Source: Flavobacteriaceae bacterium (GTDB lineage: Bacteria; Bacteroidota; Bacteroidia; Flavobacteriales; Flavobacteriaceae). From it: a stretch of 45,518 bases of DNA. A model generated the notes under the pieces. The model was not told the origin of the DNA. It ran no database searches and saw nothing but the letters and a program-made list of their open reading frames with translations. The stretch covers positions 1 to 45,518 of the forward strand of contig QXYU01000011.1 of NCBI GenBank assembly GCA_009886755.1. The letters are read 5' to 3'. Both the position numbers and the translations under genes were made by a program. The number at the start of each line of letters is the position of its first letter. The stretch's first letter is position 1. Of this stretch, positions 1 through 45,518 are shown piece by piece.

Positions 1-550
1 TGCCCATCGGTGTGATTGCAGTAATAATGAGACTCAGACCAAGAAGGAAAAGGAGTAGATTCCAGATGTTTTGAAAAGGAAGCATTCGAAGTTTTCGAAG
101 CGGATGCAAGTCTTTACCCCATTTGTGAATCAAATAAAAATAATCGTTTCCTAGGGGCACAAACAAAAGCGGATCATCAGTTTTTACGAGTCGAAACATC
201 ACAGAAGGCGCCATGATTTTAAAACCGTTCAGTTGGGTTTGATGTGTCTCCTCCAAGGCATTAATTTTGTTTTTAGCTTCTTGAGGAAGCTGTCCCTTAA
301 AGTATTTGAGATCCAAAAAACGCAAACGATAGTCTATACAAATCGTTTTGATTTCTTCCAGCGAAAAGATGTTGGCGGATTCCAATTGATCAACATCAAA
401 TTGGTTGGTACTGTCAAAACGCGATTGTTTCAAAAGCGACTTGACTTGAGATAATACGTCTGTAACCCCTCTATGTTTTTCAACACTGGCCTTTAAAACG
501 GCTTCTAAGTTCGTGGATGCAAGTAGATTCAACTTCATAATCAATTTCAT
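1..550 (-). CDS. Unidentified membrane protein, N-terminal part (cut by window edge)
   Basis: An open frame on the minus strand begins at ATG 550 (a second in-frame ATG lies at 538) and is still open at the window edge, giving about 183 residues. The first 150 residues are soluble and mixed in charge. A hydrophobic stretch (NIWNLLLFLLGLSLIITAI) near residue 165 is a likely membrane helix, so the protein looks like an N-terminal cytoplasmic domain followed by membrane segments. It follows pheT on the same strand after 50 bp and is probably co-transcribed with it. I do not recognise the family. The plus-strand frame over the same bases (233-454) has no family features and is a shadow. Confidence 0.7.
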   Translation of the reverse strand, partial: MKLIMKLNLLASTNLEAVLKASVEKHRGVTDVLSQVKSLLKQSRFDSTNQFDVDQLESANIFSLEEIKTICIDYRLRFLDLKYFKGQLPQEAKNKINALEETHQTQLNGFKIMAPSVMFRLVKTDDPLLFVPLGNDYFYLIHKWGKDLHPLRKLRMLPFQNIWNLLLFLLGLSLIITAITPMG

Positions 551-600
551 TAGGAAGTAAAATTAGGGATTCTTGCTCGAATCTCAAACCAAAAAGCAGC

Positions 601-3024
601 TTAACGCAATTGGGCTTTTAATTCTTGCGCAAAACGATCTTGAAGTTTTTTCATAATCTTATCGATTTGCTTGTCTGTAAGGGTTTTGTTTGGGTCTTGA
701 AACGCAAAGCTCACTCCGTATGATTTTTGATTTTCAGGAAGGTTTTTTCCTTCATACACATCAAAAAGCCCCACCTTCTGCAGCAATTTACGCTCTGTTT
801 GGTAAGCCAATTTCTCAATGGCTTGAAAGCTGACCTCTTTGGACACCAAAAGGGCAAAATCACGACGGCTGGTCGGGAATTTAGGAATGGGGGTCAAGGT
901 TAGATTTTTGGAAAATGCATATTTCAAAATCAATTCCCAATCCAAGGTTGCATAGTACACCGTTTTATCAATATTGAATTCCTTGGCAATTTCCGCTTTA
1001 ACAATGCCCATATGTCCAAGGGTTGTTTTCCCGAGTTTCCACTCAACACCCTCTGCAAGGGTAGGATGTTCGGTATATTGGCAATCGGAAACGGACATTC
1101 CCAGGCGTGTCCAAATATTCTCAATAACCCCTTTAAAATAGGAAAAAGGAGAGGGGTGTTCGCTGCTGTCCCAATTTTCGCTGTAGGGATTTCCTACCAA
1201 TGAAAGGGCTGCGTATTTCTTTTCTTCAAAACCTTCTTCGGTAGTGGCATAGGTTTTCCCAATTTCAAAAAACTTGAGATTCTTAGCTTGTCGATTGAGG
1301 TTAAACCCGATGGACTCTAGTGTGGAAAATAAAAGACTGCTTCTCAATTGGGACAGTTCTTGTCCGAGCGGATTCAACAAATGCACCCCTTTAAAGTCTT
1401 TTAGGCTCGCATCCAACGCCTGATAGTTGGGTGAAGTCAGGGAGTTGTTCATGATTTCAGAAAAACCAAAACCAACGAGGGTTTGAGCGAGCTGTTCTTC
1501 AATTTGATGAGGACTGCGCGCGTTATAGGTCGGGAAAGGGGTTTGTAAGGGAGGTGCGGCGGTCACATTGTTGTACCCATAGACACGAAGAATTTCTTCA
1601 ATAACGTCCGAGGGACGGGTCACGTCTACACGATAGGGAGGAATGGACAGTCCCACTCCAGTTTCGGATACAGATTCAATCGTGATATCCAAAGCGTTTA
1701 AAATGGTGTTGAGCGTCTCTTTTGGAATCTTTTGCCCAATGGTAGCATCCAATTGCTCGTAGTGAAGCATTAATTGTTTGGGTTGCGGCTCTGGTTGCGC
1801 CACTTCTACCAGTTCGCTGCTGATGGTTCCTCCGGCCAGTTCTTGAATCAAAAGAGCGGCTCTTTTAAGCGCATACTTGGTAATCAACGGATCAATTCCT
1901 CTTTCGTAGCGGAAGGAGGCATCGGTATTTAACCCGTGTCGTTTGGCTGTTTTACGTATACTAACCGCATCGAAATGGGCGCTTTCCAAAAAGATATGTT
2001 TGGTTTGATTGCTGACTCCTGAGCCTTTTCCTCCAAAAACACCCGCAATGCACAAGGGGGTATTGCCATCACAAATCATAAGGTCTTCGGCATGCAGTTT
2101 TCGCTCTTCCCCATCAAGGGTTACAAAAGAGGTGTCCTGTATAAGGGTCTGTACGACAATATTTCCTTCTATTTTTCCAGCATCAAAAGCGTGGAGCGGT
2201 TGCCCCAAGTCGTGTAGCACGTAATTGGTGATATCAACCACATTGCTTTTGGGTGTTAAGCCAATAGCTTTCAAACGGTTTTGCAACCATTCGGGTGAGG
2301 GAGCGACGGTCAAATCTCGAATCATCAAGCCCAGATAACGAGGAGCTTTGTTGGCATTTTTGACCTCTATTTCTATTGGGTGCGTATTTTGGTCTATGCT
2401 GAAAGCACTAACCTCTGGGGTGGACCAGTCTGATTTAATTTCATTAAGAACACAGGCCGCTCTCAGATCACGAGCCACGCCCATATGACTCATGGCATCG
2501 GCACGGTTGGGGGTCAAACCAATTTCAAAAACGGTGTCATTTTCAATTTCAAAGACCTCATGGCATGGGGTTCCAGGAACCAAATCCGCATCAAGAATCA
2601 TAATGCCTTCATGGCTGGTGCCCAAGCTTAATTCGTCTTCAGCGCAGATCATTCCCTGACTGGCTTCGCCACGAATTTTACTCTTTTTGATTTGGAACGA
2701 ATTTCCTTCGGCATCGTATAAATGCGTTCCTACTGTGGCCACGGGTACTTTTTGACCAGCCGCCACATTGGGCGCACCGCATACAATCGGGAGGGGTTCT
2801 CCAGATCCGATAGCTACGGTAGTAATTTTTAAACGATCTGCATTGGGATGCGGTTCACAAGTGAGCACTTCCCCTACAACAACTCCTTCCAATCCGCCGG
2901 GAACCGAAGAAAACGATGTTGTTCCCTCTACTTCTAAGCCTAAATCGGTGAGCATCTCGGAGATTTGTTCAACAGGGAGTTCTACATTGATGAATTGCCT
3001 AAGCCAGTTGTAAGAAATTTTCAC
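601..3024 (-). CDS. pheT: Phenylalanine--tRNA ligase beta subunit
   Basis: The 807-residue product has the usual length and domain order of bacterial PheT. An EMAP/OB tRNA-binding domain (about 40-155, with EPHPNADRLK and VCGAPN) is followed by B3/B4 and B5 domains, a catalytic-like core domain and a C-terminal FDX-ACB anticodon-binding domain (from about 715, with FPTSRRDFALLV). The partner PheS, which carries the active site of the (alpha-beta)2 enzyme, is not in the window. The start is GTG at 3024-3022 (GTG AAA ATT TCT); no in-frame ATG gives the family N-terminus MKISYNWL. A TATATTTG box lies 47 bp upstream at 3067-3074. The identification is secure. Confidence 0.97.
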   Translation of the reverse strand: MKISYNWLRQFINVELPVEQISEMLTDLGLEVEGTTSFSSVPGGLEGVVVGEVLTCEPHPNADRLKITTVAIGSGEPLPIVCGAPNVAAGQKVPVATVGTHLYDAEGNSFQIKKSKIRGEASQGMICAEDELSLGTSHEGIMILDADLVPGTPCHEVFEIENDTVFEIGLTPNRADAMSHMGVARDLRAACVLNEIKSDWSTPEVSAFSIDQNTHPIEIEVKNANKAPRYLGLMIRDLTVAPSPEWLQNRLKAIGLTPKSNVVDITNYVLHDLGQPLHAFDAGKIEGNIVVQTLIQDTSFVTLDGEERKLHAEDLMICDGNTPLCIAGVFGGKGSGVSNQTKHIFLESAHFDAVSIRKTAKRHGLNTDASFRYERGIDPLITKYALKRAALLIQELAGGTISSELVEVAQPEPQPKQLMLHYEQLDATIGQKIPKETLNTILNALDITIESVSETGVGLSIPPYRVDVTRPSDVIEEILRVYGYNNVTAAPPLQTPFPTYNARSPHQIEEQLAQTLVGFGFSEIMNNSLTSPNYQALDASLKDFKGVHLLNPLGQELSQLRSSLLFSTLESIGFNLNRQAKNLKFFEIGKTYATTEEGFEEKKYAALSLVGNPYSENWDSSEHPSPFSYFKGVIENIWTRLGMSVSDCQYTEHPTLAEGVEWKLGKTTLGHMGIVKAEIAKEFNIDKTVYYATLDWELILKYAFSKNLTLTPIPKFPTSRRDFALLVSKEVSFQAIEKLAYQTERKLLQKVGLFDVYEGKNLPENQKSYGVSFAFQDPNKTLTDKQIDKIMKKLQDRFAQELKAQLR

Positions 3025-3066
3025 AGGTTTTGTATCGTAGCCCCAAGGGGTTGGTTAATATGCTTG

Positions 3067-3074
3067 CAAATATA
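3067..3074 (-). promoter_or_regulatory. Bacteroidota -7 box upstream of pheT
   Basis: Read on the minus strand this is TATATTTG, a full match to the TAnnTTTG consensus, and it lies 42 bases before the GTG of pheT. It abuts the left edge of the AT-rich insert, overlapping the TAACGG arm that starts at 3073. The matching -33 element is not clear. Confidence 0.5.
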
Positions 3075-3252
3075 ACGGAACTGGAGAAAAGACCCGAGAG
3101 TTTTATAGCGAACAATAATTGCGGAGGAGATAAAAAATCATCTACAATTAAAGAAATAGCAGCACCCCCATTTTTTTATAGTGTACGCAGCTTTTTTAGT
3201 ATTTTTAGACAAACAGCACCCAAATCTACTACTTTTCATATACAGACCGTTA
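3073..3252 (+). repeat. Paired inverted arms resembling an integron attC site (tentative)
   Basis: Outer arms TAACGG (3073-3078) and CCGTTA (3247-3252) are exact inverted repeats. Inner arms GAAAAG (3086-3091) and CTTTTC (3232-3237) are also exact inverted repeats, with spacers of 7 and 9 bases. The right end reads GTTAGAC, which fits the attC core GTTRRRY. The layout resembles the R/L box pairs of attC sites, but the 140-base centre has no obvious folding, no integrase is present, and the arms are short enough to occur by chance. Confidence 0.25.
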
Positions 3253-3272
3253 GACACAACTTATCAATACCA

Positions 3273-4419
3273 ATGGAAATCGATAAAAAGTTAAATATAT
3301 TACCATTGACAAAATCAAAACCAAGCACATTGGAATCTCTATTTGGAAAAACTGAAATTGAGCCAATGTGGGTTGCTGATATTGAATTTGAAGTTGCCAA
3401 ATCAATACAAAAAGCTTTAATTCAAAGGGTTTTGAATTCTGGATTCGGTTATGAATATAAACCGGATACGTTTTTTAACGCTTATAAAAAATGGTACCAA
3501 AAGAATTATGAAATTGAATTAAACAAAAATCAAATAATTTTTAGCCCAAGTATTACAACTACTATTTCTACTCTAATAGAAAATTTCACATCTGAAAGTG
3601 ACGGAATAATAATACAACCTCCTGTATTTATGGAATTTAGAGATGTAATACTAAATACAAAGCGGAGAATAATAAAAAATCCTCTGAAATTAGTTGATAA
3701 AAAATATCAAATTGACTTTCAAGATTTAGAGGAGAAAGCAAAATTAGAAAAAAGCAAAGCTCTGATTATTTGCAATCCTCATAATCCAGTTGGAAGAACT
3801 TGAACAAGTTGTAAGAATTTGTAAAGAAAATGATATGCTTCTTATTTCTGATGAAATACATAAAGACATCATACTATTCAACAATAAGTACACTTCTGTT
3901 TTAGATTTCAGAAGCGATTATGAAAAAATTGTTGTTTGTACTTCTGAAGCCAAGACATTTAATCTTTGTGGAATAGCAGATTCGATGGTAATTGTTCATA
4001 ATGAAAGCATTAAAAACTCAATGTCTAATACTTTCAAAAAGTATAATTTGGGGAGAACAAATGCCCTTACTAGGATAGCATTAGAAGCCGCATATAATGA
4101 TGGAAAGTATTGGTTGAATGAAGTATTAAAAACAGTTGAAGAGAATGTTAAAACTATAGAAAGGGAATTAGAAAACTCAAAAATTGAACTTATAAAATTC
4201 GAAGGAACTTATCAAGTATGGTTAGATTTTAGAAAGGTTTTTAATGACACTAAAGAAATGTTTAATCATATAACTGAAAACTCTGGGATTGGACTAAACG
4301 CAGGTCATTGGTTCGGGCGTGAAGGTGCGTTATTTATGAGAATTAATATTGCAACATCTAACGAGAAAGTAACTGATGCCATTAAAAGAATCATAAAAGC
4401 AGTGCCTGAAAAGGTATAA
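3273..4419 (+). pseudogene. Frameshifted MalY/PatB-type PLP C-S lyase (aminotransferase fold I)
   Basis: Two overlapping frames together encode one protein. The first (ATG 3273, MEIDKKLN) carries the family signature EPMWVADIEF and ends in CNPHNPVGRT at a TGA (3801-3803). The second continues at once in another frame with EELEQVVRICKEN, the ISDEIHKDI PLP-contact motif and TSEAKTFNLCG, which holds the Schiff-base lysine, and ends in NAGHWFGREG and MRINIAT. MalY/PatB enzymes cleave C-S bonds of cystathionine or cysteine conjugates. The bases missing at the junction correspond to the W-T-K of GRxWTKEEL; a 17-bp deletion between two copies of GAAGAACTT explains the shift exactly. The coding sequence is visibly more AT-rich than pheT or recG, suggesting transfer. 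The frame upstream of 3273 shows no family similarity and is not part of the gene. Confidence 0.88.
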
Positions 4420-4478
4420 CTGCAATTAAAACCAAACTCAAAAGCCCTATCAAGTAATGCTCATAAGACTTTTACCCC

Positions 4479-6578
4479 CTAACTGATATATTTCCATAAA
4501 GCTTTGTTTTGGGTCAGGGCTTCAAAACTAGCCTTGACACCTTGGTGTTCGGGGAGTTGTAAATGAGGGTCTTTTTCCAAAAGGGCTTCGGCCCAATTTC
4601 GTGATAGGATCAAAACATCTTGGTCTTTTACCAAATTGGCAATATTCAATTGCAAAATCCCACTTTGTTGGGTTCCCATCAGATCACCCGGACCGCGCAA
4701 ACGGAGATCCACTTCGGCAATTTCAAAACCGTCATGGGTGCGTACCATGGTGTCCAGTCGGGTTCTACTTTCTTCGGACAATTTGTAGCCACTCATTAGG
4801 ATGCAAAAACTCTGTGTGTTGCCACGCCCCACACGACCACGCAATTGATGTAGTTGTGACAAGCCAAAGCGTTCGGCACTTTCGATAATCATCACGGAAG
4901 CATTGGGGATATTTACCCCCACTTCAATCACCGTTGTGGCAATCAATATCTGGGTTTGTTTTTTCTGAAAACGCTGCATTTCATATTCCTTGGCATCGGG
5001 CTTCATCCGTCCATGGACAATACTGATTTGGTATTCTGGAGCAGGAAAAGAACGCTGCAAGCTTTCATAACCGTCCATCAAATCTTTATAATCCAATGTT
5101 TCTGATTCCTCAATCAAGGGATACACAACATACACCTGTCTCCCTTTTTTGATCTCTTCCTTAATGAATTGAAACACTTTGAGTCGGTTACTGTCTTTAC
5201 GCCAAACCGTTTTGACAGGCTTTCGCCCGGGGGGTAACTCATCGATGATGGAGACATCCAAATCACCATAGAGACTCATGGCGAGGGTTCGTGGAATGGG
5301 AGTGGCGGTCATCACAAGAACATGGGGCGGTAATTTGTTTTTCTTCCACAATTTGGCGCGTTGCGCTACACCAAAGCGATGCTGCTCGTCTATAATAGCC
5401 AACCCAAGATTGGCAAATTGTACTTTGTCTTCCAATACGGCATGGGTACCTACCAATATATGCAGTTCACCTGTTTGCAGGGCGTCATGCAAGGGGGTAC
5501 GATCTGCTTTTTTGGTTGAACCGGTCAATAAGGCGATGCGTACCTCACTGCCTTCTAGTAGCTCTGAAAGGGAGTGGAAATGTTGTTGCGCCAAGATTTC
5601 TGTTGGAGCCATTAAACAGACCTGAAAACCATTGTCCACCCCAATAAGCATGCTCATCAAAGCGATGATGGTTTTCCCCGATCCTACATCTCCTTGAAGG
5701 AGTCGGTTCATTTGTATGCCGGTTCCTAGGTCTTGCCGAATTTCTTTGAGCACCTTTTTCTGCGCATTGGTCAGAGCAAAAGGCAACGAATGCTTGAAGA
5801 AGGTGTTAAAAATCGTACCGACTTTTTCAAAGACATAACCTTTGATTTGTTGTTGTCGGAGCTGCTTTTTCTTTAGGAGTTGCAATTGGATATAGAACAG
5901 TTCTTCAAACTTGAGTCGAAGCTGTGCGGCACTTAATTGTTGGTGGTTTTCGGGAAAATGTATTGCCCGATAGGCGGTATTTTTATCCGTCAGCCCAATG
6001 GATTGAATCAGATTAGGTGGGAGGGTCTCTGAAAACCCCCCTGATAGGGTATTGTATAATTGCTGCTGTGCTTGTTTGATTACCTTTTGACTAATCCCAC
6101 GTTGGGTGAGTTTTTCCGTGGAGGGATAGATGGGGTGGAGCCCCAAATGGGCATTTTGTTCAAAGTTCTCCACGAGGGTTAATTCCGGATGTGGAATATT
6201 GGCTTTGTTACCATACCAATTTAAGCGGCCAAAAACCACATATTCTTTATTAACCCGTATTTGCTCCTGAATCCATTTTTGACCGCGAAACCATACTAAT
6301 TCGATCTGGCCATTAGAATCCTCTAGCGTAGCCACCAAGCGGCTACCTCTTTTTTGGGCAATGCTTTTAAACTGCGTGACACGTCCTTTGATCTGAATTT
6401 CAGCACTGTTTTTAGGAAGTGCATTTAAGGGATGAAATTGACTTCGATCCACATAGCGATTGGGAAACAAATGCAGTAAATCGTGATAGGTCTGGAGCCC
6501 CAATTCTTCGCGAAGCAATTGGGCGCGATTGGGCCCAATACCCTTTAAATAATCCAGTGCTGTATCCATCCGATTCAT
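4479..6578 (-). CDS. recG: ATP-dependent DNA helicase RecG
   Basis: The 699-residue product matches RecG throughout. An N-terminal helix-hairpin region (YLKGIGPNRAQLL) leads to an OB-fold wedge domain, which binds branched DNA. Then come helicase motif I (GDVGSGKT), Ia (APTEILAQQH), II (DEQHRFG), III (TATPIPRTLAM) and VI (QLRGRVGRG), with the RecG-type tail at LRLRGPGDLMGTQQSG. RecG reverses stalled replication forks and processes Holliday junctions and R-loops. The ATG at 6578 is used; the region to the divergent patatin fragment is 51 bp. The gene ends 59 bp from the broken C-S lyase, which converges on it. The identification is secure. Confidence 0.97.
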   Translation of the reverse strand: MNRMDTALDYLKGIGPNRAQLLREELGLQTYHDLLHLFPNRYVDRSQFHPLNALPKNSAEIQIKGRVTQFKSIAQKRGSRLVATLEDSNGQIELVWFRGQKWIQEQIRVNKEYVVFGRLNWYGNKANIPHPELTLVENFEQNAHLGLHPIYPSTEKLTQRGISQKVIKQAQQQLYNTLSGGFSETLPPNLIQSIGLTDKNTAYRAIHFPENHQQLSAAQLRLKFEELFYIQLQLLKKKQLRQQQIKGYVFEKVGTIFNTFFKHSLPFALTNAQKKVLKEIRQDLGTGIQMNRLLQGDVGSGKTIIALMSMLIGVDNGFQVCLMAPTEILAQQHFHSLSELLEGSEVRIALLTGSTKKADRTPLHDALQTGELHILVGTHAVLEDKVQFANLGLAIIDEQHRFGVAQRAKLWKKNKLPPHVLVMTATPIPRTLAMSLYGDLDVSIIDELPPGRKPVKTVWRKDSNRLKVFQFIKEEIKKGRQVYVVYPLIEESETLDYKDLMDGYESLQRSFPAPEYQISIVHGRMKPDAKEYEMQRFQKKQTQILIATTVIEVGVNIPNASVMIIESAERFGLSQLHQLRGRVGRGNTQSFCILMSGYKLSEESRTRLDTMVRTHDGFEIAEVDLRLRGPGDLMGTQQSGILQLNIANLVKDQDVLILSRNWAEALLEKDPHLQLPEHQGVKASFEALTQNKALWKYIS

Positions 6579-6629
6579 AGGTGCAAGATAATTTTTTCAC
6601 TGTATATTTAGAACTCAGATAATAACATA

Positions 6630-6860
6630 TTGAAACGAGCATTAGTCATATCAGGAGGGGGGTCCAAAGGAGCCTTTGCAGGAGGTGTTGCCCAGCACTT
6701 GCTGGAAACAGCCAAAGCCCCCTATGATTTTTTTGTAGGGACTTCCACAGGGAGTCTTTTGGTCTCCCATTTGGCTTTGGGCAAGGTGGAAGCGATTCAT
6801 CAAGCATTTACTCGGGTAACGCAAGAGCCTGTTTCAATTGTGATAGGGGTTTTCAAATGA
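6630..6860 (+). pseudogene. Patatin-like phospholipase, N-terminal remnant
   Basis: The frame starts at TTG 6630 and carries the oxyanion-hole glycine motif SGGGSKGAFAGG followed by the nucleophile elbow GTSTGS, both hallmarks of patatin-like lipid acyl hydrolases. Family similarity stops at about TRVTQE (near 6827); ten unrelated residues (PVSIVIGVFK) and a TGA follow. The protein is 76 residues, against roughly 250-320 for the family, and lacks the catalytic aspartate region, so it should not be active. Immediately past the break the other strand carries the head of a secreted protein, so both genes seem to have been cut by one deletion. The fragment is divergent from recG, and TATATTTA (6603-6610) may be its old promoter. 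Confidence 0.8.
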
Positions 6861-6907
6861 GACGTAGCACAGGAAAGAACAAGCAGATTAATGAATAGGT
6901 ATTTCAT
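6800..6907 (-). pseudogene. Lipoprotein N-terminal remnant (signal peptide only)
   Basis: On the minus strand an ATG at 6907-6905 opens MKYLFINLLVLSCATSHLK, a typical lipoprotein signal with lipobox LVLSC (Cys13). It continues as TPITIETGS and then runs into the antisense of the patatin fragment, stopping at 6802-6800 after 35 residues. The frame therefore keeps only the start of a secreted protein whose body is missing. The mature part is too short to assign a family. It converges on the patatin remnant, and the two share a junction near 6828. Confidence 0.5.
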
Positions 6908-7118
6908 GGTCGTATTGTAAGAAACTTTTGGGGAGGTTCGTTTGTGTTCAATAAAAGTGAAAAATCAAAGGAAATGCAATAAAAAAACACGAATGACTCC
7001 TTCATCTGTGAAGTGCTGAGCCTGTGTTTTGATAAACTTTTATGAGTTGTTAATCCTCAGGCCGCTTGATGAAGACATAGATAAATTAGGTTTGGGGTGT
7101 AATCATAGTTTAAAATTA
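6908..7118. other. Non-coding stretch between remnant and M20 gene
   Basis: No frame here shows codon structure or a family motif on either strand. It probably holds the former upstream region of the lipoprotein remnant. A loose echo of the bases GAGCCTGT (near 6825 and again near 7019) is too short to call a repeat. From 6861 to 7189 no gene is seen apart from the remnant start and the terminator. Confidence 0.4.
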
Positions 7119-7148
7119 AAAAACCAATGAATTAAATCATTGGTTTTT
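7119..7148 (-). terminator. Rho-independent terminator after the M20 gene
   Basis: A perfect 12-bp inverted repeat, AAAAACCAATGA / TCATTGGTTTTT with a 6-base loop ATTAAA, lies 41 bp beyond the stop of the M20 amidohydrolase. The arms end in A or T runs on both sides, so it could work in both directions. Confidence 0.8.
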
Positions 7149-7189
7149 ATGTGTTTTAACATTAATTTTTGCAAAAAAGTGTTAAAGCA

Positions 7190-8458
7190 TTACTCCAAAT
7201 AATCAAGGGTTAATTGGGTCAATGCTTTGACGCCCAATAATAGGCCGCTATCGTCCACTATAAAATCAGGTGTATGGTGAGAAGGTGCATCTTCCTCATT
7301 CATGTCTAGTGGTGTACCTCCTAAAAAGAAGAACAAACCGGGTACTTTTTCCTGATAGTATGAAAAGTCTTCGGCACCCGTCATAGCGTTCATCAAATTG
7401 ATGTTTTCCTTTCCAGCTACTTTTTTTAGGGTGGGAAGCATTTGTTTTGTTAAATCTAGGTCGTTGAAAGTAATGGCTGTTCCATCTTGAATTTCAACGG
7501 TAGCCTTAGCCCCATAGGCCTCAGCAATTTTAGGAACCAGCACGTGCATCCGTTCCCGAATCATTTCTTTCATTTCGGGATCTAAGGTTCGGATGGTGCC
7601 AATCATCTCTACATCTTCAGGGATGATATTGAAACGCAAACCTCCGTGAATGGAACCAACCGAAACTACTGCTGCTTCTTTGGTGAGTTCAGAGTCTCTA
7701 CTGACAAGTGTTTGTAATCCGTCAATAATCTGAGCTGCAATTACGATAGGGTCTTTACTTTGCCATGGAGTTGAACCATGGGCCTGTTTCCCCATTACTT
7801 TGATAACAAATCGTTGCGAGGCTGCCATGGCCCCTCCGGGTTTGTAATTGATTTGCCCGACATGGGTTCCTGAATTGATATGCAAACCAAAAATGGCATC
7901 TACCTTGGGCGTTTCCAATACGCCTTGTTCCACCATCATTTTAGCGGCACCTGTTTCTCCTGGCGGAGGACCTTCTTCTGCGGGTTGAAAAATAAACTTA
8001 ACACTTCCGGCAAAGTCATTATTCTTTGCCAATATCTCGGCCACTCCCATAAGAATGGCAACGTGCGTGTCATGACCGCAAGCATGCATCACAGGTACTT
8101 TGTTACCCATGTATTCGCCAATGACTTTGGAGCGATAGGGGAGGTCATTGCGTTCTTCTACGGGAAGAGCATCCATATCCGCGCGCAAAGCAACAACTTT
8201 TCCTGGGCGCTTTCCTTTCAATAATCCCACGACACCAGTGTGGGCAATACCTGTTTGCACTTCCATGCCCAAAGACTTGAGGTGTTTGGCTACCTTTTCT
8301 GCGGTTCGAAACTCGCGATTCGAAAGCTCTGGATTTTGATGAATGTCATGCCGCCACTCAATAACTTTGGGTTCAATTTTTGAATAGGATTTTTGGGAAA
8401 TTTGACCCCAAGAAATAAACCCTATAAGCAATGCAATTAGAGATAAAAAATGCTTCAT
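7190..8458 (-). CDS. Secreted M20-family amidohydrolase (hippurate hydrolase-like)
   Basis: The 422-residue product starts with a signal peptide (MKHFLSLIALLIGFISWGQ), so it should act in the periplasm or outside. It follows the M20D pattern. ALRADMDALPVEE and HACGHDTHVAILMGVAEIL supply metal ligands, AEEGPPPGETGA carries the catalytic glutamate region, a dimerisation domain lies in the middle, and GAEDFSYYQEKVPG supplies the last ligand region. Family members hydrolyse N-acyl amino acids such as hippurate or N-acetylated amino acids; the substrate here cannot be read. It is a single gene with its own terminator, divergent from the helicase gene. Confidence 0.92.
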   Translation of the reverse strand: MKHFLSLIALLIGFISWGQISQKSYSKIEPKVIEWRHDIHQNPELSNREFRTAEKVAKHLKSLGMEVQTGIAHTGVVGLLKGKRPGKVVALRADMDALPVEERNDLPYRSKVIGEYMGNKVPVMHACGHDTHVAILMGVAEILAKNNDFAGSVKFIFQPAEEGPPPGETGAAKMMVEQGVLETPKVDAIFGLHINSGTHVGQINYKPGGAMAASQRFVIKVMGKQAHGSTPWQSKDPIVIAAQIIDGLQTLVSRDSELTKEAAVVSVGSIHGGLRFNIIPEDVEMIGTIRTLDPEMKEMIRERMHVLVPKIAEAYGAKATVEIQDGTAITFNDLDLTKQMLPTLKKVAGKENINLMNAMTGAEDFSYYQEKVPGLFFFLGGTPLDMNEEDAPSHHTPDFIVDDSGLLLGVKALTQLTLDYLE

Positions 8459-8547
8459 AACTGATTTTTTGATACCCTAATATAAGATGTTTATAATTAT
8501 AGACAAGGGGAGCTAGGCACGAAGGTTTATTGCGTTATTTTTAGACC

Positions 8548-10875
8548 ATGAATTTGGAAGCGGATTATTTAAAAGAGCTGAATGAAGCCCAATTGAAGCC
8601 TGTTCTGCACAAAGACGGCCCCTTAATGGTTATTGCCGGTGCAGGCTCTGGGAAAACACGTGTTTTAACCTATCGCATTGCTTATCTGATGCAGCAGGGT
8701 GTGGACTCTTTTTCGATTCTTTCCTTGACGTTTACCAATAAGGCGGCCCGCGAAATGAAACACCGAATTTCGGAATTGGTAGGGGAGAGCGAAGCCAAGA
8801 ATTTATGGATGGGTACTTTTCATTCTGTTTTTGCACGTTTATTACGAGCCGAGGCAGACAAGTTGGGTTTTCCCAGTAACTTCACCATTTATGACACCCA
8901 GGATTCCGATCGGTTGATTGCTTCCATCATCAAGGAAATGGGCTTGGACAAAGACATCTATAAATACAAACAAGTACGCAATCGAATTTCCTCATTTAAA
9001 AACAGTTTGATCACGGTCAATGCGTACTATAAAAATCCAGATCTGCAGGAGTCCGATACCCAAGCCCGACGTCCAAAAATGGGTGAAATCTACAAAGAGT
9101 ATGTAGAACGTTGCTTTAAAGCAGGTGCTATGGATTTTGATGATTTATTATTGCGAACCAATGAATTATTAAATCGCTTTCCCGATGTGTTAGCCAAATA
9201 TCAAGACCGCTTCCGGTATATAATGGTTGATGAGTACCAAGATACCAACCATTCGCAGTATTTGATTGTTCGGGCTTTGTCTGACAAGTTTCAAAATATT
9301 TGTGTGGTTGGAGATGATGCCCAAAGCATCTATGCCTTTCGGGGAGCGAATATCAATAACATTCTCAATTTTCAAAAGGATTATGAGGATGTGGGTATGT
9401 ATCGACTGGAGCAGAACTATCGTTCTACGAAAACCATTGTCAACGCTGCCAATTCTATCATTGCTCACAATCAAAATAAGATTGACAAAGAGGTGTGGAC
9501 TTCCAATGTGGAAGGTGCTAAAATCAAAGTCCAGCGATTGCCTACAGATGCCGAAGAAGGTCGTGCCGTGGCTGCTTCCATTTTTGACTTGAAAATGCAG
9601 GAGCAACGAAAAAATAATGATTTTGCCATTTTATACCGAACCAATGCACAGTCACGGGCTTTGGAAGATGCCTTGCGAAAGCGTGATATTCCCTATCGAA
9701 TCTATGGAGGACTGTCCTTTTACCAACGAAAGGAAATCAAAGATGTATTGGCTTATTTACGCGTGATTGTAAATCCCAAAGACGAGGAAAGCCTAAAGCG
9801 AATCATCAATTATCCAGCTCGAGGGATTGGACAAACAACTCTTGACAAATTGCTAATAGGTGCTAAGCAACATGGTGTTACGATTTTTGAGCTCTTAAAA
9901 AAAGCAACAGAATATCAGCTTCCTGTAAATGGAGGTACGCTAACGAAGTTGACCAACTTTGTGCTACTGATGGAGGCTTTTCAAATCGAAAATGAGAAAT
10001 TGAATGCTTTTGAAATGGCCGATTTGGTTACTAAAAAAGCAGGCTTGGTCAATGAATTAAAAAAAGACGGTACACCCGAAGGAGTCGCCCGTATTGAAAA
10101 TATAGAGGAATTGCTCAATGGAATTCGAGATTTTACAGAAGGGCAGCAAGAGCTGGCAGATGCCAAAGGTGACTTGAGTGAGTTTCTAGAAGATGTGGCA
10201 TTGGCTACTGATTTTGATAATGACAATGCGGAAGATACCGATCGGGTTGCTCTGATGACCATTCACTTGGCCAAGGGCTTGGAATTTCCTTTTGTTTATA
10301 TCGTGGGAATGGAAGAAGACCTTTTTCCTTCGGCCATGAGTATGAATACACGCAGCGAATTGGAAGAAGAACGGCGGTTGTTTTATGTGGCTCTGACACG
10401 GGCAGAAGAACGTGCTTTTTTGACCTATACACTTTCCCGCTATCGCTGGGGAAAATTAATCGATGCGGAGCCCAGCCGTTTTATTGAGGAAATTGATGAT
10501 CGTTTTGTGGAAATGGATATCCCAAAAGAAAACTATACGTTTAAACCTTTATTGGATGCTTCCATTTTTGGTGAGCCCACTCAAAAGCGCCCATCGAAGC
10601 CCCTCCCAAAGGATGTAAAATTGAATACGCAACCCACACCAGCGCAATTAGGGAAATTGCGTAAAATCAGTGCCCAACAAGCATCTGTGGCTCCTTCCAA
10701 AGAAGTACTAAATCTAGCCGTGGGGATGCGAGTATCACATACACGTTTTGGGAAAGGAACAGTCAAAACAATCGAGGGGCAAGGAAATGACAAAAAAGCC
10801 CTAATTGCTTTTCCCAAACCTCATGGTGAAAAGAACTTATTGCTGCGTTTTGCCAAACTTCAAATCCTGTCCTAA
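8548..10875 (+). CDS. UvrD/PcrA-type ATP-dependent 3'-5' DNA helicase
   Basis: The 775-residue product is a superfamily 1 helicase. Visible motifs are the Q motif (LNEAQLKPV), Walker A (GAGSGKTRVLTYR), Ia (TFTNKAAREM), II (DEYQDTN), III (VVGDDAQSIYAFRGA), IV (LEQNYRST), V (LMTIHLAKGLEFPFVYIVG) and VI (ERRLFYVALTRA). The C-terminal tail (VGMRVSHTRFGKGTVKTIEG) is the Tudor-like domain of PcrA/UvrD that binds RNA polymerase. The role is nucleotide-excision and mismatch repair and clearing of replication blocks. ATG 8548 gives the family N-terminus. Its stop overlaps the start of the next gene (TAATG at 10873-10877), so the two are translationally coupled. Confidence 0.95.
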   Translation: MNLEADYLKELNEAQLKPVLHKDGPLMVIAGAGSGKTRVLTYRIAYLMQQGVDSFSILSLTFTNKAAREMKHRISELVGESEAKNLWMGTFHSVFARLLRAEADKLGFPSNFTIYDTQDSDRLIASIIKEMGLDKDIYKYKQVRNRISSFKNSLITVNAYYKNPDLQESDTQARRPKMGEIYKEYVERCFKAGAMDFDDLLLRTNELLNRFPDVLAKYQDRFRYIMVDEYQDTNHSQYLIVRALSDKFQNICVVGDDAQSIYAFRGANINNILNFQKDYEDVGMYRLEQNYRSTKTIVNAANSIIAHNQNKIDKEVWTSNVEGAKIKVQRLPTDAEEGRAVAASIFDLKMQEQRKNNDFAILYRTNAQSRALEDALRKRDIPYRIYGGLSFYQRKEIKDVLAYLRVIVNPKDEESLKRIINYPARGIGQTTLDKLLIGAKQHGVTIFELLKKATEYQLPVNGGTLTKLTNFVLLMEAFQIENEKLNAFEMADLVTKKAGLVNELKKDGTPEGVARIENIEELLNGIRDFTEGQQELADAKGDLSEFLEDVALATDFDNDNAEDTDRVALMTIHLAKGLEFPFVYIVGMEEDLFPSAMSMNTRSELEEERRLFYVALTRAEERAFLTYTLSRYRWGKLIDAEPSRFIEEIDDRFVEMDIPKENYTFKPLLDASIFGEPTQKRPSKPLPKDVKLNTQPTPAQLGKLRKISAQQASVAPSKEVLNLAVGMRVSHTRFGKGTVKTIEGQGNDKKALIAFPKPHGEKNLLLRFAKLQILS

Positions 10876-11495
10876 TGATTCCTTTGCTTAGCATTCAGCC
10901 AGAGAATATCAATTCAAAACATTTGGATGAAGTGGTTTGTGTATTGAAAGGAGGCGGTGTTATTATCTATCCTACCGATACCGTTTATGCAATGGGTTGT
11001 TTGTCTGATCAGCCCCATGCTATTGCGCGCTTAGCTAAAATGAAAGGAATTAAGGTTGAAAAATCCCGATTTAGTTTTCTGTTTAAGGACATTAGTGATT
11101 TATCGGAGTATGTAAAACCCTTTGACACGCCAACATTTAAATTACTCAATCGTTCCCTGCCAGGACCTTACACTTTTTTGCTCCCAGCAGTGAAAAAATT
11201 ACCAAAGCCGTTCAATAAAAGAAAACGTATTGGGGTTCGAATTGTTGATTTCCCCTTTATCAATCAACTCTTAGAAAAACTTTCAACGCCGTTGATCACA
11301 ACGTCCATTCACCACCAAGATCAAGTTGTGGATTATGAGACAGATCCTAATATCATCTATGAAATGTGGTGCGAACAGATCGATTATATGATTGAGACGG
11401 GCTATGGCGGCAATCGTCCATCCACAGTTGTTGATTTGAGTGTGTCACCCTTCGAAATTCTTCGAGAAGGTAAGGGGTCTTTAGATCTATTGTAA
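10875..11495 (+). CDS. Sua5/YciO/YrdC-family protein (threonylcarbamoyl-AMP synthase family)
   Basis: The 206-residue product has the YrdC fold signatures: GGVIIYPTDTVYAMGC near the N-terminus, a basic loop KMKGIKVEKSRFSFLFKD, RSLPGPYTFLLPA, and a C-terminal STVVDLS followed by ILREGKGS. TsaC/Sua5 members make L-threonylcarbamoyl-AMP for the t6A37 tRNA modification. The length and motif spacing resemble the YciO branch, whose cellular role is less certain, so I do not assign tsaC. It starts inside the stop of the helicase gene and is followed by a strong bidirectional terminator, making a two-gene operon. Confidence 0.88.
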   Translation: MIPLLSIQPENINSKHLDEVVCVLKGGGVIIYPTDTVYAMGCLSDQPHAIARLAKMKGIKVEKSRFSFLFKDISDLSEYVKPFDTPTFKLLNRSLPGPYTFLLPAVKKLPKPFNKRKRIGVRIVDFPFINQLLEKLSTPLITTSIHHQDQVVDYETDPNIIYEMWCEQIDYMIETGYGGNRPSTVVDLSVSPFEILREGKGSLDLL

Positions 11496-11498
11496 AAA

Positions 11499-11526
11499 AA
11501 AAGCGCTCTAGTATAAGAGCGCTTTT
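11499..11526. terminator. Bidirectional terminator between Sua5-family and OmpA genes
   Basis: A perfect 11-bp inverted repeat, AAAAGCGCTCT / AGAGCGCTTTT with loop AGTATA, lies 3 bp after the stop of the plus-strand gene and 20 bp after that of the minus-strand gene. The GC core with flanking A and T runs suits termination from both sides. Confidence 0.9.
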
Positions 11527-11546
11527 GAATACGGTTGCTTTAGGGC

Positions 11547-12401
11547 TTAGTTTGCCGCTTCCATTCCTTGGTTGATAAGGTCGTAGAATTGGTCTAATTT
11601 CGGTAGCACAACAATTCGAGTACGTCTGTTTTTAGCTCTGTTTTGAGCTGTGTTATTGTCATACAACGGCACGTAGTAGCTGCGTCCAGAAGCGGTCATG
11701 CGTTCTGGGGCTACGTTGAAATCGTTCTGTAGAATACGAACAACAGCAGTAGCACGTTTTACACTTAAATCCCAGTTGTCTTCGATACCGTCTTTTTTGA
11801 TTGGCACATTGTCGGTATGACCCTCTACCATAAATTCAATATCCGATTTTTCGTTAACTACTTTGGCTACTTTACCAAGAACTTCCTTGGCACGTTTGGT
11901 AACCGTGTAGCTTCCGCTTCTAAACAATAGTTTGTCTGAAATAGAAACATAAACCACTCCTTTTTCAACATTGATTTCAATGTCCTCGTCACTCATATTG
12001 CCAAGCACTCCTTTCAAAGAAGTGACCAGAGCAAGGGTAACAGAATCTTTTCGAGTTACAGCATCCTGCATCGTTTGGATACGAACGTCTTTTTCTTTCA
12101 TGCTCTCTAAGGACTTTTCTAAGTTCTCAGCACCTTTTTGAGAAAGAGTCGTAAGATTACCGATGTTGTTAATCAAGTCTTGGTTGTTCGATTTCAAAAA
12201 GGAAATACGCTCTTGTAGAGAAGCAACAGTTGCTTCCGCAGCAGACTTTTCATCATTACATGTGTTGAGTTTTACCGTAGCACTGTCCAACATGTTTTTT
12301 GTCTCCTGTTGTAATTGTTCCAGTTCGGTAAATTTCTTTTGTGAAACACAGGATGCGAGTAGCACTGCAGTTGCAAGCAATAAGGGAAGTCGTTTTTTCA
12401 T
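11547..12401 (-). CDS. OmpA-family peptidoglycan-binding lipoprotein
   Basis: The 284-residue product starts with a lipoprotein signal (MKKRLPLLLATAVLLASC, lipobox LLASC). A long charged helical region follows (about 25-115; LEQLQQETKNML, SLQERISFLKSNNQDL), probably a coiled coil. The C-terminal half is an OmpA_C domain: LLFRSGSYTVTKRAKEVL, VEGHTDNVPIKK, LSVKRATAVVRIL and NRRTRIVV, including the Asp and Arg that contact diaminopimelate in the family. It probably ties the outer membrane to the cell wall. It lies 39 bp downstream of the glycosyltransferase gene on the same strand and ends at the shared terminator. Confidence 0.93.
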   Translation of the reverse strand: MKKRLPLLLATAVLLASCVSQKKFTELEQLQQETKNMLDSATVKLNTCNDEKSAAEATVASLQERISFLKSNNQDLINNIGNLTTLSQKGAENLEKSLESMKEKDVRIQTMQDAVTRKDSVTLALVTSLKGVLGNMSDEDIEINVEKGVVYVSISDKLLFRSGSYTVTKRAKEVLGKVAKVVNEKSDIEFMVEGHTDNVPIKKDGIEDNWDLSVKRATAVVRILQNDFNVAPERMTASGRSYYVPLYDNNTAQNRAKNRRTRIVVLPKLDQFYDLINQGMEAAN

Positions 12402-12440
12402 TGTAGTTTGTTAAGTTTAAACGTTTTCTAAAATACTGTT

Positions 12441-13439
12441 TTATCTCTGATTTTTAAGGAGTGTACTAAATTTTTTGATTTTTTTAATAAATACCTCATA
12501 AACAACTGAGTAAACATAATAATAATCCGTTGTGTAGTTGTTTTGACGTTGTTTTAGGTAGGTAGGAAAATGTCTGTAAAAGTAAAAATGGGCATTTAGG
12601 ATCGCTCCAATGAATCGAAATTCACCCTTAAGTAAATGACGAACCCCTGCGATTCCGTCCAGTAGCATCCGGAGAAACAACCGAATGAGCAAACGATTGG
12701 CAGGAAGATTTTTTGCCAGCATAGCCAAAGCGTTCCGATAGTTTAAATACAGTTTGAAGGTGTTTTTCGGTAATGTACCTCCCCCGACATGATAAACCTT
12801 AGAAGCTCCAATGGCTTGAACATTGAAACCCAAATTGCGTGCTCGCCAGCACAAATCAATCTCTTCTTGGTGGGCAAAAAAACGAGAGTCAAAGCCACCC
12901 AAACGATCAAAAACATTTTTTCTGATGAAAAAACAGGCTCCACTAGCCCAAGCAATATCCGTGGTATCATCATACTGTCCGTTGTCTTGTTCTAGGTTGT
13001 CAAAGAGACGCCCGCGACAAAAAGCATAGCCCAAGGCATCGATATACCCTCCTGCCGCTCCGGCGTATTCAAAGTTTGTTTTTTGATAATAGTCCAAAAT
13101 ATGGGGCTGGACAACGGCCAATTTTAGATTGGATGTAAAAGCGTTTAGTAGCGGAGTAAGCCAGTTTGAGGAAACTTCTACATCGGTGTTTAAAAGACAA
13201 TACAAATCGGCATCGATTTGCTGCAATCCCAAATTGTATCCTTCGGCAAAGCCCCAATTTTTTTCCAAGCAAATGGTAGTGACCTCTTTTTGATTCTTTA
13301 GATATGCCAATGATCCATCAGTAGAGCCATTATCAATGACATAGATGTTGGCTTCTCGAGAATGGGCAAGGGTGCTGGGAAGAAACTGACGTAAAAGAGT
13401 TTCTCCATTCCAATTCAACAAAACGACGGCAAGTTTCAT
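12441..13439 (-). CDS. Family 2 glycosyltransferase
   Basis: The start is placed at ATG 13439 (MKLAVVLLNWNGE), the family N-terminus; the frame is open 23 codons further, but that stretch lies in the upstream gene. The 332-residue product has a GT-A fold: VVLLNWNGE, YVIDNGSTDGS, WGFAEGYNLG, a LLNTDVEV metal/nucleotide site and HQEEIDLCWRARNLGF. It resembles the rhamnosyltransferase-like GT2 proteins that build surface polysaccharides. The C-terminal 80 residues are hydrophobic and basic and may touch the membrane. Its ATG overlaps the stop of the nuclease-fold gene (ATGA), so the two are translationally coupled. Confidence 0.9.
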   Translation of the reverse strand: MKLAVVLLNWNGETLLRQFLPSTLAHSREANIYVIDNGSTDGSLAYLKNQKEVTTICLEKNWGFAEGYNLGLQQIDADLYCLLNTDVEVSSNWLTPLLNAFTSNLKLAVVQPHILDYYQKTNFEYAGAAGGYIDALGYAFCRGRLFDNLEQDNGQYDDTTDIAWASGACFFIRKNVFDRLGGFDSRFFAHQEEIDLCWRARNLGFNVQAIGASKVYHVGGGTLPKNTFKLYLNYRNALAMLAKNLPANRLLIRLFLRMLLDGIAGVRHLLKGEFRFIGAILNAHFYFYRHFPTYLKQRQNNYTTDYYYVYSVVYEVFIKKIKKFSTLLKNQR

Positions 13440-13888
13440 GATTTTGGATTGTAGTTGGGAAGTTCTTTTAAAAATTGATAGGCGGCTTTTTCTGTTGATA
13501 TTTGACAATAGAAATGGTCCTGTCCGTTCGTCACCATCAGGTAAGGGCTGTTAAGCACCATATTATAACGCGCAATTTGATCAAAACTTTCTTGGGTGAT
13601 GGGAACAGAAGGAGCCTTGCATTCAATAAGAATTTGTGGAGTCCCTTGTTTGCTATAAACAATGACATCGTAACGTTTCGTTTTTCCGTTAAGCATCAAT
13701 TTCTTTTCTACATTGATTAAACTTTGAGGGTATTTTTTTGTTTCTATGAGAAAGGCAACGCAATGTTGTCGCACCCATTCTTCGGGTTGTAATACCACCC
13801 ATTTTTTTCGAATACGATCCAGTATATAGGGTTTATTTTCCCTATTTTTAATTTCAAATCTGTAGGCGGGAAAATTCAATTGAACCAT
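13436..13888 (-). CDS. Stand-alone HsdR_N-type PD-(D/E)XK domain protein
   Basis: The start is placed at ATG 13888 (MVQLNFPAYRFEIKN), giving 150 residues. The protein matches the N-terminal nuclease-like domain of type I restriction R subunits but has no helicase part. The sequence shows an Asp at 74 (KRYDVIVY) and ECK at 89-91 (ILIECKAPSVPI), fitting the D...ExK active site, with a Gln at 104 (SFDQIARYN). No HsdM or HsdS gene is nearby, so it is not a restriction system. It is divergent from holA with 27 bp between start codons and coupled to a glycosyltransferase gene. The function is unknown; catalytic residues suggest a nuclease, but that is inference. Confidence 0.82.
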   Translation of the reverse strand: MVQLNFPAYRFEIKNRENKPYILDRIRKKWVVLQPEEWVRQHCVAFLIETKKYPQSLINVEKKLMLNGKTKRYDVIVYSKQGTPQILIECKAPSVPITQESFDQIARYNMVLNSPYLMVTNGQDHFYCQISTEKAAYQFLKELPNYNPKS

Positions 13889-13915
13889 AGCACAAAAGTG
13901 CAGATATTTTTTCAG

Positions 13916-14914
13916 ATGCAAGACTTTCAAAAGCTCCTAAAGCAAATTCAAGCGAAAAATTTCGCTCCTTTTTATCTGTTGGCAGGGGTAGAGTCCTATT
14001 TTATCGATCAGCTCGTAGATGCACTTACGGATATAATTGTGGACGAGCAGGCTGCTGCTTTTGATCATACCATCCTTTATGGGAAAGAAACCACGGTTAC
14101 ACAAATCATCGAAACAGCTAAGCGTTTCCCCATGATGGCTGAGCATCAATTGGTAGTGGTAAAAGAGGCGCAGTATATCGATAAAGAATTGGAATCCTTA
14201 GCGAATTACCTAACACAAGCGTCACCTCAAACTGTTTTGGTTTTTTGTTGGAAAAACAAGGCTTTTGACAAACGCAAAAAACTTTATAAGGCAGCTCAAA
14301 AAGCAGGCGTTGTTTTTGACAGCAAACCTCTCTATGACAATCAGGTAGGGCCTTGGCTACGTGCCCATGCAGAACTGTTGCAGCTTAGCCTTACGCCTGA
14401 GTCAGTGGTGGTATTGCAAGATTTTTTGGGTTCGGACCTGCATAGAATTCAAAAAGCTTTAGAAAAGCTCAAGTTTGTTCTCCCCGAAGGCAAAACGGTG
14501 GATCCTGCTGTTATTGAGTATCATATTGGGATCAGTAAGGAGTTCAATAATTTTGAACTTCAAAAATCCGTTGGTCAGAGGAATTTCAGTAAGAGTCTCC
14601 GCATCGTGGACTATTTGGCTCAAAACCAAAAGCAATACCCTTTGGTACTCACCATTAGTAGTTTGTTTTCCTATTTTCAACGGTTGATGCAGTACCACGC
14701 GCTTGATAACAAACAAGAAGCAGCCAATGTGTTGGGAGTATCTCCTTATTTCATTAAAGAATACCAAGAGGCTGCAAGGCATTACAATATGAAAAAATGC
14801 AGTAAAGCGTTGAATTCCATTTATCAAGCAGATCTCAAAAGCAAAGGCGTCGTGGGGAATGCTACTTCTGTTGAAGCCATTTTGAAGCAACTCGTGATTG
14901 AGTTATGGATTTAG
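13916..14914 (+). CDS. holA: DNA polymerase III subunit delta
   Basis: The product from ATG 13916 (MQDFQKLLKQIQ) is 332 residues, usual for HolA; a TTG at 13880 would extend it across the divergent gene's start and is less likely. The order is as in clamp-loader delta: an AAA+-like N-terminal domain (FYLLAGVESYFIDQL, MMAEHQLVVVKEA), a middle domain and a C-terminal collar domain (SSLFSYFQRLMQYHA, LGVSPYFIKEYQEAA, KGVVGNATSVEAILKQLVIEL). It opens the beta clamp in the polymerase III clamp loader. The stop (TAG 14912-14914) overlaps the stop of the convergent E1 gene. Confidence 0.93.
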   Translation: MQDFQKLLKQIQAKNFAPFYLLAGVESYFIDQLVDALTDIIVDEQAAAFDHTILYGKETTVTQIIETAKRFPMMAEHQLVVVKEAQYIDKELESLANYLTQASPQTVLVFCWKNKAFDKRKKLYKAAQKAGVVFDSKPLYDNQVGPWLRAHAELLQLSLTPESVVVLQDFLGSDLHRIQKALEKLKFVLPEGKTVDPAVIEYHIGISKEFNNFELQKSVGQRNFSKSLRIVDYLAQNQKQYPLVLTISSLFSYFQRLMQYHALDNKQEAANVLGVSPYFIKEYQEAARHYNMKKCSKALNSIYQADLKSKGVVGNATSVEAILKQLVIELWI

Positions 14915-17313
14915 TAAAGTTTAGGAAATCGAGTTGGATCACTTTCACTCATCATTTGATAAAGTGCCTCTACAATATCCTCTTTGGAGGGCTTGGAAGC
15001 ATAGTCTCCATCGTTTCCATAGGGAGGGCGATGCTCTTTAGCACTGATTAGGCAGGGGGCACTGTCCAGTGACTGGAAAATATTTTGCTTATCTATTAAT
15101 TGCTGAAGTAAATAGGCAGTAGCACCTCCTGGTACATCTTCATCTACAATGAGCAAGCGATTTGTTTTAGTAACGCTTTTGCCAACACTTCCTTCAATAT
15201 CAAATGGTAAGAGGGATTGCGCATCAATCACTTCTACCGAAATGCCCATGGGGGCTACTTCTTTGGCAGCCGCTTCAAGGATGCGGAAAGTAGATCCATA
15301 GCTTACCGCCGTAATATCAGAACCTTCTTGAACAATTTCAACGGAGCCCAGAGTTATCGTGAAATCTCCTAAGTTAGAGGGACGTTTTTCCTTTAATCGG
15401 TACCCGCTTAAAGGCTCAATAACCAAGGCAGGTTGATTGATTTGCAGCAAGGTATTGTACATAGCTGCGGCTTGAGTGAGGTTTCGGGGTACTAAGAGGT
15501 AAATTCCTCGCATCGAATGGATGAGTGTACCCATAGGGGAGCCAGAGTGCCAAATACCTTCCAGACGATGCCCTCTTGTTCTGATAATTAAAGGAGCTAT
15601 TTGCTGACCTTTAGTGCGATAATTCATAGAAGCTAAATCATCACTTAAGGTGTGCAGTGCATACAGCATATAGTCCAAATACTGAATTTCGGCAATGGGG
15701 CGAAGCCCACGCAGTGCCATTCCAATCCCTTGCCCAATAATAGTTGCTTCACGAATTCCAGCATCAAAAACACGATCCTCACCGTGTTTCTTTTGCAAGC
15801 CTTCAGCACCTTGATTCACGTCGCCAATTTTGCCAACATCCTCTCCAAACAGGAGCAGCCGTTCTTCCTTATCTAAAAGAGCATCAAAGTTATCACGGAG
15901 TACCACTCGACCATCAACCCATTCTTCTTTGGAGGGATAACGGATCGGAACATTCTCCCGTTCAGGAATATTTTCATTGTATAAATGTGTACTGTACCGC
16001 TCGTGTAGGGTTTTATTATTGCTTTCGATCCAGTCAACAAGGGGTTGACGATAGCTGGGAGTCATTTGGCGCAAAACCAGTAGGGCTTTACGAGCAATCT
16101 GCATCAATTCCCGCAAGCCGAAATCTTCCAAGGAAATTAGTTCTTTTTGTAATAAAGCAAAGGCGACATCGTTCTGGGTTGCAGGAGCCAAGTTATCAAA
16201 TACCACCACCAATTCTTTCTTGGAATCAGCCATCAGGCTACAATAATCGTCCCAAGCAAGGCTTTTACCCTCCCGAGTTTCATTGTTAATGGCTTTTTCA
16301 AGTTGCTCGAGTGTTTCTTCAGAAGCAATTCCTTGACTGAGAATCCATTTTTTAAATTGATTGATGCAGTCGTATTTTTTTTCCCAAGCCAGCCGTTTTT
16401 TGGATTTATACCGTTCGTGCGAACCAGAAGTAGAATGGCCTAGCGGCTGAGTCAATTCTTGAATGTGAACCAAAACGGGTAGGTGCTTTTCACGAGCTAA
16501 TTTTTCTGCATGGCTGTATGTCTTCATCAGAGCAGCATAATCCCAACCTTTTACCTGAAGAATCTCAAGACCTGTGGAGGCTCCTTCTTTTTGAAAACCA
16601 GCAAGGGCTTCCGATACACTTCCCTTGGTCATTTGGTCTTTATTGGAAACTGAAATACCATACCCATCATCGTAAACAGATAAGATAGCAGGGACTTGAA
16701 GGACTCCTAAAGCATTTACAGCCTCAAAGAATAAACCTTCTGCAGCACTGGCATTACCAATGGTTCCCCAAGCAATTTCATTTCCATTGGCACTAAACTT
16801 CTCACTATTGGAAATTGCGCGTTCTCGATAAATTTTGGAGGCATGAGCTAAGCCCACCAAGCGTGGCATTTGACCCCCTGTTGGAGAAATGTCTGAGCTG
16901 TGGTTGTTCTGTGCCATGAGATCTAGCCATTCTCCATTTTCATCAATACTACGAGTATTGAAGTGCCCTCCCATTTGACGACCCCCAGACATCGGTTCTT
17001 TTTCCAAACTAGGATGCGCATAGATAGCTGCAAAAAATTGAGCAACATCTAAATATCCTTGCGCCATTAAGAATGTTTGATCTCGGTAGTATCCTGCACG
17101 AAAATCACCTTTTCGGAAAAAGTGATTCATAACGATTTGAGGAAGTTCTTTACCATCTCCAAAAATCCCAAAACTCCCCTTTCCGGTGAGTACTTCTCGG
17201 CGTCCTAAAAGGCTGCAAGAACGGCTAAGAAAGCTTATTCTGTAGTCCAAAAGAACACGTTCTTTATAGGTGTCGAAATTGATTTTTGAAGTAGTAGAAG
17301 TTTCTAAACTCAT
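14911..17313 (-). CDS. Fused E1 (alpha + beta) 2-oxoacid dehydrogenase, long form
   Basis: The start is placed at ATG 17313 (MSLETSTTSK), giving 800 residues. Residues 1 to about 430 are an E1-alpha domain (RAGYYRDQTFLMA, GGRQMGGHF, SPTGGQMPRLVGLAHA, then GNASAAEGLFFEA and DDGYGIS at the thiamine-diphosphate site). From about 455 an E1-beta domain follows (LLFGEDVGKIGDVNQG, DAGIREATIIGQGIGMALRG, GHRLEGIWHSGSP, EDVPGGATAYLLQQL). Such enzymes decarboxylate 2-oxoacids and pass the acyl group to a lipoyl E2; branched-chain oxoacids or pyruvate are possible. No E2 or E3 gene is in the window. A TAAATTTG box lies 6 bp upstream. A second, shorter fused E1 lies at 38268-40244. Confidence 0.9.
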   Translation of the reverse strand: MSLETSTTSKINFDTYKERVLLDYRISFLSRSCSLLGRREVLTGKGSFGIFGDGKELPQIVMNHFFRKGDFRAGYYRDQTFLMAQGYLDVAQFFAAIYAHPSLEKEPMSGGRQMGGHFNTRSIDENGEWLDLMAQNNHSSDISPTGGQMPRLVGLAHASKIYRERAISNSEKFSANGNEIAWGTIGNASAAEGLFFEAVNALGVLQVPAILSVYDDGYGISVSNKDQMTKGSVSEALAGFQKEGASTGLEILQVKGWDYAALMKTYSHAEKLAREKHLPVLVHIQELTQPLGHSTSGSHERYKSKKRLAWEKKYDCINQFKKWILSQGIASEETLEQLEKAINNETREGKSLAWDDYCSLMADSKKELVVVFDNLAPATQNDVAFALLQKELISLEDFGLRELMQIARKALLVLRQMTPSYRQPLVDWIESNNKTLHERYSTHLYNENIPERENVPIRYPSKEEWVDGRVVLRDNFDALLDKEERLLLFGEDVGKIGDVNQGAEGLQKKHGEDRVFDAGIREATIIGQGIGMALRGLRPIAEIQYLDYMLYALHTLSDDLASMNYRTKGQQIAPLIIRTRGHRLEGIWHSGSPMGTLIHSMRGIYLLVPRNLTQAAAMYNTLLQINQPALVIEPLSGYRLKEKRPSNLGDFTITLGSVEIVQEGSDITAVSYGSTFRILEAAAKEVAPMGISVEVIDAQSLLPFDIEGSVGKSVTKTNRLLIVDEDVPGGATAYLLQQLIDKQNIFQSLDSAPCLISAKEHRPPYGNDGDYASKPSKEDIVEALYQMMSESDPTRFPKLY

Positions 17314-17319
17314 GAAGCA

Positions 17320-17327
17320 CAAATTTA
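17320..17327 (-). promoter_or_regulatory. -7 box of the long fused E1 gene
   Basis: The minus strand reads TAAATTTG, a full TAnnTTTG match, ending 6 bases before the ATG. It lies in the 36-bp gap after the M1-like gene, so the E1 gene can be transcribed on its own as well as from upstream. Confidence 0.55.
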
Positions 17328-17349
17328 CAAAAAAAAGCGGTTCTATCGG

Positions 17350-20124
17350 CTAAAACCACTTCCGGGTAAACAAGGTCATTATCTGTTTTGGTTGAATGGT
17401 CAACACTAATCGCAGGTCACGTGCATACGCATTATTATTGAGTTCAAATCCAAAATTGCTATAGACTGGAAAATATACTTCTAGATAATCTGGAACAAGA
17501 TTTAAGCGAATCCCAGTACCCCAATAGCTTTTTAGCGGGTGATGGTAGTTCTTTGCTAAAGTTATGTCTCCATAGACTTCAATCCACTTCCAGAGACTCA
17601 GCATAAGATTGGTGCTTAATAGGTAATCCCCTACATTGGGATCGGTGATGTTGGATTTGAGCCCTCCTTCCGCGAGAATAAACTGCTGGCTGTAGAAGCC
17701 AGTGGTGTCTGAACGTCCGAGGTATTGATATTGATAAAGATAATCGTTGGGGCGTGTCAAACTGAAATCAAAAAAGCCATCATTTTCAACTTTGTTTGAC
17801 AAAAATTTACCAGCAAAAAACCGAGCTTGAAATTGGCGACCACTGGTAAATAGTTTCCGGTAATCAAGGTTAAATCGAATCTTGCTAAACGAATTGGCCA
17901 ATTCCAAACTGCCTCCAAAAGTGAGATGGTTGATGGCGGCCTTATTAGAATAAAGGTGCTCCACTTTAAACACACCGTATTCTGGGGAAGTGTCAACTCC
18001 CGCTGCGATTTCTTTCGAAATACTATACCAAGAAGCACTTAGAACCTGTCGTTTGTTGGAACGAAAGTCTGGGGTTCGGAAGAAGAAAGCAAGTTGGGGG
18101 GCAATAACATTGTATCGAAGACCAGATGCGTAGTGATAACTAGATCCTCCAAGAGCAATTGTGGTGAGGTAATTCTTTCGTTCCAAAGAATTAAATCGGG
18201 CTGAGAGACTGTAACTTCCCACTAGATTTTCTTCCAAAAAAGAATACTGGGGGCGAATGTCTATTTTAAAATTTTGACGTGTAAGTTTTTTATTGTGCAG
18301 ACGCAATCCCAGGGATATTCCGTCATAGGCATTATAATTGTTAATGGGATTAACAAAGAGTTGATTGCGATTGGGAACCTCTATATCTTTAACGAATTTA
18401 AGAGAAAAAGGCTTTTTAAAAAGCTTTGATTGGGTCGATTTCCAGTTGTTTTCTTTGTTCGATTCAGGCAATCCAATAAATGGATTTACAGCTACTTGAT
18501 TTGATTTCCCCTTATCAAAAACCCACAGGCTATCGGGGTGAGGAATCACCCATTTTTCCCGAAGAACCTCTGTGTCTTTCAATAAACTAACTTTTACAGG
18601 AATCAGGCGATTGGTTTTTTCGGTAATTTGAATTTGGATTTGATCTTTTCCAAGTTTCTTTTGTCGCAAACGAAAATCAAGCCCTAATCTTGTGTGGATG
18701 TATTCGTCATAAAACCATTGAATATCAACGGAGTCTTCTTGATGGAAAACAGCTTTAAGAGCTTCGGTGTTATTGCTTTGGGCTAAGTCTTGGAGAATCT
18801 TTCGAAATTCAGGATCCCCCATATAAGATTCTAGATAACGCAATCCAATCCCCACGTGGTAAGGGATCGCAATTCGTTCATTAAAACGCGATAATTTTGA
18901 CTTTTCACTGGCGGCTTCTTGATGTAAATTATTCCGAAGCACGAACTCAGTATAAGTCATGAAGCCATCATTAAAAGGCATTTTAGCGATTCCATAAGTA
19001 CGTAAATAGAAGATATTGGATAATTCTCCCATAAAACGCAGGGAAGGGTAGTAGGTCTCAATATACTTTATCACCAAATAAACGGGCAAGCCCTCTAGCA
19101 ACCACTGATTTTCTCTTTTGGGAAGGGCTAACTGTTGTTGAAAATAGTTTCGAGCAAAGACTTTAACGATTTTAAGTTCGTTAAGTAATGACTTGGAAAA
19201 GGGGCTTAGGAAGGCCGGTAATTGGTTCAAACCATAGAAAGGATGTTTGTTGTAAGCCTCTTTGGTAATTACGAATTGCTTTGAATCATTCAATCCCAGC
19301 TCAGTGTTTAGAAAGCGATATATTTTTTGAAACTGTCGCTGCGATTCTTCGTGCATTTGATCGGGATAATCAATATCAGAAAAGATTCGCACACCATTGT
19401 CCAGTTGGTGATCAAAAAAATCTTCTTTTGTGTTTAGCCAAAAAGAGGGGCAGTCAATGGATCGCCCGCTCCAAAGCGAGTTGTTTTGACGAGGAAGGGC
19501 GCTAACTGCCTGATAGTTTGAAGGCACCTGCAAAGTGATTCGGTACTGGGCGGGTAAATGTTGCTGATCGTCCAAATTCAGATTGCTGATTAACGAATTG
19601 GATTCCGTTTCAGGCCCCGTATAGGTCAATAGCCATTCACGAAGTTGAAAAGAAGCCTCATTTTCATTGAAGCCATAGCCCGAAAAGCGTGCATCGGGCA
19701 AAGTGAGTTGGTAGCGCATCAAAAGATCAATTCCTTTTTCGAGTGCTTCGGTTGGAATAATGAGTCCCAATTGATCTGGGTGCCCTTCTGGTCGAAACCA
19801 TCTTAAAGTATTGTCATTTGCTTTGATCTCAAATATACGCGTAGCCCCCAAGCGATTTTTAACAGCCAAATAGAAACGACGATCAAACTCTTCTGCAAAT
19901 CGATTTGCTAGCGGGGTTTTAGAGCTGCTATAGGCGTGATTCCAGTCATTGAAGTACAAGGTGTCATTTACAAGTAAATGTGGCTCTATATGTACTTTTT
20001 GGTTAACAACGACCTGCTTCTTTTCAATGTTTAAAGCAGCATCAATATTATACGACACTCCAGATTGCGACCATCCCATGGAAATAGAGAAAAGGAAGAA
20101 AAAAATGAGAGGACGTAGCTCCAT
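17350..20124 (-). CDS. M1-peptidase-like outer-membrane protein without the zinc site
   Basis: The 924-residue product begins with a signal peptide (MELRPLIFFFLFSISMGWSQ). Residues 21 to about 480 follow the layout of M1 metallopeptidases: a beta-rich N-terminal domain (EASFQLREWLLTYTGPE), a helical domain with WLLEGLPVYL (341-350) and a later QWFYDEYIHTRLGLDF. In M1 enzymes the Glu of this WxxEG motif is the third zinc ligand and HEXXH precedes it by 18 residues; that place (321-325) reads KVFAR, so the zinc site is lost. From about 590 to the end, alternating aromatic strands (DYLEVYFPVYSNFGFELN, DLRLVLTIQP) ending in Phe suggest an outer-membrane barrel. It starts 2 bp after the LOG gene. 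Enzyme activity is unlikely; a binding or transport role is possible. Confidence 0.75.
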   Translation of the reverse strand: MELRPLIFFFLFSISMGWSQSGVSYNIDAALNIEKKQVVVNQKVHIEPHLLVNDTLYFNDWNHAYSSSKTPLANRFAEEFDRRFYLAVKNRLGATRIFEIKANDNTLRWFRPEGHPDQLGLIIPTEALEKGIDLLMRYQLTLPDARFSGYGFNENEASFQLREWLLTYTGPETESNSLISNLNLDDQQHLPAQYRITLQVPSNYQAVSALPRQNNSLWSGRSIDCPSFWLNTKEDFFDHQLDNGVRIFSDIDYPDQMHEESQRQFQKIYRFLNTELGLNDSKQFVITKEAYNKHPFYGLNQLPAFLSPFSKSLLNELKIVKVFARNYFQQQLALPKRENQWLLEGLPVYLVIKYIETYYPSLRFMGELSNIFYLRTYGIAKMPFNDGFMTYTEFVLRNNLHQEAASEKSKLSRFNERIAIPYHVGIGLRYLESYMGDPEFRKILQDLAQSNNTEALKAVFHQEDSVDIQWFYDEYIHTRLGLDFRLRQKKLGKDQIQIQITEKTNRLIPVKVSLLKDTEVLREKWVIPHPDSLWVFDKGKSNQVAVNPFIGLPESNKENNWKSTQSKLFKKPFSLKFVKDIEVPNRNQLFVNPINNYNAYDGISLGLRLHNKKLTRQNFKIDIRPQYSFLEENLVGSYSLSARFNSLERKNYLTTIALGGSSYHYASGLRYNVIAPQLAFFFRTPDFRSNKRQVLSASWYSISKEIAAGVDTSPEYGVFKVEHLYSNKAAINHLTFGGSLELANSFSKIRFNLDYRKLFTSGRQFQARFFAGKFLSNKVENDGFFDFSLTRPNDYLYQYQYLGRSDTTGFYSQQFILAEGGLKSNITDPNVGDYLLSTNLMLSLWKWIEVYGDITLAKNYHHPLKSYWGTGIRLNLVPDYLEVYFPVYSNFGFELNNNAYARDLRLVLTIQPKQIMTLFTRKWF

Positions 20125-20126
20125 TA

Positions 20127-20816
20127 TTAAAAGTTAGGACGAAAACTGCCTTTTACATGGAATTTGTCAAGTGCAAGCAGTACTTCCTCTGGTGTTTCGA
20201 CAATTTGGATCAAATTTAAGTCTTCTGGGCTGATATTCTTTTCCTTTAACAACTGCTTTTTAATCCAATCCAATAAACCGCCCCAATAACTTTTACCGAC
20301 GAGTATGATCGGGAAGGCTTTGATTTTTTCTGTTTGGATGAGGGTTAAGGCTTCAAACAGTTCGTCCAAGGTACCTAAGCCTCCCGGCATGACCACAAAC
20401 CCTTGAGCGTATTTAACAAACATCACTTTCCGAACAAAAAAATACTCGAAGTTGATCACTTTGTCGGTGTCGATGTAAGGGTTGCTGGTTTGCTCAAAAG
20501 GCAAGTTGATATTAAGTCCGACCGATATGCCATTGGCCTGTTGCGCCCCAAGATTGGCCGCTTCCATTACCCCAGGTCCACCGCCAGAGATGACTCCATA
20601 ACCGTGTTTTGAAATGGCATAGGCGATATCACGAGTTAAGGCGTAGGTAGGGTGATTCACTGGAGTTCGCGCCGATCCAAAAATGGAAACACAAGGCCCA
20701 ATAGCACCTAAACGTTCGTAGCCTTCTACAAACTCACTCATGATTTTAAACAAGGCCCAGGAATCATTTGCTTTAACAGCGCTCCAGTTTTTTTGGGGGT
20801 TTTGGTTGGATGGCAT
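20127..20816 (-). CDS. LOG-family (TIGR00730) nucleotide 5'-monophosphate phosphoribohydrolase-like protein
   Basis: The start is placed at ATG 20816 (MPSNQNPQKNW), one base after the uvrA stop; an ATG at 20837 lies inside uvrA. The 229-residue product has a Rossmann fold with SIFGSARTP, ISGGGPGVMEAANLGA and the family hallmark PGGLGTLDELFEAL (PGGxGTxxE). Members cleave the N-glycosidic bond of nucleoside monophosphates (cytokinin-activating in plants; in bacteria often AMP or other purine nucleotides). The tight spacing with uvrA and the M1-like gene indicates one operon, though no shared function is evident. Confidence 0.9.
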   Translation of the reverse strand: MPSNQNPQKNWSAVKANDSWALFKIMSEFVEGYERLGAIGPCVSIFGSARTPVNHPTYALTRDIAYAISKHGYGVISGGGPGVMEAANLGAQQANGISVGLNINLPFEQTSNPYIDTDKVINFEYFFVRKVMFVKYAQGFVVMPGGLGTLDELFEALTLIQTEKIKAFPIILVGKSYWGGLLDWIKKQLLKEKNISPEDLNLIQIVETPEEVLLALDKFHVKGSFRPNF

Positions 20817-20817
20817 C

Positions 20818-23661
20818 TTATGTGGTTTGGTGTTCAAATTCTTTAGCGAGATATTCCGCTGTATAACTATTTTTAAGCTGAATCAATTCTTCGGGTGTGC
20901 CTTGACCGATGAGCTCTCCACCTCCTTTTCCACCTTCAGGACCGATGTCAATGACATAATCCACTTGTTTGATAACATCAAGGTTGTGTTCAATAATCAA
21001 AACGGTATTGCCCTTGTCAACCAAACGATTGAGCATTTCCATAAGCACACGGATATCTTCAAAATGAAGCCCTGTGGTGGGTTCATCTAAAATGTAAATG
21101 GTATTACCCGTATCGCGTTTGGAGAGTTCTGAGGCCAATTTGATCCGCTGTGCCTCCCCTCCGGATAGGGTAGTAGAGGACTGACCAAGAGCTACATATC
21201 CCAATCCTACCTCTTGTATGGTTTTTAGTTTTTTATAAATCTTGGGAATGGGTTCAAAAAAAGCAACGGATTCATTTATTGTCATTTCCAATACATCGGC
21301 AATGGACTTTCCACGATATCGAATCTCTAGCGTTTCTCGATTGAAACGTTTGCCCTGACAATCTTCACATTCGATATACACATCGGGAAGGAAGTTCATT
21401 TCAATGACCCGCATACCACCGCCTTGACAGGTTTCGCAACGCCCTCCTTTGACATTAAAGCTAAAACGCCCAGGCTTATATCCTCGAATTTGTGCTTCAG
21501 GGGTTTTGGTAAATAAGGTTCTAATTTCACTAAATACCCCAGTATAGGTCGCTGGATTACTTCTGGGAGTTCGCCCAATAGGGCTTTGATTGATATCAAC
21601 CACTTTATCCAAATGTTGTAATCCTGAAATGGAATCATAGTCCAAAGGTTCTTTGACACCATTGAAGTAATGAGCATTTAGGATCGGATAGAGTGTTTCA
21701 TTAATCAATGTGGATTTACCACTGCCCGAAACACCCGTTACTCCTATCATTTTTCCAAGAGGGAGGTCTACCGTGACAGCCTTTAGGTTATTTCCCCGGC
21801 AGCCTTTGAGGGTAATCTTTTTACCGTTGCCTTTACGACGTTTTTTGGGAATGGGAATTTGCTTTTGATGCGTCAGATAGGCAGCGGTGAGTGTGTCTAG
21901 GTTGCTAAGTTCCTGGGGTGGTCCTTCGGAGATGATTTCACCACCGTTTTTCCCAGCATAGGGCCCCATGTCAATAACATGATCGGAGCGCAAGATCATA
22001 TCTTTATCGTGTTCCACAACGATAACCGAATTGCCTAAGTCTCGAAGCGACTCTAGGGATTCGATCAAGCGTTGATTGTCTCTTTGGTGAAGACCAATAC
22101 TAGGCTCATCAAGTATGTAGAGAACTCCTACCAACTGAGAGCCAATTTGCGTAGCCAAGCGAATACGTTGGGCTTCGCCACCCGAAAGCGAACGAGAAGA
22201 GCGATTGATTGTCAAATAGTTGAGCCCTACATCCAAAAGAAAACGCGTTCGGGTTTTAAGTTCTTTAAGCAGCTCGGAGGCTATTATATTTTCGTTGTCG
22301 GATAGCTTGGCTGGGAGCGTGTCAAACCATTCAAATAGATCGACAAGATCCATATCAGATAAATCCCCAATGTTTTGTTCGTCGATTTTAAAGTATTGTG
22401 CTTCTTTTTTTAACCGATTACCTCGGCAAGAGGAACAGCTTTTTTCGTCCATAAAAGCATGCGCCCAGCGCTTTATTCCAGTGGATTCACTATTGCGGTA
22501 TTGGTATTGAATAAAGTTTTCTATGCCTTCGTAATCAATTTTATAATCCCGGGTAATACCCAAGGATTTGGAGGGTATGGCAAATTTTTCCTTGCCGCCT
22601 TTAAGGATGATTTGAAGGGCCGGTCCTGGAATTTTAGAGATCGGATCGTTGAGTGAAAAATCATAACATTTTGCAATAACATCCATTTGCTTGAAGGCCC
22701 AATTGCTTTTGCGTTCTCCTAGCGGTGCAATGCCACCATTGTTGATGGATACGGAGCGGTCTGGGATGATTTTATCTGGATTGAGGACTTGCTGAACTCC
22801 AAGACCTTTACAATCTGGGCACATACCCTTGGGGGAGTTAAAGGAAAAAGTGTTGGGCTCGGGCTTGGGATAGGAAATGCCCGACTCGGGGCACATTAGG
22901 TTACGACTAAAATAGCGTTGCTTATCCGAGTCAAGGTCAATAATCAAAAGGGTATCCTCTCCAAATTCCATGGCTGTAGCCACCGAATCTTCCAAACGTT
23001 TTTCAATATTGGCTGTGGCTTCCATTTTGATCCGATCCACAACCAATTCAATATCGTGGGTCTTGTAGCGATCAACTTTCATTCCTGGGGTCAAGTTGAC
23101 TATCTGACCATCCACACGAGCACGAATAAAGCCTTGTTTGATTAGGTTTTCAAACAGTTCACGATAATGTCCTTTTCGGGATTTCACAATAGGAGCTAGA
23201 AGGGCGATCTTCTTGCCTTCAAACTCTTTTTGAATCAAGGAAAGGATTTGAGCGTCTGTATAGCTAACCATTTTTTTTTGGGTGGTGTAGCTATAGGCGG
23301 TTCCAATTCGGGCATATAAAAGCCTGAGGTAATCGTAGAGTTCTGTGATGGTTCCTACAGTAGAACGAGGACTGCGTGAAGTTGTTTTTTGTTCAATGGC
23401 GATGACAGGGGAAAGTCCGTCTATTTTGTCAACATCCGGTCGTTCTAGATTCCCTAAAAACTGGCGTACATAAGCGGAAAACGTCTCCATATAGCGCCGT
23501 TGCCCTTCTGCATAGATGGTTTCAAAAGCTAACGAAGACTTGCCACTTCCCGATAACCCCGTGATTACCACGAGCTTTTCGCGCGGAATGGCTACGTCTA
23601 TGTTTTTCAGATTGTGAACCCGAGCTCCCTTTACTTCAATTAAATCCTTTTCCTCATTCAT
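20818..23661 (-). CDS. uvrA: Excinuclease ABC subunit A
   Basis: The 947-residue product is full-length UvrA, the damage-recognition ATPase of nucleotide-excision repair. Both ATP sites are present: Walker [11 protein letters not shown] (35-44) and [11 protein letters not shown], signature [12 protein letters not shown] and [12 protein letters not shown], and Walker [14 protein letters not shown] and [13 protein letters not shown]. The second zinc module (CETCQGGG ... CEDCQGKRF) is intact. The first keeps only three of four cysteines: C257, C281 and C284, with Ser at 260 (CPES where many families have CPxC). I believe this is seen in other Bacteroidota UvrA proteins, from memory. It leads a minus-strand operon with the LOG and M1-like genes. 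Confidence 0.97.
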
Positions 23662-23724
23662 AAACCCGGTAAAAATAGTGTTTTCAGCACGAATTAAATA
23701 CGCTACATCTTTTTGTTTTTCAAT

Positions 23725-25392
23725 CTACCAAACGGCGGCTGCATCATCCCCTCGAGGATCGGCGCCTGTACTAATGGCACCATCTTCCGCTATCATAATG
23801 GCATCTACTCGGCCGATAATACGAGTTAATTTTTCCTCGATGTTATAGTTTTTTTCTTGTAAGGGCTGGATTTGGGCTTGGGTAAATCGATTGGGTTCTA
23901 AGACGACTACATCGGGCAACCACTGATGATGGAAACGAGGGGCTTCTACAGCTGCTTGCATCTCCATTCCAAATTCATAGGCATTTAATATGGTTTGAAA
24001 TACGGAGGTAATGATAGTTGAGCCTCCCGGTGTTCCCACAATCATCCATAACTTTCCGTTCTTTTCCACAATGGTTGGTGTCATGGAACTCAGCATCCGC
24101 TTTCCTGGTGCAATGGCATTGGCTTTACTGCCTACCAAGCCAAACATATTGGGAGTGCCAGGTTTGCTACTAAAGTCATCCATTTCGTTGTTGAGGAAAA
24201 AACCGCTGCCTTCCACATATACCTTGGATCCGTAACTTCCATTTAACGTGGTAGTCACCGAAACAGCATTACCGTCTTTGTCTAAGATGGAGTAGTGGGT
24301 GGTTTCATCGCTTTCATTCCACACAATCCCACCGGGTTTGATGGCCGAAGATAAAGTGGCTTGATCCCAGCTAAAATCCAACATTCGTTCTTTTAGATAA
24401 TTCTTATCCATAAGACTATCGATTGGAATGGAAACAAAATCAGGATCTCCCAAGAACTCACTGCGATCCGCATAGGAGCGTCGTTCAGCTTCGATCATGA
24501 CTTGCATCGCTTCGGGAGAATTATGCCCATATTGTCCTATATCATAATCTTCTATCATTCCCATCATTTGCGCCAAGCAAACACCACCACTAGAGGGAGG
24601 AGCCATGGATACTAGGGATAGGTCTTTATATGAAAAACGTAAAGGATCGCGCCAAATAGCTTGGTAGTTCTTTAAATCATCATGAGTGATAATTCCACCT
24701 GTAGCAGCAACTGTTTCTACAATTTGATCGGCTGTTTCGCCTTGGTAAAAACCCGCTCTTCCATGTGCTTGAATCCGTTTTAGAGCACTGGCTAGTTCCG
24801 GATTGAAAACAGTATCTCCTGCTTGATATGGATAAGCGTAACGTGTATTTTTTCCATTGATAAGGATGAATTGCTCTCTTTTGCTGGCGAAACTTCGAGC
24901 TTGTTTTTCAGTAACCACATAGCCCTTTTCTGCCAGCTCAATGGCCGGTTGTACCAGGTCTTTAAAGGGAAGAAAACCTAATTTTTCATGAATATCAGTC
25001 AAACCGGCTACACTGCCTGGAACGCCAACCGCAAGGCCCCCTAGGGTACTTTTGTCAGGAATTACGTTTCCTGTACTATCCAAATACATGTCCCGATCCG
25101 CTGCGTCTGGTGCCTTTTCGCGATAGTCCAAGCTTCCAACGGTTCCGTCTGCTTTGCGATATATTAAAAAGCCGCCGCCGCCAATATTCCCTGCATTGGG
25201 ATAACAAACTGTCAAAGCAAGATGGGTTGCAATCATCGCATCAAATGCATTGCCTCCTTTTTTGAGGATGTCAATGCCAATTTTAGAGGCTTCTGCTCGC
25301 GCTGAAACTAGGGCAGATTGAGGTTGTTCAACAGGAGCATGGCAGCTCCCGACAATGGCTATCGCAAGCCAAGAATATAAGCTTCGAGTCAT
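23725..25392 (-). CDS. ggt: Gamma-glutamyltransferase (lipoprotein)
   Basis: The 555-residue product has a lipoprotein-like signal ending at Cys17 (AIVGSC), placing it at an envelope membrane. It has the Ntn-hydrolase features of GGT: GGNAFDAMIATHLAL, GNIGGGGFLIYR, LDYREKAP, the self-cleavage site at Thr364 in ETTHYSILDKDGNAVSVT, NNEMDDF and MLSSMTPTIV, and a C-terminal GRVDAIMI with GADPRGDDAAAVW. Cleavage before Thr364 would give a large subunit and a 192-residue small subunit. It hydrolyses or transfers the gamma-glutamyl group of glutathione and similar peptides. It lies 12 bp downstream of the AcpH-like gene in the same operon. Confidence 0.95.
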   Translation of the reverse strand: MTRSLYSWLAIAIVGSCHAPVEQPQSALVSARAEASKIGIDILKKGGNAFDAMIATHLALTVCYPNAGNIGGGGFLIYRKADGTVGSLDYREKAPDAADRDMYLDSTGNVIPDKSTLGGLAVGVPGSVAGLTDIHEKLGFLPFKDLVQPAIELAEKGYVVTEKQARSFASKREQFILINGKNTRYAYPYQAGDTVFNPELASALKRIQAHGRAGFYQGETADQIVETVAATGGIITHDDLKNYQAIWRDPLRFSYKDLSLVSMAPPSSGGVCLAQMMGMIEDYDIGQYGHNSPEAMQVMIEAERRSYADRSEFLGDPDFVSIPIDSLMDKNYLKERMLDFSWDQATLSSAIKPGGIVWNESDETTHYSILDKDGNAVSVTTTLNGSYGSKVYVEGSGFFLNNEMDDFSSKPGTPNMFGLVGSKANAIAPGKRMLSSMTPTIVEKNGKLWMIVGTPGGSTIITSVFQTILNAYEFGMEMQAAVEAPRFHHQWLPDVVVLEPNRFTQAQIQPLQEKNYNIEEKLTRIIGRVDAIMIAEDGAISTGADPRGDDAAAVW

Positions 25393-25404
25393 AATACTGA
25401 ATTT

Positions 25405-26019
25405 TTAAATCTCAAAGTACGGTAATTCTTTATAATTCCCAGCGTTGGGGTGCTTTTTACAATAGCCACAGAGAAGGGGAAAAAATTCGAGAAAATCACT
25501 TTCCAAAAGAGAATAGTGCAGCTTTAATTCAGAGATAGAATTTGAAAGCTTAGAGGGGAAACGAGTGCGTTGTTCCATTTGCCAAAGAATCTGTCCCAAT
25601 CCATCAATAGAAGCGTATTTGAGAAACCAATTGCCTTTTCGGATGTGCGGAAGGCGTTTTTCATACACTTCAGGAAGTAAAGGCAAATGGTTTTCCAGTG
25701 TGGTATAAAAATTTTCAGCGAATGAATTCAAAGGCAAGGGATGAAACTTTTTCCAATGGCAGGCTAAAAAATGATCGTAATACATATCTACAATTACCCT
25801 ACTGTAGTGGCGGTAGATAGGAAAGAGAAGGCTAACATGCTTCTTGAAAAGGGCATGCTTATCCGTGTAGGAATCGATGGCGCGGTGCAGAAGGATGCCT
25901 TCTTGTATTTTAATTGGATATTTTTTCCATTCCAATCCCTTAATGTCATCGGCTATAAAATTGCCTAAAGCATGATGGGTATTCGAACCAGACAAGTAAA
26001 TATGAGCTAAATAATTCAC
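25405..26019 (-). CDS. Acyl carrier protein phosphodiesterase (AcpH-like)
   Basis: The 204-residue product opens with MNYLAHIYLSG and GNFIADDIKG, then LHRAIDSYTDKH, FPIYRHYSRVIVDMYYDHFLA and QMEQRTRFP, the pattern of ACP phosphodiesterases, an HD-like fold with His and Asp metal ligands. The enzyme removes the phosphopantetheine arm from ACP. The start is GTG at 26019-26017, supported by the TATCTTTA box only 4 bp upstream and by the family N-terminus. It is divergent from glmM (123 bp) and upstream of ggt. Confidence 0.9.
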   Translation of the reverse strand: MNYLAHIYLSGSNTHHALGNFIADDIKGLEWKKYPIKIQEGILLHRAIDSYTDKHALFKKHVSLLFPIYRHYSRVIVDMYYDHFLACHWKKFHPLPLNSFAENFYTTLENHLPLLPEVYEKRLPHIRKGNWFLKYASIDGLGQILWQMEQRTRFPSKLSNSISELKLHYSLLESDFLEFFPLLCGYCKKHPNAGNYKELPYFEI

Positions 26020-26023
26020 GTTT

Positions 26024-26031
26024 TAAAGATA
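26024..26031 (-). promoter_or_regulatory. -7 box of the AcpH-like gene
   Basis: The minus strand reads TATCTTTA, one mismatch to TAnnTTTG, and ends 4 bases before the GTG start. The transcript would have almost no leader. Confidence 0.45.
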
Positions 26032-26130
26032 CTGGAGTATCGGGATCGAATAGGAAACAGCCAGGATAATTATAAGCAGCTATTGTGGAAAACTAATCTA
26101 TCTTCAAATGGCTCTCATAAAGGGATTGTG

Positions 26131-26138
26131 TACTTTTG
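26131..26138 (+). promoter_or_regulatory. -7 box of glmM
   Basis: TACTTTTG is a full TAnnTTTG match and ends 4 bases before the ATG at 26143, implying a near-leaderless transcript. No clear -33 TTTG is seen. Confidence 0.55.
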
Positions 26139-26142
26139 AGAC

Positions 26143-27525
26143 ATGACGCTAATTAAATCTATCTCCGGAATTCGAGGCACCATCGGCGGACAGCCTGAAG
26201 AAAATTTAACTCCTTTGGATGCCGTTCGTTTTGCAGCGGCCTATGGTACTTGGTTGCTTGATCAAAATCAACAGAAAAAAATAAAAGTTGTCATTGGTAG
26301 AGATGCCCGTTTATCGGGAGCGATGCTTCAAGAATTGGTGCAAAATACTTTGATTGGCCTAGGTGTGGATGTGATCGATGCAGGTTTGTCAACCACCCCA
26401 ACAATCGAAATGGCAGTAGTTTTTGAACAAGCTCAAGGGGGCATTATTTTGACTGCTAGCCACAATCCCAAAGAATGGAACGCCTTAAAGCTACTCAATG
26501 AAAAAGGAGAGTTTATCTCTGCATTGGATGGGGCAACCCTTCTGGCAATGGTTGAAAAAGAAGCCTTTGAATTTGCAGAGGTGGATGCTTTGGGAAAATG
26601 CCACGTTCGCAATGACTTTATCGAGCAGCATATTCAAGCCATCTTAGAGCTGCCATTGGTAAATGTAGGGGCGATTCAAAGTGCTGGATTCAAAGTGGTT
26701 GTCGATGCGGTGAATTCCACAGGAGGGATTTCAATTCCACCGCTATTAAAGGCGTTGGGAGTTGAGATGATACCACTCTATTGCGAACCTACGGGTCATT
26801 TTCCCCACAATCCAGAACCTTTAAAGGAACACTTAGGAGATCTTTGTGCTACAGTAACTAAGGAAAAAGCGGATTTTGGTATTGTAGTGGATCCCGATGT
26901 AGATCGTTTGGCTTTTGTGGACGAAAAAGGACAAATGTTCGGGGAAGAGTACACCCTTGTTACCTGTGCGGACTATGTTTTGTCTAAAACCAAGGGCAAT
27001 ACTGTTTCCAATTTATCTTCTACCCGAGCTTTACGAGTAATCACCGAAAAACATGGAGGAAAGTACACGGCTGCGGCGGTGGGTGAAGTCAACGTGGTTG
27101 TGTCCATGAAAGCAGAAAAGGCTGTCATTGGGGGTGAAGGTAATGGAGGAATCATCTATCCCGAATTACACTATGGTCGCGATGCATTGGTAGGAATCGC
27201 ATTGTTTTTATCCCATTTGGCGGACCGTCAGCAATCTGTTTCCGTGTTAAAGGCTAGCTACCCGTCGTTTTTTATGAGCAAAAACAAAGTGACATTAAAA
27301 GTAGGAATGGATGTAGATGGGATTTTAGAAAAAATAAAAAATGTGTACATAGACCAAAATCCATCAACCATTGATGGAGTTAAAATAGACTTTGATGATC
27401 GATGGATACATTTGCGAAAGTCCAATACAGAACCCATTATTCGAATCTATACCGAAGCCCCCAGTCAAGCTGTTGCTGATGGGCTGGCAGAAACGGTTTT
27501 AAACCAAATCAACGCTTTGATATGA
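26143..27525 (+). CDS. glmM: Phosphoglucosamine mutase (phosphohexomutase family)
   Basis: The 460-residue product is an alpha-D-phosphohexomutase. Visible are SISGIRGTIGG at the N-terminus, the phosphoserine loop TASHNPKEWNALK with Ser106, the metal loop DPDVDRLAFVDE (Asp250, 252 and 254), the sugar-binding loop GGEGNGGIIYPELHYGRDAL, and the phosphate-binding RKSNTEPIIRIYTE. It should convert glucosamine-6-phosphate to glucosamine-1-phosphate for peptidoglycan and lipopolysaccharide precursors. The GEGNGG loop favours GlmM over phosphomannomutase, though the latter remains possible. Its 3' end overlaps the convergent acyltransferase gene by 17 bp. Confidence 0.9.
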   Translation: MTLIKSISGIRGTIGGQPEENLTPLDAVRFAAAYGTWLLDQNQQKKIKVVIGRDARLSGAMLQELVQNTLIGLGVDVIDAGLSTTPTIEMAVVFEQAQGGIILTASHNPKEWNALKLLNEKGEFISALDGATLLAMVEKEAFEFAEVDALGKCHVRNDFIEQHIQAILELPLVNVGAIQSAGFKVVVDAVNSTGGISIPPLLKALGVEMIPLYCEPTGHFPHNPEPLKEHLGDLCATVTKEKADFGIVVDPDVDRLAFVDEKGQMFGEEYTLVTCADYVLSKTKGNTVSNLSSTRALRVITEKHGGKYTAAAVGEVNVVVSMKAEKAVIGGEGNGGIIYPELHYGRDALVGIALFLSHLADRQQSVSVLKASYPSFFMSKNKVTLKVGMDVDGILEKIKNVYIDQNPSTIDGVKIDFDDRWIHLRKSNTEPIIRIYTEAPSQAVADGLAETVLNQINALI

Positions 27526-28402
27526 GCTCTTTCCCTTCGTGCTTAAAGCGACGGTGCGACCATAAATACTGAACGGGATCTTGGTAGATTTGTGCTTCTA
27601 ATTTGTCGTAAAAACGATTTGTAATATCGTTTTCTGGAGTGGCTTTTGGGTTTTCTTCTAATACTTCAAACTGAACCTCATAATATCCTCTCTTTACGCG
27701 ATTTATGGAAGCGTAAACTAAAGGAATATCAAATTCTTTTGCTAGTCGTTCTGCCCCAGTGAACACCGGAACGCGTATCCCTAAAAAGGATCGCCAATAG
27801 GCCTTTGGATTCATTCTAGGCGATTGATCCATCGCAAAACCATACGCTCTCGGAATCGATTTTTGTTCTTGGCGAGTCAAAGTCGCCACGGTTTCTTTTC
27901 GTGGAAGCAATAAAACCTGGTATTTTTTGCGAACACGCTTGATGAAATTGTTGAAATAGGGATTTTGCAGAGGACTGTATATCAGGTAGGGGTATTGCTT
28001 GTGAAACTGAAGTCCCAAAGATGCCATCCATTCCCAGTTGGAGTAGTGTCCACAAACGATAAAGACCGAACGGTCCTGGTTTTCATACTGGGTTAGCGCC
28101 TCAATATCAATCACTTTAAATCGTTTCTGGATAGCCTTTGGCGATAGGGTAATACTTTTGATGGTCTCTAAAATCACATCGCTCAGATTCAGGTAGAATT
28201 TTGCTCGAATTTGGGCGCGTTCGTGCTGTGTTTTGTCGGGAAAAATACGATCCAAATAAGTTTGAATCATCTTTTTACGGTAGCCAATTACCCGATGTAG
28301 GAGGAAAGCTAAGCCGTTTGAGATAAGGTGTAATACCCAAAAGGGGAGGAAAGAGAGCCCGTAAAGTAGGGGGGCGAGGACGATAAAGGCAATTCGATTC
28401 AA
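27509..28402 (-). CDS. Lysophospholipid/lipid A acyltransferase (LpxL/HtrB type)
   Basis: The 297-residue product has an N-terminal membrane helix (IAFIVLAPLLYGLSFLPFWVL) and the HtrB-type acyltransferase core with HX4E in VCGHYSNWEWMASLG, followed by YSPLQNPYFNNFIKR, FAMDQSPR and FLGIRVPVFTGAERLAKEF. These enzymes add secondary acyl chains to lipid A at the inner membrane. The start is TTG at 28402-28400, matching the family N-terminus; a TATATTTG box lies 16 bp upstream. The end overlaps glmM by 17 bp on the opposite strand. The exact acyl chain cannot be read. Confidence 0.9.
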   Translation of the reverse strand: MNRIAFIVLAPLLYGLSFLPFWVLHLISNGLAFLLHRVIGYRKKMIQTYLDRIFPDKTQHERAQIRAKFYLNLSDVILETIKSITLSPKAIQKRFKVIDIEALTQYENQDRSVFIVCGHYSNWEWMASLGLQFHKQYPYLIYSPLQNPYFNNFIKRVRKKYQVLLLPRKETVATLTRQEQKSIPRAYGFAMDQSPRMNPKAYWRSFLGIRVPVFTGAERLAKEFDIPLVYASINRVKRGYYEVQFEVLEENPKATPENDITNRFYDKLEAQIYQDPVQYLWSHRRFKHEGKELISKR

Positions 28403-28418
28403 AGGGTTGTCTTTGGAG

Positions 28419-28426
28419 CAAATATA
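28419..28426 (-). promoter_or_regulatory. -7 box of the lipid A-type acyltransferase gene
   Basis: The minus strand reads TATATTTG, a full TAnnTTTG match, 16 bases before the TTG start. It supports this start. Confidence 0.55.
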
Positions 28427-28453
28427 CTACATTGCGCATTTGAAACATATCCT

Positions 28454-29050
28454 ATGGCCTTGAGTTTTTATGTGCTGCTTCTGATCGCTGCCAATGTGCT
28501 GATTTCCCGAAAAGGATTTCAATACTCCTCTTTTTTTAACAAATACCTGTTTCAAATAGCAGCTATAAATCAAGGGCAATACTACCGATTGATTTCTTCC
28601 AGTTTTTTACATGCAGACACCACTCATTTGCTCTTTAATATGATGACGCTTGTGTTTTTTGGAGATTACGTAGTAAGTTATTTTGGGGGCTATGCTTTTT
28701 GGTTGTTGTATTTTGGGAGTGTTTTTAGTGGCAGCGTTTTAGGTATGTATTTTAATCGAAGTAAACCGAGTTATAGTGCCGTGGGCGCGAGTGGAGGAGT
28801 CATTGGTGTCCTTTTTTCAGCCCTATTGGCTTTTCCAGAGATGAAAGTAGGCTTCTTATTTATCCCAATTCCCATGCCGGGTTACTTGTTTGTGTTGCTC
28901 TATCTAGGATATACTCTTTATGGAATGAAAAGCCAACGAGATCAAATAGGGCACTCTGCACATCTAGGCGGTGCTGTGGGAGGGATTCTATTGAGTTTGA
29001 TGTTTTCCCCTCAATTACTTAGGGACTGGATGCAGTACCTTCCCTTTTAA
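28454..29050 (+). CDS. Rhomboid-family intramembrane serine protease
   Basis: The 198-residue product is a six-helix membrane protein with the rhomboid pattern: FLHADTTHLLFNM in the second helix region, the nucleophile Ser113 in AVGASGGVIGVL, and the catalytic histidine, probably His170, in GHSAHLGGAVGG. It should cleave membrane-anchored substrates within the bilayer. The protein has only the core domain. It is divergent from the acyltransferase gene (51 bp), and its stop is 2 bp from the stop of the convergent TlpA-like gene. Confidence 0.92.
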   Translation: MALSFYVLLLIAANVLISRKGFQYSSFFNKYLFQIAAINQGQYYRLISSSFLHADTTHLLFNMMTLVFFGDYVVSYFGGYAFWLLYFGSVFSGSVLGMYFNRSKPSYSAVGASGGVIGVLFSALLAFPEMKVGFLFIPIPMPGYLFVLLYLGYTLYGMKSQRDQIGHSAHLGGAVGGILLSLMFSPQLLRDWMQYLPF

Positions 29051-29052
29051 TC

Positions 29053-30150
29053 TTATTGCATTAATTTCGTCAGGGTTGTTTCTAGTTGAGGTCCCCGAAG
29101 GTTTTTGGCAATAATAAAACCGTTTTCATCCAATATAAAGGTGGCTGGAATGGAAGACACTTTATATAGCTGTGCGACCGGATCTCTCCAGTGTTTCAAA
29201 TTAGACACATGATCCCAGTTTAAGCCATCGTCTTTAATGGCCTGAAGCCAACGTTTTTTGTCTCGATCCAAAGAGACACTTACCACATGCAAGCCTTTAT
29301 CTTTGAGCTTGTTATAGGCACGAACAAGGTTGGGGTTTTCAATGCGGCAGGGACGGCACCAGGATGCCCAAAAATCAAGAATGGTGATTTTTCCTAATTG
29401 TTTTTGCAGTTCTAAAGGACTGCCTTCGGGGTTTGGTGCTGTAAAATTAGGAGCCTTGCTGCCAATGTCAGTAGGGGAGATGGGGGCATTGAGTCGGCTT
29501 TGAATGCCTTGTCCTATGACCGATTGCTGTATACGCTCCGAATAAGTAGTAAAAATAGGCTTGACTTGCGCAGGGCTAAGGGTTTTACTGTTAAGCATCC
29601 GATCCAGTAATAAAACGGATAAATAAGAATCGGTCTTGTCTGTAATTAATCCTTGCTCGTAGGAACTAATCTCCTGTCGGACTTGGTTGGTCTGTCGTTG
29701 TAATTCTTCAACCAACAAATTGTCATTGTACTGTCGCGCCTCATTAATCTCTTCGGTGAGCTGTTGCAATTGGACTCCGTAGGCTTCACTTTGATCTTTA
29801 AACGCCATATAATCATCATTGGAAAGAGATCCTGATGTTTTTGAATTGGCAATATTCTCAGATTTGATGGCCATTGTCAAGCTACCTTTTTCAGCAATAA
29901 AAGGAAAGCTGCCATTTTTACCTTCCACAGTAATAAAATTAATATTTGGCTTTTCGACGGCTACCTTAAAAAGAAATTTTCCCTCGACAGAAGGAACCGT
30001 ATCATAGGGGCGAGGCTGGTTATTGCTATCTGGAATATAACGGATAATCTTCAAGGGTTCGTCTGAATCAATCGTACCTTTGATCACTAACTCGTGTGAT
30101 TCGGAACAACCCAAACAAGCCAAAACAACTATTCCAAGGAGCTTTTTCAT
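29053..30150 (-). CDS. TlpA-like thiol-disulfide lipoprotein with DUF4369-type N-terminus
   Basis: The 365-residue product is a lipoprotein (MKKLLGIVVLACLGC, Cys15). The N-terminal 110 residues (LVIKGTIDSDEPLKI, GKFLFKVAVEKPN) match the DUF4369 type common in Bacteroidota, a charged helical linker follows (115-165), and the C-terminal 130 residues are a thioredoxin fold with the active site WASWCRPCRIENP (Cys265 and Cys268) and cis-Pro in VSSIPATFILDENG. It probably reduces or exchanges disulfides of envelope proteins. A TATTTTTG box lies 13 bp upstream. Confidence 0.92.
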   Translation of the reverse strand: MKKLLGIVVLACLGCSESHELVIKGTIDSDEPLKIIRYIPDSNNQPRPYDTVPSVEGKFLFKVAVEKPNINFITVEGKNGSFPFIAEKGSLTMAIKSENIANSKTSGSLSNDDYMAFKDQSEAYGVQLQQLTEEINEARQYNDNLLVEELQRQTNQVRQEISSYEQGLITDKTDSYLSVLLLDRMLNSKTLSPAQVKPIFTTYSERIQQSVIGQGIQSRLNAPISPTDIGSKAPNFTAPNPEGSPLELQKQLGKITILDFWASWCRPCRIENPNLVRAYNKLKDKGLHVVSVSLDRDKKRWLQAIKDDGLNWDHVSNLKHWRDPVAQLYKVSSIPATFILDENGFIIAKNLRGPQLETTLTKLMQ

Positions 30151-30163
30151 ATTAAAATTTTTC

Positions 30164-30171
30164 CAAAAATA
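30164..30171 (-). promoter_or_regulatory. -7 box of the TlpA-like gene
   Basis: The minus strand reads TATTTTTG, a full TAnnTTTG match ending 13 bases before the ATG. Confidence 0.5.
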
Positions 30172-30251
30172 CGGAATTTAAGATCTCTTTTCATGGTGAT
30201 TTTGCTACAAGAATGCCTATGAAAATGTTAATGTTTGACAACAGTTTGCAG

Positions 30252-30259
30252 TATATTTG
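30252..30259 (+). promoter_or_regulatory. -7 box of aroC
   Basis: TATATTTG is a full TAnnTTTG match, 9 bases before the ATG at 30269. A TTTG at 30234-30237 could be the -33 element, but the 14-base spacing is shorter than usual. The box rules out the TTG at 30257 as a start, since that TTG is part of the promoter. Confidence 0.55.
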
Positions 30260-30268
30260 CCCTTCATT

Positions 30269-31333
30269 ATGGCAGGAAATTCTTTTGGGCAACTGTTTCG
30301 CCTTACGACTTTTGGAGAATCTCACGGCGCTGCAATCGGCGGAGTGATTGATGGATGCCCCTCTGGCATCGAATTGGATATTGACGCAATACAAACCGAT
30401 CTTAATCGACGTAAACCGGGGCAATCTGCCCTTGTGACACAGCGTAAGGAACCCGATGAAGTGGTTTTTTATTCGGGTATTTTTGAAGGGAAAACCACCG
30501 GAACTCCTATCGGATTCGCGATTCACAACACAAACCAAAAGTCTAAGGACTACTCCCATATCAAGGACAGTTATCGACCTTCGCATGCCGATAAGGTGTA
30601 TGATGAGAAATACGGTGTTCGAGACTATCGAGGTGGTGGACGCAGTTCTGCTCGAGAAACTGCCAGCAGAGTGGTGGCAGGCGCCATTGCAAAGCAACTT
30701 CTTTCATCTGTTTCTATTGACGCTTATGTTTCTGCAGTAGGTCCAATTGCACTCGATGAAAACTATCAAGAACTGAATTTTGATTTGACAGAAAGTAATC
30801 CTGTACGTTGCCCCGACCCTGACAAGGCAGCGGAAATGGAAGCCTATATTCGACAAATCCGAAAAGAAGGCGATACCGTGGGCGGGGTGGTTAGTTGTGT
30901 AATTAAGGATGTACCCCTAGGACTTGGAGAGCCTGTATTTGATAAGCTGCATGCCGAACTGGGAAAAGCCATGCTTTCTATCAATGCCGTTAAAGGTTTT
31001 GAATACGGTAGCGGTTTTGCCGGAGCCCAACGCAAAGGGAGTCAGCACAATGATCAATTCAATGCTGATGGCAGCACTCAAACCAATCATTCTGGGGGTG
31101 TACAAGGTGGGATTTCCAACGGAATGGATATCTATTTTAAAGTAGCCTTTAAGCCTGTCGCAACCATCATGCAAACCCAAACAACACTGAATAAGCAAGG
31201 GGAAATGGTTGAAATGCAAGGCAAAGGACGACACGATCCCTGTGTTGTTCCTAGAGCTGTTCCTATCGTAGAAGCAATGGCAGCATTGGTTCTAGCAGAT
31301 TTTTCACTCCTTAACCGAAGTACTAAGCTTTAA
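30269..31333 (+). CDS. aroC: Chorismate synthase
   Basis: The start is placed at ATG 30269 ([20 protein letters not shown]), giving 354 residues. Family signatures are all present: [58 protein letters not shown], an inner QHNDQF with [13 protein letters not shown], and [21 protein letters not shown]. It forms chorismate from 5-enolpyruvylshikimate-3-phosphate with reduced FMN, the last shikimate step. No other aromatic pathway gene is in the window. The identification is secure. Confidence 0.98.
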
Positions 31334-31379
31334 AATTTTATCCGTACTTTTCGTCCTACCTAAATTGAATTTATTCAGC

Positions 31380-32663
31380 ATGAAAAAATTAGCCCTTCAC
31401 TGGAAAATTTTAATTGGAATGCTTTTGGGCGTTCTTTTTGGTCTCACCATGTCATTTGTTGATTCTGGAGACTTGATCGTTCGTGATTATGTCAAACCTT
31501 TTGGCACCATCTTTATCAATCTACTCAAGCTGATAGCTATCCCCCTGATTCTTGCCTCCCTAATCAAGGGCGTATCGGATTTGAAAGACATCTCCAAGCT
31601 TTCTGCTATGGGAGGTCGAACTATAGGGGCTTATTTGTTGACTACCCTAGTTGCGGTTAGCATCGGGTTGGTTTTAGTAAATACAATAAAACCGGGGAAA
31701 TCGATTAGTGTAGATACCCGTCAAGAACTGGTAGAAGCCTACTCTTCCGATGCTGATGCAAAACGTAAAGTGGCCGCAAAGCAACGTGAGGCAGGCCCCT
31801 TGCAGGCGTTGGTGGACATTGTGCCAGACAATATCTTTCAAGCTGCTACTAGCAATCGCAATATGCTGCAAATCATCTTTTTCGCACTCTTTTTTGGAGT
31901 GGGAATGATTTTGATTCCAGAAGAAAAATCCAGAAGTGTCAAAGGTTTTTTTGATGCATTTAATGAAGTAATTCTCAAAATGATTGATCTCATCATGTTG
32001 ATTGCTCCTTATGGAGTATTTGCATTGCTAGCCGCCTTAGTGGTGGAAGCACCCAGTCTGGAATTATTCAAAGCCTTGGCTCTCTACGCGATTACCCTTC
32101 TTTTAGGCTTGGCTTTGATGATTGGGGTTTATGCTGCTGCGGTTCGCGTTTTTGCCAAGCGGAGTCCTAGCTTTTTCTTTAAAGGAATTGCGCCAGCTCA
32201 GCTTTTAGCTTTTTCCACTTCTTCTAGTGCTGCAACACTTCCGGTAACGATGGAGCGTGTTGAAGAACATTTAGGGGTAGATGAAGAAGTTGCTAGTTTT
32301 GTATTGCCTATTGGTGCTACGATTAACATGGATGGGACCAGTGTGTATCAAGGAGTAGCGGCTGTATTTATCGCCCAGGCATTTGGCTTGGATTTAAGCC
32401 TATCGGCTCAACTGGGTATCATTTTTACCGCAACCTTGGCCTCTATTGGTACCGCGGCCGTTCCAAGTGCAGGCATTGTTATGCTGGTAATTGTCTTGGC
32501 GCAGGCTGGAATTCCAGAAGCGGGTCTAGCACTTATTTTTGCTATTGACCGTCCGTTGGATATGTGTCGCACCATTGTAAACGTTACTGGAGACGCAGCT
32601 GTTTCCCTTATGGTAGGAACATCCTTGGGGAAAGTCAAAGCAGTTCCGCAAGAAAAAAAATAA
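31380..32663 (+). CDS. Dicarboxylate/amino acid:cation symporter (DAACS family)
   Basis: The start is placed at ATG 31380 (MKKLALHWKILIGMLLG) rather than TTG 31365. The 427-residue membrane protein has the glutamate-transporter pattern: FINLLKLIAIPLILASLIKGVSDL, the serine-rich hairpin LAFSTSSSAATLPVTMERVEE, the motif PIGATINMDGTSVYQG, FTATLASIGTAAVPSAG, and DRPLDMCRTIVNVTGDA, which binds substrate and sodium. It imports acidic amino acids or C4-dicarboxylates with Na+ or H+. It follows aroC by 46 bp; TACTTTTC (31345-31352) may be its own promoter. Confidence 0.93.
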   Translation: MKKLALHWKILIGMLLGVLFGLTMSFVDSGDLIVRDYVKPFGTIFINLLKLIAIPLILASLIKGVSDLKDISKLSAMGGRTIGAYLLTTLVAVSIGLVLVNTIKPGKSISVDTRQELVEAYSSDADAKRKVAAKQREAGPLQALVDIVPDNIFQAATSNRNMLQIIFFALFFGVGMILIPEEKSRSVKGFFDAFNEVILKMIDLIMLIAPYGVFALLAALVVEAPSLELFKALALYAITLLLGLALMIGVYAAAVRVFAKRSPSFFFKGIAPAQLLAFSTSSSAATLPVTMERVEEHLGVDEEVASFVLPIGATINMDGTSVYQGVAAVFIAQAFGLDLSLSAQLGIIFTATLASIGTAAVPSAGIVMLVIVLAQAGIPEAGLALIFAIDRPLDMCRTIVNVTGDAAVSLMVGTSLGKVKAVPQEKK

Positions 32664-32676
32664 GATGATCATTACC

Positions 32677-33132
32677 CTAAAAAGTAGTACAAAGCGCACC
32701 TTTACTTTTCTTAAGGTATACCTTCTGTTGTTTTTCCTGCAATAGAACTTTTGGATCTTTGATTTGGTAGTCTAAGACTAAGTCACCATCGCAATAAACA
32801 CCATTCCCTTTGGAGTCCCAGCGAATGCTCACATAAAAAACTTCGTCACTCGTGGAAAAGGAATCCCATTTTTCTTCAATAATAGGGAGGCTTGCCTCAA
32901 AAGGTAATGTCTTGGTCCAAAAATAGCTCTCTTTTATTAAGGTTCTTTTTTGTGTATCCGAATCTTTCGTGTGGATTTGCAACTGAAAATGACCATGAAG
33001 AGTGGGGCACGATTCGGTAGCTTGAAAATAGAGGTGCAAGTTTTTCTTAGGTAGTGGAGCATGAAGAGACTCCTCAGGATAGCACTGTACAAAACATAAA
33101 CTCAAACAAATAATAAATAATAGTCGTATCAT
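32677..33132 (-). CDS. Small lipoprotein of unknown function
   Basis: The 151-residue product begins with a lipoprotein signal (MIRLLFIICLSLCFVQC, Cys17). The mature part is rich in beta-forming residues, with TESCPTLHGHFQLQIH, FYVSIRWDSKGNGVYCDG and a basic C-terminus; three mature cysteines besides the lipidated one could form a disulfide. I do not recognise a family. It converges on the symporter gene with 13 bp between stops and lies 124 bp downstream of the DCC gene. The signal peptide and spacing support a real gene. Confidence 0.72.
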   Translation of the reverse strand: MIRLLFIICLSLCFVQCYPEESLHAPLPKKNLHLYFQATESCPTLHGHFQLQIHTKDSDTQKRTLIKESYFWTKTLPFEASLPIIEEKWDSFSTSDEVFYVSIRWDSKGNGVYCDGDLVLDYQIKDPKVLLQEKQQKVYLKKSKGALCTTF

Positions 33133-33256
33133 AATAAATGATTTAGGATACGGCTAAAGTATTTCAAGGGAATTATTCACGAAATAGAAAAGTAGTTTCT
33201 GGTGAAAGAGCCGTACTATATGGCTGTTCCTTTGTTCTATTCGGGGAACACTTTAT

Positions 33257-33661
33257 TTATGAAATAAAACGCTCTTTGAATCCAGTTGGAGGGGGAGGAC
33301 AACTGCTGTGAGTTCCAAACCAAAGCTTTCGATTGCGAGCAATCAAACGATAGACCCCATCGGTGAAGCGTGTAGGGAGGAATCGAAAAAGCGCCAGCAA
33401 ATTGAAAATGCCACCAAGCTTTTTCGCAATGATAAATATCGCTGCAGAATGCATCCAATAGGCTTGTCCCTGTTGCCATAGTACAATAGAATCTTCTGTT
33501 TCCAATCCGCGCTCTTTTAGGAAGTCTTGCCCCAGTTTTCCCTCTAATTCCGCAAAAGAAAAGCGTTCTTTCGCATCATATTTCAGGACCTGTTTCACCC
33601 AAAAGTGACATAGCACACAGTGTCCATCGAAAAAAATCACAAAGGGTCGTTCTGAAATCAT
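33257..33661 (-). CDS. DCC-family (DUF393) thiol-disulfide oxidoreductase-like protein
   Basis: The 134-residue product has the DxxCxxC motif that names the family (FFDGHCVLCHFWVKQVL), followed by a thioredoxin-like pattern and a C-terminal YRLIARNRKLWFG ending in a Ser-Cys-Pro-rich tail. The molecular role of DCC proteins is poorly defined; the CxxC suggests redox chemistry. Its ATG overlaps the mutS2 stop (TGATG at 33663-33659), so it is translationally coupled to mutS2. Confidence 0.9.
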   Translation of the reverse strand: MISERPFVIFFDGHCVLCHFWVKQVLKYDAKERFSFAELEGKLGQDFLKERGLETEDSIVLWQQGQAYWMHSAAIFIIAKKLGGIFNLLALFRFLPTRFTDGVYRLIARNRKLWFGTHSSCPPPPTGFKERFIS

Positions 33662-35826
33662 CAGGCGAGTTCTAATTGTTCTAAATCCACTTGAGTAGTG
33701 AAAATACCGTAATTAACAAAACCTTTTTTCTTCTCAATACTATCCAAAGTGCCCACCGAACGGCTGTCTTTAATACGAACCTTGTCTCCAACTTTAAGTA
33801 TTACTTTAACTTTAGGTTTTACAACAATTGGTTTCTTTTTGACCTTCTTTTCTTTACGGATTTTCTCCATTTTTTGCTGCACCTCTTGGTCAATCTTCTT
33901 TTTCTCAGCTTTCTCTTTTTTTGCAAGCGTAGCTGTTTTACGTTTTCGTTTGGAGTTTTCGGTCTCTACCATTTTGAGGAGCTCCGCGATAAGAGGGCGT
34001 TTCTTGTTATTGACAAAATAGCGTTCTGCCAAATCATAGACTTTGTTCCCTAAAACAATCATCCGCTGGTTGTGGTCAAAGAGCTCTTGATAACTGGTTA
34101 ATTTGGATTTGATTTTTTGATTCAGCACTTCCAGTTTCTCGGACTCAACTTGAGCTTTATTTTCTTTTTCCCGAAGTGATTGCCCTGTTTTAGCCATTTG
34201 ACTGCGTTCTTTCTGCAGTTTGGCAATAGTGGCATCAAAACGAACTTTGCCACGTTCTATCTTCTTCTTAGCGCGATTGATTAAGCTATAGGGCAAACCG
34301 TTTTTTTGTGCCACTTCAAATGTAAAGGAGCTGCCGGCTTCCCCAGTGATAAGTTTGAACACCGGTTCCAGTGTGCGATTATCAAACTGCATATTGGCAT
34401 TTTCCATAGCCGGGAGTTCATTCGCTAAAACCTTGAGATTGGAGTAGTGGGTTGTGATCAATCCCAAAGCATTGCGTTCGTAGAAATCTTCTAGTATTAC
34501 CTCGGCTAAGGCACCCCCTAGTTCTGGATCGGATCCCGTTCCGAATTCATCAATCAAAAAGAGGGTGTTCTCATTGCATTTTCGCAAAAAGATCTTCATG
34601 TTTTTCAATCGATAGGAATAGGTGCTCAAATGATTTTCGATCGATTGATTATCTCCAATATCGGTAAGAATGCTATTAAATAGCGTGGCACGACTTTGTT
34701 CGTGAACAGGAATCAAAATACCACTTTGCAGCATTAATTGGAGGAGTCCCACTGTTTTCAGGGTAATACTTTTTCCTCCAGCGTTAGGGCCAGAAATGAC
34801 AATGATTCGTTTGTCAGGACTTAGATGAATGTCTTGCGGATAGGTTTTTTTGTTCTCTACCTGGTGGGTTTTCCACAATAAAGGGTGATAGGCTTGTACG
34901 TATTCAATCTCTGAACGTTCTTTGATCTTTGGGAGGATTCCATTGATGTCTTGTGCATAGCATGCTTTGGCATAGATCACGTCTAGCGAAAGGAGATAAT
35001 GTTGATACTGGCCGATCAAATGGACAAAAGGGCGCAAAAAATCGGTGAGTTGACTGAGGATTTTTTTGATTTCTTCGGTTTCTTCAAAAACAAGATTTTG
35101 CAACTCACGAGTCAATTGCGCAGTGGCTTCGGGTTCCATAAATACAATGCTACCTGTTTTGGAACTCCCCATAATGGTGCCTTTAATCTTTCGTCGGTGC
35201 ATGGCTTTGACAGCCAATACACGCTTATTGTCCAGAACGGATTCCCGAATATCATCCAAATAGTCTTGTTGGGTATAGTAACTCAAGGCTTTGTTAAAGC
35301 TTTGACCAATGCGACCTTTTAACTGATTGATTTGCTTTCGAATTCGTGCCAAATCCTCTGAGGCATTGTTACGCACTTCTCCAAAGCGATCGATTATCGC
35401 ATCGACTTCTTGTTTGATCTCCTTGTTCAGCTCAATTTCTTTTCCTTGGGAAAAGAGTGTGGGATAGTACGATTTGAATTTTTTGAAAAACTTCAAAAGG
35501 ATGTTCACTGTTTCGGAAGTGCTGCCAATATTGCGAAATGCTTGAATTTCCAGAACACTATTTTCAATCTGTAGCATCTGGATGGCTTTGCTAAGGTCTT
35601 CAAAACCGTGATTGGGAATTCGATTGTCGTTATCAAAAGAGGCGCGAAACTCAAAAACGGATTGGAGCTGTTTATGGAGATCTGGACTGTTGGGCAGCGG
35701 TTTGCTTTCCAAACAAGTGGCGGTACCCATTTCAGTAACAGCAAAAACAGCTACCTGCTTTAAGACCTCTTGGTATTCCAGATCTTCAAGAGTTTTTTGA
35801 GGGATATAGACGTTTTTGTTTTCCAT
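33661..35826 (-). CDS. mutS2: MutS2-family DNA-binding ATPase lacking an Smr domain
   Basis: The 721-residue product has the MutS2 core/lever region (with long helices near 130-260), Walker A GPNAGGKSITLKTVG (346-353), signature STYSYRLKNM, Walker B LFLIDEFGTGSDPELGGALAE and the switch TTHYSNLK. A very basic coiled coil follows (about 515-660), and the protein ends in a short KOW-like strand domain (VGDKVRIKDSRSVGTLDSIE). Typical MutS2 proteins continue into a C-terminal Smr nuclease domain; here the stop comes first, so ribosome-rescue or nuclease functions tied to Smr should be absent. A TATTTTTG box lies 12 bp upstream; ung is divergent with 28 bp between start codons. Confidence 0.93.
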   Translation of the reverse strand: MENKNVYIPQKTLEDLEYQEVLKQVAVFAVTEMGTATCLESKPLPNSPDLHKQLQSVFEFRASFDNDNRIPNHGFEDLSKAIQMLQIENSVLEIQAFRNIGSTSETVNILLKFFKKFKSYYPTLFSQGKEIELNKEIKQEVDAIIDRFGEVRNNASEDLARIRKQINQLKGRIGQSFNKALSYYTQQDYLDDIRESVLDNKRVLAVKAMHRRKIKGTIMGSSKTGSIVFMEPEATAQLTRELQNLVFEETEEIKKILSQLTDFLRPFVHLIGQYQHYLLSLDVIYAKACYAQDINGILPKIKERSEIEYVQAYHPLLWKTHQVENKKTYPQDIHLSPDKRIIVISGPNAGGKSITLKTVGLLQLMLQSGILIPVHEQSRATLFNSILTDIGDNQSIENHLSTYSYRLKNMKIFLRKCNENTLFLIDEFGTGSDPELGGALAEVILEDFYERNALGLITTHYSNLKVLANELPAMENANMQFDNRTLEPVFKLITGEAGSSFTFEVAQKNGLPYSLINRAKKKIERGKVRFDATIAKLQKERSQMAKTGQSLREKENKAQVESEKLEVLNQKIKSKLTSYQELFDHNQRMIVLGNKVYDLAERYFVNNKKRPLIAELLKMVETENSKRKRKTATLAKKEKAEKKKIDQEVQQKMEKIRKEKKVKKKPIVVKPKVKVILKVGDKVRIKDSRSVGTLDSIEKKKGFVNYGIFTTQVDLEQLELA

Positions 35827-35838
35827 AACTTAGCGCTG

Positions 35839-35846
35839 CAAAAATA
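35839..35846 (-). promoter_or_regulatory. -7 box of mutS2
   Basis: The minus strand reads TATTTTTG, a full TAnnTTTG match ending 12 bases before the ATG. It lies in the 28-bp gap shared with ung, so the two divergent promoters must overlap each other's genes. Confidence 0.55.
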
Positions 35847-35854
35847 ACGAAATT

Positions 35855-36520
35855 ATGGCTGTACGGATTCATCCCAGCTGGGAAAAGTTGCTCCATAGCG
35901 AGTTCGAAGCTTCTTATTTTCAAAAGCTTATCGAATTTGTTCAAAGGGCCTATGCTGCCGAGCCCTGTTATCCTCCAGGTTCTGAAATTTTTAAGGCTTT
36001 CGATGTCTGCCCATTAGAAAAAACCCAAGTAGTACTTTTGGGACAAGATCCATACCACGGTCCTGGGCAAGCGCAAGGCTTGTGTTTCTCCGTTCCAGAA
36101 GGAATTCCACTCCCTCCTTCTTTGATCAATATTTTTAAAGAACTGCAAACGGATGTAGGGAAGACCTACCCTAAAGTCGGTGATCTGACAGCTTGGGCTT
36201 CCCAAGGCGTACTGTTATTGAATACAACGCTAACGGTGGCTGCTCATCGGGCTGGAAGCCATCAGGGGAAAGGATGGGAACAGTTTACCGATGCCGTGAT
36301 CCAAAAGCTGTCCGCAGAGAAAGAAGGGCTTGTATTCCTTCTTTGGGGAGGCTATGCCAAAAAGAAAATCCCATTGATCGACGCCACACGCCACCTGATA
36401 CTTACCAGCGGGCATCCATCCCCGTTAAGTGCTAACCGTGGCTATTGGTTTGGCAACCGCCATTTTAGCCAATGCAATGCCTATTTGCTATCCAAAGGGC
36501 AGACACCGATTGAGTGGTAG
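35855..36520 (+). CDS. ung: Uracil-DNA glycosylase (family 1)
   Basis: The 221-residue product is a standard Ung. The water-activating loop is VVLLGQDPYHGPGQAQGLCFSV with Asp65, followed by PPSLINIFKEL, LLNTTLTVAAHRAGSHQGKGWEQFTD and the DNA-intercalation loop GHPSPLSANRG with His187. It removes uracil from DNA to start base-excision repair. It is divergent from mutS2. The identification is secure. Confidence 0.98.
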   Translation: MAVRIHPSWEKLLHSEFEASYFQKLIEFVQRAYAAEPCYPPGSEIFKAFDVCPLEKTQVVLLGQDPYHGPGQAQGLCFSVPEGIPLPPSLINIFKELQTDVGKTYPKVGDLTAWASQGVLLLNTTLTVAAHRAGSHQGKGWEQFTDAVIQKLSAEKEGLVFLLWGGYAKKKIPLIDATRHLILTSGHPSPLSANRGYWFGNRHFSQCNAYLLSKGQTPIEW

Positions 36521-36667
36521 TATTAGTACTCTTCCTACAGTTATTGTGACCAAAAAGCGCTAGAAATACTCATTTTAAGTCTTTTTAATACTTTTAACCA
36601 ATAGTGTCCACGTCTATTCTACTGGCGTATAAACCTTAGACTTCTAAAAGAAATTTATCGAAAAGAA
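36521..36667. other. Non-coding stretch between ung and the DUF1572 relic
   Basis: No gene or clear family similarity is seen. An open frame reads into the relic from 36605, but its residues before 36668 do not match the DUF1572 N-terminus. This is presumably where the front of that gene was lost. Confidence 0.4.
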
Positions 36668-36967
36668 ATGCTCAAAAAATTGAATGACGGCTGGGCTTGT
36701 CTGTTTAAAGCTATAAAAACACTCAATAAGGATAATTTTCAAACGGCTGTATTCATAAGGAACCAAAGGCATTCGGTCATTGAGGCGGTAAATAGACAGA
36801 TGATGCATTATGCATGTCATATCGGGCAAATTGTGTATGTTGGAAGAATGGTCAAAGGGAAGAATTGACTGAGTTTATCAATTCCAAAAGGAGAATCGAA
36901 AGAATTTAATTTCGAAAAATTTTCAAAAAGAAAACACAAAGAACATTTTACGGATGAAATAAAATAG
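36668..36967 (+). pseudogene. DUF1572 (DinB-like) protein, C-terminal relic with an internal stop
   Basis: Reading from ATG 36668 gives KKLNDGWACLFKAIKTLNKDNF, RNQRHSVIEAVNRQMMHYACHIGQIVYVGRMVKGKN and a TGA at 36866-36868. The same frame then continues as LSLSIPKGESKEFNFEKFSK and HKEHFTDEIK to a TAG at 36965-36967. The whole corresponds to the C-terminal half of DUF1572 proteins, which form a DinB-like four-helix bundle. In that family GK(D/N) is followed by Trp, so a TGG-to-TGA change accounts for the stop. The N-terminal half is gone. It is AT-rich, like the next gene. Confidence 0.75.
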
Positions 36968-37011
36968 CCATGACAAAAGCAGAAGGAGTCGGAATTCTTG
37001 ATCAGAACAGA

Positions 37012-37724
37012 ATGAAAAAGCAATTGTGATCGGAGCAACTTCAGGAATTGGAAATGAACTGGCTCAAATCCTTATTCAAAATGGATATAAGGTTGGAATT
37101 ACAGGAAGACGGCTAGCGGAGTTAGAGCGATTAAAAAAGAGAAATCCGGAGCATTTTATAGTAAGTTCATTTGATTGCACCAAAGAAAATAATTCCAAAA
37201 AATTAAATGATTTGGTCGATCAAATTGGGGGACTTGATCTTCTGATTTTTAGTTCTGGAACAGGTAATTTAAACAAAAGTCTTGATTTTGAGATTGAGAA
37301 TAAAACGAACCTTTTAAATGTAAACGCTTTTACAGAGATCGTTGATCGGACGTTTAATTACTTCGAAAAGCAAGGAAATGAACATTTGGTTGCTATAAGT
37401 TCTATCGCAGGAATTAGAGGAAGCGGAATAGCACCAGCTTATAATGCTTCCAAAGCATATCAAATCAACTACTTAGAGGGGTTAAGGCAAAAAGCAACAA
37501 AAGTTAAGATGCCGATTTATGTGACAGATATAAGACCCGGATTCGTAGATACTGATATGGCTAAAGGTGACGGTCAATTTTGGGTTGCTACAAATGAAAA
37601 GGCTTCGCGTCAAATTTTTGGGATCATACAGCGAAAAAAAGAAATTGGCTATGTGACAAAAAGATGGTGGTTTATAGCTAAACTATTGTGGCTGGTACCC
37701 AACGCGATTTATAAGAGAATGTAA
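37012..37724 (+). pseudogene. Short-chain dehydrogenase/reductase, start displaced by a frameshift
   Basis: The main frame (from GTG 37026) encodes the Rossmann motif GATSGIG, RRLAELERLKKRNPEH, SSGTG, AISSIAGIRG and the active-site YNASK, then DIRPGFVDTDMAKG, so the NAD(P)-binding fold and the Ser-Tyr-Lys triad are intact. The natural start appears to be ATG 37012, but it is out of frame: it reads MKKQL and stops. One more A in the run at 37015-37019 would restore MKKAIVIGATSGIG, the usual N-terminus. The gene may still be translated from GTG 37026 at a cost to the first strand, so it may be a working variant, a pseudogene or a sequencing error. The substrate is unknown. Confidence 0.78.
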
Positions 37725-37730
37725 ACTAGT

Positions 37731-37858
37731 AGAGAAAGGGTCGTGCTGCTCAGTGAGTCATTGACAACAGAAGACTTATTAAAAAATTGGGTGACTTAAG
37801 TGCAGATCATATCCGTATAATCAAAGAAAACTTAAAAATAATGATGGGCTTAGAATAA
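37731..37858 (+). pseudogene. MazF/PemK-family toxin, C-terminal remnant
   Basis: Six bases after the SDR stop, codons 37731-37757 read RERVVLLSE. From 37757 a shifted frame reads VIDNRRLIKKLGDLS followed by ADHIRIIKENLKIMMGLE and a TAA at 37856-37858. This matches the end of MazF/PemK endoribonucleases, where a strand VVLLSQIR leads into xIDxRRLxKKLGxLS and a last helix. The N-terminal two thirds are missing, and a small deletion with a frameshift lies at 37757. No antitoxin gene is seen. The residues are conserved enough to suggest fairly recent loss. Confidence 0.6.
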
Positions 37859-37865
37859 GTACTTC

Positions 37866-38210
37866 TCAGCCTCCCACACGTTTGACATTATGGCCAAGGC
37901 TTTCTAATTTTTCCATCAGAGCCTCCCGATAGTTCCCTTGAATGACGATTTCTCCATTTTTAACCGTTCCTCCAGCACCCACATGTTGTTTTAAAAGCTT
38001 TGCCAAGGCTTTAAGTTCGGAAGGATCTCCCTCAAACCCTTTGATTAATGTTACGGTTTTCCCCGCACGACCTTTGTTACTAAAGTGTGCTTCTAGGTAT
38101 TGTTTTTCTGGGATTTCTTCGGGTTCCTGATAGTTTTCCGGATCTGGGGCTAGGTTGTCAAACTGAATTTGACTTAGGGCTTCCAGACTGTTGAGTTTTT
38201 TGTTTTTCAT
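37866..38210 (-). CDS. SUI1/eIF1-like translation factor (YciH family)
   Basis: The 114-residue product has a charged N-terminal 45 residues and a SUI1 domain: RAGKTVTLIKGFEGDPSELK, ALAKLLKQHVGAGGTVKNGEIVIQG and LMEKLESLGHNVKRVGG. It resembles bacterial YciH, which is related to eukaryotic eIF1 and may affect start-site fidelity. The strong TATTTTTG box 14 bp upstream shows it has its own promoter, divergent from the E1 gene. Its stop abuts the decayed region. Confidence 0.92.
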   Translation of the reverse strand: MKNKKLNSLEALSQIQFDNLAPDPENYQEPEEIPEKQYLEAHFSNKGRAGKTVTLIKGFEGDPSELKALAKLLKQHVGAGGTVKNGEIVIQGNYREALMEKLESLGHNVKRVGG

Positions 38211-38224
38211 CGGGCTTCAAATTT

Positions 38225-38232
38225 CAAAAATA
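38225..38232 (-). promoter_or_regulatory. -7 box of the SUI1 gene
   Basis: The minus strand reads TATTTTTG, a full TAnnTTTG match 14 bases before the ATG. A TTG lies 16 bases further upstream, close to the spacing expected for the -33 element. Confidence 0.6.
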
Positions 38233-38256
38233 CAAAATCCGAACGCGGCAATTTAG

Positions 38257-38264
38257 TATCTTCG
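38257..38264 (+). promoter_or_regulatory. -7 box of the short fused E1 gene
   Basis: TATCTTCG differs from TAnnTTTG at one position and ends only 3 bases before the ATG at 38268, implying a leaderless or nearly leaderless transcript. Confidence 0.45.
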
Positions 38265-38267
38265 AAA

Positions 38268-40244
38268 ATGCGTTTTGCAAAAAATAAATTGGATTCGTCA
38301 GAACTCCTATACTTATACCGCTCTATCCTCTTGCCGCGACGGATTGAGGAAAAGATGCTAAAGTTATTACGACAGGGTCAAATCAGTAAATGGTTTTCGG
38401 GTATTGGCCAAGAAGCCATAGCCGTTGGCGTTGCTGAAGCCCTAAAAGAAAACGAATATATTTTACCCCTTCATCGCAATTTAGGAGTATTTAGCTCTCG
38501 GAACATTCCTTTGTATCGGCTTTTTGCTCAATGGCAAGGCAAGGCGAGTGGCTTTACCAAAGGTAGGGATCGGAGTTTTCACTTTGGCACCCAGGAGCAT
38601 CATATTGTAGGAATGATCTCTCATCTCGGACCTCAATTGGGCATTGCCTGTGGTATTGCGCTCTCGGATAAATTGGCACGACAAAAGAAAATATGCGCGG
38701 TCTTTACCGGAGAAGGGGGTACCAGCGAAGGGGATTTTCATGAAGCGCTGAATTTGGCTTCCGTGTGGAAGCTTCCAGTGCTATTTTGTATTGAAAACAA
38801 CGGTTATGGACTTTCAACCCCTAGCAAAGAGCAGTTTGCTGTTACGGACTTGATCAATCGTGCGCCCGGATATGCCATGGAAGCGCATATAATTGACGGG
38901 AATAATATTCTAAAAGTTTATCAAGAGATTAAGGCGTTGGCAAAAAGCATGCGCCAAAATCCACGTCCTGTTTTGGTGGAGTTCAAAACCTTTCGTCAAC
39001 GCGGACACGAGGAGGCAAGTGGGGTGGCCTATGTGCCCAAGGCCTTACAAGAAAAATGGAAGGCTAAAGATCCCGTTGTAAACTATGAAAATTATTTACT
39101 GGAAACCGGAGTGCTTACGCAAGCAGATAAAATAAATATAACGAAAGAAATCAACACTGCCATTCAACAGGACTGGGAAAAAGCAAAAGTGGAACCGACT
39201 ATTGAGGGGTATGTAACTAAAGAATTAAATGATGTATATCAAGAAACTGACAATGTGTCTTTTGAAAAATATAATTCCACTACTGAAATGCGTTTCGTGG
39301 ATGCCCTTCAATTAGGACTTGATCAGGCATTTGAAGAACATCCTCAATTGATTTTAATGGGGCAGGACATAGGAGCCTATGGAGGTGTTTTTAAAATCTC
39401 AGAAGGGCTGATGGAAAAATATGGCAAAGGTCGCGTACGGAACACCCCATTGTGCGAATCGGCTGTGATTTCCTGTGCCTATGGCTATGCGTTGACTGGA
39501 AAAAAAGCAGTGGTGGAAATGCAGTTTGCCGATTTTGTTTCTACGGGCTTTACGGCCGTAGTGAATCTATTGGCCAAATCGTACTATCGTTGGGGTCAAA
39601 CTGCCGATATCGTTTTGCGAATGCCCTGCGGTGGAGGGGTGAATGCAGGACCTTTTCACTCCCAGTCCAATGAAGCTTGGTTTACAACCGTTCCGGGCTT
39701 AAAGGTCGTTTATCCCGCCTTTCCTGAGGAAGCTAAAAGCCTTTTGCTGGCCGCAGTTGCCGATCCTAACCCTGTCTTGTTTTTTGAACATAAGAAGCTC
39801 TACCGTACCTTGAGCGGCCCGGTATCAGACGAAGCCGTATTGCAGCCTTTTGGAAAGGCCATTTGTCGAAATGAAGGCACAGCCCTTACCATTGTCACCT
39901 ATGGACTTGGGGTCCATTGGGCGTTGGATGCTGTGGAACAATTCCCCCCCGATCAAATTGAAGTGATCGATCTTAACACATTGGTACCATGGGATCGAGA
40001 GACTGTATTTGCCTCGGTTCGAAAAACAAATCGGGTTTTGCTATTGCAAGAAGACAGTCAGTTTGGAGGCTATATGGGTGAAATTGCGGCACAAATTGCC
40101 GAAGATTGTTTTGAACAGCTCGATGCACCCGTGGGGCGTTTGGGAGCCTTAGATACCCCCATTCCTTTTGCCGCTGCTCTAGAAGCGAACTATATGCCAG
40201 AGAAACGTTTGCTGGAGAAGATAGAGAAGGTTTTGGCGTATTAG
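38268..40244 (+). CDS. Fused E1 (alpha + beta) 2-oxoacid dehydrogenase, short form
   Basis: The 658-residue product has an E1-alpha half (to about 310) with LPRRIEEKMLKLLRQGQ, GQEAIAVGVAEAL, HRNLGVF, the thiamine-diphosphate motif TGEGGTSEGDFHEALNLASVW and ENNGYGLS, and FRQRGHEE. A beta half follows (about 335-658) with LILMGQDIGAYGGVFKISEGL, CESAVISCAYGYALTG, EMQFADFVSTGF, MPCGGGVNAGPFHSQSNEAW and VIDLNTLVPWD. This pattern is closest to branched-chain 2-oxoacid dehydrogenase E1. The lipoyl E2 and E3 partners are not nearby. It is a separate unit, not in an operon with the longer fused E1 at 14911-17313. Confidence 0.93.
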   Translation: MRFAKNKLDSSELLYLYRSILLPRRIEEKMLKLLRQGQISKWFSGIGQEAIAVGVAEALKENEYILPLHRNLGVFSSRNIPLYRLFAQWQGKASGFTKGRDRSFHFGTQEHHIVGMISHLGPQLGIACGIALSDKLARQKKICAVFTGEGGTSEGDFHEALNLASVWKLPVLFCIENNGYGLSTPSKEQFAVTDLINRAPGYAMEAHIIDGNNILKVYQEIKALAKSMRQNPRPVLVEFKTFRQRGHEEASGVAYVPKALQEKWKAKDPVVNYENYLLETGVLTQADKINITKEINTAIQQDWEKAKVEPTIEGYVTKELNDVYQETDNVSFEKYNSTTEMRFVDALQLGLDQAFEEHPQLILMGQDIGAYGGVFKISEGLMEKYGKGRVRNTPLCESAVISCAYGYALTGKKAVVEMQFADFVSTGFTAVVNLLAKSYYRWGQTADIVLRMPCGGGVNAGPFHSQSNEAWFTTVPGLKVVYPAFPEEAKSLLLAAVADPNPVLFFEHKKLYRTLSGPVSDEAVLQPFGKAICRNEGTALTIVTYGLGVHWALDAVEQFPPDQIEVIDLNTLVPWDRETVFASVRKTNRVLLLQEDSQFGGYMGEIAAQIAEDCFEQLDAPVGRLGALDTPIPFAAALEANYMPEKRLLEKIEKVLAY

Positions 40245-40338
40245 AGCTTATTTTAAATAGACTACCCAAGATAGAGTGACAATACCTTAGGAAGAAGGCA
40301 ATCAACATAAAGAGAACGTAATGTATTGTAAAACGGAT

Positions 40339-41472
40339 CTAATCTAATGGAAAAACGTCTTTGGAGATGCTAGGGAAGAGGGTCAGCGCATTTTTATAGT
40401 ATAATTTCCGCAAAATAGAGTCGGGGAGGTTCAGCCCATACAAACGCCAATGTGCATGACGCTTACGATAATAAGGGATGTACTCATCAGCAGTTTCCAA
40501 TACACGAAAGTAGGTGTGATATTCCTTTTCATTATAACTGTCTTTTCCAAACAAAACACGTTCACCATAGGCAATTAGAAATTTGCGAGCCGTATGAGGT
40601 TGGCGGCCCAATTCTGCTAAGACAGCACCGATTTCTGTCATTACATTGGGATAGCGATCCAAATGTGTGCCCAATCGATTTAAATCACCACCCATCCAAC
40701 CCAGATGTGCGTTAATAAAGGTAGTGTTAGGGTGCTTCTTAAAAACATGATGCTGTTCGGCCAATACTTCTTCAAATGAAGGATTTCTTGACGGATCTCG
40801 ATAGCGACTGGGTTTTTGTCGTAATTCCAGCCAACGCTCGTTAAAACGATCTTTTGGTGCCCAAAAGGAGGCTGGTTCACCAGAATGAATGAGTACGGGA
40901 ATACCATTGTCACCACAAGCCTTCCAGATCGGATCCAAACGAGGGTCATCCACGGCAATTCGATTTCCGTTATTGTCATGATCTGTCAACCCCAAGGATT
41001 TATAAACTTTAAGACCGATTACGCCATCAGTGACGGCTTTTTGAATCAACTCAACATTTTTGGAAGCAAAATCAGCTTCGTCAATCGCTTCAAAGTCAAT
41101 ATTGAGAAACAATCCAAAGCGAGTAGGGGCATTCTCCTGGATATTTTTCAGGGATTTTTGCAGATAAAGCCCTCGAAAACCACTCAAATTTACCATAAAA
41201 CCCATATTGAGACGATCCATTTCTATTATGAGTTTATTCAAATCTTTCAAAGGCATGTCAAATTGATGGTTATGGACATCCACAAAGGGGTATTTGGCCT
41301 GAGTTAAAAGCGTTTCGGAGACCACTAAGGTGGATTTTGGCTCATAGTCTTCAATATCCATGCGATTATTTTTGGTTTGAATCAAATCCAAAGCTGCATA
41401 GGAAAGACCTGTCAACAGTGCAAGAATAAGAAAAGTGCGGAAGAAATTCTTCCAATTAATCCAGCGTATCAT
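40339..41472 (-). CDS. Membrane-anchored amidohydrolase-2 family protein
   Basis: The 377-residue product has an N-terminal membrane helix (FFRTFLILALLTGLSYAALDLI) and then a TIM-barrel of the amidohydrolase-2 type: VDVHNHQFDMP (metal HxH), VIGLKVYKSLGL, IPVLIHSGEP, TFINAHLGWMGG, TEIGAVLAELGRQP and a late GKDSYNEKEYHTYF. Such enzymes are metal-dependent hydrolases or decarboxylases acting on small molecules; the substrate cannot be read. The anchor would place the barrel in the periplasm. Its ATG overlaps the stop of the DUF2911 gene (TAATG), so the two are coupled. Confidence 0.85.
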   Translation of the reverse strand: MIRWINWKNFFRTFLILALLTGLSYAALDLIQTKNNRMDIEDYEPKSTLVVSETLLTQAKYPFVDVHNHQFDMPLKDLNKLIIEMDRLNMGFMVNLSGFRGLYLQKSLKNIQENAPTRFGLFLNIDFEAIDEADFASKNVELIQKAVTDGVIGLKVYKSLGLTDHDNNGNRIAVDDPRLDPIWKACGDNGIPVLIHSGEPASFWAPKDRFNERWLELRQKPSRYRDPSRNPSFEEVLAEQHHVFKKHPNTTFINAHLGWMGGDLNRLGTHLDRYPNVMTEIGAVLAELGRQPHTARKFLIAYGERVLFGKDSYNEKEYHTYFRVLETADEYIPYYRKRHAHWRLYGLNLPDSILRKLYYKNALTLFPSISKDVFPLD

Positions 41473-42011
41473 TATTTAATACCAACTAAAACAGCAGTAG
41501 TGTCCCAACGCATCCGCATGGAAACCCCTGTGGAGTCTTTAACAAAATCTATAGTAAACTGCTCTATTGGTGTAGAACTCTGCTTTGAAGGAACGTTTAC
41601 GCGCATCACATCATTGGTATAGTCTGGTGGATAATAGCCAAAAGCACCTGCCTCTATATTTAAGGCCAAAATCCAATGATCGGGATAGGGAATAGCGTAC
41701 ATGCGATAGGTGCCTGCAGCTAACTGACGGCCATGAAATGAAATAGGGGACTCTGTTTCGAATTGGGTGGACATATTCGCTCCAAGACGCCAATAGGTAT
41801 CATATGGAACCAATGCACCTTCTTCGGCTGAACCAAAGAGCAACCGTTCCTTTTTAAACGGACGAAAGTAAGTGACACTAACATTCAGGGTTTCATTTTC
41901 AATTTCAGCCGTTCCGCGCGGACTCTTTGGATTGATAAATAACACATAGGTTAAGTAGCCCGTAGCAACCGCCAAAATAACTACAAGGCTTAGAATAATT
42001 TTTTTAAACAT
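41472..42011 (-). CDS. DUF2911 protein with an N-terminal membrane helix
   Basis: The start is placed at ATG 42011 (MFKKIILSLVVILAVATGYL), giving 179 residues. After one membrane helix the protein follows DUF2911: VSVTYFRPFKKERLLFGS, LVPYDTYWRLGANMSTQF, AAGTYRMYAIPYPDHWILALN, GAFGYYPPDYTNDVMRVNVP and a C-terminal MRMRWDTTAVLV. The family is common in Bacteroidota and has no known function. It is the first gene of a coupled pair with the amidohydrolase; the shared membrane anchoring suggests they act together in the periplasm, which is inference. Confidence 0.85.
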   Translation of the reverse strand: MFKKIILSLVVILAVATGYLTYVLFINPKSPRGTAEIENETLNVSVTYFRPFKKERLLFGSAEEGALVPYDTYWRLGANMSTQFETESPISFHGRQLAAGTYRMYAIPYPDHWILALNIEAGAFGYYPPDYTNDVMRVNVPSKQSSTPIEQFTIDFVKDSTGVSMRMRWDTTAVLVGIK

Positions 42012-42148
42012 TACATAATAATTTATATACAAATTACTTTGTTTATATCCAACGACAAAGGGGATAGTCTAGAAACTTTTTATTTAACATAATGTTAATT
42101 ATAGTAAAATAGATTATGAGTTTTATATATGTTAAACCAATTAACATT

Positions 42149-42182
42149 AAAAAAAGATCCCCGATAAATGTTAACGAGGATC
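42149..42182 (-). terminator. Rho-independent terminator of the metal-uptake operon
   Basis: On the minus strand GATCCTCG pairs with CGGGGATC (one mismatch) around an 11-base loop and is followed by seven or more T. It lies 22 bp after the stop of the HMA gene, closing that operon. Confidence 0.82.
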
Positions 42183-42204
42183 TGAATACCAACAAAGAGT
42201 TCTT

Positions 42205-42552
42205 TTACTGCTCCCGTTCGTAAAGGCAGCAAAGCGGCAAAGATGTATACACATCTTCTGGGGCTTTGGCGCGATCCGTGTCGTGACCAGCAGCGGCAAT
42301 GGCTTCGTGAATGGCATTTAAATCTTGTTTTTTTGCATTATAAATAACACTTAAAACATTGGAAGGGATATCCCAAGTTACCATTTTAACACCCTTAACA
42401 GCAAGAGTCGCCTGTTCGATTCGTTTTTTACACATTTCACAGTTACCACTAACAATAAATTCAGTCTTTTCAGCCTTTGATAATTTTGTTTGTGCAGTAC
42501 CCGAGCTAATGCCTAATAACAGCAGTCCGATTGTAAAGATTCTATTTTTCAT
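42205..42552 (-). CDS. Secreted HMA-domain (CopZ-like) metal-binding protein
   Basis: The 115-residue product has a signal peptide (MKNRIFTIGLLLLGISSGTAQ) and one heavy-metal-associated fold with the ligand motif CEMC (Cys38 and Cys41) in VSGNCEMCKKRIEQAT, followed by GVKMVTWDIPSN and IHEAIAAAGHDTD. The tail carries a second cysteine pair, LPLCCLY (108-109). It should bind Cu(I) or a similar soft metal in the periplasm. Its start overlaps the end of the TonB receptor gene by 11 bp, so it is the last gene of the operon and probably receives the metal from the receptor. Confidence 0.9.
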   Translation of the reverse strand: MKNRIFTIGLLLLGISSGTAQTKLSKAEKTEFIVSGNCEMCKKRIEQATLAVKGVKMVTWDIPSNVLSVIYNAKKQDLNAIHEAIAAAGHDTDRAKAPEDVYTSLPLCCLYEREQ

Positions 42553-44782
42553 TTTTATTCGTATTTAATTTCCATCGCATTCCAATATATGCCATTTGTC
42601 CAAAAACTGGAGCATAAATTTGAGCGCTATCAAAAAGAGCACCGAAGGGCTGATCCGCTGCAATGATCGCATTGACCTGACGGTAATCCCCTAAGTTTTC
42701 GCCCCCCACATAAACTTCTAAGGCTTTTGAAAACACCCGTGTCAGCTGGCTATTGAGCAAGCTATATCCAGGTGCCCAGCGGCCAGCACCATCTCTTGGG
42801 CTAGCAACCAGACGTTGTTCCCCCAATCCGTGCCATGTCAAATCCCATCGCCATTGGCGGTCTTTTGGAGTAGAACTACTCTCCCATCCAATATTGACAA
42901 AATAACGATTTTTGGATTGTAAGGGCAGTTGTTTTTGACCGCTTTTATATTGGGTTTCAACAGCATAATTTTTATACGCCAAGCGTAGATTCCACTGTGG
43001 CACAGGAGTATAATCCACTGCCACCTGAAAACTTTTGGCGAAACTATTCTCTTGAAGGTTGTAAAAATCAATTTGCCCCGGGATTTCCCAGTCTACAACC
43101 ACTTGATTTTGAAAATCCGTTATATAATAATCAAAGGTGATATCGGCTTGTTGCGCCCCACGAAGGAGAATTTGACGATAACTGAGGCCATAATTCCATG
43201 CTTTTTCTGCCTCTAAGCCATAAAAAGCACCACCATTGGATTGGATATTGACCTGTCGGTTGGTTCCAAATTGTTTTTGCTGCTCGGCAAAGATATTTGC
43301 TGCTTTGCGCCCCTGTCCAGCAGAAGCTCTTAGAATTACTGTTTCTATCGGTGTATAACGCAAATGTACTCGAGGGGTGATAAAATTCCCTAGGTTGTTA
43401 TGGGAGTCAACGCGTAAACCTGCAGTCCAGTTTAACTTTTCGGTGGTATTACTCACTTCAATAAAAGCTCCCAGATTACGGTCAATCCGCCTCCAGTCTT
43501 TAGTGTCCACCAATTCATCATAAGCATCATAGGTTGCATTAATACCCGTTTTAAAAGTGGTGTTGGTATTACCAATGATGCTGTTATACATGATGTTTAA
43601 ATAGGCGCTTTCATGGTCAATATCATAGTATCGTTTACCAAAGAAGGATTCTTGCTGGTGTCTACTATAGGCTGTCTGTAGCCCCCAACTGCGATAGGAT
43701 ATGGTAGGATTGACTTTTCCAATTTTCAAAGCACTCTCCCAACGCTTGGTTTCCAAAAGGCTCCCCCAAAAAGTGTTATCACTTTGGTTGGGTTCAAACG
43801 ATAATTGGCCCAATTGTTTTTCATCGTTCATTATTCGAAGGTTTAGAAATCCTACCCATCCCCTTTCCGCATCGGTATATTGCCACCGGTGTAACAGATT
43901 AAGTTGTTCTGCCAAGGGCATGTCTAAAAAACCATCATTGTTGCGATCTGTCTTTCGTGTTCGTTGATTGGCATGAACAAAGAGGCCTGTGTGCCAGCGA
44001 TTCCCTACTTTTTGTGTCCAGTGCGCATTGCCCTCTACCCTTCCGTTGACAGAGCTGTACAAGTTCAGGAACAAAGGACGAGCACTAAACGGTTTTAAAA
44101 GTTCGGTATTGATTTGACCCGTAATGCTTTCAAATCCATTGACCACGCTCCCTGCTCCCTTAGTGATTTGAATGCTCTCAATCCAAGAGCCTGGAGTAAA
44201 AGTCAAGCCATAGGCTTGAGCCGCTCCACGAACACTGGGAATATTTTCCTCTGCAAAAAGAATATAAGGACTTGTTAGGCCCAACATCTGAATCTGTTTG
44301 GTCCCCGTAAGGGCATCGGAAAAATTAACATCAATGGAGGGGTTGGTGTCAAAACTTTCAGAAAGGTTGCAACAGGCAGCCTTTAACAACTCTTCACTGT
44401 TTACCTGAATAACGTTTTGAGCTTCCAGATAGGATTTTTGAAGTGCCTTCCTGCCTTGGGTGACGGTTACACCATCCAAAAAGTTACCTTCATCTTCCTT
44501 GAGGAAGTGAATCAACATTTTATTTGTCGAAATATCAAGGCTGTCTGTTTTATAGCCTAAATAGCTAATAATTAATTTATTGGTACTTCCCGAAAAAGGA
44601 ATTTCAAAGGCACCTTTTTCGTCAGATATGGTTCCTGTTGTTGTGTCTTGCCAATAAATATTGGCTCCTGGAATAGCGATGGTTTCATTTCCCTCTTTGG
44701 CAACAATACGGCCTTGTAGTTGGAACTGAGATAGAAGGCTGCTCGTGGTGAGCAGTAGAAAAAAGGATAAAATTGTTTTCAT
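42542..44782 (-). CDS. TonB-dependent outer-membrane receptor (probable metal uptake)
   Basis: The 746-residue product begins with a signal peptide (MKTILSFFLLLTTSSLLSQ), then a carboxypeptidase-regulatory-like domain (about 20-100; GRIVAKEGNETIAIPGANIYW, ISDEKGAFEIPF), a plug (about 110-215; KGAGSVVNGFESITGQINTEL) and a barrel with aromatic strands to the C-terminus. The plug has a CC pair (Cys137 and Cys138) in KAACCNLSESFDTNPSIDV, a pattern I associate with receptors next to HMA proteins. It should import a copper- or other metal-containing ligand with TonB energy. It lies 54 bp after the HYC_CC_PP-type gene. Confidence 0.92.
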   Translation of the reverse strand: MKTILSFFLLLTTSSLLSQFQLQGRIVAKEGNETIAIPGANIYWQDTTTGTISDEKGAFEIPFSGSTNKLIISYLGYKTDSLDISTNKMLIHFLKEDEGNFLDGVTVTQGRKALQKSYLEAQNVIQVNSEELLKAACCNLSESFDTNPSIDVNFSDALTGTKQIQMLGLTSPYILFAEENIPSVRGAAQAYGLTFTPGSWIESIQITKGAGSVVNGFESITGQINTELLKPFSARPLFLNLYSSVNGRVEGNAHWTQKVGNRWHTGLFVHANQRTRKTDRNNDGFLDMPLAEQLNLLHRWQYTDAERGWVGFLNLRIMNDEKQLGQLSFEPNQSDNTFWGSLLETKRWESALKIGKVNPTISYRSWGLQTAYSRHQQESFFGKRYYDIDHESAYLNIMYNSIIGNTNTTFKTGINATYDAYDELVDTKDWRRIDRNLGAFIEVSNTTEKLNWTAGLRVDSHNNLGNFITPRVHLRYTPIETVILRASAGQGRKAANIFAEQQKQFGTNRQVNIQSNGGAFYGLEAEKAWNYGLSYRQILLRGAQQADITFDYYITDFQNQVVVDWEIPGQIDFYNLQENSFAKSFQVAVDYTPVPQWNLRLAYKNYAVETQYKSGQKQLPLQSKNRYFVNIGWESSSTPKDRQWRWDLTWHGLGEQRLVASPRDGAGRWAPGYSLLNSQLTRVFSKALEVYVGGENLGDYRQVNAIIAADQPFGALFDSAQIYAPVFGQMAYIGMRWKLNTNKNEK

Positions 44783-44836
44783 ATATAGGTATTAAAAAGA
44801 ATAATAAAATTGATTGAGGAGGATCAATTAATTCTT

Positions 44837-45256
44837 TTAACCATACGTGAGTAACTGCTGGAAGCGCTTGTAACGTTTAAAAATGAGGGTTGGCGGTCTG
44901 GGCAAATTCCCAATACCAATAGCGTCTTTTGAAAGCGGAACAATATCCCATGCAAACGTTGGTTGATTTGTTAGGATATTGGAAGAATCAAATTCCGTTG
45001 TAGTAATTAGCTCAATGGAAAAACCGTCATCAATTTGCGGCACCAAAACGACATCTTGGCAACAGTCCGTTTGGAATACGGGGCCTTGGTGATGGGTTTC
45101 AGGCACTTCAGATTCCATACCACAGCCTTTTGATGTTTCAAAAACATTGGCTACAGACACTAGGTGCCCTCCACAATAATGAAAAGAAAAACTGTTACTC
45201 ATAGGGCTTGCCATAAGCACAGTGCACAGTATTACAGATAGAAATTTTCTTTTCAT
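44837..45256 (-). CDS. HYC_CC_PP-type envelope protein
   Basis: The 139-residue product has a signal peptide (MKRKFLSVILCTVLMASPMSN), then FHYCGG (Cys28), GCGMESE, the pair DCCQD (Cys65 and Cys66), and LPRPPTLIFK near the end, the three signatures of the HYC_CC_PP family in Bacteroidota. The cysteines and histidines (ETHHQG) suggest metal binding. It is the first gene of the operon that continues with the TonB receptor and the HMA protein. A TATCTTTG box lies only 4 bp upstream. The role is unknown, but the setting points to metal handling. Confidence 0.82.
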   Translation of the reverse strand: MKRKFLSVILCTVLMASPMSNSFSFHYCGGHLVSVANVFETSKGCGMESEVPETHHQGPVFQTDCCQDVVLVPQIDDGFSIELITTTEFDSSNILTNQPTFAWDIVPLSKDAIGIGNLPRPPTLIFKRYKRFQQLLTYG

Positions 45257-45260
45257 ACTG

Positions 45261-45268
45261 CAAAGATA
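45261..45268 (-). promoter_or_regulatory. -7 box of the metal-uptake operon
   Basis: The minus strand reads TATCTTTG, a full TAnnTTTG match ending 4 bases before the ATG of the HYC_CC_PP-type gene. The operon transcript would start almost at the start codon. Confidence 0.6.
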
Positions 45269-45518
45269 GAAAATTCAAAAATTAAAATAGAAGTGTCTTT
45301 TAGGAAACTATCTTTATGGGGAAAGTGTCATTTCTTTTTGTTAAATACTAATATTCTAACACTTACTGCTATTAAAGAAAAACATTTGTTTTTTTATTTG
45401 TAGGAAAAAATCTACAGAATTAGTGCGCGCAATGGTATTTAGGCCCCCTTTTGTTTATAAGATTGTTTATTTCTAATTCTACGTAAAGTGTTTCCTCCCC
45501 TCTTGTCTACTAACTTTG
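45269..45518. other. Non-coding end of the window
   Basis: No frame on either strand shows family motifs or a convincing start. The stretch is AT-rich and holds the upstream region of the metal operon, and possibly the flank of a gene beyond the window. No hairpin with a T-run or known riboswitch was recognised. Confidence 0.4.

Follow-up and report, generated by a model that had tools for sequence, protein, structure and literature searches.

The gene P0001 of a member of the Flavobacteriaceae lies within a stretch of 45,518 nucleotides, the whole of which is called the window here, and it raises the question of what a peptidase scaffold that seems to have lost its zinc site might do when it is joined to an outer-membrane barrel. 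A first-pass annotation had read the product as a dead M1 peptidase domain fused to a barrel and had pictured the domain as a binding or docking module exposed on the cell. P0001 is read on the minus strand from an ATG and encodes 924 residues, the last of them Phe924; it begins with a probable Sec signal peptide without lipobox, judging by its hydrophobic stretch. KVFAR indeed stands in place of HEXXH at residues 321-325, WLLEG is found at 341-345, and the 18 residues between Arg325 and Glu344 give the right spacing for HEXXH-18-E. The features of the gene and its direct neighbours are collected in Table 1.

Table 1. Features of P0001 and of the adjoining genes, with positions in the window.
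Feature	Residues	Positions	Strand	Basis or remark
Fused E1 alpha/beta dehydrogenase gene		14911..17322	-	27 bp downstream of P0001
P0001, whole M1-like / Omp85-like fusion gene		17350..20124	-	ORF and homologues
Conserved C-terminal tail, ending LFTRKWF, after the last barrel strand	910-924	17353..17397	-	BamA comparison, conservation
Predicted 16-strand Omp85-like barrel	587-908	17401..18366	-	Predicted model and PDB comparisons
Long conserved strand 11-12 loop (place of Omp85 L6)	778-833	17626..17793	-	Model, alignment
Predicted all-beta Ig-like domain	484-546	18487..18675	-	Secondary structure of model
Predicted M1 catalytic-like helical domain, without zinc site	251-480	18685..19374	-	Model, VIA, alignment
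WLLEG, third zinc-ligand position Glu344	341-345	19090..19104	-	Sequence, alignment
KVFAR, replacing HEXXH	321-325	19150..19164	-	Sequence, alignment
YGLNQLP, replacing GGMEYP (exopeptidase Glu changed)	297-303	19216..19236	-	Alignment
Predicted M1 N-terminal beta domain	22-250	19375..20061	-	Predicted model and VIA range 22-618
Probable Sec signal peptide	1-20	20065..20124	-	Hydrophobic stretch, without lipobox Cys
LOG-type 'lysine decarboxylase' gene		20127..20837	-	PF03641; 2 bp upstream of P0001 (start codon assigned mechanically)

The predicted model of the whole protein (pLDDT 75, pTM 0.75) supports an M1 fold for residues 22-618. Compared with the PDB by VIA, it reaches a best Z of 20.6 over 442 aligned residues (rmsd 3.8, model range 22-618), all 50 matches listed being M1-family entries by title, and Foldseek returns M1-family structures in 49 of the 50 matches listed, with E values down to 4.1e-17, the remaining one being an M61 peptidase. 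The M1 fold anticipated near residues 250-480 is thus borne out by prediction and structural comparison. Soluble M1 aminopeptidases such as PepN, ERAP1, LTA4H, and Thermoplasma F3, which are zinc peptidases, have this fold in common with residues 22-618 of P0001, but no barrel protein appears by title among the 50 VIA matches listed. Family searches with P0001 itself in Pfam, NCBIfam, and PDB sequences gave nothing usable, and neither PF01433 nor an NCBIfam model was matched. A chain of two matches, independent of the model, supports the M1 kinship by sequence: P0001 matches a gene of genome G062 across 318-918 (E 1.1e-63), and this gene, L087, carries HEIGHNW...E and matches Pfam PF01433 above cut-off (2.6e-14). 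Among relatives scanned, PF01433 is found above cut-off in 8/8 with HEXXH and in 0/2 without zinc site; the zinc-less L088 comes near the cut-off (19.0 of 27.7 bits).

For the C-terminal part, segment 560-924 was modelled together with 44 diverse rows (pLDDT 88.4, pTM 0.84), and the 16 strands predicted between residues 587 and 908 bear out the closed barrel that had been proposed to follow residue 590. Omp85 proteins make up all 50 Foldseek matches listed against the PDB (93 in total at E<=0.001; TM by query 0.38-0.49) and all 50 VIA matches listed (Z 18.7-15.5), the best VIA match being Deinococcus BamA (Z 18.7, 275 residues, rmsd 4.0). The largest loop, with 56 residues, connects strands 11 and 12, where Omp85 has L6, and its motif DYLF..GRS..SQQ...GG.K is recognisable in most of 29 rows. 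As model residues 29-350 correspond to BamA 423-807 (row 8bnz_A, VIA), residues 910-924 of P0001 constitute an extra tail, of which Arg921 and Trp923 occur in 99% of f1-type rows, f1 being the family of the window. The first-pass annotation was therefore right about the barrel strands but not about their ending in Phe, since Phe924 lies about 15 residues past the last strand of the model.

According to the available parts of one account, the definition of Omp85 proteins includes at least one POTRA domain (PMC11116518), whereas Heinz and Lithgow (2014) define the group by its barrel and distinguish ten subfamilies, among them 'Metallo' (PF00149) and 'noNterm' (PMC4104836). We name the barrel of P0001 Omp85-like without assigning it to the Omp85 superfamily, because a POTRA domain, an RGF/RGY motif, and a PF01103 match are all missing and profile comparison stays at noise level. 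No POTRA domain is predicted in the P0001 model, residues 484-586 being strands without helices; the VRGF/Y motif of L6 is absent, the loop of P0001 reading LGRS with neither RGF nor RGY; and none of the 44 barrel rows matches PF01103 at E<=1. With HHalign, using sets whose names (BamA, TamL, 'Metallo') are guesses from protein length, the barrel attains Prob 1.6% with 23 BamA/TamL-like PF01103 proteins and 1.0% with 19 TonB barrels as control, 0.2% with 5 barrel-only PF01103 proteins, 7.8% with 3 long PF01103 proteins, and 6.9% with 16 DUF5686 proteins; the controls are mixed, as barrel-only and BamA/TamL-like sets find each other at 98% and the long PF01103 set reaches just 7.3% with the BamA/TamL-like one. 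DUF5686 matches the barrel at E 7e-4, below cut-off, in 2/44 rows, and is named in no open-access paper searched. The barrel profile found no relative among PDB sequences. Kinship of this barrel with Omp85 is thus suggested by the predicted fold, sequence profiles giving no signal.

P0001 is widely retained in its family. Matches occur in 75 of the 99 genomes searched and in 56 of the 60 f1 genomes (the exceptions are G001, G019, G026, and G058), f1 genomes below 2 Mb included. With P0001 as the only query, no match was obtained in G026, which is 99% complete, nor in families f8, f9, f10, f15, and f16, and viral contigs searched for relatives contained none. In a sample of the phylum the profile was matched by 228/395 genomes, many of the matches lying in frames of about 600-700 residues that look like barrel-less M1 peptidases; 40 longer regions were fetched from these matches.

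Relatives that keep the zinc site exist outside the family. HEXXH-18-E is conserved in 24 of 96 aligned rows (24/176 in the wider set), none of them from f1. Since several rows had been cut at an internal Met, the motif was read again from complete frames (alignment A1: 20/30 rows); L031, L032, L040, and L055, genes fetched twice, were left out of this reading, and L099, which repeats L015, was kept. Six catalytic columns (His321, Glu322, His325, Glu344, the Glu of GMEYP, and Tyr421) are invariant in all 24 rows. In 21 of them the profile matches the barrel part as well, in L063 only in two pieces of which one is weak, and in three rows of family f27 the barrel-part match is weak or short. Homologues combining HEXXH with the barrel, for which the first-pass annotation had proposed to look, are hence present in other Bacteroidota families.

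A quick, unrooted tree of 57 of the 96 rows (alignment A2 holds 44), computed without columns 319-347 and marked by a long branch for L094 and many composition warnings, separates 32 rows of the window's order, all of them zinc-less, from the remainder by a branch with SH-aLRT 98. Two changes of state are needed for the zinc site on this tree, the second in L080, whose barrel form reads HAMGC while an adjoining barrel-less M1 copy keeps HEVGH; in L072, both M1 copies retain a HEXXH-type motif. HEXXH is the rule in M1 peptidases at large, and for this reason we infer that the change was a loss. Comparison of the genes establishes the fusion itself, the loss of catalytic residues, the clustering of this loss, and the retention of the protein.

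What replaced the catalytic residues can be followed in 138 f1-type rows, made up of 58 of the 96 aligned rows and 80 named loci; these are not 138 independent genomes, since genomes may be repeated among the named loci, and a few of these loci have no title beyond Bacteroidetes or, like L177, seem misnamed. As read from the alignment, only Glu344 of the M1 catalytic residues is present in P0001. His321 and Glu322 occur in 0/138 rows each, and 130 rows carry Lys321. At position 344, Asp (102 rows) prevails over Glu (15) and Gly (13); WLLEG is therefore kept in P0001 but is not a feature of the family, and Glu344 of P0001 need not be a retained zinc ligand. Lys321 is paired with an acid at 344 in 115/138 rows (Lys-Asp 100, Lys-Glu 15), and the amine of a lysine might stand where the metal was. 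At column 301, which belongs to the GXMEN-type exopeptidase motif of M1, Glu is present in 24/24 HEXXH rows; of the 138 f1-type rows, 109 have Gln and 6 have Glu, and P0001 has Gln301. Column 421, by alignment presumably the position of the catalytic Tyr of M1, is Tyr in 24/24 HEXXH rows, Lys in 74/138 and Pro in 29/138 f1-type rows, and Pro421 in P0001. These pocket replacements differ between f1-type rows and other zinc-less families. Near-invariant positions of the 138 rows comprise Asn385 (136), Lys321, Arg397 (130), Tyr422 (128), and Tyr297 (128), to which Gln402 and Asn415 can be added.

The protein is constrained as a whole. Forty positions are newly conserved (at least 92% of f1-type rows, less than 25% of HEXXH rows), 14 of them in the barrel and 12 in residues 251-480, where about 10 are predicted from the share in length, so that a specially rebuilt pocket is unsupported. 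The mean top frequency of the catalytic-like domain is 0.567 in zinc-less f1-type rows versus 0.531 in HEXXH rows; in f1-type rows it amounts to 0.618 for the barrel and 0.50 for the N-domain, and the window and L002 are 72% identical in the barrel, 64% in the catalytic-like domain, and 51% in the N-domain. dS was undefined in 11/12 pairwise comparisons, and the values for L002 and L101, probably from the same genome, are identical. The pattern of conservation indicates a family that is constrained over its full length and is not decaying; the pocket may have been fixed anew. There is next to no probability that P0001 represents the decaying remains of an active peptidase: the catalytic residues are gone and the N-domain diverges faster than most other parts, yet the gene persists in nearly all f1 genomes, small ones included, its order is conserved, and conserved positions occur in all domains.

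In Flavobacteriaceae, uvrA, the LOG gene, and the E1 dehydrogenase gene are conserved neighbours; the end of the LOG gene lies no more than about 0.6 kb upstream in 45/66 named loci, and the E1 dehydrogenase gene begins no more than about 0.9 kb downstream in 56/66. L087, which has HEXXH and stands next to the split in the tree, is directly followed by the E1 dehydrogenase gene and directly preceded by a PspC-type gene. Shared gene order thus identifies the HEXXH and zinc-less forms as one orthologous gene. A PspC-type gene, which we take to be concerned with envelope stress, is also located directly upstream of the HEXXH forms L090 and L095, from one genus, and of the zinc-less L094, which makes 4 cases among the 180 loci scanned, many with short flanks, and this neighbour points towards envelope homeostasis. 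The conserved uvrA, LOG, and E1 dehydrogenase neighbours of the Flavobacteriaceae give no such hint. In the genome of the window a PspC gene is situated elsewhere, and the neighbours of P0001 in the window are not envelope genes. The same genome encodes two further M1 matches over cut-off as well as two proteins with PF01103 that are presumably BamA and TamL.

Concerning topology, 16 strands place both termini on one side of the membrane. In Omp85 proteins this side is the periplasm, and most likely the M1 domain is located there as well. In the available parts of one source, the patatin domain of PlpD was shown to be periplasmic, as are the N-terminal domains of described Omp85 proteins (PMC11116518), and in those of another the L6 loop of BamA reaches into the lumen of the barrel (PMC12611786). 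Signal peptide and barrel locate P0001 in the outer membrane, and for PlpD it had once been proposed that the enzyme domain acts at the surface (PMC11116518); by analogy, the M1-like domain could be carried through or around the barrel in the manner of an autotransporter and bind external peptides. We regard this as improbable in view of the even strand number, the periplasmic POTRA domains of characterised Omp85 proteins, the PlpD enzyme domain, and the long strand 11-12 loop that occupies the place of L6. The surface exposure assumed in the first-pass annotation is consequently not upheld: even strand number and Omp85-like fold make a periplasmic M1 domain probable.

Somewhat short of even chances, our preferred explanation is an outer-membrane M1-barrel protein whose zinc-less M1 domain faces the periplasm and binds polypeptide on behalf of outer-membrane assembly or quality control. 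An M1 peptidase-like domain would occupy the place of POTRA domains in front of an Omp85-like 16-strand barrel. The ancestor would have been a fusion of active zinc peptidase and barrel, as it is still present in other Bacteroidota; the zinc site would have disappeared at the base of a large clade within the window's order and, in Flavobacteriaceae, been replaced mostly by the Lys/acid pair. Unfolded or extended polypeptides of the periplasm, such as segments of OMPs or lipoproteins, may bind to the M1 domain and be handed to, or held at, the barrel, which would make the protein an accessory factor of assembly or quality control. The HEXXH relatives, by comparison, would act as peptidases in the periplasm while anchored to an Omp85-like barrel, in a position comparable to that of BepA at BAM.

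It is less probable, though still worth considering, that the M1 domain is a spacer or a scaffold for partners that binds no substrate and that the real function, for example movement of lipids, resides in the barrel. Mean top frequency and identity are both highest in the barrel, and newly conserved positions are no denser in the catalytic-like domain than elsewhere; against this speak the near-invariant columns in or close to the lost site, namely Tyr297, Lys321, Asn385, and Tyr422. The pocket of Lys, acid, and Tyr could also be taken for a new active site, with the frequent Lys321-acid344 pair and the near-invariant Asn385, Gln402, and Asn415 in its favour. We consider such another enzymatic activity quite improbable, as the residues vary in other zinc-less families and we know of no enzyme with a Lys/acid/Tyr arrangement on an M1 fold.

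For a putative polypeptide-binding M1 domain joined to an Omp85-like barrel, known systems offer partial counterparts, described here after the available parts of the sources. PlpD from Pseudomonas aeruginosa, a patatin-Omp85 protein, likewise carries a periplasmic enzyme fold N-terminal to a 16-strand Omp85 barrel, but has its own POTRA and a phospholipase domain, whereas P0001 has an M1 fold that lacks the zinc site, and no POTRA is predicted for it (PMC11116518). The 'Metallo' and 'noNterm' subfamilies of Heinz and Lithgow resemble P0001 in combining an Omp85 barrel with an unusual N-terminal domain or none; no M1 subfamily appears in the available part of their survey, and 'peptidase' and 'PF01433' occur 0 times in the available main text (PMC4104836). 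For the yeast M1 homologue Tma108, the only case that a review of inactive metallopeptidases names for M1 in its available part, binding of polypeptide in the pocket has been proposed, to which we liken the zinc-less P0001; however, the polypeptides bound by Tma108 are nascent chains at the ribosome, just one of its active-site residues is not retained, and it has no barrel (PMC11266112). A docking or binding role of the M1 domain of P0001 is a plausible hypothesis. BepA, a periplasmic metallopeptidase tied to an Omp85 machine, can serve as a model for the active HEXXH relatives, but is a separate and active protein of family M48 (PMC13067283). BamP, BamM, BamG, and BamH of F. johnsoniae are additions of Bacteroidota type to an Omp85 machine, none described with a peptidase fold in the available text (PMC12611786). 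An identity of P0001 with BamP or BamM was rejected, these being named as periplasmic and metal-ion-containing, with 0 occurrences of 'peptidase' in the available text (PMC12611786); the word is also absent from a second paper on the BAM of Bacteroidota. In the open-access literature searched, no description of an M1-Omp85 protein was found.

Taken a step further, P0001 might belong to an Omp85-like machine of Bacteroidota that has so far not been described. In it, a peptidase fold would replace POTRA, and a single conversion in Flavobacteriaceae and their neighbours would have turned a protease at the barrel into a substrate receptor that does not cut, a broader claim that we consider rather doubtful. 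Omp85 proteins build and maintain the outer membranes of bacteria, and the BAM machinery of Bacteroidota has lately been shown to differ (PMC12611786, in its available part). If this envelope includes a conserved Omp85-like protein that carries a peptidase domain, it gains a new component; should the broader claim hold, this component would represent the conversion to a pseudoenzyme inside the outer-membrane assembly apparatus. The clean split of lineages by the zinc site makes it testable whether the role of this protein requires cutting or only binding.

The M1-Omp85 gene, encoding the zinc-less M1 peptidase-like domain fused to a predicted barrel, forms part of a single-strand stretch (14911-23661) in the order uvrA, LOG-family gene, M1-Omp85 gene, and fused E1 alpha/beta dehydrogenase gene. 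It is flanked by gaps of 2 and 27 bp, uvrA and the LOG gene overlap, and a comparable order occurs in many Flavobacteriaceae loci. A PspC/Toast-rack gene adjoins the M1-Omp85 gene on its upstream side in four loci, all from outside the Flavobacteriaceae and two of them (L090 and L095) from the same genus.

The barrel region (17401-18366) matches DUF5686 weakly (PF18939; E 7e-4, below the cut-off); this family also occurs elsewhere in the window's genome (G000:C44). In the predicted model, the last barrel strand corresponds to the BamA end, and a conserved 15-residue tail (17353-17397), terminating in LFTRKWF, extends past it.

Coordinates of features in related loci and genomes
Feature	Locus or genome	Position	Remark
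PspC/Toast-rack gene	L087	935-2578	directly upstream of M1-Omp85 gene
PspC/Toast-rack gene	L090	806-2575	directly upstream of M1-Omp85 gene
PspC/Toast-rack gene	L095	4486-6231	directly upstream of M1-Omp85 gene
PspC/Toast-rack gene	L094	5347-6924	directly upstream; assigned by similarity to L087/L090/L095 genes
Barrel-less M1 copy	L072	2012-3583	beside barrel fusion
Barrel-less M1 copy	L080	3448-5166	beside barrel fusion
M1-Omp85 protein match	G052	C19:499783-502560	near-full-length
M1-Omp85 protein match	G052	C11:7554-10346	near-full-length

One genome of the window's family (G052) contains two matches to the M1-Omp85 protein, and two relatives' loci carry barrel-less M1 copies. At the L080 locus HEXXH survives in the barrel-less copy alone; the barrel copy reads HAMGC, apparently an independent repetition of zinc-site loss.
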